From positions 1 to 33,938 of the forward strand of contig NZ_FONH01000031.1 of the NCBI RefSeq assembly GCF_900112865.1: DNA of 33,938 nucleotides, given 5' to 3'. This stretch comes from Dyella marensis (GTDB lineage Bacteria; Pseudomonadota; Gammaproteobacteria; Xanthomonadales; Rhodanobacteraceae). This document shows, in pieces, positions 1 to 33,938 of the stretch (positions are counted from its first letter, which is position 1; every line of letters starts with the position of its first letter). The notes beneath the pieces were generated by a model. It had not been told where the DNA came from. It did not search any database and saw nothing but the letters and a program-made list of their open reading frames with translations. A program made the translations under genes and the position numbers.

Positions 1-64
1 GCACCGCTCCGCCCGCACCCTCATCCGGCTGCCGCCACCTTCTCCCGGGGGGAGAAGGGTTCCA
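1..64. repeat. Intergenic repeat module, right-hand part of the mosaic element
   Basis: This block matches 28724-28787 without gaps at 58 of 64 positions. It contains a hairpin of the form CTTCTCCC/GGGAGAAG and the half-site GCTCCGCCCG followed by ACCCTCATCC. No coding potential is seen. It is probably the end of an element that begins left of the window. Confidence 0.75.
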
Positions 65-112
65 CCTTGAAGATTGAGGAATGACCGCAGCGTTTGGGCG
101 TGCCGCCACGCG

Positions 113-199
113 GAGCCCCTCCCCCTCCGGGAGAGGGTTGGAATGAGGGGTACGAGCGGAGCGCAAGAGTGATGTGCACTGCTCCGCCCGTACCCTCAT
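113..199. repeat. Intergenic repeat, second copy of the mosaic element
   Basis: The left part is a hairpin CCCTC...GAGGG. The right part is an imperfect inverted repeat, with arms like GAGGGGTACGAGCGGAGCG and CTGCTCCGCCCGTACCCTC around a loop carrying GTGATGTGCA. The same loop and arms recur at about 28690-28750. The copy ends 45 bp before the first gene. Confidence 0.75.
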
Positions 200-244
200 G
201 CTGAGCGTACGATGGCGCCTCCGCCTATATGCGAGACGCCGCCC

Positions 245-607
245 ATGAAGCTCGGCCCCGTCATTCCCGTCCTGCGCATGTTCGATATCGCCAAGGCGCA
301 CGAGTTCTACATGGGCTTCCTCGGCTTCGCGGTGGATTGGGAGCATCGGTTCGAACCGGGCACGCCGCTGTACACGCAGGTATCGCGCGGCGACTGCGCG
401 CTGCATCTGTCGGAACACCACGGCGACGCCAGTCCCGGTGCCGTGGTGCGCATCGCGATCGACGATATCGATGCACTGCATGCCGAGCTGAGCGCGAAGA
501 ACTACCGCTACGGCCGCCCCGGCGTCGAGACCATGCCGTGGGGCCTGCGCGAGCTGGCCGCGCACGACCCGTTCGGCAATCGCCTGATCTTCTACGCCCA
601 GCCGTAG
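245..607 (+). CDS. VOC (glyoxalase/bleomycin-resistance fold) family protein
   Basis: This 120-residue protein has the single-domain size of the vicinal oxygen chelate superfamily. It opens with a beta strand and a helix of the type VIPVLRMFDIAKAHEFY and ends with the usual DPFGNRLIFY strand. Family members bind a metal or sequester a drug; the substrate cannot be told here. An ATG at 212 in the same frame would add 11 residues (rich in Pro, ending ETPP) that do not look like the family, so the inner ATG at 245 is preferred although neither start has a strong ribosome site. The gene ends 4 bp from the convergent gene at 612, with no terminator between them. Confidence 0.8.
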   Translation: MKLGPVIPVLRMFDIAKAHEFYMGFLGFAVDWEHRFEPGTPLYTQVSRGDCALHLSEHHGDASPGAVVRIAIDDIDALHAELSAKNYRYGRPGVETMPWGLRELAAHDPFGNRLIFYAQP

Positions 608-611
608 CGCG

Positions 612-1355
612 TCAGTGTGCGGCAGCGACGGGCAGCTCGCCGGTCACCTTGCCGTTCTCGTCCAGCGTCTGCACTTTGGGCGTGCCATCCGCGGCCACCA
701 TCAGCAGCAGGCGCGGGCGGCCCTGCGCATCCATCATGCCCAGCCCGACCGTGCCGTCCTGGCCGCGGCCCATCGACATGCGCGTCTTCGGCTTGCCGCC
801 GTGCGAGGCGTAGAACGCTTCGATGCGCCTGGTCTGTTCTTCCGGCGGCAGATTCTTGATCTGCTCCAGCAGCTGGATCAGTTCGAGGATGGGGAAGGGC
901 GGCTGGTCGATCAGGGTGATGCGGTTGCTGTGCGCGTCGCCGTCCTGGCTGGCGTCCAGGGTCAGGGTCTGGTCCTGCTCGTAGGCGTCGAAGGACAGGT
1001 GGCCATAGCTCTGCTTGGTACCGTCGGCGCTCTTCTCGCCGCCGAAGATCAGGCCGCCGTTCTCGGTGCCTTCGTCGTTGAGGAAGATCATGCCGGCGGT
1101 CTTGCGGCTGGGATGCGGGTATTCCTTGTTCTTGATGTAGATGCCCGGAGCCTTGTCGGTATTGGAGACGACCAGGCGCAGCGTGCCGTCCGGTTCGCGT
1201 AGGTTGATGCGCTGGACGTCGAGCTGTTCGACCGAAAGTTTCTTCGGCGCATCGACGAAGCCGCTGAGCATGGTGACGGCGAACACGGCGGTGAGCACGC
1301 CGGAATAGATCGTGAGGAAACGCTGGCTGCCTGAAGTCATCGGGAAGCGCGACAT
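612..1355 (-). CDS. Membrane-anchored protein of unknown function
   Basis: The protein has 247 residues. Residues about 11-31 form one hydrophobic segment (FLTIYSGVLTAVFAVTMLSG), so it is probably anchored in the inner membrane with a periplasmic body. The body is rich in short strands with repeated phrases (LREPDGTLRLVVSN, GRPRLLLMVAADGTPKVQTLDENG) that suggest a beta-rich repeat fold. I recognise no catalytic motif and assign no function. AGGAG lies 7 nt before the ATG, which supports this start. It lies downstream of frmA on the same strand but behind the terminator at 1374-1407, so it is likely a separate unit. Confidence 0.7.
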   Translation of the reverse strand: MSRFPMTSGSQRFLTIYSGVLTAVFAVTMLSGFVDAPKKLSVEQLDVQRINLREPDGTLRLVVSNTDKAPGIYIKNKEYPHPSRKTAGMIFLNDEGTENGGLIFGGEKSADGTKQSYGHLSFDAYEQDQTLTLDASQDGDAHSNRITLIDQPPFPILELIQLLEQIKNLPPEEQTRRIEAFYASHGGKPKTRMSMGRGQDGTVGLGMMDAQGRPRLLLMVAADGTPKVQTLDENGKVTGELPVAAAH

Positions 1356-1373
1356 CGCGGAACTCCTGGAATG

Positions 1374-1407
1374 AAAAGGGCGGGACCACGATGCTGTGGC
1401 CCCGCCC
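1374..1407 (-). terminator. Intrinsic terminator of the frmRA operon
   Basis: GGGCGGG (1378-1384) pairs with CCCGCCC (1401-1407), and CCAC pairs with GTGG inside, leaving one A/C mismatch. Read on the minus strand, the stem is followed by TTTT. It sits 46 bp beyond the frmA stop codon. Confidence 0.7.
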
Positions 1408-1452
1408 GACTGTGAAACGTGATGGCTGCCGTGTCAGAAGACGGCGAAGTTC

Positions 1453-2890
<1,438 letters not shown>

Positions 2891-2909
2891 GCGGGGCTCG
2901 CCGGTTTCT

Positions 2910-2926
2910 ATACTGGGGTAGAGTAT
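2910..2926 (-). promoter_or_regulatory. Predicted FrmR operator
   Basis: ATACT (2910-2914), GGGGTAG and AGTAT (2922-2926) form a perfect 5-bp inverted repeat around a G-rich core. RcnR/FrmR-type operators have the form TACT, a G tract, then AGTA. The right half overlaps the -10 box of the frmR promoter, so bound repressor would block RNA polymerase. Confidence 0.8.
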
Positions 2927-2950
2927 CCGAGGGCCCGGCCCGACGGTCAA
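2922..2950 (-). promoter_or_regulatory. Sigma-70 promoter of frmRA
   Basis: On the minus strand TTGACC (2945-2950) is followed after exactly 17 bp by GATACT (2922-2927). The -10 box is part of the operator. Transcription would start about 25 bp before the frmR ATG. Confidence 0.65.
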
Positions 2951-3023
2951 TGTCACCTTGCCGCAACGCCGGCTGCGTCACCATGGCGCGTTCCCGCCTG
3001 GCCCCATCCCGAGAGGTAAGCGC

Positions 3024-3815
3024 ATGCATATCGATCTTTCCGGCAAGAACGCCCTGGTCACCGCTTCCACCGCCGGCATCGGCCTGGCCATCGCCACCGG
3101 CCTGGCCCAGGCGGGCGCCAATGTGGTGATCAACGGCCGCCATCCGGACACCGTGCAGAAGGTGGTCGAGCAGCTTCGCAAGCAATTGCATGGCGCCAAC
3201 GTGGAAGGTGCCGCGGCGGACCTGTCGACGGCCGCCGGCGCCAGGGCCCTGACCGCCGCCGTGCCCGGCGTCGACATCCTGGTCAACAACGCCGGCATCT
3301 TCGGCCTGAGGCCGTTCTTCGAGATCGACGACGCGGAATGGGAGCGCTACTTCCAGACCAATGTGATGTCCGGCGTACGCATGGCGCGGCATTACATGCG
3401 CGGCATGATCGAGCGCGGCTGGGGCCGCGTGGTGTTCATCTCGTCGGAGTCCGGCCTCAACATCCCGGTGGACATGGTGCAGTACGGCTTTACCAAGACC
3501 GCGCAGTTGTCGATCGCGCGCGGCCTGGCCAAAGTGGCGGCGGGCAGCGGCGTCACCGTCAACAGCGTGCTGCCGGGGCCGACGCTCTCGGACGGTTTCA
3601 AGGACATGGTGCGCGAGCAGGCCGAGCGCGAAGGCAAGAGCTACGAGCAGATCGGCGACGAATTCGTGCGCGCCCACCGCTCCAGCTCGATCATCCAGCG
3701 CATCGCCAGCACGGAAGAGGTAGCGAACATGGTGGTGTACACCTGTTCGGCGCAGGCATCGGCGACCACGGGCGCGTCGTTGCGGGTGGATGGTGGCGTC
3801 GTCGACACGATCTAG
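3024..3815 (+). CDS. SDR family NAD(P)-dependent oxidoreductase
   Basis: This 263-residue classical short-chain dehydrogenase has the nucleotide-binding motif TASTAGIG near the N-terminus, VNNAGIFG, the catalytic Ser in ISSESG and the YxxxK pair in YGFTK. The C-terminal TGASLRVDGG strand is typical. The chosen ATG has GAGAGG 7 nt upstream. The gene is divergent from frmR and shares its 133-bp control region, so formaldehyde control is possible but not shown. The substrate is unknown. Confidence 0.88.
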   Translation: MHIDLSGKNALVTASTAGIGLAIATGLAQAGANVVINGRHPDTVQKVVEQLRKQLHGANVEGAAADLSTAAGARALTAAVPGVDILVNNAGIFGLRPFFEIDDAEWERYFQTNVMSGVRMARHYMRGMIERGWGRVVFISSESGLNIPVDMVQYGFTKTAQLSIARGLAKVAAGSGVTVNSVLPGPTLSDGFKDMVREQAEREGKSYEQIGDEFVRAHRSSSIIQRIASTEEVANMVVYTCSAQASATTGASLRVDGGVVDTI

Positions 3816-3826
3816 CGACCACCTAC

Positions 3827-3905
3827 CCCCTCTCCCCTCCGGGCGACCCGAAGGTAGTCCCCGTGGGAGAGAGGGTTGGGGTGAGGGGCCGGGCGGAGCG
3901 CAGCG
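3827..3905. repeat. Intergenic repeat, copy of the mosaic element
   Basis: The run from GCGACCCGAAGG to GGGAGAGAGGG at about 3843-3875 recurs almost unchanged at 28653-28685. The flanks CCCTCTCCC and GGGAGAGAGGG form a hairpin. The trailing part (GGGGTGAGGG...CGGAGCG) is one arm of the long inverted repeat seen in the fuller copy, and the other arm is missing here. It lies just after an SDR stop codon and may act as a bidirectional 3' end. Confidence 0.75.
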
Positions 3906-3942
3906 TCGAATCCCGCTGAGCGGAGCTTCAACCTGCCCGGCC

Positions 3943-3969
3943 AAAAAAAAAGCCCCGCAGTGCGGGGCT
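3943..3969 (-). terminator. Intrinsic terminator of ppa
   Basis: AGCCCCG and CGGGGCT (3951-3969) form the stem. Read on the minus strand it is followed by nine T. It lies 28 bp beyond the ppa stop codon. Confidence 0.9.
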
Positions 3970-3996
3970 TCTTCGTAACGCCGAGAAGACCAGAAC

Positions 3997-4536
3997 TCAG
4001 CCCTTCTTCTCCGCCTTATACCGCTCGATACCGTTGACGATCTCCGCCTTCGCGTCCTCGGCGCCGCCCCAACCCTCAAGCTTCACCCACTTGCCCTTCT
4101 CCAGGTCCTTGTAGTGCTCGAAGAAGTGGCCGATGCGCTCCAGCCAGTGGCCGGAGACTTCCTTGATGTCCTTGATGTGCGAGTAGCCGTTGAAGATCTT
4201 GGCCACCGGCACCACCACCAGCTTCTCGTCGGCGCCGGCTTCGTCGGTCATCTTCAGCATGCCGACCGGATGGCAGCGGATCACCGAGCCCGGCACCAGC
4301 GGCAGCGGCAGGATCACCAGCGCGTCCAGCGGGTCGCCGTCGCCGCCCAGGGTGCCCGGCACGTAGCCGTAGTTGCAGGGGTAGCGCATCGGCGTGGACA
4401 GGATGCGGTCGACGAAGATCGCGCCGCTTTCCTTCTCCACCTCGTACTTGACCGGCTCGGAATCCTTCGGGATTTCGATGATGACGTTGATTTCGTTCGG
4501 CACGTCGCGGCCGGCGGAGACGAGATGCAGACCCAT
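3997..4536 (-). CDS. ppa: Inorganic pyrophosphatase (soluble, family I)
   Basis: The enzyme hydrolyses pyrophosphate to two phosphates in the cytoplasm and so pulls nucleotide, RNA and protein synthesis forward. The 179-residue protein shows the family I signature GDGDPLD with metal-binding Asp66, Asp68 and Asp71, plus EIPKDSxxKYEV and NYGYVPGT. The start at 4536 has AGGAA 5-6 nt upstream. It is a stand-alone gene with its own terminator. A membrane pyrophosphatase (13111-15162) and a pyrophosphate-dependent phosphofructokinase (19162-20433) lie in the same window and use the same substrate. Confidence 0.96.
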   Translation of the reverse strand: MGLHLVSAGRDVPNEINVIIEIPKDSEPVKYEVEKESGAIFVDRILSTPMRYPCNYGYVPGTLGGDGDPLDALVILPLPLVPGSVIRCHPVGMLKMTDEAGADEKLVVVPVAKIFNGYSHIKDIKEVSGHWLERIGHFFEHYKDLEKGKWVKLEGWGGAEDAKAEIVNGIERYKAEKKG

Positions 4537-4651
4537 GGTGGTTCCTATGCGTGGAATGGCTTGGGGAAAGCTTCCAAGCATACGGCAAAGGCTGCTGCGC
4601 CGCAGCAGGCGAGGGCCGTGGATTCAGGGCCGCGTCATTGCCGCAGCGGCC

Positions 4652-5488
4652 TCAGCGCTGGTAGGGACGCTCGCGCAACCACTTGGTGGCAATCCATTTT
4701 TCGCCGCGGAGCACGGGCAGGCCGGCGTGCAGCGAGCTCTGGTCGCCGGTGTCGTAGGCGAAATAGACGGCCGAACCGCGCAGCGCGGTGACGATGAGGC
4801 CGGCGGCCGGAAAGCCGGTGCCGCCGCCTTCCTTGGGCGTATTGAGGTACATCACGATGCTGGCGATGCGCTGGCCGCCGCGCGCGGTCACCGCATTGAA
4901 GCCCGGCTGGGTGGGATCGAACCAGTCGAAATGCGGTTCGTATTCCTGGCCCGGCTGGTAGTGCAGCACCTGCAGGCCTTCGCCGTGTTCCACCGGCAGA
5001 TCCACCAGCCTGGCGATGCGCCGCTCGATGCGTTCGATCAGCGGCGTCTCGCCGAGGCTGAAGAACATGCCGTTGCTGGTGCGGCGTTCGTCGGTCTGGT
5101 GGCGCCCTTTGTCATCCACGGTCAGCGAACGGGCCAGGCGCGGCGAGGCCAGGGCGATCAGGTCGCCGCACTCATCATCAGTGAGCAGCCCGTCCAGCAC
5201 GCGCACCACCGGACTGTCGAGGCTGGCGCTGACGCGTACCGCATGGCCATCCGCCACGCTCGAAGGCGCCGCCGGATGGGTGGTGCGCCTGGCGCCTGCG
5301 CGCGGGATCGTCGCGTTGAGCGCGGCCAGCGGCACGCCGAGCACTTCGGACACGGCGCGATGGCATTGCTGCTGGTCGTAGCCGGCTTCCTGCATCAGCT
5401 TGACCACTTCCAGCGGCGTATGGCCGCCGCGGGCGGTGGCGAGGATCCAGTCGCGCAGTTCGGGGCGGATCTTGTGGAAGGATTTCAT
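4652..5488 (-). CDS. 2-oxoglutarate/Fe(II)-dependent prolyl 4-hydroxylase-like dioxygenase
   Basis: The protein has 278 residues. The C-terminal half is the prolyl-4-hydroxylase alpha-subunit type double-stranded beta helix. The iron ligands are His186 and Asp188 (PHFDWFD) and His254 (SLHAG); Lys264, ten residues after the distal His, would bind 2-oxoglutarate. The first 70 residues form a separate helical segment (RDWILATARGGHTPLEVV, CHRAVSEVL) that could recognise a substrate. No signal peptide is seen, so it should act in the cytoplasm. Bacterial relatives hydroxylate proline in proteins such as EF-Tu or in small peptides; the target here is unknown. Confidence 0.88.
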   Translation of the reverse strand: MKSFHKIRPELRDWILATARGGHTPLEVVKLMQEAGYDQQQCHRAVSEVLGVPLAALNATIPRAGARRTTHPAAPSSVADGHAVRVSASLDSPVVRVLDGLLTDDECGDLIALASPRLARSLTVDDKGRHQTDERRTSNGMFFSLGETPLIERIERRIARLVDLPVEHGEGLQVLHYQPGQEYEPHFDWFDPTQPGFNAVTARGGQRIASIVMYLNTPKEGGGTGFPAAGLIVTALRGSAVYFAYDTGDQSSLHAGLPVLRGEKWIATKWLRERPYQR

Positions 5489-5514
5489 GCGAATCGGCCG
5501 TCCGGGACGGTGGA

Positions 5515-5601
5515 GTAGGTTGGGGTGAGCGCAGCGAACCCCAACGTGGCGCCTGCCTTGCGAGGTCCGTTGGGGTTTGCCTTCGGCTCACCCCAACCTA
5601 C
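5515..5601. repeat. Long nested inverted repeat between two genes
   Basis: The outer arms GTAGGTTGGGGTGAGC (5515-5530) and GCTCACCCCAACCTAC (5586-5601) are perfect over 16 bp. The inner arms AACCCCAACG (5537-5546) and CGTTGGGGTT (5568-5577) are perfect over 10 bp. The right arm contains the TAG stop codon of the prolyl oligopeptidase gene (5598-5600). The element can fold into a cruciform or a long RNA hairpin. Confidence 0.9.
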
Positions 5602-7712
5602 TTCAGGTGTTCCCACAGATACGTATAGCCCAGCGCACTCATGAAGGCCGACTGCTTGTTGTCCGCCGCCGCGCCATGGCCGCCCTCGATGTTTTCATAG
5701 AAGGCCGTGTCATAGCCTAGCCCGGCCAGCTTCGCGTACATCTTGCGCGCATGCACCGGGCCGACGCGGTCGTCGCGGGTGGAGGTGGTGAACAGCACCG
5801 GCGGGTACTTCTGGCCGGCCCTGGCATTGGTATAGGGCGAGAAGGTCTTGATCCAGGCCCATTCCTCCGGCTTGTCCGGATCGCCGTACTCGGCCATCCA
5901 CGAGGCGCCGGCGGACAAATGCGTGTAGCGCTGCATGTCCAGCAGCGCGACCTGGCTGACCACGGCGCCGTACAGCTGTGGATACAGCGTGAGCATGTTG
6001 CCCATCAGCAGGCCGCCGTTGCTGCCGCCCATCGCGCCCAAGTGTGCCGGCGAGGTGATGCCGCGCTTGAACAGGTCCTGCGAGACCGCGGCGAAGTCTT
6101 CGTACGCCCGCAGCCGGTTGGCCTTCAGCGCGGCCTTGTGCCAGCGCGGACCGTATTCGCCGCCGCCGCGGATATTGGCGATCACGTACACGCCGCCCCT
6201 TTCCAGCCAGGCGCGGCCCACGCCGCCGCTGTAGGCCGGCTGCAGCGAGATCTCGAAGCCGCCGTAGCCGTACTGCAGGGTGGGGTTCTTGCCGTTGGCC
6301 TGCAGGTCCTTCGCGGCGATCTCGAAGTAAGGCACGCGCGTGCCGTCCTTGGACACGGCGAAATGCTGGCTGACCCGATACTTCGAGGCGTCGAAGAAGG
6401 CCGGGCTGTGCTTGATCGCGCGCGGCTCGCCCTTGTCCAGCGTGCCGGCATACAGCGTGGTCGGCTGCAGGAAACCGGTCACCGTGAGGAAGTAATCGTC
6501 GCTGTCGTCCGCATCGATGCCGGAGGCGGCGATGGTGGAGAGTTCCGGCGCGCCGCCCAGGCTTTCGCGCTTCCATGCTCCCGCCTGCGGGGTCAGCACT
6601 TCCAGGCGGTTCACCACGTTGTCCATCACGTTGAGGATCAGGTGGTGGCGCGTCCACGAATGGGCGTCCAGCGCGGTGGTGTCGGTGGGCTCGAACAGCA
6701 CCGTCAGCGGCTGCTTGCCGTCCTGGTACTTGCCGGCCATGTAGTCGTCGAACTTTGCCGCGAGCAGCGAACCGGACTTGTAGGTCCTGCCGCCCAGCGT
6801 CCAGTCGCTGCGCGGGGTGATCAGCAGCCATTCGCGCTGCACGTCGGTGCTGGCGTCGCTGGGCACGTCGATGCGGACCAGCTTGCCGTCCTTGCCGCGC
6901 AGGAAGGTCTCGCTGTCGTAGAAGGCCAGCTGGCGATGCACGAAGTCGCGCTCGAAGCCAGGCGTGTGATCGCGCTCGGCGGACACGCTCATGTCCTCGT
7001 GCCTGCCTTCATACACGGTGGCCGCGGCGGACAGCGGCGTGCCGCGCTTCCATTCCTTGACGATGCGCGGATAGCTGGACGCGGTCATCGAGCCGGGACC
7101 GAAGTCGGTGGCCACGTAGAGCGTGTCCTGGTCCTTCCAGGTAGCCTGCGTCTTGGCCTCGGGCAGCACGAAGCCGTCCTTGACGAACTGCTTCGAGGCC
7201 AGGTCGAACTCGCGCACCACGTCGGCGTCGGCGCCGCCGCGCGACAGCATCAGCAGGCAGCGCCGGTTGGCGGGCTTGAGGCAGTCGACGCCGTGCCACA
7301 CCCAGTTCTCTTTCTCGGCCGCGGACAGCGCGTCGAGGTCGAGCACCGTTTCCCAGGTGGGCTGCTCGCTCGCGTAGCTCGCGGGCGAGGTGCGCCGCCA
7401 CAGGCCGCGCGGGTGTTCCTTGTCGCGCCAGAAGTTGTAGTAGTGGTCGCCGATCTTGTTGACGAACGGGATGCGCGCATTGGAATCGAGCACTTCGAGG
7501 ATGCGCGCGTCGAGCTGCCTGAACCCGGGCGTGTCCGCGTATTTCTTCACCGTGTCGGCGTTGTGCTGGCGCACCCAGTCGAGCTGTTTCGCGCCGTCGA
7601 TGTCTTCCAGCCACAGGTTGGGGTCGGGCGAGGCCGGAGCGGGAAGCGTGGCTGCGTGGGTCATGCCGGTCATGGAAAGGGCCATCAGCAGGGACAAGGA
7701 GAACTTCTTCAC
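5598..7712 (-). CDS. Prolyl oligopeptidase family serine peptidase (S9A), secreted
   Basis: The 704-residue protein has an N-terminal signal peptide (KKFSLSLLMALSMTGMTHA), then a seven-bladed propeller domain and a C-terminal alpha/beta-hydrolase domain. The catalytic Ser564 sits in GGSNGG, the Asp in TRDDRVGP (647/648) and His679 in EGGHG. Family members cleave short proline-containing peptides. The signal peptide puts it in the periplasm or outside, unlike cytoplasmic family members. The start is GTG at 7712 with AAGGAA 7 nt before it; the in-frame extension upstream overlaps the neighbouring gene and has no protein character. It lies 55 bp downstream of the DUF389 gene on the same strand. 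Confidence 0.92.
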   Translation of the reverse strand: MKKFSLSLLMALSMTGMTHAATLPAPASPDPNLWLEDIDGAKQLDWVRQHNADTVKKYADTPGFRQLDARILEVLDSNARIPFVNKIGDHYYNFWRDKEHPRGLWRRTSPASYASEQPTWETVLDLDALSAAEKENWVWHGVDCLKPANRRCLLMLSRGGADADVVREFDLASKQFVKDGFVLPEAKTQATWKDQDTLYVATDFGPGSMTASSYPRIVKEWKRGTPLSAAATVYEGRHEDMSVSAERDHTPGFERDFVHRQLAFYDSETFLRGKDGKLVRIDVPSDASTDVQREWLLITPRSDWTLGGRTYKSGSLLAAKFDDYMAGKYQDGKQPLTVLFEPTDTTALDAHSWTRHHLILNVMDNVVNRLEVLTPQAGAWKRESLGGAPELSTIAASGIDADDSDDYFLTVTGFLQPTTLYAGTLDKGEPRAIKHSPAFFDASKYRVSQHFAVSKDGTRVPYFEIAAKDLQANGKNPTLQYGYGGFEISLQPAYSGGVGRAWLERGGVYVIANIRGGGEYGPRWHKAALKANRLRAYEDFAAVSQDLFKRGITSPAHLGAMGGSNGGLLMGNMLTLYPQLYGAVVSQVALLDMQRYTHLSAGASWMAEYGDPDKPEEWAWIKTFSPYTNARAGQKYPPVLFTTSTRDDRVGPVHARKMYAKLAGLGYDTAFYENIEGGHGAAADNKQSAFMSALGYTYLWEHLK

Positions 7713-7767
7713 CGGGAGTTCCTTGGGGGACACGGTCCGGCCATTCAAGCAGTTCGCGCGAGCCCCG

Positions 7768-9309
7768 TCACTGGCCGAGCACCTGCACGAAGACGCTGCG
7801 GAACGACTCGATGCCTTGCCGGGCCTCGGCTTGCGCCTGGTCAGGCAGGGGATAGCTGCTGCCGACGGTGGCCTGCAAACCATGCTTTTCCAACCAGTCG
7901 CGCACGGCGTCGGCCCGTTGCGCGGCCAACTCCGGCGTGCCATGGCCGTCGGAGCTGGCGCGTCCTTCCACCAGCAGCCGGCGCGCGTTCCAGCGCTGCG
8001 TGGCCCAGTCGATCAGGCCCAGGGTGGCCAGCTGGGCCTCGCCCAGTCCGGCCGAGCCGCGCGGAAACAGGACGGGCGGCAGCGGGCGGGGTGGCGGCAC
8101 GATGCGCACCTGCCAACCGGCGAGACGGGTGGCCAGGGTGTCTTCCATCTGCTTGAGCGAGCCCAGCGAGGCATCGGCGCCGGGTGCGACGGCGAGGGTA
8201 AGGCGGCGCGCCGCCGCGTCGATCTGCGAACTCAGCAAGGGCAGCGGAAAGTTCGCCGCCGCTTCGGTGGCTGCGTCGATGGCACCGGCGGCCGGCGTCA
8301 TGGGATTGATGCCGGCGCTGAGCGCCGAGCGCGACAGTTCGGTACGGGTCGGGTCGGCCATGATCACCGGCGACAGATGCAGTTCCAGGCCGGCCGGAAG
8401 TGCACTTGCGAATGCCTTGCGCAGGCGCTGGTCGTCCGCGCCGTCGTAATGCTGTGCGGCGAAGGTGATCTCGACGGCGCGCTGCTCGTCGTCCAGCTGC
8501 AGGTCGAGCACGCGCACGCTCTGCGCGCTGAGCGTGGCGGTCAGGGTGTTGCGCACGGTGCCCAGCAGGCGGGCCTGGCGCGCGATGTCGCCCAGCGCAT
8601 GCGCCAGCGGCCAGCCCAGCGGCAGCATCACGGCAAAGCCGACCAGCATCTGCCAGGCCACCGCGGCGCGGGTGCCGCGCCCGCTGAAGCCGTACCAGGT
8701 GCAGATCAAGGTGGCGCTGAGCGCGATGGTGGCGAAATTGGTGGCGAACAGCAGCAGCGCGCCCTGCGAGATGCGCCATTGCGCCACCGCGATCCCGAAG
8801 CCGACCACCGCCATCGGCGGCATCAGCGCCGTGGCGATCGCCACGCCGACGATGGTGCCGCCGCGCTGGCGGACCATCGCATAGCCGCCGGCCAGGCCGG
8901 ACAGCGTGGCGGCGATCATGTCGAACAGGTTCGGCGTGGTGCGCGCGAGGATTTCCGGCGTCGGCGTGCGCAGCGGCGACAGGCGCACGATCAGGATCGC
9001 CACCAGTAGGGCCAGCCCCATGCCGGCCAGCAGCGTGCCCAGGGCGCGGAACACGCGCCGGATATCCAGCGTGGCGATGCCCAGGCCAAGACGCACGATC
9101 GGCCCCATCAGCGGCGACACCAGCATCGCGCCGATGATCACCGACACCGAGTTGCACAGCAGGCCGATGGTGGCGATGCCGGAGGCCATGGTGCACATGA
9201 AGAGGTAGCTGCCTTCGAGTTCGCCGTTGTCGTCGATGTCGGTGGCGATGGCGGTGCGGTCGACGGTGGCGGCCTGGCGTTTCAGCCAGCGGCGGATGGC
9301 GTTGAGCAT
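7768..9309 (-). CDS. DUF389 membrane protein with C-terminal OmpA-like domain
   Basis: The first half is a DUF389 domain: several membrane helices with conserved phrases such as GLLCNSVSVIIGAMLVSPLMGPI and ATALMPPMAVVGFGIA. The second half is soluble and ends in an OmpA/MotB-like fold (LLVEGRASSDGHGTPELAAQRADAVRDWL), which in other proteins binds peptidoglycan. The function of DUF389 proteins is not settled. The ATG at 9309 has GAGAG 8 nt upstream; an in-frame ATG at 9315 is only 2 nt from that site, so the inner start is preferred. About 513 residues. Confidence 0.82.
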   Translation of the reverse strand: MLNAIRRWLKRQAATVDRTAIATDIDDNGELEGSYLFMCTMASGIATIGLLCNSVSVIIGAMLVSPLMGPIVRLGLGIATLDIRRVFRALGTLLAGMGLALLVAILIVRLSPLRTPTPEILARTTPNLFDMIAATLSGLAGGYAMVRQRGGTIVGVAIATALMPPMAVVGFGIAVAQWRISQGALLLFATNFATIALSATLICTWYGFSGRGTRAAVAWQMLVGFAVMLPLGWPLAHALGDIARQARLLGTVRNTLTATLSAQSVRVLDLQLDDEQRAVEITFAAQHYDGADDQRLRKAFASALPAGLELHLSPVIMADPTRTELSRSALSAGINPMTPAAGAIDAATEAAANFPLPLLSSQIDAAARRLTLAVAPGADASLGSLKQMEDTLATRLAGWQVRIVPPPRPLPPVLFPRGSAGLGEAQLATLGLIDWATQRWNARRLLVEGRASSDGHGTPELAAQRADAVRDWLEKHGLQATVGSSYPLPDQAQAEARQGIESFRSVFVQVLGQ

Positions 9310-9456
9310 GGGCATGTCTCTCGGCTTCGGGGCGTGGGCATTATGGGTTGCGGCGGCAGCGGCGCGGTCACCCAGCCCGCGTGCTCGACGCAGCCGGCTA
9401 CTTCATCCCTGCGCCGTCTCACCCACTACCAGACATTTCCGGTATTTCCCTCGCGC

Positions 9457-9485
9457 AAAAAAAAACCGCCGGTACAGACCGGCGG
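9457..9485 (-). terminator. Intrinsic terminator of the TonB receptor gene
   Basis: CCGCCGGT (9466-9473) and ACCGGCGG (9478-9485) form a perfect 8-bp stem with loop ACAG. On the minus strand it is followed by nine T. It lies about 70 bp beyond the receptor stop codon. Confidence 0.93.
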
Positions 9486-9554
9486 CACTCGGGGAGACCC
9501 GAAGCCTCGGCGTCGTTCCGGACGCCGGGCTCGGTTGTTGTGTAATGCCTTGGC

Positions 9555-12500
9555 TTAGAAGTCGTAGCGCGCGGTGATGCGGAAGTAGCGCGGGTCGGAC
9601 ACGTTCAGCTCACGCAGGTACAGCTGGTTCGGCGTGTTGCGTGCGCTGGTCTCGTAGCGATAGTTGTAGGCCGTGGCCACCTGGCGGTTCAGCACGTTGA
9701 TCACGTCCAGCTGCAGCGTCAGGTCCTTCAGCCAGGCCGGCTGGTAGGCCACGTTGAGGTTCAGCTGGTAGGTCCACGGGGCCGAGCCGTGCGAGCCGCG
9801 GGGCGAGAAGGCGTAGTCGGACGCCGCCGGCTTGTAGCCGGTGCTGCCCGGCGCCGTGCCCGAACCGGACAGGCCGCAGAACCAGTAGGCCGCGCCGCTG
9901 TACAGGCCCTTGTCGGCCGTCGGGTAGTGGCTGGTGCAGTTCTTCGGACGGCCCGAGGCGGCGATCAGCGACGCGCCGAAACGCCATTCCTCGGTGGCCT
10001 GGAAGTAGCCGAACGCCTTGATCTGGTGCTTGCGGTTGTTCGGCAGCAGGCCGTTGGAGCCGACCATCAGCTGCGGCAGGTCCCAGTCCTGGGTGGTCGA
10101 CACGTCGGCCTGGCCGCCGTTGCCGGTATCCAGGTCGGAGGCCAGCTGGCCTTCGGTGTTGCCGTAGTTGCGCGAGAACGTGTAGTCGACGCGGCCGTAC
10201 CACTTGTCGGCGAACGGATGTTCCAGGAACAGGTCCAGCGCGTAGTACTTGCGCTTCAGCTCCGGCAGGCCCAGCTGCTCGCGGGTGTAGGTGACGGACT
10301 TGAAGCTGCCGTCGGCCTGTTCCTGCAGGAAGGTGTTGGTGGTGCCCGGGTTGAACAGGAAGCAGGAGCCGCCCAGCGCCGGGGCGCAGGTGTCGTCGAT
10401 CGCGCTGCGCAGCTTGCGGTAGGTCAGCTTGGCGCCCCAGTTATAGGTCGGGCTGATCTGCTGCTCCAGGCCGGCGATGTACTCGTCCTGGTAATGCGAC
10501 TTCAGGCCCTTGGCCGCCACAGTGCGCGGATCCGGCGCCTCGCCGCATTCCAGGTTGCTGGAGATGGCATTGGTGTTGCCGCAGGCATAGCCCTTGCTGC
10601 GATCCACCGCGACCGGGGTGAGGCCGGTCGGCGCGCCGGTCTTGGCATCGACGCCGGTGTAGGTGAAGTACTCGTTGGTGATCAGCGAGCCGGAGGCGCC
10701 GCGCACCGCGACGTTGTTCGGCATCGCCAGGTGGTAGCGACCGGCGTTGGCGAACAGCTTCAGCGAGGAATCGCCGAACACGTCCCAGGCCGCACCGATG
10801 CGCGGGGCCAGCTGGTGGCGCTGGCGGGCGTAGGGCTTGCCGTCGCCGTTGTAGTTGGAGAACTGCTCGTTGCGCAGGCCCAGCGAGAGCAGCCAGCGGT
10901 CGGTGATCTGCCAGCGGTCTTCGATGAACTGCGCCTGCTGCTCGGTCTTCACCTTCGCGTTCTGCGTGTTGTAGGCGCGCGAGACGAAGTAGCCCTGGGC
11001 ACCGAGGCCGCCGGCCGAGGCGGGCGAGGCCACGCCATGGCTGGCGTCGATGCCGATGTTCGGGTCGGTCTGCCAGCCGTACACCCAGGCGTAGCCGCCG
11101 GGATAGGCCGAACCGGTGAGCGACTCGGCCGTCTGCGCGTCGTAACCGGCACGCAGGGTGTGATCGCCGAGGCGGTACTCGACGTCCAGGCGCCAGCCGT
11201 GGGTCTTGTCGTTGGCGCCCGGGATCAGCAGCGAGGACACCGCGCCCTGCTGGCAGGCGCCGTAGGTCAGGCCCGGGGCCTGCACGGTCGCCGAGGAGGA
11301 GATGTACGGACAGCTCGGGTCATAGCCGAACGGCTGCTGCAGATGTTCGAGGTTCTGCTTGCCGACCAGCGCCGACACGGTCAGGTCGTCGGTGATGTAG
11401 CTGGTGTACTTGGCGATGTACAGACGGCTGCTGTCCTTCTGGTGCACACCGCCGTTCTTGACCTCGCCGTGCGAGTAGTCGTTGTAGTTGAAGGCGTAGC
11501 GGCTGGAGTCATAGACGATGTTGTCCTGGACGCCAGTGAACTCCAGGATGTTGCTGTCCGTGATGTTCCAGTCGATCTTCGCGGTCCAGCGCGGCATCTT
11601 GTAGGTGTAGTCGTTCCAACCGGTCTTGGCGGTGGAGCTGGACGAGTTGGAGAACGACGCGACGGACGTGCCGTCCTGCTTGGTCATCTCGCCGTCGACG
11701 TAGAAGAACAGCTTGTCCTTGATCAGCGGGCCGCTGGCATAGGCGCCATAGGTGTTATAGGAGTACTGGTTCTTGTTGCGGTACCAGTACAGAGAGCCGT
11801 CGGTGTGCAGCGCGGTATTCGGGCCGTAGTAGCCGGTGTTCGGGAAGTAGTTGTTGCGCGGATTGGCGCGCAGCGCTTCCGGGCGCAGGATGGCGTAGAC
11901 GCCGCCCTTCCACTGGTTGGAGCCGCGCTTGGTGACGATGTTGATCACGCCGCCGGTGGAACGGCCGAACTCGGCGCCGTAGCCGCCGGTGAGCACCTGC
12001 TCCTGGTCGATCGCGTCGAACGGCAGGGTGGTGGCGCCCAGCGACTGCAGCGGGTTGGTCACGGCATAGCCGTTGATGTAGTACGCGTTCTCCGACGAAG
12101 CCGCGCCGCCGAAGCTCGGGATATTGCCGAAGCCGGTGGTGCTGTAGCTGGAGTTCTCCACCACGCCCGGCGCGAGCAGGGCGGCGGCGCCGACGCTGCG
12201 CGCGATCGGCAGCTTGTTGAGCTGCTCGGAGGTGAGCACGGTGCGCGTGTCGACCGAGGACACGTCGATCGCCGGCAGCGCGGAGGCCACCACCGAGACG
12301 CCCTCGAGGTTCTTCGCGTCATTGCCTGCGACGGCCGCGCCGAAGGACACCTCGGTACCGCTGGAGATCGCCACCACGATGTTGTCGCGGGTGCTGACGG
12401 CGCTGCCGTTGTTCTGCAGCGTCACCTTGTACTTGCCCACCGGCAGGGTGGAGAAGCGATAGCGGCCGCTGTCGTCCACGGTGGTGGTGCGGCTGAAGCC

Positions 12501-12677
12501 GGTCTCGGTGTTCTCGATGACGACGGTGCTGCCCTGCTTGGCGGCTACCTGGCCGAAGATCGAGCCGGTGGTATTGGACTGCGCGAGTGCGCCGGTGCTG
12601 GCGAACGCGAGGCCCATGGCGAGCGTCAGCGCGGAATAACGCAGAGAACGCGACGCCTTGAAGGTCGTGATGGTCAT
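9555..12677 (-). CDS. TonB-dependent outer-membrane receptor, Oar-like
   Basis: The 1040-residue protein has a signal peptide that should be cut after Ala32 (STGALA/Q). Residues about 36-115 form a carboxypeptidase-regulatory-like beta domain (GSIFGQVAAKQGSTVVIENTE). A plug domain follows (about 145-250, with the phrase GGYGAEFGRSTGGVINIVTKRG), then a long beta barrel ending in an aromatic residue (ARYDF), the usual signal for outer-membrane assembly. Such receptors import large substrates with energy from TonB; the substrate cannot be named. GGGGGAG lies 9 nt before the ATG. The gene is monocistronic, with its own terminator and a leader of about 180 nt. Confidence 0.93.
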   Translation of the reverse strand: MTITTFKASRSLRYSALTLAMGLAFASTGALAQSNTTGSIFGQVAAKQGSTVVIENTETGFSRTTTVDDSGRYRFSTLPVGKYKVTLQNNGSAVSTRDNIVVAISSGTEVSFGAAVAGNDAKNLEGVSVVASALPAIDVSSVDTRTVLTSEQLNKLPIARSVGAAALLAPGVVENSSYSTTGFGNIPSFGGAASSENAYYINGYAVTNPLQSLGATTLPFDAIDQEQVLTGGYGAEFGRSTGGVINIVTKRGSNQWKGGVYAILRPEALRANPRNNYFPNTGYYGPNTALHTDGSLYWYRNKNQYSYNTYGAYASGPLIKDKLFFYVDGEMTKQDGTSVASFSNSSSSTAKTGWNDYTYKMPRWTAKIDWNITDSNILEFTGVQDNIVYDSSRYAFNYNDYSHGEVKNGGVHQKDSSRLYIAKYTSYITDDLTVSALVGKQNLEHLQQPFGYDPSCPYISSSATVQAPGLTYGACQQGAVSSLLIPGANDKTHGWRLDVEYRLGDHTLRAGYDAQTAESLTGSAYPGGYAWVYGWQTDPNIGIDASHGVASPASAGGLGAQGYFVSRAYNTQNAKVKTEQQAQFIEDRWQITDRWLLSLGLRNEQFSNYNGDGKPYARQRHQLAPRIGAAWDVFGDSSLKLFANAGRYHLAMPNNVAVRGASGSLITNEYFTYTGVDAKTGAPTGLTPVAVDRSKGYACGNTNAISSNLECGEAPDPRTVAAKGLKSHYQDEYIAGLEQQISPTYNWGAKLTYRKLRSAIDDTCAPALGGSCFLFNPGTTNTFLQEQADGSFKSVTYTREQLGLPELKRKYYALDLFLEHPFADKWYGRVDYTFSRNYGNTEGQLASDLDTGNGGQADVSTTQDWDLPQLMVGSNGLLPNNRKHQIKAFGYFQATEEWRFGASLIAASGRPKNCTSHYPTADKGLYSGAAYWFCGLSGSGTAPGSTGYKPAASDYAFSPRGSHGSAPWTYQLNLNVAYQPAWLKDLTLQLDVINVLNRQVATAYNYRYETSARNTPNQLYLRELNVSDPRYFRITARYDF

Positions 12678-12856
12678 TACAACAGACTCCCCCAGGAGAA
12701 AGATTCGAAAGGCGCGGCTTGTGGGATGCCGAGCGGTGTAATGAGGGACGCCCCCGGGCGGCGACAGGCCGCAAGAACCTGCTCCGGTTCCTCCCCAGGA
12801 ACCAGAAATGCGCGTCGGGATTGCGTTTTCCCCCTGGCCGGATGACTTCCGGCCTA
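12678..12856 (-). promoter_or_regulatory. Structured 5' leader of the TonB receptor gene
   Basis: The leader holds two perfect hairpins. One is GGCCGG with CCGGCC (12836-12854), which would be the very 5' end of the transcript. The other is GGTTCCT with AGGAACC (12786-12803), with loop GGGG in the RNA. A 5' stem-loop can stabilise an mRNA. The role of the second is unknown; a G4 loop can pair with a C-rich small RNA. Confidence 0.45.
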
Positions 12857-12861
12857 CAGCG

Positions 12862-12891
12862 CTTCTAAGGCAGTTCTTACGAAATCGTCAA
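12862..12891 (-). promoter_or_regulatory. Candidate promoter of the TonB receptor gene
   Basis: On the minus strand TTGACG (12886-12891) and TAGAAG (12862-12867) are 18 bp apart. The predicted start, about 12855, falls exactly at the first base of the hairpin 12836-12854. Another TTGACG lies about 55 bp further upstream with a poorer -10. The rest of the gap up to 13041 is less GC-rich and shows nothing else I can name. Confidence 0.4.
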
Positions 12892-13041
12892 CAGGCTCGT
12901 AACAAAAAACGTCTAGGTATTTTTCACAGTGGTTTCACGTCAACGAGTTACATCGACATGCGGTGCCGCACGGCGGGGCCCGGCGTTCGCTGGAACTTAC
13001 GCCGGGCTTGCTGTCTGCTTGCGCGAATGTGACGGGCAAAG

Positions 13042-13070
13042 AAAAAAGCGGCCCTCGCGGGCCGCTTTTT
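13042..13070. terminator. Bidirectional intrinsic terminator, mainly for hppA
   Basis: GCGGCCC and GGGCCGC form a perfect 7-bp stem with loop TCGC. It has six A on the left and five T on the right, so it can work on both strands. It lies about 40 bp beyond the hppA stop codon. Confidence 0.9.
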
Positions 13071-13110
13071 CGTGCCGATGGATCTATTTAGACGTCTAAA
13101 CGCAGTGGGC

Positions 13111-15162
<2,052 letters not shown>

Positions 15163-15215
15163 CGAAGCCTCCCCATCCCGGTTGTAGTAGCCGCCCCTTG
15201 CGGGCGGGTCCGGCG

Positions 15216-15221
15216 AGTATA
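15216..15221 (-). promoter_or_regulatory. Candidate -10 box of hppA
   Basis: TATACT on the minus strand matches the consensus at five of six positions. No clear -35 is seen. Transcription would start near 15209. The leader then holds a small hairpin CCGCCC/GGGCGG (about 15191-15207). Confidence 0.35.
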
Positions 15222-15276
15222 GGCAGAGGTCGGCGGGGCTTATGTTGTGCGACGCAACGCATGCGCAAGGGCGCAC

Positions 15277-15305
15277 AAAAAAAGGCGGTGTCCGTAGACA
15301 CCGCC
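15277..15305 (-). terminator. Intrinsic terminator of the RcnB-like gene
   Basis: GGCGGTGTC (15284-15292) and GACACCGCC (15297-15305) form a perfect 9-bp stem with loop CGTA. Seven T follow on the minus strand. It lies 35 bp beyond the stop codon. Confidence 0.93.
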
Positions 15306-15339
15306 TTCACTAGGATCCTTCCGCAACTTCGAGCGCCGC

Positions 15340-15795
15340 TTAGTTGAGCACCATGTCCAGGATGATGCCGGTGCCCACGGCGACCAGCAGGTAGCCACCG
15401 TCATCGCGCACCCAGTGGTAGCCGTACGGCGGCGGGCGCAGGCGGTAGTAGCGGTAGTCGTTCACCACATAGACCGGGCCGTAGTAGCGCTCGCCGCGCG
15501 CCCAGCGATGGTGCGGACGGTAGCCGCCGCCGTAGTAGCGGCGATCGTCGTGCCAGCCGCGGTCCGGGCCGCGCCAGTGATCGTGGCGGTCCCAGTCGCG
15601 GCGGCCCCAGTCACGATGGTCGCGGCGGTCCCAGTCGCGATGATCCCGGCCGCCGTCGTAGTGCCCATGGCGGTCGCCGCCGCGGTCGTGTCCGCGGCCA
15701 TGGTCGTTGTCGGCCAGCGCGACATTGCTGCCGGCCAGCAGCAGGCCGAGGGTGAGGAAGAGTTTGCCGAGGAACTGAGTGCTTCGGGTCTTCAT
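15340..15795 (-). CDS. RcnB-family periplasmic protein, His/Asp/Arg-rich
   Basis: The 151-residue protein starts with a signal peptide (LFLTLGLLLAGSNVALA). Residues about 29-85 are low complexity, with many His, Asp, Arg and Trp and a repeating RDHRDW/RRDWDRHD pattern. The C-terminal part (YRYYRLRPPPYGYHWVRDDGGYLLVAVGTGIIL) is the RcnB signature. In E. coli RcnB is a periplasmic factor linked to nickel/cobalt homeostasis. The His/Asp-rich segment could bind metal, but this is inference. GGAGGAG lies 5 nt before the ATG. No metal efflux gene is adjacent. Confidence 0.85.
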   Translation of the reverse strand: MKTRSTQFLGKLFLTLGLLLAGSNVALADNDHGRGHDRGGDRHGHYDGGRDHRDWDRRDHRDWGRRDWDRHDHWRGPDRGWHDDRRYYGGGYRPHHRWARGERYYGPVYVVNDYRYYRLRPPPYGYHWVRDDGGYLLVAVGTGIILDMVLN

Positions 15796-16099
15796 ATGCG
15801 CTCCTCCGACGAAGAGTCGTCGTTGGAAAGATCGTAGAAAGCTACGTCTGAACGATGAGGCCTATCCGTCACATCGTCTTCATCTGGTGGTCAGCCCCGA
15901 GTGGCACGCGAAGGTGCCTTCGGTTCGGACAAAAGTTGCTGATTTAAATACGTTTTCGTCGCCGCGATGATGGCGCAGACGGCGGTCCCGAAATCGATGG
16001 AGGCCAGGCGGCAGCGGGCGCGCGAAGCGTGACGCGGCTCGCGGGTCCTTGCCGAAAGGTGTAGAGGCGCTCGCAGGACCTTGTGGCAAGCTGGTTTCC
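15796..16099. other. Intergenic region between divergent genes
   Basis: No gene is seen. Hairpin CGACG/CGTCG (15807-15822) abuts the ribosome site of the RcnB-like gene. Hairpin CGTAG/CTACG (15833-15846) lies just upstream of it. A CGAAGG/CCTTCG inverted repeat occurs at about 15909-15922. An AT-rich patch with GATTTAAAT at about 15940 is the likeliest promoter area, but I cannot place -35 and -10 boxes with confidence. Confidence 0.5.
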
Positions 16100-16615
16100 A
16101 TGAGGCGGACAGCGACGAGGCTTGCGCGTGGATCGAGGGGATGGCTGGCGCTGTCCTGCCTGCTGCTGCCGCTCGCGGCGCAGGCGCTGCCGCCGCCCGA
16201 GCGCCTGGAATGGCACGGCCGCACCTATGAGCTGAAAAGCGACCCGCTGGCCCAGCGCTACGCCGGGCGCGAGCGGCCGCGCTTCATGCCGGCGCCGCTG
16301 CGCGCGGCGAGCGACGACGAGCGCGGCTACAGCGGTCGCTGGCGCCTGGAGGACGACCGCCTCTACCTGGTGGATATCGATACCTGGCTTTGCCTCGACG
16401 CCGCCGTCTATGTCGGCGAATGCCATCGCGCCACGCTGCCGGAGCTGTTCGGCGTGGCGCCCGGCAAGCCGGTGTTCGCCGAGTGGTACAGCGGCGAGCT
16501 GGTGCTGCCGGACGCGCTGTCGTCCCGCGCCAGCGAGCCGGCCATCCGCATCACCTTGAAGGCAGGCCGAGTGACACGTATCGAAAGGGTCGACCCGGCG
16601 GGCAGGGATCGCTGA
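16100..16615 (+). CDS. Secreted protein of unknown function
   Basis: The 171-residue protein has a signal peptide, probably cut after AQA (about residue 32). The mature part has the phrases RLEWHGRTYELKSDPL and RWRLEDDRLYLVDIDTWLCLDA, suggesting a small beta-rich domain, and two Cys that could form a disulfide. I recognise no family. An alternative TTG start at 16049 would precede the signal peptide and is rejected. No strong ribosome site is seen. The stop codon directly touches the GTG start of the next gene, so the two are probably one operon. Confidence 0.65.
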   Translation: MRRTATRLARGSRGWLALSCLLLPLAAQALPPPERLEWHGRTYELKSDPLAQRYAGRERPRFMPAPLRAASDDERGYSGRWRLEDDRLYLVDIDTWLCLDAAVYVGECHRATLPELFGVAPGKPVFAEWYSGELVLPDALSSRASEPAIRITLKAGRVTRIERVDPAGRDR

Positions 16616-17386
16616 GTGTTCTGGCGCACGATCGGCGCAATGGCTGCGCTGGCCCTGCTGTTCTACGTGGCGTCCGCGGCCGTGCTGTACTTCAATCAGC
16701 GCGGCATGCTCTACCACCCCGAGTTCAGCTGGCGCGTGGCGCATGCGCCGGATATCGCGCTGGTCAACGCAGGCGTCACCCTGCGCGGCTGGGTGGTGAA
16801 TCCCGGCAGGCCGCGCGCGCTGCTGTATTTCGGCGGCAACGGCGAGCGCGTCGAGGATGCGCGCGAGTCACTGGCGCAGTGGTTTCCCGGACGCACGATC
16901 TACTTGTTGCCCTATCGCGGCTATGCCGCCAGTGAAGGCGAGCCCACCGAGCGTGCCCTGGTCGCCGATGCGCTGGCCTGGTTCGACCGCGTGGCGAAGG
17001 ATCACCAGTCCGTTGCCGTGCTGGGACGCAGCCTGGGCAGCGGCGTGGCAGTGCAGCTGGCGGCGCGGCGGCCGGTCGAGCGGCTGGCGCTGGTGACGCC
17101 GTTCGACAGCCTGGTGCGCGTCGCGCAAGGCTTCTATCCCTGGTTTCCGATCGACTGGATGGCGCGCGACCGCTTCGATTCGTGGCGCTACGCGCCGCAG
17201 GTGCATTGCCCGGTGCTGATCGTGCGCGCCGGGCAGGATCAGCTGATGCCGGCCGAAAACACCGCGGCGCTGGCCGCCAGCTTCCCCGCGCCGCCGCTGC
17301 AGCAGGTGGTGCCGGAGGCGGGGCATAACGACATCCAGGACTATCTGGAGTATCGCGGCAGTCTCGTGCGCTTTCTTCTTCCCTAG
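16616..17386 (+). CDS. Alpha/beta hydrolase with N-terminal membrane anchor
   Basis: The 256-residue protein begins with one hydrophobic segment (MAALALLFYVASAAVLYF), then a hydrolase fold of the Bem46/ABHD13 type. The nucleophile Ser is in GRSLGSG, the acid Asp in RAGQDQLMP and the base His in EAGHND. The oxyanion-side motif FGGNGE is present. It is likely a periplasm-facing esterase or peptidase with unknown substrate. The GTG start at 16616 follows the previous stop codon with no gap, which points to translational coupling; an ATG at 16640 is an alternative. Confidence 0.82.
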   Translation: MFWRTIGAMAALALLFYVASAAVLYFNQRGMLYHPEFSWRVAHAPDIALVNAGVTLRGWVVNPGRPRALLYFGGNGERVEDARESLAQWFPGRTIYLLPYRGYAASEGEPTERALVADALAWFDRVAKDHQSVAVLGRSLGSGVAVQLAARRPVERLALVTPFDSLVRVAQGFYPWFPIDWMARDRFDSWRYAPQVHCPVLIVRAGQDQLMPAENTAALAASFPAPPLQQVVPEAGHNDIQDYLEYRGSLVRFLLP

Positions 17387-17393
17387 CGTCCGA

Positions 17394-17449
17394 CTCAAGT
17401 CAATTTGATTTGAAGAATCAGCTCAACTCAATTTGATTTAAAGAAGCTG
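17394..17449. repeat. Two tandem 28-bp units
   Basis: Unit one (17394-17421) and unit two (17422-17449) share TCAATTTGATTT and nearly all flanking bases. They differ at a few positions (AAGT/AACT, GAAG/AAAG and the last four bases). The block is AT-rich in a GC-rich setting and lies between two convergent stop codons. Confidence 0.85.
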
Positions 17450-17469
17450 CGCTTTGCGGGCCCGAATAC

Positions 17470-18384
17470 TCAATCCAAATGGACCAACCATTCGCGCAGC
17501 GCCGCGAGCGCCGGATCGTTCTCCGTGGCCAGCGGATACACCAGCTGGTAATCCAGCCCATCCAGCATCGGCCCGAACGGCTGCACCAGCGTGCCGCGCG
17601 CCAGCTCGTCGGCGACCAGGGCCGTGTTGAGCAGCGCCACGCCCTGGCCGGCGATCGCCGCATCGATCGCATGAGTTTCGTCGCTGAAGGTCACGCCGCG
17701 AGCGATGTCGAGCGTGCGCAGGCCCGCCGCGCGCCGCCACGCCGTCCAATCCGGCGGTTCGCGAAAGCTCGGCTGCCACTGGAAATGCAGCAACGGATGG
17801 CGCGCGAGATCCTTGGGCGTGCGCAGCTTCAACGCCGGGCTGCACATCGGCGCGAAATGCGTATGCAGCAGCGGCTCATTGCGCAGGTCGCGATAAGGGC
17901 CCTTGCCGTAGCGGATCGCCGCATCGATCTGCTGCGCGGCGAAATCCACCGGTTGCGTGGACGCATGCAAGCGCAGATCAAGCTCGGGATGACGAGACTG
18001 GAACGCAGCCAGCCGCGGCACCAGCAGGCGCGCGACAAAAGCCGGCGTGGCGGAGACCGTCAGAATACGCCGCCGCTTCGGCCGCAACAGCGGCGCTACC
18101 GCTGCCGCCATCAGGTCGAAGCTTTCGCGCAGCGCGGGAAACAGCAGGCGGCCTTCTGCGGTCAGCACGACCTTGCGCACCTGCCGCTCGAACAACGCCA
18201 CGCCGAGCAGGCGCTCCAACAGGCGAATCTGGTGACTCACCGCGGTGGCGGTGACGGACAGCTCCTCCGCGGCGAGCCGGAAGCTCTGATGCCGCGCGGC
18301 GGCCTCGAAGGCGCGCAGCGCGCCCAGCGGCGGCAGGCGCCGCGCCACGGATGAATTCATTTCATGCATCGGATGAGAAACCAT
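17470..18384 (-). CDS. LysR-family transcriptional regulator (GcvA-like)
   Basis: The protein has 304 residues. Residues about 17-75 form the winged helix-turn-helix (LRAFEAAARHQSFRLAAEELSVTATAVSHQIRLLERLLG). The rest is a periplasmic-binding-protein-like effector domain (SDETHAIDAAIAGQGVALLN). The sequence resembles the GcvA/AmpR branch. It is divergent from the azoreductase gene and probably controls it. Three in-frame ATGs (18384, 18369, 18360) are possible and none has a clear ribosome site, so the start is uncertain. Confidence 0.88.
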   Translation of the reverse strand: MVSHPMHEMNSSVARRLPPLGALRAFEAAARHQSFRLAAEELSVTATAVSHQIRLLERLLGVALFERQVRKVVLTAEGRLLFPALRESFDLMAAAVAPLLRPKRRRILTVSATPAFVARLLVPRLAAFQSRHPELDLRLHASTQPVDFAAQQIDAAIRYGKGPYRDLRNEPLLHTHFAPMCSPALKLRTPKDLARHPLLHFQWQPSFREPPDWTAWRRAAGLRTLDIARGVTFSDETHAIDAAIAGQGVALLNTALVADELARGTLVQPFGPMLDGLDYQLVYPLATENDPALAALREWLVHLD

Positions 18385-18426
18385 CGTTTTTCAGCCGTAT
18401 AAAGGCTCCATAGCATGCGCCTCATT

Positions 18427-18445
18427 CTCCATTACGTGAATGGAG
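18427..18445. promoter_or_regulatory. Inverted repeat, candidate LysR operator
   Basis: CTCCATT and AATGGAG are a perfect 7-bp inverted repeat around ACGTG. It lies in the short gap between the divergent LysR and azoreductase genes, about 20 bp before the azoreductase ATG. TATAAA at 18398-18403 is a possible -10 box for the same gene. Confidence 0.5.
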
Positions 18446-18464
18446 TTCATGCATGAGGACTTCC

Positions 18465-19172
18465 ATGACCACCTTGCTGCACCTCGACGCCAGCGCCCGC
18501 GGCGGCCGTTCCGATCTGCATGCCCATGGCTCGCACACCCGTCGCCTGAGCGCCCGCTTCGCCGCTCGCTGGCGCGCCGCCCGTGCCGGCGACGTCGTGC
18601 GCTACCGCGACCTCGGCCAGCGCCCGCCCGCGCCGGTCGACGGCGACTGGATCCATGCCGCCTTCACGCCGGAACCGGCACGCCTGCCCTGGATGCACCA
18701 GCGCCTGGCTGAAAGCGATGCATTGATCGATGAACTGATCGGCGCCGACCTGATCGTCGCCGGCGTGCCCATGTACAACTTCGGCGTGCCGAGCGGCTTC
18801 AAGGCGTATATCGACAACATCGTGCGCGTGGGCCGCAGCTTCGGCTTCGACCGTGCACGTGCCGGCGAACCGTACTGGCCGTTGCTGGACGAACGGCCGC
18901 GCACGCTGGTGCTGCTGGGTTCGCGCGGCGACTACGGCTACGGCCCGGGTGGCCGCATCGAGGCGATGAACCACGTCGAGCCGGCCGTGCGCACGGCCTT
19001 CGGCTACATCGGCATCACCGACGTGCGCTGTGTCGCGGTGGAATACGACGAGTTCGGCGGCGAGCGCCTGGCCGCCTCGCTGCATGCAGCGGAGGCGGCC
19101 GTCGATGCGCTGGCGGATACGCTGCTGGCCGAACATGCGTTGCGCGCCGGCCAGGCGCCCGTCACGGCTTGA
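18465..19172 (+). CDS. azoR: FMN-dependent NAD(P)H azoreductase/quinone reductase
   Basis: The 235-residue flavodoxin-fold protein of the AcpD/AzoR family reduces quinones and azo bonds with NAD(P)H. The FMN-binding motif GVPMYNFGVPSGFKAYID is intact, as are the N-terminal LLHLDASARG phosphate loop and the GSRGDYGYGP loop. It is longer than the 201-residue E. coli enzyme. The ATG at 18465 has AGGA 5 nt upstream; the in-frame ATG at 18453 overlaps that site and is less likely. The 3' end overlaps the convergent phosphofructokinase gene by 11 bp. Confidence 0.88.
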   Translation: MTTLLHLDASARGGRSDLHAHGSHTRRLSARFAARWRAARAGDVVRYRDLGQRPPAPVDGDWIHAAFTPEPARLPWMHQRLAESDALIDELIGADLIVAGVPMYNFGVPSGFKAYIDNIVRVGRSFGFDRARAGEPYWPLLDERPRTLVLLGSRGDYGYGPGGRIEAMNHVEPAVRTAFGYIGITDVRCVAVEYDEFGGERLAASLHAAEAAVDALADTLLAEHALRAGQAPVTA

Positions 19173-20433
19173 ACGCGGGCAACTGCCTGGCCACCGCCAG
19201 ATTCTTCAGCTGCACATATTTCGGCAAACCGTCCTTGCCATACGGCAGCGGCGCCTCGCCCTGGATCAGCGGGGCGAGGTAGCGCCGCGCGGCGGCGGTG
19301 ATGCCGAAGCCGTCGCGGGTGAGGAAGGAGGCCGGCATTTTCTTTTCGCGATTGGCGATCTTCGACAGCGGCGCGGATTCGATCTTCCAGCGATACGGCG
19401 CATCCGCGCTGCGCACGATCACCGGCATCACCGCGTTCTGGCCGGCCAGTGCGTACTCGACCGCGGCCTTGCCCACGGCGTAGGCCTGGTCGGCGTCGGT
19501 CTTGGAGGCGAGATGGCGGGCGGAACGCTGCAGATAATCCGGCAACGCCCAGTGGTACTTGTAGCCGAGCTTGTCCTTCACCAGCGCCGCCAGCACCGGC
19601 GCCACGCCGCCCAGCTGCGCATGGCCGAAGGCGTCGCGCCCGCCGGCTTCGGCGAGGAACTGGCCCTCGGCGTTGCGGATGCCTTCCGAAGCCACCACCG
19701 TGCACCAGCCCACGCGTTCGACCGTGGCCTTCACCTTGGCCAGGAACGCCGCTTCGTCGAACACGCGCTCGGGGAACAGGATCAAGTGCGGCGGCGCGTC
19801 GGCGCTGTCGCCGGCCAGGCCTGCGGCGGCGGCGATCCAGCCGGCGTGGCGGCCCATCACTTCCAGGATGAACACCTTGGTCGAGGTGTCGGCCATCGAG
19901 GCCACGTCGAGGCTCGCCTCCAGCACGGAGACGGCGGTGTATTTCGCCACCGAGCCGAAGCCGGGGCAGCAGTCGGTGACGGCCAGGTCGTTGTCCACCG
20001 TCTTGGGCACGCCGATGCAGCGGATGTCGTAGCCCATGCCCTTGCCCAGCTGCGAGATCTTCAGCGCGGTGTCGGCCGAGTCGTTGCCGCCGTTGTAGAG
20101 GAACCAGCGGATGTCGTGCGCGCGCAGCACCTCGATCAGGCGCTCGTACTCGGCGCGGTTGGCCTCCAGCGACTTGAGCTTGTAGCGGCAGGAACCGAAA
20201 GCGCCGCCGGGCGTGTGGCGCAGGGCGGCGATGGCGGCCGCGGTTTCCTTCGAGGTATCGATCAGATCCTCGCGCAGCGCGCCGAGGATCCCGTTGCGCG
20301 CGGCATACACCTGCACGCCCTTGGCGCGGGCGGCCTCGATCACGCCGGCGGCGGTGGCATTGATCACCGCGGTGACCCCGCCCGACTGGGCGTAGAGCAG
20401 ACGGCCGGAGGAGGATCGAGACGAACGCTTCAT
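19162..20433 (-). CDS. 6-phosphofructokinase, pyrophosphate-dependent type
   Basis: The enzyme interconverts fructose 6-phosphate and fructose 1,6-bisphosphate. The 423-residue protein shows the marks of pyrophosphate use: GGND with Asp118 where ATP enzymes have Gly, and PKTVDND with Lys144 and catalytic Asp147/Asp149. The reaction is therefore reversible and serves glycolysis and gluconeogenesis. The substrate region MGRHAGWIAAAAGLA is intact. The start at 20433 has AGGAG 8 nt upstream. It is divergent from adk. Confidence 0.93.
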   Translation of the reverse strand: MKRSSRSSSGRLLYAQSGGVTAVINATAAGVIEAARAKGVQVYAARNGILGALREDLIDTSKETAAAIAALRHTPGGAFGSCRYKLKSLEANRAEYERLIEVLRAHDIRWFLYNGGNDSADTALKISQLGKGMGYDIRCIGVPKTVDNDLAVTDCCPGFGSVAKYTAVSVLEASLDVASMADTSTKVFILEVMGRHAGWIAAAAGLAGDSADAPPHLILFPERVFDEAAFLAKVKATVERVGWCTVVASEGIRNAEGQFLAEAGGRDAFGHAQLGGVAPVLAALVKDKLGYKYHWALPDYLQRSARHLASKTDADQAYAVGKAAVEYALAGQNAVMPVIVRSADAPYRWKIESAPLSKIANREKKMPASFLTRDGFGITAAARRYLAPLIQGEAPLPYGKDGLPKYVQLKNLAVARQLPAFKP

Positions 20434-20532
20434 GGGCTGGCTCCTAGGATGATCGTGCAGTGCGGCAATCGTACGTGGGGTAGAGAATGCTTTTGCAACA
20501 GTGACTTGGCGCAAATGGGCGCGCCATCTCGT

Positions 20533-20561
20533 TTGACGGCACCCCCCACAGACGTTAACGT
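20533..20561 (+). promoter_or_regulatory. Candidate adk promoter with overlapping palindrome
   Basis: TTGACG (20533-20538) and TAACGT (20556-20561) are 17 bp apart. The -10 lies inside the perfect palindrome ACGTTAACGT (20552-20561). The leader would be about 60 nt. Confidence 0.4.
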
Positions 20562-20630
20562 GACTGTCAATTTTCTTTTTCCGACGGCTGGCGGCAGCGT
20601 GCCACAGCAACCCGGAACCCTTGGAGCACT

Positions 20631-21215
20631 ATGCGACTCGTCCTTCTTGGCCCGCCCGGCTCGGGCAAAGGTACCCAGGCTGCGCGCCTCAAGGTTGAAC
20701 TCGGCGTGCCGCACATTTCCACCGGCGACATGCTGCGCGCGGCCGTGGCGGCCGGCACGCCGACCGGCCTGAAAGCCAAGGCGGTGATGGACGCGGGCAA
20801 GCTGGTCTCCGACGACATCCTGCTGGCCATGCTGGAAGAGCGCCTGTCGCAGGACGACGTGAAGAACGGCTTCATCCTCGACGGTTATCCGCGCAACGTG
20901 GCCCAGGCCGAAGCGCTCGGCCACCTGCTGGCCAAGATCGGCCAGCCGCTGGACGCCGTGGTCAAGCTGGATGTGCCGGACGAGGTGATCATCGGCCGCG
21001 TCGAGATCCGCTTCAAAGCCGAACACCGCAAGGACGACGACCCCGTCGTGGTGCGCGACCGCCTGAAGGTCTACGCCGAGCAGACCGCGCCGGTGGCGGA
21101 CTTCTTCGCCAAGCGCGGCCAGCTGCAGGTGGTCGACGGCGTGGGCGAGCTCGACGAAGTCACCGCACGCGTCAAGCGTGCGCTCGCGCAGGAATCGGCC
21201 GCCGCCAACGGCTGA
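20631..21215 (+). CDS. adk: Adenylate kinase, short-LID form
   Basis: The enzyme interconverts ATP + AMP and two ADP in the cytoplasm. The 194-residue protein has the P-loop GPPGSGKGT (7-15), the AMP site HISTGDMLR and the GYPRN motif. The LID is the short loop seen in Xanthomonas, without the zinc-finger insertion. Around the LID the sequence reads RVEIRFKAEHRKDDDP where the Xanthomonas protein, from memory, has an AGR/EGR pattern; the charged residues are kept. GGAG lies about 5 nt before the ATG. A hairpin after the stop separates it from mpl. Confidence 0.96.
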   Translation: MRLVLLGPPGSGKGTQAARLKVELGVPHISTGDMLRAAVAAGTPTGLKAKAVMDAGKLVSDDILLAMLEERLSQDDVKNGFILDGYPRNVAQAEALGHLLAKIGQPLDAVVKLDVPDEVIIGRVEIRFKAEHRKDDDPVVVRDRLKVYAEQTAPVADFFAKRGQLQVVDGVGELDEVTARVKRALAQESAAANG

Positions 21216-21225
21216 TCCGACACAC

Positions 21226-21244
21226 GGGCCGCCACGAGCGGCCC
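21226..21244 (+). terminator. Hairpin after adk, possible attenuating terminator
   Basis: GGGCCGC and GCGGCCC form a perfect 7-bp stem with loop CACGA. It is followed by GTTCTTC, a weak T tract. Some read-through into mpl is likely. Confidence 0.5.
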
Positions 21245-21312
21245 GTTCTTCATCCGGCTTTCCTCTTCTTCGTGACGGCCCCGCGCCGCGCCACGCGTTC
21301 GACAGGTTCTCC

Positions 21313-22674
21313 ATGCGTCTGCACATCCTCGGCATCTGCGGCACCTTCATGGGCGGCGTCGCCGCGCTGGCGCGCGAACTCGGCCTGCCGGTCGAAGGCT
21401 CCGACGCCAACGTCTATCCGCCGATGAGCGACCAGCTGCAGGCGCTGGGCATCACCCTGATGCAGGGCTACACCGCCGAGCACCTGCAGGGGCGCGAGAA
21501 ACCCGATCTGATCGTGGTCGGCAATGCGATGACGCGCGGCAATCCCGCCATCGAATACATGCTCGACCAACAGCTGCGCTACGTCTCCGGCCCGCAGTGG
21601 CTGGGCGAGACGCTGCTGGCCGGGCGCGAAGTGCTGGCCGTCGCCGGCACCCACGGCAAGACCACCACCACCAGCCTGCTGGCGCACCTGCTGGAAAGCG
21701 CGGGGCTGGCGCCGGGCTTCCTGGTCGGCGGCGTGCCGGGCAATTTCGGCATCTCCGCGCGGCTGGGCGGCGGCAAGCCGTTCGTGATCGAGGCGGACGA
21801 ATACGACAGCGCGTTCTTCGACAAGCGCTCCAAGTTCGTGCACTACCGCCCGCGCATCGCCATCCTCAATAACCTGGAATACGACCACGCGGACATCTTC
21901 CCCGACGTGGCCGCGATCCAGCGCCAGTTCCATCACCTGGTGCGCACCGTGCCGGGCAACGGCCGCCTGATCGTCAACGCGCACGACGAGCGCCTTGTCG
22001 AAGTACTGGCGATGGGTTGCTGGACGCCGGTGGAGAGCTTCGGCATCGGGCAGGGCGACTGGCAGGCCGAGCTGATCGAGGCGGACGGCTCGGCCTTCGC
22101 CGTGCGCCGCCGCGGCGAACTGATCGGCGAAGTGCGCTGGCCGCTGCTGGGCAACCACAGCGTGATGAACGCACTCGCCGCACTCGCGGCCGCCACGGCG
22201 GCCGGCGCCGATCCGCGTGCGCTGCTGCCGGCCTTCGCCACGTTTGAAAGCGTCAAGCGGCGTATGGAAGTGGTGGGCGAGGTGGCGGGTGTGCGCGTGT
22301 ACGACGACTTCGCCCACCACCCCACCGCGATCGCCACCACCCTGGCCGGCCTGCGCGCCAAGGTCGGCCAGGCGCGCATCCTGGTCGCGCTGGAACCGCG
22401 CTCCAATTCGATGCGCCTGGGCGCGCACGCCGACGGGCTGGCGCCGTCGCTGGCCGCTGCGGACAGCGTGGTGTTCCTGCATCGCCCCGAACTGCCGTGG
22501 GATGCCAAGCGCGTCACCGACGCCCTGCAGGGCCGCGGCACCGCCGTGCCGACAGTGGACGCGCTGGTGTCGGCGCTGCGCACGCAGGCGCGCGCCGGCG
22601 ACCACGTGGTGTTCATGTCCAACGGCGGTTTCGAGAACGCGCCGCGCCGCTTCGTCGAGGCCCTGCGCGGCTGA
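21313..22674 (+). CDS. mpl: UDP-N-acetylmuramate:L-alanyl-gamma-D-glutamyl-meso-diaminopimelate ligase
   Basis: The enzyme joins recycled murein tripeptide to UDP-MurNAc in the cytoplasm, saving cell-wall material. The 453-residue protein has all Mur ligase domains: N-terminal HILGICGTFMGG nucleotide motif, central ATP loop GTHGKTTTT (112-120), EADEYDSAFFDKRSK and NNLEYDHADIF typical of Mpl, and the C-terminal DDFAHHPTAI and EPRSNSMRLG motifs. The ATG at 21313 has ACAGG 7 nt upstream. It follows adk by about 100 bp and converges with the ABC permease gene, with 14 bp between stops. Confidence 0.95.
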   Translation: MRLHILGICGTFMGGVAALARELGLPVEGSDANVYPPMSDQLQALGITLMQGYTAEHLQGREKPDLIVVGNAMTRGNPAIEYMLDQQLRYVSGPQWLGETLLAGREVLAVAGTHGKTTTTSLLAHLLESAGLAPGFLVGGVPGNFGISARLGGGKPFVIEADEYDSAFFDKRSKFVHYRPRIAILNNLEYDHADIFPDVAAIQRQFHHLVRTVPGNGRLIVNAHDERLVEVLAMGCWTPVESFGIGQGDWQAELIEADGSAFAVRRRGELIGEVRWPLLGNHSVMNALAALAAATAAGADPRALLPAFATFESVKRRMEVVGEVAGVRVYDDFAHHPTAIATTLAGLRAKVGQARILVALEPRSNSMRLGAHADGLAPSLAAADSVVFLHRPELPWDAKRVTDALQGRGTAVPTVDALVSALRTQARAGDHVVFMSNGGFENAPRRFVEALRG

Positions 22675-22688
22675 TCGATCTACCGATA

Positions 22689-24097
22689 TCAGCCCAGCGG
22701 CGCGTCGAACCTCGGCGCCCGCCGCTGATACTCGCGCTGCGCGGCATACCACACGCCGCCGCCGAAACTGATCGTCACCGTGCCCAGTGCCAGCGCGCCC
22801 CAGGCCAGGCCGAACGCGCCGAGCATCCAATAGCCGCCCCAGTACGCGCCCATCGCGCCGAAGATCAGCACCAGGTTCACCGCGCCGCGGCCGAAGCTGC
22901 CTTCCGGCCCGATCAGGTGCACCGCCAGCGCCACCAGGCTGGCCGAGGTGGCCACGATCGCGGCGGTGATCAGCATGCGCGCCGGCTCCGCCGCATGCGC
23001 GAGCACGCTGCCCAGCAAGGTGTAGGCCAGTGCGGTCAGCACGCTGACCGGCACCAGCAGCATCAGCGCGTCGACCATGATCTTCTGGTATTCGCCGCGC
23101 GTGGCCGGCGCCAGGGTCAGGTACAGGTCGGCCAGGTTCGGCCGCATGCGCAACATGCCGCGGCCCAGCTGCGGGAAGCGCGCCATGGTGAGCAGGACGG
23201 CATAGGCGCCGACCACCGCCGCATCGAAATGCTGGCGATGCATCACCGCCAGGAAATAGATCACCACCATGCCCGCGACCAGCACCAGGCGCAGGGCCAG
23301 CGCCTGCGGATTGTCGTGCGGCAACAGCAGGCGCCGCACCAGCGCGAGCCGGCCAGCGGCGCTGGGACGGCGGCGATACGCCTGCAGGCTGCGTTCCAGC
23401 GCGTACTGCGCGGCGCGGTCGAACAATTCGCCGAGCCAGCGATTCCAGGCACCGCGCCGCGCCTGCGCGTCGTCCAGCGCCGACTGGCTGTTGCGGCCGA
23501 TGCTGGCGTTCTCCAGCGGCGAGGTCGGCGTGTCGGCGTCCTGGATGCGCAGCAGCGGCGCCAGCGCGTAGCGGATCAGCAGGGCGGCGCACAGCATCAG
23601 CAAGGGCGCGGTCCACGGCGAGGCCAACGCCACCGTCACCACCTGCGAAGCGAGCCGCGGCATCCAGCCGGCCGCGATGAACACCGCCCAGATCGCCAGG
23701 CTCACGCGGCGCCCGCATCCCAGCGCCAGGCCGAGCGCGGCGACCACGACCAGGCCGGCGACGATCAGGGCGCCATGCGGCGGCCCGGCCAGCACCAGCA
23801 ACACCCCCGGCAGCAGCACCCATTGCGCGACATCGGCCACGCCCAGCCAGGCCAGCCGCGCGCGGAAGCCGGGGAGCAGGAAGCTCTCCGGCCGGCACAC
23901 GCCGCGCAGCACCTGGCCCAGGCCGATATGCCAGAACCACGAGGCGAAGGCGACGAAGCCCATGCCGACATAGGCCACCCGCGCGTCCAGCATCGCGATC
24001 AGGGCCAGCACCAGTCCGGTCAGACACATCAGCATGGCCAGCACCGCCAGCACCGGCAGGCGCGTCCACAGTTGCAGCCACAGTTGCCAGACCGCCC

Positions 24098-24101
<4 letters not shown>
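22689..24101 (-). CDS. ABC exporter membrane subunit, large multi-helix protein
   Basis: The 470-residue protein has about ten to twelve hydrophobic segments in two blocks (about 10-180 and 260-460) split by a charged linker (SPLENASIGRNSQSALDDAQARRGAWNRWLGEL). I do not recognise a named permease family. Its identity as the transporter partner rests on context: its ATG overlaps the TGA of the ATPase gene (ATGA, 24098-24101), a tight translational coupling. The substrate is unknown. Confidence 0.78.
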
Positions 24102-25021
<920 letters not shown>

Positions 25022-25108
25022 ACCAGTTAAGACTCCTCGTAGGTCGGAACACTGTGCGGTGGACGGGCTGCCGCCGTCCAGTGATCGCCATGGCTAAACT
25101 GCCGCCCC

Positions 25109-25711
25109 ATGACCGTGACGCCGCTTCCCGACGAACTGCCGCTGTTCCCGCTCTCGACCGTGCTCTACCCCGGCGGGCACCTGCAGCTGCGCGTGTTCGA
25201 GCGGCGCTATCTGGACATGGTGCGCGACTGCTCGCGCCGCGGCAGCGGCTTCGGCGTATGCCTGATCCTGAAGGGCCTGGAGGTGGGCGAGCCGGCGGTG
25301 CCCGCCGCGGTGGGCACCATGGCGCGCATCACCGACTTCAGCCATGGCGACGATGGCCTGCTCGGCATCGTCGCGCAGGGCGAGCAGCGCTTCCGCGTGA
25401 CGCGCACGCGCGTGCGCTCCGACGGCCTGGTCACCGGCCAGGTCGAGCACTGGCCGGTGGAACGCCAGGCGACGGTGCCGGTCGAATTCGCCCTGCTGCA
25501 GACCATCCTGGGCCGCCTGCTCGAACACATGGCGCCACAGTGGCGCCATGCCACCGCGGCCGACTACGACGACGCGAGCTGGCTGGGTTTCCGCCTCGCC
25601 GAATTGCTGCCGCTGGAGCTGGAAGAGCATCAACGCATGCTCGAATTGACCGATCCGGTGCGGCGGCTGGCCGAGCTGCAGCACATGCTTCCCCGCTTCC
25701 AGAAAGCCTGA
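25109..25711 (+). CDS. LON N-terminal substrate-binding domain protein
   Basis: The 200-residue protein is a stand-alone Lon N-domain (LPLFPLSTVLYPGGHLQLRVFERRYLDMVRDC). It lacks the ATPase and protease domains. Such proteins are widespread but their role is not clear; an adaptor or peptide-binding role is guessed. No strong ribosome site precedes the ATG. It is divergent from the ABC ATPase gene across 87 bp, which contains a GGACGG/CCGTCC inverted repeat at about 25061-25079. Confidence 0.88.
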   Translation: MTVTPLPDELPLFPLSTVLYPGGHLQLRVFERRYLDMVRDCSRRGSGFGVCLILKGLEVGEPAVPAAVGTMARITDFSHGDDGLLGIVAQGEQRFRVTRTRVRSDGLVTGQVEHWPVERQATVPVEFALLQTILGRLLEHMAPQWRHATAADYDDASWLGFRLAELLPLELEEHQRMLELTDPVRRLAELQHMLPRFQKA

Positions 25712-25743
25712 GCGTTTGAAACATGCCCGATCCTCCACGCGCT

Positions 25744-25771
25744 TTGCGCGTGTGACGGCGGCTCCTACACT
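25744..25771 (+). promoter_or_regulatory. Candidate promoter of the SDR-gloA unit
   Basis: TTGCGC (25744-25749) and TACACT (25766-25771) are 16 bp apart, each four of six to consensus. The -35 overlaps a perfect 7-bp hairpin CACGCGC/GCGCGTG, which may instead be the 3' end of the preceding gene. Confidence 0.35.
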
Positions 25772-25807
25772 TGCGGGTCTTCGTGTTTTCCATCGGGAAG
25801 GAACGCC

Positions 25808-26626
25808 ATGGCCAGCCTGCAAGGCAAGACCCTGTTCATCACCGGCGCCTCGCGCGGCATCGGCCTGGCCATCGCGCTGCGTGCCGCGCGCGACGGCGCC
25901 AATGTCGCCATCGCGGCCAAGAGCAGCGTGCCGAATCCCAAATTGCCCGGCACCATCCACACCGCCGCGGCGCAGGTCGACGAAGCCGGCGGCAAGGGCC
26001 TGGCGCTCAAGTGCGACATCCGCGAAGAGGACGACGTGAAGGCGGCGGTCGCCGCCACCGTCGAGGCCTTCGGCGGCATCGACATCCTGGTCAACAACGC
26101 CAGCGCGATCTGGCTGGCCGGCGCGCTGGATACCCCGATGAAGCGCTTCGACCTGATGCAGCAGGTCAATGCGCGCGGCTCCTTCCTGTGCGCGCAGGCC
26201 TGCCTGCCGCACCTGCTCAAATCCGCCAACCCGCACATCCTTACGCTGGCGCCGCCGCCGTCGCTGGATCCGAAGTGGTGGGCGCCGCATACGGGCTACA
26301 CGCTGGCCAAGATGGGCATGAGCTTCGTCACGCTGGGCCTGGCCGGCGAATTCGGCCCGCAGGGCGTGGCGGTGAATGCGCTGTGGCCGCGCACCATCGT
26401 GGCCACCGATGCGCTGAACATGATTCCCGGCGTGGACGTGCCACGCTGCCGCAAGCCGGAGATCGTCGCCGACGCCGCGCACGCGGTGCTGGTGCGGCCG
26501 GCGGCGGGTTTCCATGGGCGCTTCCTGATCGACGAAGAGGTGCTGCGCGAAGCGGGCGTCAGCGACTTCGCGCCTTACGCCGTCGATCCGTCGAAGTCGC
26601 TGTTGCCTGATTTATTCCTGGATTGA
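25808..26626 (+). CDS. SDR family oxidoreductase, HSDL2-like
   Basis: The 272-residue short-chain dehydrogenase has ITGASRGIG for the cofactor, VNNASAIWLAG and YTLAK as the YxxxK motif. The phrases KSSVPNPKLPGTIHTAA and LAPPPSLDPKWWAPHTGYT mark the HSDL2-like subgroup, whose substrate is not well defined. AAGGAA lies 6 nt before the ATG. The glyoxalase gene follows after 29 bp, so the two are likely cotranscribed. Confidence 0.88.
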   Translation: MASLQGKTLFITGASRGIGLAIALRAARDGANVAIAAKSSVPNPKLPGTIHTAAAQVDEAGGKGLALKCDIREEDDVKAAVAATVEAFGGIDILVNNASAIWLAGALDTPMKRFDLMQQVNARGSFLCAQACLPHLLKSANPHILTLAPPPSLDPKWWAPHTGYTLAKMGMSFVTLGLAGEFGPQGVAVNALWPRTIVATDALNMIPGVDVPRCRKPEIVADAAHAVLVRPAAGFHGRFLIDEEVLREAGVSDFAPYAVDPSKSLLPDLFLD

Positions 26627-26655
26627 GCTGTTTCTGGATTGAAGAGGACTAACCC

Positions 26656-27078
26656 ATGAAGTACCTGCACAGCATGGTCCGCGTGCGCGACGTCGACGCC
26701 AGCCTGCGCTTTTTCTGCGACGGGCTCGGCCTGCAGGAAACGCGCCGGATGGAGAGCGCCGCCGGCAAGTTCACCCTGATCTACCTGGCCGCGCCCGCTT
26801 CGCCGGAAGCGGAAGTCGAGCTGACCTACAACTGGGACTCTGACGAGGACTATGGCAGCGCGCGCAATTTCGGCCACCTCGCCTTCGAGGTCGACGACAT
26901 CTACCGCACCTGCCGGCACCTGCAGGACCTGGGCTACACCATCAACCGCCCGCCACGCGACGGCCACATGGCGTTCGTGCGCTCGCCGGACCTGATCTCG
27001 ATCGAGCTGCTGCAGCGCGACGGCCGCCTGCCGCCGCAGGAGCCGTGGGCATCGATGCCCAATACCGGCGTCTGGTAA
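26656..27078 (+). CDS. gloA: Glyoxalase I (lactoylglutathione lyase) family protein
   Basis: The enzyme converts the hemithioacetal of methylglyoxal and glutathione to S-lactoylglutathione. The 140-residue protein carries metal ligands His5, Glu55, His74 and Glu117, at nearly the same positions as E. coli GloA (5, 56, 74, 122). Motifs VELTYNW, FGHLAFEVDDIY and PDLISIELLQ fit. The region before Glu117 reads GHMAFVRSPD, slightly different from the usual KMAF...DPDGY, so a related VOC lyase is possible. GAGGA lies 8 nt before the ATG. Confidence 0.85.
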   Translation: MKYLHSMVRVRDVDASLRFFCDGLGLQETRRMESAAGKFTLIYLAAPASPEAEVELTYNWDSDEDYGSARNFGHLAFEVDDIYRTCRHLQDLGYTINRPPRDGHMAFVRSPDLISIELLQRDGRLPPQEPWASMPNTGVW

Positions 27079-27133
27079 GCACATTTCGCGCAAGCGGGCC
27101 GCGCGCCCGCTCCCCCATCTGGCTGACCCCGTG

Positions 27134-27149
27134 CCGTCCGTTTGGACGG
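27134..27149. repeat. Short inverted repeat before the regulator gene
   Basis: CCGTCC and GGACGG form a perfect 6-bp inverted repeat with GTTT between. It lies 56 bp beyond the gloA stop and about 30 bp before the Clp site. It may be a gloA 3'-end hairpin (there is no T tract) or an operator. Confidence 0.4.
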
Positions 27150-27176
27150 TGCCCATGGCCTGCACAAACGTATAAC

Positions 27177-27194
27177 GTGTGATGCATATCACAC
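27177..27194 (+). promoter_or_regulatory. Perfect Clp/CRP-type binding site
   Basis: The 18-bp sequence is a perfect palindrome, GTGTGATGCATATCACAC, and contains the full consensus TGTGA-N6-TCACA. In xanthomonads this is the site of Clp, a CRP homologue whose DNA binding is inhibited by cyclic di-GMP. TATAAC at 27171-27176 directly abuts it on the left. If TATAAC is the -10 box, Clp would repress. If the promoter lies to the right, Clp could activate from about -41, with a start near 27227. Confidence 0.8.
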
Positions 27195-27220
27195 TTCTGT
27201 AGCAGCCCCGGGGGAAGGGT

Positions 27221-27265
27221 CCTGCGGAACGTGACCGCAGGCGCGGCTGGGAGACCGCGTCACGT
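27221..27265 (+). ncRNA. Candidate pseudoknotted 5' leader element
   Basis: Stem 1 is CCTGCGG (27221-27227) with CCGCAGG (27235-27241). Stem 2 is CGCGG (27242-27246) with CCGCG (27255-27259). The loop of stem 1, ACGTGA (27229-27234), is the exact complement of TCACGT (27260-27265) right after stem 2. The parts abut with only A27228 and the stem-2 loop unpaired, the geometry of an H-type pseudoknot. It ends 27 nt before the regulator ATG; GGGGGA (27280-27285) is the ribosome site. It does not match the GEMM-I pattern I know. Confidence 0.45.
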
Positions 27266-27292
27266 CCGAGAACGGCGACGGGGGATAGGCCC

Positions 27293-28630
27293 ATGGCTGT
27301 GAGCAAGGCAGAGGCCAAGCGTTGCGTCGTGTGGTTCGGCCAACCCAGCGCCACCGAGCGGATGCGCCTGAATCGGGCCGGCTGGTACGTGCGCGTCGCC
27401 GACGCGGCCGCGGTCGGTGGCATCGGCACGCGCGGCGGCAATAGCGTGGTGGCAGTGGCGGATCTGCGCGACGCCGATGCCGCCGGCATGACCGCGATGG
27501 CGCTGGTGATGGACGCGCACCCGGGCCTGCCGTGGCTGGCCCTGATGCCGGCGGAGATGCCGGTAGGCGAACCGGCGCTGGGCGGGGTCATCGATACCTG
27601 CGTCGACGTGTTCACCGCGCCGGTCGATGTCGACCGGCTGCTCGATTCCCTGGGTTACCTCGGTGGCGACATCGTGGCCGTCGAGCCGGACGACTTGGGC
27701 ATAACCGGCCACAGCAAGGCCACGCGGGCGGTGATCGCCAGCGTGCGCAAGTACGCGCCGGTGGACCTGCCGGTGCTGATCACCGGCGAGACCGGCACCG
27801 GCAAGGAAGTGGCGGCGCGCGCGCTGCACAGCCTGTCGCGCCGCGCGGGCCGCCCGTTCGCGGCGATCAACTGCGGCGCGCTGCCGCCGAACCTGGTGCA
27901 GTCCGAGCTGTTCGGCCACGAGCGCGGCGCCTTCACCGGCGCCAATGCGCGGCGGCTGGGCCATTTCGAGACCGCCGCGGGCGGCACCGTCTTCCTCGAC
28001 GAAGTCGGCGACCTGCCGGCGGATGCGCAGACCAGCCTGCTGCGCTTTCTGCAGGAAGGCACGCTGGAGCGCGTGGGCAGCAGCCAGTCGATCACGCTCG
28101 ATGTGCGCGTGCTGGCGGCGACCCATGTCGACCTGGAGCGGGCGGTGGAGCAGGGGCGTTTTCGCGAGGACCTTTACTACCGCCTCAACGTGCTGCGCCT
28201 CCACATGCCCGCGCTGCGCGAGCGCGAGGACGACGTGGTGCTGCTGGCCCAGCATTTCCTCGATGCGTTCCGCGAACACCATGGCAGCCACGCGCGCACC
28301 TTCAGCAGCGCGGCGCGCCAGGCCATGCGCCACTTCGGCTGGCCGGGCAACGTGCGCGAGCTGCTCAACCGCGTGCAACGCGCGGCGGTGGTGGCCGAGG
28401 ATGCGCTGATCACGCCCGAAGACCTGGATCTGTCCCACATCTCGCAGATGCCCTCGGGCCGCGCGACCCTGGGCAGCGCTCGCGTGGCGGCAGAACGCGA
28501 GGCGGTGATCAGCTGCCTGCGCGAATGCCATTTCAATGTCAGCGAATGCGCGCGGCGGCTGAAGGTCTCGCGCGTCACCATCTATCGCCTGTGCAAGAAG
28601 CATGGGCTCGCGCTGGAACAATTGCGCTGA
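27293..28630 (+). CDS. Sigma-54-dependent enhancer-binding protein, VpsR-like
   Basis: The protein has 445 residues. Residues 10-125 form a receiver-like domain that resembles the N-domain of Vibrio VpsR (LPWLALMPAEM...DTCVDVFTAPVDVDRLLDSLGYLGG); Asp57 is at the likely phospho-acceptor place. The AAA+ domain follows, with Walker A GETGTGKE (165-172), the sigma-54 contact loop GAFTGA (212-217) and Walker B GTVFLDEVGDL (231-241). A Fis-type helix-turn-helix closes it (about 415-437). The intact GAFTGA argues for real sigma-54 activation; VpsR itself, as I recall, lacks it. No histidine kinase gene is adjacent, so the input may be a ligand such as cyclic di-GMP. A Clp site and a structured leader precede the gene, and a sigma-54 promoter lies just downstream on the other strand. 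Confidence 0.92.
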   Translation: MAVSKAEAKRCVVWFGQPSATERMRLNRAGWYVRVADAAAVGGIGTRGGNSVVAVADLRDADAAGMTAMALVMDAHPGLPWLALMPAEMPVGEPALGGVIDTCVDVFTAPVDVDRLLDSLGYLGGDIVAVEPDDLGITGHSKATRAVIASVRKYAPVDLPVLITGETGTGKEVAARALHSLSRRAGRPFAAINCGALPPNLVQSELFGHERGAFTGANARRLGHFETAAGGTVFLDEVGDLPADAQTSLLRFLQEGTLERVGSSQSITLDVRVLAATHVDLERAVEQGRFREDLYYRLNVLRLHMPALREREDDVVLLAQHFLDAFREHHGSHARTFSSAARQAMRHFGWPGNVRELLNRVQRAAVVAEDALITPEDLDLSHISQMPSGRATLGSARVAAEREAVISCLRECHFNVSECARRLKVSRVTIYRLCKKHGLALEQLR

Positions 28631-28635
28631 CTGAT

Positions 28636-28787
28636 GAGCCCCTCTCCCGCCGGCGACCCGAAGGTAGTCCCCGTGGGAGAGAGGGGTGGGGGTGAGGGTA
28701 CGCTCGGAGCGCAAGGGTGATGTGCACCGCTCCGCCCGAACCCTCATCCGCCTGCCGGCACCTTCTCCCAAGGGGAGAAGGATTCCA
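28636..28787. repeat. Intergenic repeat, fullest copy of the mosaic element
   Basis: Three modules are in order. Hairpin A has CCTCTCCC with GGGAGAGG around the GCGACCCGAAGG block. Module B is a long imperfect inverted repeat (GGTGAGGGT...GGAGCG and CGCTCC...ACCCTCATCC) around a loop with GTGATGTGCA. Hairpin C is CCTTCTCCC with GGGGAGAAGG. Other copies lie at 1-64, 113-199 and 3827-3905. It sits between the 3' ends of the regulator gene and the candidate small RNA. Confidence 0.85.
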
Positions 28788-28807
28788 TTGCGGAAACTGA
28801 GGGAGAT

Positions 28808-28932
28808 AAAAAGAGACGGAGGGCCCCCGACCTACAGGGGTCAGCCGGGGGCCTCCGTTGGTGCCCGGCCACAGGGATCGCCGGGTTACCGCCCGCGTCG
28901 CCATCGAGAGGGATGGCTTTGAACTGGGTCGA
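28808..28932 (-). ncRNA. Candidate sigma-54-dependent small RNA, about 125 nt
   Basis: From the start predicted by the sigma-54 promoter, the minus-strand RNA has a short single-stranded 5' end. Hairpin 1 is GCCAUC/GAUGGC with loop CCUCUC (28900-28917). Hairpin 2 is CCCGGC/GCCGGG with a 10-nt loop holding CCCU (28864-28885). A GC-rich terminator hairpin follows (28816-28858, one bulged base) and then UCUCUUUUU. All three loops are C/U-rich. No convincing ORF is present, and the next gene downstream is convergent, so this is not a leader. It resembles in style the C-rich-loop RNAs such as Xanthomonas sX13; homology is not claimed. The target is unknown. Confidence 0.65.
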
Positions 28933-28941
28933 TGATTCATA

Positions 28942-28958
28942 GGGCAAGTGGCGTGCCA
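28942..28958 (-). promoter_or_regulatory. Sigma-54 (-24/-12) promoter
   Basis: The minus strand reads TGGCACGCCACTTGC, matching the consensus TGGCACG-N4-TTGC at every fixed base, with GG and GC exactly 10 bp apart. The consensus base after TTGC is A/T, here C. Transcription should start near 28932. It points toward the terminator at 28808 and lies 0.3 kb beyond the end of a sigma-54 activator gene. Confidence 0.8.
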
Positions 28959-28986
28959 GCCTTCAGGCATGCCTGTCGCCCAGGAA

Positions 28987-28999
28987 ATTCAAGGGTTTG
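28987..28999. promoter_or_regulatory. IHF-like site
   Basis: ATTCAAGGGTTTG matches the IHF consensus WATCAA-N4-TTR at eight of nine informative bases. It lies at -55 to -67 from the predicted sigma-54 start, between promoter and the direct repeats, which is where IHF bends DNA at such promoters. Confidence 0.5.
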
Positions 29000-29017
29000 C
29001 GAAAACGCTCAGGGCGT

Positions 29018-29040
29018 GGGTGTAACGCCGATGTATCGCT
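29018..29040. promoter_or_regulatory. Candidate enhancer (UAS) copy 1
   Basis: The 23-bp unit holds GGGTGTAACGCCG then ATGTATCGCT, so TGTAWCGC occurs twice, 11 bp apart. It lies at -86 to -108 from the sigma-54 start. It matches copy 2 at 19 of 23 positions. It could also serve the forward promoter of the aminotransferase gene. Confidence 0.55.
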
Positions 29041-29098
29041 TGTCGCGCGGCGTCCCGCCGCGGAATGGCGTGCGGCAAGGCGCCATGTCCCGGCCCGG

Positions 29099-29121
29099 GG
29101 GTGTATCGCCGGCGTGTCGCT
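29099..29121. promoter_or_regulatory. Candidate enhancer (UAS) copy 2
   Basis: The unit holds GGGTGTATCGCCG then GCGTGTCGCT, 81 bp from copy 1 in the same orientation, at -167 to -189 from the sigma-54 start. Another exact TGTAACGCCG follows at 29121-29130, exactly 100 bp from the one in copy 1. The rest of the gap to 29267 shows only GC-rich inverted repeats and the ribosome site of the next gene. Confidence 0.55.
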
Positions 29122-29267
29122 GTAACGCCGCCGCGAACAACGCCGGCGCACGGCGCGTGGAAATGCGGGGGCGCTGGTTCTACGATGCGGAACGCCCTGC
29201 CGCCAGGCGGGCGTATCCCCACTCGCCATTCGATGGCCTTGCCCCGCGGCAACGCCAGGAGCCCCTC

Positions 29268-30503
29268 ATGCACGCGCAGGATTCATCGTCGTCCCTGATC
29301 GATCTCGGCAAGCGCTACTGGCTGCCGGTGTACCGACCCCGCGAGGTCGTACTGGATCACGGCAAGGGCGCGCGCGTGTGGGATACCGAAGGCCGTGACT
29401 ATGTGGACCTCGGCGCCGGCATCGCGGTGAACGCGCTCGGCCACCAGGATCCCGACCTGGTCGACGCGCTGGTGACCCAGGCCCGCAAGCTCTGGCACAG
29501 CAGCAACGTGTTCTACACCGAGCCGCCGCTGCACCTGGCCGAGGAGCTGGTGCAGGCCTCCGGCTTCGCCGAGCGCGTGTTCCTGTGCAATTCCGGCACC
29601 GAGGCGAACGAGGCGGCGATCAAGCTGGTGCGCAAGTGGGCCGCCTCCAAGGGGCGCGCGCCGGAGCAGCGGGTGATCCTGACCTTCCGCGGCTCTTTCC
29701 ATGGCCGCACCCTGGCCGCGGTGACCGCCACCGCGCAGCCGAAGTACCAGGAAAACTACGAGCCGCTGCCGGGCGGCTTCCGCTATCTCGATTTCAACGA
29801 CGTCGCCGGCCTGGAAGCGGCCTTTGCCCAGGGCGACGTGGCCGCGGTGATGCTTGAGCCGGTGCAGGGCGAAGGTGGCGTGCTGCCCGCCTCGCCCGCC
29901 TTCATCCGCCGCGCGCGCGAGCTGTGCGACACGCACGAGGCGCTGCTGGTGCTGGACGAGATCCAGTGCGGCATGGGTCGCACCGGCACCTTGTTCGCTC
30001 ACGCGCAGGACGGGGTGACGCCGGACATCGTGACCCTGGCCAAGGCGCTGGGCTGCGGTTTCCCGATCGGCGCGATGCTGGCCGGCCCGAAGGTGGCCGA
30101 GGTGATGCAGTACGGCGCGCACGGCACCACCTTCGGCGGCAATCCGATGGCCGCGGCGGTGGCGCGCGTGGCGCTGCGCAAGCTGGCCTCGGCCGAGCTG
30201 ATGGCCAATGTGGCGAAGCAGGCGCAGGCGCTGCGCGACGGCCTGGCGGCAATCGATGGCGAGCTGAAGCTGTTCGCCGAGGTGCGCGGCCGCGGCCTGA
30301 TGCTCGGTGCGGTGCTGGCGGAGGCGTACAAGGGCCGCGCCGGCGAGGTGCTCGATCACGCTGCCGCGCACGGCCTGCTGGTGCTGCAGGCCGGCCCGGA
30401 CGTGCTGCGCTTCGTGCCGCCGCTGAACATCACCGATGCGGACCTGGCCGAAGGCTTGGCGCGCCTGCGCGCGGCGCTGGCCGACTTCGTCGGCAAGCGT
30501 TGA
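29268..30503 (+). CDS. argD: Acetylornithine/succinylornithine-type aminotransferase
   Basis: This 411-residue, class III, pyridoxal-phosphate enzyme transfers the amino group between N-acetylornithine and 2-oxoglutarate in arginine synthesis or breakdown. Motifs are [30 protein letters not shown], the cofactor Asp in [14 protein letters not shown] and the Schiff-base Lys in [16 protein letters not shown]. The sequence closely resembles the Xanthomonas ArgD as I remember it; no other arg gene is adjacent, so a catabolic role is also possible. The ATG at 29268 has AGGAG 6 nt before it. A longer in-frame extension to 28932 runs through the regulatory region and is rejected. Confidence 0.88.
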
Positions 30504-30511
30504 TCTATTGA

Positions 30512-30547
30512 CCGGCGCCACGCTCGAGCGTGGCGCCGGCTTTGTTT
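30512..30547 (+). terminator. Intrinsic terminator with a perfect 28-bp palindrome
   Basis: The palindrome spans 30512-30539 (arms CCGGCGCCACGCTC and its complement) and is followed by CTTTGTTT. It terminates the aminotransferase gene. The last T is the first base of the hemL stop codon on the other strand. Confidence 0.92.
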
Positions 30548-31827
30548 CAGCCGCGGGATGCGCGCAAGGTCTGGCGCGCGGCTTCCAGCGTCGCGGCGAG
30601 ATCCTCGTCGCTGTGCGCGCTGGACAGGAAGCCGGCCTCGAACGCCGATGGCGCCAGGTACACGCCGCGCTCCAGCATGCCGTGGAAGAAGCGGTTGAAC
30701 GCGGCGGTGTCGGCCGCGGTGGCGTGGGCGTAGCTCTCGACCTTCTCCTGGGTGAAGAACAGGCCGAACATCGCGCCGACGCGGTTGGTGCTGAAGGGCA
30801 CGCCTTCGCCGTCGGCCACCGCCTGCAGACCGTCCGCCAGCAGGCGCGTGCGCGCGGCCAGGCGGTCGTAGAAGCCGGCTTCCTGGATCAGTTCCAGCAT
30901 GGCCAGGCCCGCCGCCATCGCCACCGGATTGCCGCTGAGCGTGCCGGCCTGGTAGATCGGGCCGGCCGGGGCGATCTGTTCCATCAGCTCGCGGCGGCCG
31001 CCGTAGGCGCCCACCGGCATGCCGCCGCCGATGATCTTGCCGAAGGTGCTCAGGTCCGGCGTGATGCCGTAGTGCGCCTGCGCGCCGCCGAGCGCCACGC
31101 GGAAGCCGGTCATCACCTCGTCGAAGATAAGCAGCGCGCCGTGGCGCGTGCACAGCGCGCGCAGGCCCTGCAGGTAGCCGTCCTTCGGGGGAATGCAATT
31201 CATGTTGCCGGCGACCGGCTCGATGATCAGGCCGGCGATGTCCGCGCCGTGCTCGGCGAACAGCGCCTCGGCCGCGGCCAGGTCGTTGTAGGCAAGGGTG
31301 AGCGTGAGATCCGCCGCCGCCTTCGGCACGCCGGGCGAGGTCGGCACGCCGAAGGTGAGCGCGCCGGAGCCGGCCTTCACCAGGAAGCTGTCGCCGTGGC
31401 CGTGGTAGCAACCTTCGAACTTCACGATCTTGCTGCGGCCGGTGGCGCCGCGGGCGAGACGGATCGCCGACATGGTCGCCTCGGTGCCGGAATTGACCAT
31501 GCGCACCATGTCCACCGACGGCACCAGGCGCGTGATGGTCTCGGCCATGGTGATCTCGGCCGGGCAGGGCGTGCCGAAGGACAGACCGTCCTTAACCGCG
31601 CGCTCGACCGCCTCGCGCACCCTGGGATGGTTGTGCCCGACGATCATCGGCCCCCACGAGCCCACGTAGTCGATGTAGCGCTTGCCTTCTACGTCCCACA
31701 GGTAGGCGCCGTCGGCGCGCGCGGTGAAGAACGGCTCGCCGCCGACCGACTTGAAGGCGCGCACGGGCGAATTCACGCCGCCCGGCATCAGTTGCTTGGC
31801 GCGCTGGAAGAGTTCGTGGTTGGTCAT
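30547..31827 (-). CDS. hemL: Glutamate-1-semialdehyde 2,1-aminomutase
   Basis: The enzyme makes 5-aminolevulinate, the first committed heme precursor in the C5 pathway. The 426-residue pyridoxal-phosphate protein has the HemL signatures [54 protein letters not shown] and the cofactor Lys in [17 protein letters not shown]. Its ATG overlaps the TGA of thiE (31824-31827), so translation is coupled. Confidence 0.97.
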
Positions 31828-32459
31828 CGCGGGATTCCGGAAGAGGTGTACAGATCGGTAAAGGTTTGCGCGGCGGCGCGCACGTCGGCGGCGCCGAACA
31901 GGGCGGAAATCACCGCCAGGTAGTCGGCGCCGGCGCCGACCAGGGAGGCGGCATTGTCCGGCGTGATGCCGCCGATCGCCACACGAGGCACGCCCAGCGC
32001 GGCGCTCTGCCGCAGCAGCTCGGGCGCGGCGCGCCGGGCCAGCGGCTTGGTGGGCGAGGGGAAGAAGGCGCCGAAGGCGACGTAGTCGGCACCGGCCGCG
32101 GCCAGTTCGCGGGCGCGCTCGAGCGAGTCGTAGCAGGACACGCCGATGATCGCCTGCTCACCCAGCGCCGTGCGGGCCGCGGACAGGGCAAGGTCCTGCT
32201 CGCCCAGATGCACCCCGTCGGCGCCGATGGCGGCGGCCAGCTCGAGGTCGTCGTTGACGATCAGCGGCACGCCACGCCCGGCGCACAGCTGGCGGAGCGC
32301 GGCGGCTTCGGCGTGGCGGCGGGCGTGGTCGGAGGTCTTGTCGCGGTACTGGACCAGGCGGGCGCCGCCTTCCAGGGCGCGGGCCACGGCCTCCAGCAGG
32401 TCGTCGCGGGGGCCGTCGGTGATGGCGTAAAGGCCGGGATATCGAAGCTTCGGATGCAT
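31824..32459 (-). CDS. thiE: Thiamine-phosphate synthase
   Basis: The enzyme couples the thiazole and pyrimidine moieties into thiamine phosphate. The 211-residue TIM barrel has [59 protein letters not shown] and the phosphate-binding [11 protein letters not shown]. No strong ribosome site is seen; translation may be weak or leaderless. It forms an overlapping operon with hemL and is divergent from rubredoxin, with 94 bp between starts. No TPP riboswitch is recognised in that gap. Confidence 0.95.
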
Positions 32460-32553
32460 GGGGATCGTGGTGGATTGCCGCCGTACGCTTCCGCACGGCC
32501 GGCCGAGTTGCGAGAATGCGGCTCTTGTTCCCTTTTCAAGCAGCGCAATAACG

Positions 32554-32739
32554 ATGAGTCAGGGCTCTCCCGATAAGAAATGGATGTGCGTGGTCTGCGG
32601 CTTTATCTATGACGAGGCCGAGGGCGTGCCCGACGAAGGCATCGAGCCCGGCACGCGCTGGGAAGACGTGCCCGATACCTGGACCTGTCCGGACTGCGGC
32701 GCGACCAAGGCCGATTTCGAGATGGTCGAGGTCGACTGA
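32554..32739 (+). CDS. Rubredoxin
   Basis: The 61-residue electron carrier binds one iron through Cys12, Cys15, Cys45 and Cys48 ([13 protein letters not shown] and [14 protein letters not shown]). Partners in other bacteria are alkane hydroxylases or peroxide reductases; none is adjacent. The ATG at 32554 gives the normal length, while the in-frame extension to 32458 lies in the thiE promoter region and is rejected. Confidence 0.95.
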
Positions 32740-32856
32740 GGTTTCTTCCGCGCTTGCCTGCACGCGGCCCGAATTTGCCATTGCATTGACCGGGCCGCGT
32801 GTTCTGATGCTCCCGTGCCCCTCGCAGAGGGGCACATCAGTAGTAGGGAGCCTCAC

Positions 32857-33072
32857 ATGCAACAGTTCGTGCCGTTCGAAGACGATTGGGATGCCCTGGA
32901 AAAGCTGCATCCCGCTTCGCTGATTCCCTTCCGCATCGGCGTGCCCTGCGCACACGACCTGGCCGCAACGGCCGATCACTGCACCTTGCCGGTCATCCCT
33001 TCCACGACGAGCTCATCGCCGACGGCAGCGCCGAGGCGGCTCACCGTGCCTGCGGGCAGCTCGAGCACGTAG
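32857..33072 (+). CDS. Small ORF, possibly a truncated gene
   Basis: The first 35 residues (MQQFVPFEDDWDALEKLHP...) look like real protein, and GGGAG lies 7 nt before the ATG. The last 30 or so residues are read against the 3' end of the DUF192 gene and are rich in Ser, Thr, Pro and Ala, as expected for antisense reading. The two genes overlap by 97 bp tail to tail. I infer a small gene whose 3' part was lost, or a short protein with a random tail. The function is unknown. Confidence 0.5.
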   Translation: MQQFVPFEDDWDALEKLHPASLIPFRIGVPCAHDLAATADHCTLPVIPSTTSSSPTAAPRRLTVPAGSSST

Positions 33073-33425
33073 CGCGCCGGGGCATTGCTCGGATAGGTCG
33101 CGCACGGATCCATCTTGCACGGCGGCACATCCAACTGCATCGAGACCAGCTTGCGGTCGGCATCGAAGTAGAGGATGTCGAGCGGGATGAGCGTGTTCTT
33201 CATCCAGAACCAGCGCTCTTCCGTATCCGGAAACACGAACAGCATGCTGTGATCGGCGGCGAGTTGCGTGCGCATCATCAGGCCGCGCGCGCGCTCCGCA
33301 TCCGTAAGCGCCAGTTCGGTGGAGAAACGCTTGCCATGCAGCGTGATGCTGGGCTGTGACAGCGGCGCCGCGGTGGCGCTTGCGGCGAGAGCGAACAACA
33401 GGGGCGCTACTAGCAGGCTTTTCAT
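32976..33425 (-). CDS. DUF192 domain secreted protein
   Basis: The 149-residue protein has a signal peptide (LLVAPLLFALAASATAA). The DUF192 core follows: ELALTDAERARGLMMRTQLAADHSMLFVFP, WFWMKNTLIPLDILYFD and ARYVLELPAGTVSRLG. The family is common in bacteria and archaea, without a settled function. GAGG lies 6 nt before the ATG. It is divergent from the rRNA operon. Confidence 0.9.
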   Translation of the reverse strand: MKSLLVAPLLFALAASATAAPLSQPSITLHGKRFSTELALTDAERARGLMMRTQLAADHSMLFVFPDTEERWFWMKNTLIPLDILYFDADRKLVSMQLDVPPCKMDPCATYPSNAPARYVLELPAGTVSRLGAAVGDELVVEGMTGKVQ

Positions 33426-33497
33426 CGCTACCTCGAGTCCTTCTTATAGGTGGGTGGATGCGCGCGAGTGTAGCGGGGCATCGATTGTCATCTGGCG

Positions 33498-33548
33498 GAA
33501 AAAATTTCCGCGCAACCCCTTCACAGATTCGCGCACGGACGATATGAT
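33498..33548 (+). promoter_or_regulatory. rRNA promoter P1 with UP-like element
   Basis: TTCACA (33520-33525) and TATGAT (33543-33548) are 17 bp apart. The AT-rich palindrome GGAAAAAATTTCC (33498-33510) lies just upstream, where an UP element would sit. Confidence 0.6.
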
Positions 33549-33626
33549 TCTCGCCCCTTCGACGAAACGCCTTCGACGACGGGTTCCACGGCAACACAGC
33601 ACGATGAAAATTCTTCGCTGCAGGTG

Positions 33627-33654
33627 TTGACGGACCGGAAAGACGATGTAGAAT
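33627..33654 (+). promoter_or_regulatory. rRNA promoter P2
   Basis: TTGACG (33627-33632) and TAGAAT (33649-33654) are 16 bp apart. GGGCGGC follows the -10, a GC-rich discriminator as expected for stringently controlled rRNA promoters. The AT-rich stretch at 33603-33615 may be an UP element. Confidence 0.75.
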
Positions 33655-33713
33655 GGGCGGCTCACCCGGGACGAAACGTCTCGGGGCGATTCGAAGAACG
33701 GATCGCAAGTGAT

Positions 33714-33839
33714 TGATCTTTGACAGTGTGCGCAGGTGACTTGTGTGGGCGTCTTGCGTTGGATGGACAATCTGTCCAAACAAATGCAAGCGTCTAACCT
33801 AAGAGTCAATTCAAAAGCTTGACGTTTTATGGTTAGGAC
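33714..33839 (+). promoter_or_regulatory. rRNA leader: antitermination site and processing stems
   Basis: TGATCTTTGACA (33714-33725) resembles boxA, and TGTGTGGGC (33742-33750) is identical to the start of E. coli boxC. Two hairpins follow. One has TGGACA/TGTCCA inside CTTGC/GCAAG (33753-33790). The other has GTCTAACC with GGTTAGGAC and GTCAA with TTGAC inside (33792-33839). These are likely folding or RNase processing elements. Confidence 0.65.
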
Positions 33840-33881
33840 AACGCTTCAGAAAGATAGAGCATCCTCGGATGTTCGAAAACT

Positions 33882-33938
33882 TAAGTGAAGAGTTTGATCC
33901 TGGCTCAGATTGAACGCTGGCGGCATGCCTAACACATG
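33882..33938 (+). rRNA. rrs: 16S ribosomal RNA, 5' end only
   Basis: The universal start GAAGAGTTTGATCCTGGCTC is followed by AGATTGAACGCTGGCGGCATGCC. The 5' end is placed by aligning the GAAGAG to position 6 of E. coli 16S. The gene runs off the window. The sequence suits a gammaproteobacterium. Confidence 0.98.

Follow-up and report, generated by a model that had tools for sequence, protein, structure and literature searches.

The window, that is, the whole stretch of 33,938 nucleotides of Dyella marensis DNA that was analysed, carries a gene for a VpsR-like sigma-54 activator (27293-28630, plus strand) and the gene argD for acetylornithine transaminase (29268-30503, plus strand; NCBIfam PRK04612, 747.5 bits), and between the two a small transcription unit is predicted on the minus strand. 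The activator combines a VpsR domain, an AAA+ domain and a Fis-type helix-turn-helix (Pfam PF20161, PF00158 and PF02954), with both the Walker A motif (GETGTGKE) and the GAFTGA motif present. The predicted unit comprises two imperfect repeats, a -24/-12 promoter and a structured RNA ending at an intrinsic terminator. In all 70 related loci described below, argD lies upstream of the RNA and the vpsR-like gene downstream and convergent with it, which bears out two statements of an earlier note on this DNA, namely that a sigma-54-type promoter and a small structured RNA stand beside a VpsR-like activator and that the next gene is convergent. The gene argD is a conserved neighbour that is not regarded as belonging to the module. 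Between the vpsR stop codon and the terminator (28640-28800), the terminator-side part of the sequence is unalignable within the genus and may be a dispersed repeat.

Structure and promoter of the RNA element

The conserved RNA element spans 28818-28922 on the minus strand and scores 100.9 bits with the covariance model R1. Hairpin 1 (28900-28917), in which covariation is seen at all five modelled pairs, each changing on both sides in some loci, is followed by a single-stranded linker (28891-28899) that ends in GGGC, an invariant motif by column conservation. Next come hairpin 2 (28860-28890), supported by fold and covariation, and hairpin 3 (28817-28857), the terminator stem, supported by fold, covariation and column conservation and closed by a near-invariant CCCCUG loop; the T-rich tail of the predicted terminator occupies 28807-28816, all of these on the minus strand. 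The region 28932-28804 folds at -63.6 kcal/mol (z -3.32, with none of 200 shuffles equally good), and the two terminator-like predictions for the region, both of them minus-strand, stop at the T-run near 28807-28816. Of the traits of an Hfq-dependent small RNA, this terminator with its T-run is the one observed. The hairpins and the terminator had been recognised earlier, with two hairpins counted instead of three.

In an alignment of 70 sequences, 65 of them distinct, 98.3% of the cells in the three hairpins are paired and 17 of the 29 base pairs change on both sides, with a covariation score of 0.222 against 0.082 in shuffled and 0.018-0.059 in slid controls, figures that are favoured by the fitting of this alignment to the model. 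RNAalifold, run on an unfitted alignment of 18 sequences, recovered all three hairpins and showed two-sided changes at 11 of 29 pairs. Two unpaired blocks are near-invariant, the GGGC that precedes hairpin 2 and the CCCCUG loop closing hairpin 3; both are conserved at least as well as the stems, whereas the hairpin-2 loop is variable and the hairpin-1 loop is not conserved. A candidate pseudoknot between the linker GGG and the loop CCC has both of its sides nearly invariant.

An open reading frame of 131 amino acids (28575-28970, minus strand) overlaps the element, where the earlier note had seen no frame of quality. The spacing between the two conserved blocks, measured in 69 of the 70 loci, is nevertheless spread over the three frames (28/27/14), so the element is taken to be noncoding, in agreement with the sense of that statement, and a coding RNA was rejected. 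Membership of a known RNA family was rejected as well, since an Rfam search of the window gave no family at or above its gathering score; the 13 lax matches in 28600-29300 all lie far below theirs and include no CrcZ, Qrr or GlmY.

The sigma-54 promoter TGGCACGCCACTTGC (28944-28958, minus strand) agrees with TGGCACG-N4-TTGC at all fixed bases, as originally read, and is the sole exact match found by a pattern search of the whole window. One perfect -24/-12 match by itself is weak evidence and not decisive: exact TGGCAY-N5-TTGC sites number 28 genome-wide against 12 for the reversed pattern used as a control, which makes comparison across relatives the needed test. In this comparison an exact TGGCAY-N5-TTGC lies upstream of the RNA, on the same strand, in 70 of 70 related loci, and it is because of this conservation that the promoter evidence is strong. 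The promoter stands 36 nt from the element in the window, and 25-450 nt from it across the 44 loci that lack the fap genes introduced below; its geometry places the putative transcription start at 28932 on the minus strand, about 12 nt past the -12 box. Transcription is something we infer from these features, and we hold with high confidence that the element is a genuine noncoding RNA transcribed by sigma-54 RNA polymerase.

Further upstream, sequence reading and a half-site scan delineate two imperfect repeats on the minus strand, a proximal one (29019-29041) with GTTACA (29021-29026) and GATACA (29032-29037), and a distal one (29100-29126) with GATACA (29102-29107) and GTTACA (29121-29126). 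They correspond to what had been described as two 23-bp direct repeats, which are indeed present, albeit as imperfect copies: by eye, 18 of 23 positions are identical between 29100-29122 and 29019-29041, and a repeat-finding tool reported just 15-nt direct-repeat copies of 87% identity. The IHF-like site of the earlier description does not generalise, occurring with at most one mismatch in 8 of 70 loci (1.4 expected), and was rejected as a general part of the module on that count.

Probable origin of the element within a Fap amyloid operon

A six-gene operon separates argD from vpsR in 26 of the 70 loci; tblastn found all six fap genes in it, in order, and the element there fills the space between fapC and fapD, genes 3 and 4 of fapABCDEF. 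NCBIfam matches at one locus (FapA 31 bits, FapB 83, FapC 111, FapD 243, FapE 71, FapF 390; FapC reaches 173 bits in a second locus) follow the Fap order, all of them below the equivalog cut-offs. The sigma-54 promoter of these fap-bearing loci stands upstream of fapA, 2.1-2.7 kb ahead of the element. Gene order and FapA-F family matches in the relatives liken this arrangement to the Fap operons described in parts of PMC3792158, PMC6173800 and PMC3684753; it differs in that the window genome itself has no close fap operon, its best FapF-like and FapD-like proteins, the only two searched for, showing 27% and 37% identity and both belonging to a separate second system. That the RNA element is a relic of the fap operon is in our view almost certain, and this identity, an intercistronic piece of an operon lacking in the genus, had previously been overlooked. 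Rhodanobacter-related Fap sequences are mentioned in a passage of PMC3792158, and fapABCDEF is reported as lowered in P. fluorescens mutated in rpoN in a part of PMC8202526. In the portions available of the three Fap papers, the word "terminator" is absent from PMC3792158, PMC6173800 and PMC3684753, "intergenic" from PMC3792158 and PMC3684753, and "hairpin" and "stem-loop" from PMC3684753. As a separate observation, the FapF match of one otherwise complete operon (G222, L120) contains an in-frame TAA; several FapF matches of genus g18 contain one TAG each, so the TAA of G222 may lie upstream of the true start.

The distribution of the element follows the family. A DNA search of 99 genomes matched it in 19, the own one counted, and R1 was built from 18 of these, the weakest (L020) being dropped as spurious. 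The covariance search across Rhodanobacteraceae that the earlier note had suggested was productive, R1 matching 70 of 233 family genomes under strict filters, in single copy each. Equally strict filters, with which weak matches are lost, gave 32 of 299 genomes at the order level (31 of the same family and one, G433, of another) and 1 of 369, the own one, at the class level. The element of G433 lies between fapC and fapD (40.6 bits), with no exact promoter found in the 14-kb stretch examined, and this arrangement in another family suggests that the fapC-fapD position is probably old. A pattern scan of named genomes produced 24 matches, and R1 was run on five of them (L163, L167, L172, L179 and L180); the Kallipyga match (L167), which covers model positions 21-61 only, was read as chance and set aside. 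A record labelled Candidatus Eremiobacteraeota (L172, CAJCJD010000153.1) carries the element and is probably a mislabelled metagenome bin, and G164:C153 is an argD/fap/vpsR locus of genus g18.

The operon is gone from 44 of the 70 loci, including 6 of 6 in the window's genus (g1) and 20 of 20 in genus g14. Scraps of fapA, fapC, fapD or fapF surround an intact element in five loci (G155, G161, G163, G209 and G226). Read by eye, the G161 locus (L085:5235-5945) holds a short open reading frame with a FapC-like end, the intact element and the end of fapF, and looks as if two deletions had left the element untouched. The fap state needs 15 changes on a rapidly built tree of 97 loci, which has SH-aLRT support values and contains two long rows; 13 of 110 loci, those without an argD match, were left out of it, and at least 10 of the changes are forced by supported branches. 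Change counts cannot separate loss from regain, and loss is the favoured direction because of the fap scraps and the fixed neighbours.

Where the fap genes are absent, the element stands out from its surroundings. Identity in fap-less g14 (n=20) is 0.87-1.00 in the element and 0.86 in the promoter against 0.08-0.30 in the next 60 nt downstream, and in fap-less g1 (n=6) it falls from 0.86-0.96 in the core of the element to 0.05-0.16 immediately past it, the g1 promoter forming no distinct peak in 15-nt bins (0.54-0.63 vs 0.36-0.67 around it). Two further stretches were seen in g14: a moderately conserved leader some 120 nt long that connects the promoter with the element (roughly 40-175 nt before the model start, e.g. 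L068; identity 0.64-0.79), possibly an extra structured domain, and a block with complementary ends in the element-vpsR gap (170-244 nt past the model start; identity 0.60-0.84), perhaps a dispersed hairpin repeat. The T content after hairpin 3 averages 4.1 of 10 in the 44 fap-less loci against 2.0 of 10 in the 26 fap-bearing ones (Mann-Whitney p 7e-8, a value that ignores kinship among loci), and runs of at least four T occur in 13 of 44 against 0 of 26. The T-run is thus a feature of only some fap-less loci, a pattern as expected if hairpin 3 turned into a terminator in some lineages.

The situation in relatives without a clear element is more varied. A VpsR-like match at E <= 1e-100 is present in 121 of 233 genomes, 51 of which have no R1 match, and 40 of these 51 were examined. 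Fifty-seven of 70 fap-less VpsR/argD loci retain the promoter, 44 with a clear RNA and 13 with a diverged or doubtful one, while in the other 13 promoter and RNA were lost together and vpsR was kept. In these last the best promoter site has 1-4 mismatches (a 1-mismatch promoter-like site in L138), and the argD-vpsR interval contains no half-site and no R1 match, from which the RNA appears to be dispensable in places. The earlier expectation that promoter and stems would be kept wherever close relatives keep the regulator therefore holds for 6 of 6 loci in the genus and fails for these 13 fap-less relatives. The 13 promoter keepers with a diverged RNA, 12 of genus g11 and G016 of genus g12, all score under 40 bits; 12 are matched at E up to 1 and L158 not at all, the weakest matches (L160 and L147, 16.7-16.9 bits) being near those at unrelated places in L139 and L151 (14.9-15.0 bits). 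Half-sites are sparse in these intervals (0-3 each), and a strict pattern found a strong terminator hairpin with a T-run in 10 of the 12 g11 loci. Eleven deeper fap operons (g13, g24 and g25) have an exact promoter, and a weak element just before fapD only in L144, L146 and L150; L143, L145 and L155 have no exact promoter.

Strong hairpins between cistrons often set unequal expression, and the element could be no more than a stabiliser of the mRNA or an insulator separating fapC from fapD, its fap-less remnants being decaying debris. Its exact placement after the gene for the fibre subunit and before that for the protease would suit such a role, as would its loss from 13 of the 70 fap-less loci. 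Debris would, however, hardly be expected to be better conserved than everything else in the interval, as the element is in fap-less g1 and g14, to hold the GGGC linker and the hairpin-3 loop at least as constant as the stems when the other two loops vary, or to be kept across many changes of fap state, and this explanation is regarded as unlikely. Retention despite apparently repeated fap loss suggests that the RNA has a function of its own.

The VpsR-like activator and its predicted targets

A count over the 250-nt stretches preceding the 70 promoters gave 199 half-sites (GTTACA, TGTAAC, GATACA and TGTATC), where mononucleotide shuffles lead one to expect 8.4, an enrichment of about 24-fold that is partly circular, as the words were chosen from the same 70 loci. 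They are concentrated almost entirely in two clusters, one 61-100 and the other 141-200 nt ahead of the -24 box, and 65 of the 70 loci have at least two. Two independent checks were made, on the own genome and on a second operon. In the own genome, 27 of the 28 exact promoters were scored (L197 is without a central site), and half-sites lie within 260 nt of only two: the RNA promoter, with four, and the promoter of a second Fap-like operon (G000:C24), with one.

This second operon of the own genome, apparently for a Fap/Fil-like secreted fibre (L032:6003-10242, equal to G000:C24:172002-176241), has an exact -24/-12 promoter with a GTTACA half-site. It encodes a C39 peptidase nearest to FapD/FilB and a barrel protein nearest to FapF; its first two genes have no Pfam or NCBIfam match at E <= 0.01. 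Of 40 second-operon loci chosen, 26 have a promoter with half-sites, 23 of them with an exact TGGCAY-N5-TTGC and at least one half-site each, and three with TGGCGC, which were accepted only since half-sites are present. The 26 include 8 of the 11 examined genomes that have vpsR and lack both fap and the small RNA; the 14 loci without such a promoter include both VpsR-less genomes, 3 of 3 g11 genomes, and L220, whose upstream part lay outside the stretch analysed.

These patterns make it highly likely that the adjacent VpsR-like protein is the activator of the RNA, presumably binding at the half-sites. The regulator must probably have other work as well, namely at the second Fap-like operon, and it probably controls a surface-fibre regulon of which the small RNA is one branch. 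Such a wider regulon would explain why vpsR outlasts the small RNA in some relatives. The VpsR-like protein is also a candidate activator for Fap amyloids, whose regulation is named as a matter to investigate in a part of a 2018 review (PMC6173800).

Proposed mode of action and known systems

The explanation that we consider likely as a whole is that of a trans-acting small RNA, driven by a VpsR-like protein and sigma-54 and exposed by loss of its parent operon. Bound at GTTACA/GATACA half-sites some 68-168 nt ahead of the -24 box, the VpsR-like protein would activate the sigma-54 promoter, from which a noncoding RNA of about 125 nt with three hairpins would be transcribed up to the intrinsic terminator. 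In the presumed ancestral layout the same promoter stood before fapABC-element-fapDEF, the element filling the fapC-fapD gap; several lineages, the window's genus among them, would then have lost the fap genes on both sides with promoter and element staying in place, and some would have gained the T-run by which hairpin 3 becomes a terminator. The C-rich CCCCUG loop may pair in trans with G-rich ribosome-binding sites, perhaps coordinating surface-fibre production.

Since no gene follows the RNA on its strand before vpsR in fap-less loci, action in trans appears the most likely, and as no fap gene follows it there, cis control of fapD is excluded in those loci. Trans action through the C-rich loop, in the manner of the sX13 RNA of Xanthomonas, is the reading we prefer. 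That the RNA acts in trans by base pairing is moderately favoured; that the C-rich loop is the pairing seed is plausible and is put forward tentatively. The pairing of loop 1 with GAGAGG at 3024, proposed in the earlier note, was rejected, as the hairpin-1 loop is unconserved and the conserved unpaired blocks are GGGC and CCCCUG. A crude duplex-energy test gave a mean z of -0.8 for the leader of the second Fap-like operon (19 genomes, 4 of them with p <= 0.04) and of 0.0 for the vpsR start region (69 loci), and this simple prediction yielded no convincing target among the two.

The latter value also bears on a possible action of the element on its neighbour, as a two-way terminator or by giving antisense RNA to the convergent vpsR-like gene. 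Convergence is seen at all 70 loci, and without a T-run read-through would yield RNA antisense to vpsR; yet R1 still matches the element in fap-bearing loci, where some 3 kb separate it from vpsR, both terminator-like predictions are on the strand of the small RNA, pairing with the vpsR start region is not unusual, and a terminator role would leave the kept sigma-54 promoter unexplained, so that such an action is quite improbable. A metabolite-sensing leader (riboswitch) for fapD, suggested by the place of the element before fapD and by its conserved unpaired blocks, is the least credible proposal and very improbable, neither fapD nor any other conserved gene following the element in fap-less loci and no Rfam family matching it.

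For the stand-alone small RNA gene we lean, if only slightly, towards a history in which fap was lost separately in several lineages and selection kept the promoter, the activator sites and the RNA, turning a trans-acting RNA of the fapC-fapD gap into a sigma-54 small RNA gene whose function is independent of the fibre and more durable. The origin of new bacterial small RNA genes is an open question. Here related species offer the intact operon, the half-decayed operon and the bare small RNA for comparison at a single locus, which makes that question directly testable. If the proposed history is true, the locus is a natural replicate experiment on the birth of small RNA genes, and a new surface-fibre regulator would stand beside the VpsR-controlled second Fap-like operon. 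A description of this RNA was not found among the matches listed for the open-licence literature on fap, VpsR, sigma-54, small RNAs and these genera, at the level of titles and abstract openings.

Several known systems invite comparison. Xanthomonas belongs to the same order as the window's organism. Its sX13 RNA has three stem-loops with C-rich apical loops and represses mRNAs with G-rich motifs, according to a part of PMC3771888. The present RNA also has three stems; its hairpin-3 loop is C-rich and near-invariant, its hairpin-2 loop variable and its hairpin-1 loop unconserved. It differs in location, sX13 lying at the polA locus and the RNA described here at the argD/vpsR/fap locus with a sigma-54 promoter. 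Among bEBP regulators of biofilm matrix genes, to which the VpsR-like protein can be likened, BerB of Burkholderia cenocepacia carries GAFTGA and acts together with RpoN and c-di-GMP, and VpsR of Vibrio cholerae functions without RpoN, as stated in a part of PMC5552954, in which the word "sRNA" is absent.

The pairs CbrB-CrcZ, LuxO-Qrr and GlrR-GlmY are established cases of an activator encoded beside a sigma-54-driven small RNA, and the earlier note had called the locus CrcZ/Qrr-like. The likeness holds for the layout, a sigma-54 activator gene adjoining the small RNA it is thought to drive, and goes no further: the activator here is VpsR-like and persists in 13 fap-less loci that lack the RNA, and the RNA, which has no Rfam match, would be a former part of an mRNA. 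In this last respect it resembles SdhX and CpxQ, mRNA-derived small RNAs treated in a part of PMC9438474, as the RNA element originally lay inside an operon transcript. It differs from them in its place between cistrons instead of at a 3' end, and in its fate: the parent transcripts of SdhX and CpxQ keep their genes, whereas here the operon has been lost and its promoter would drive the RNA directly.
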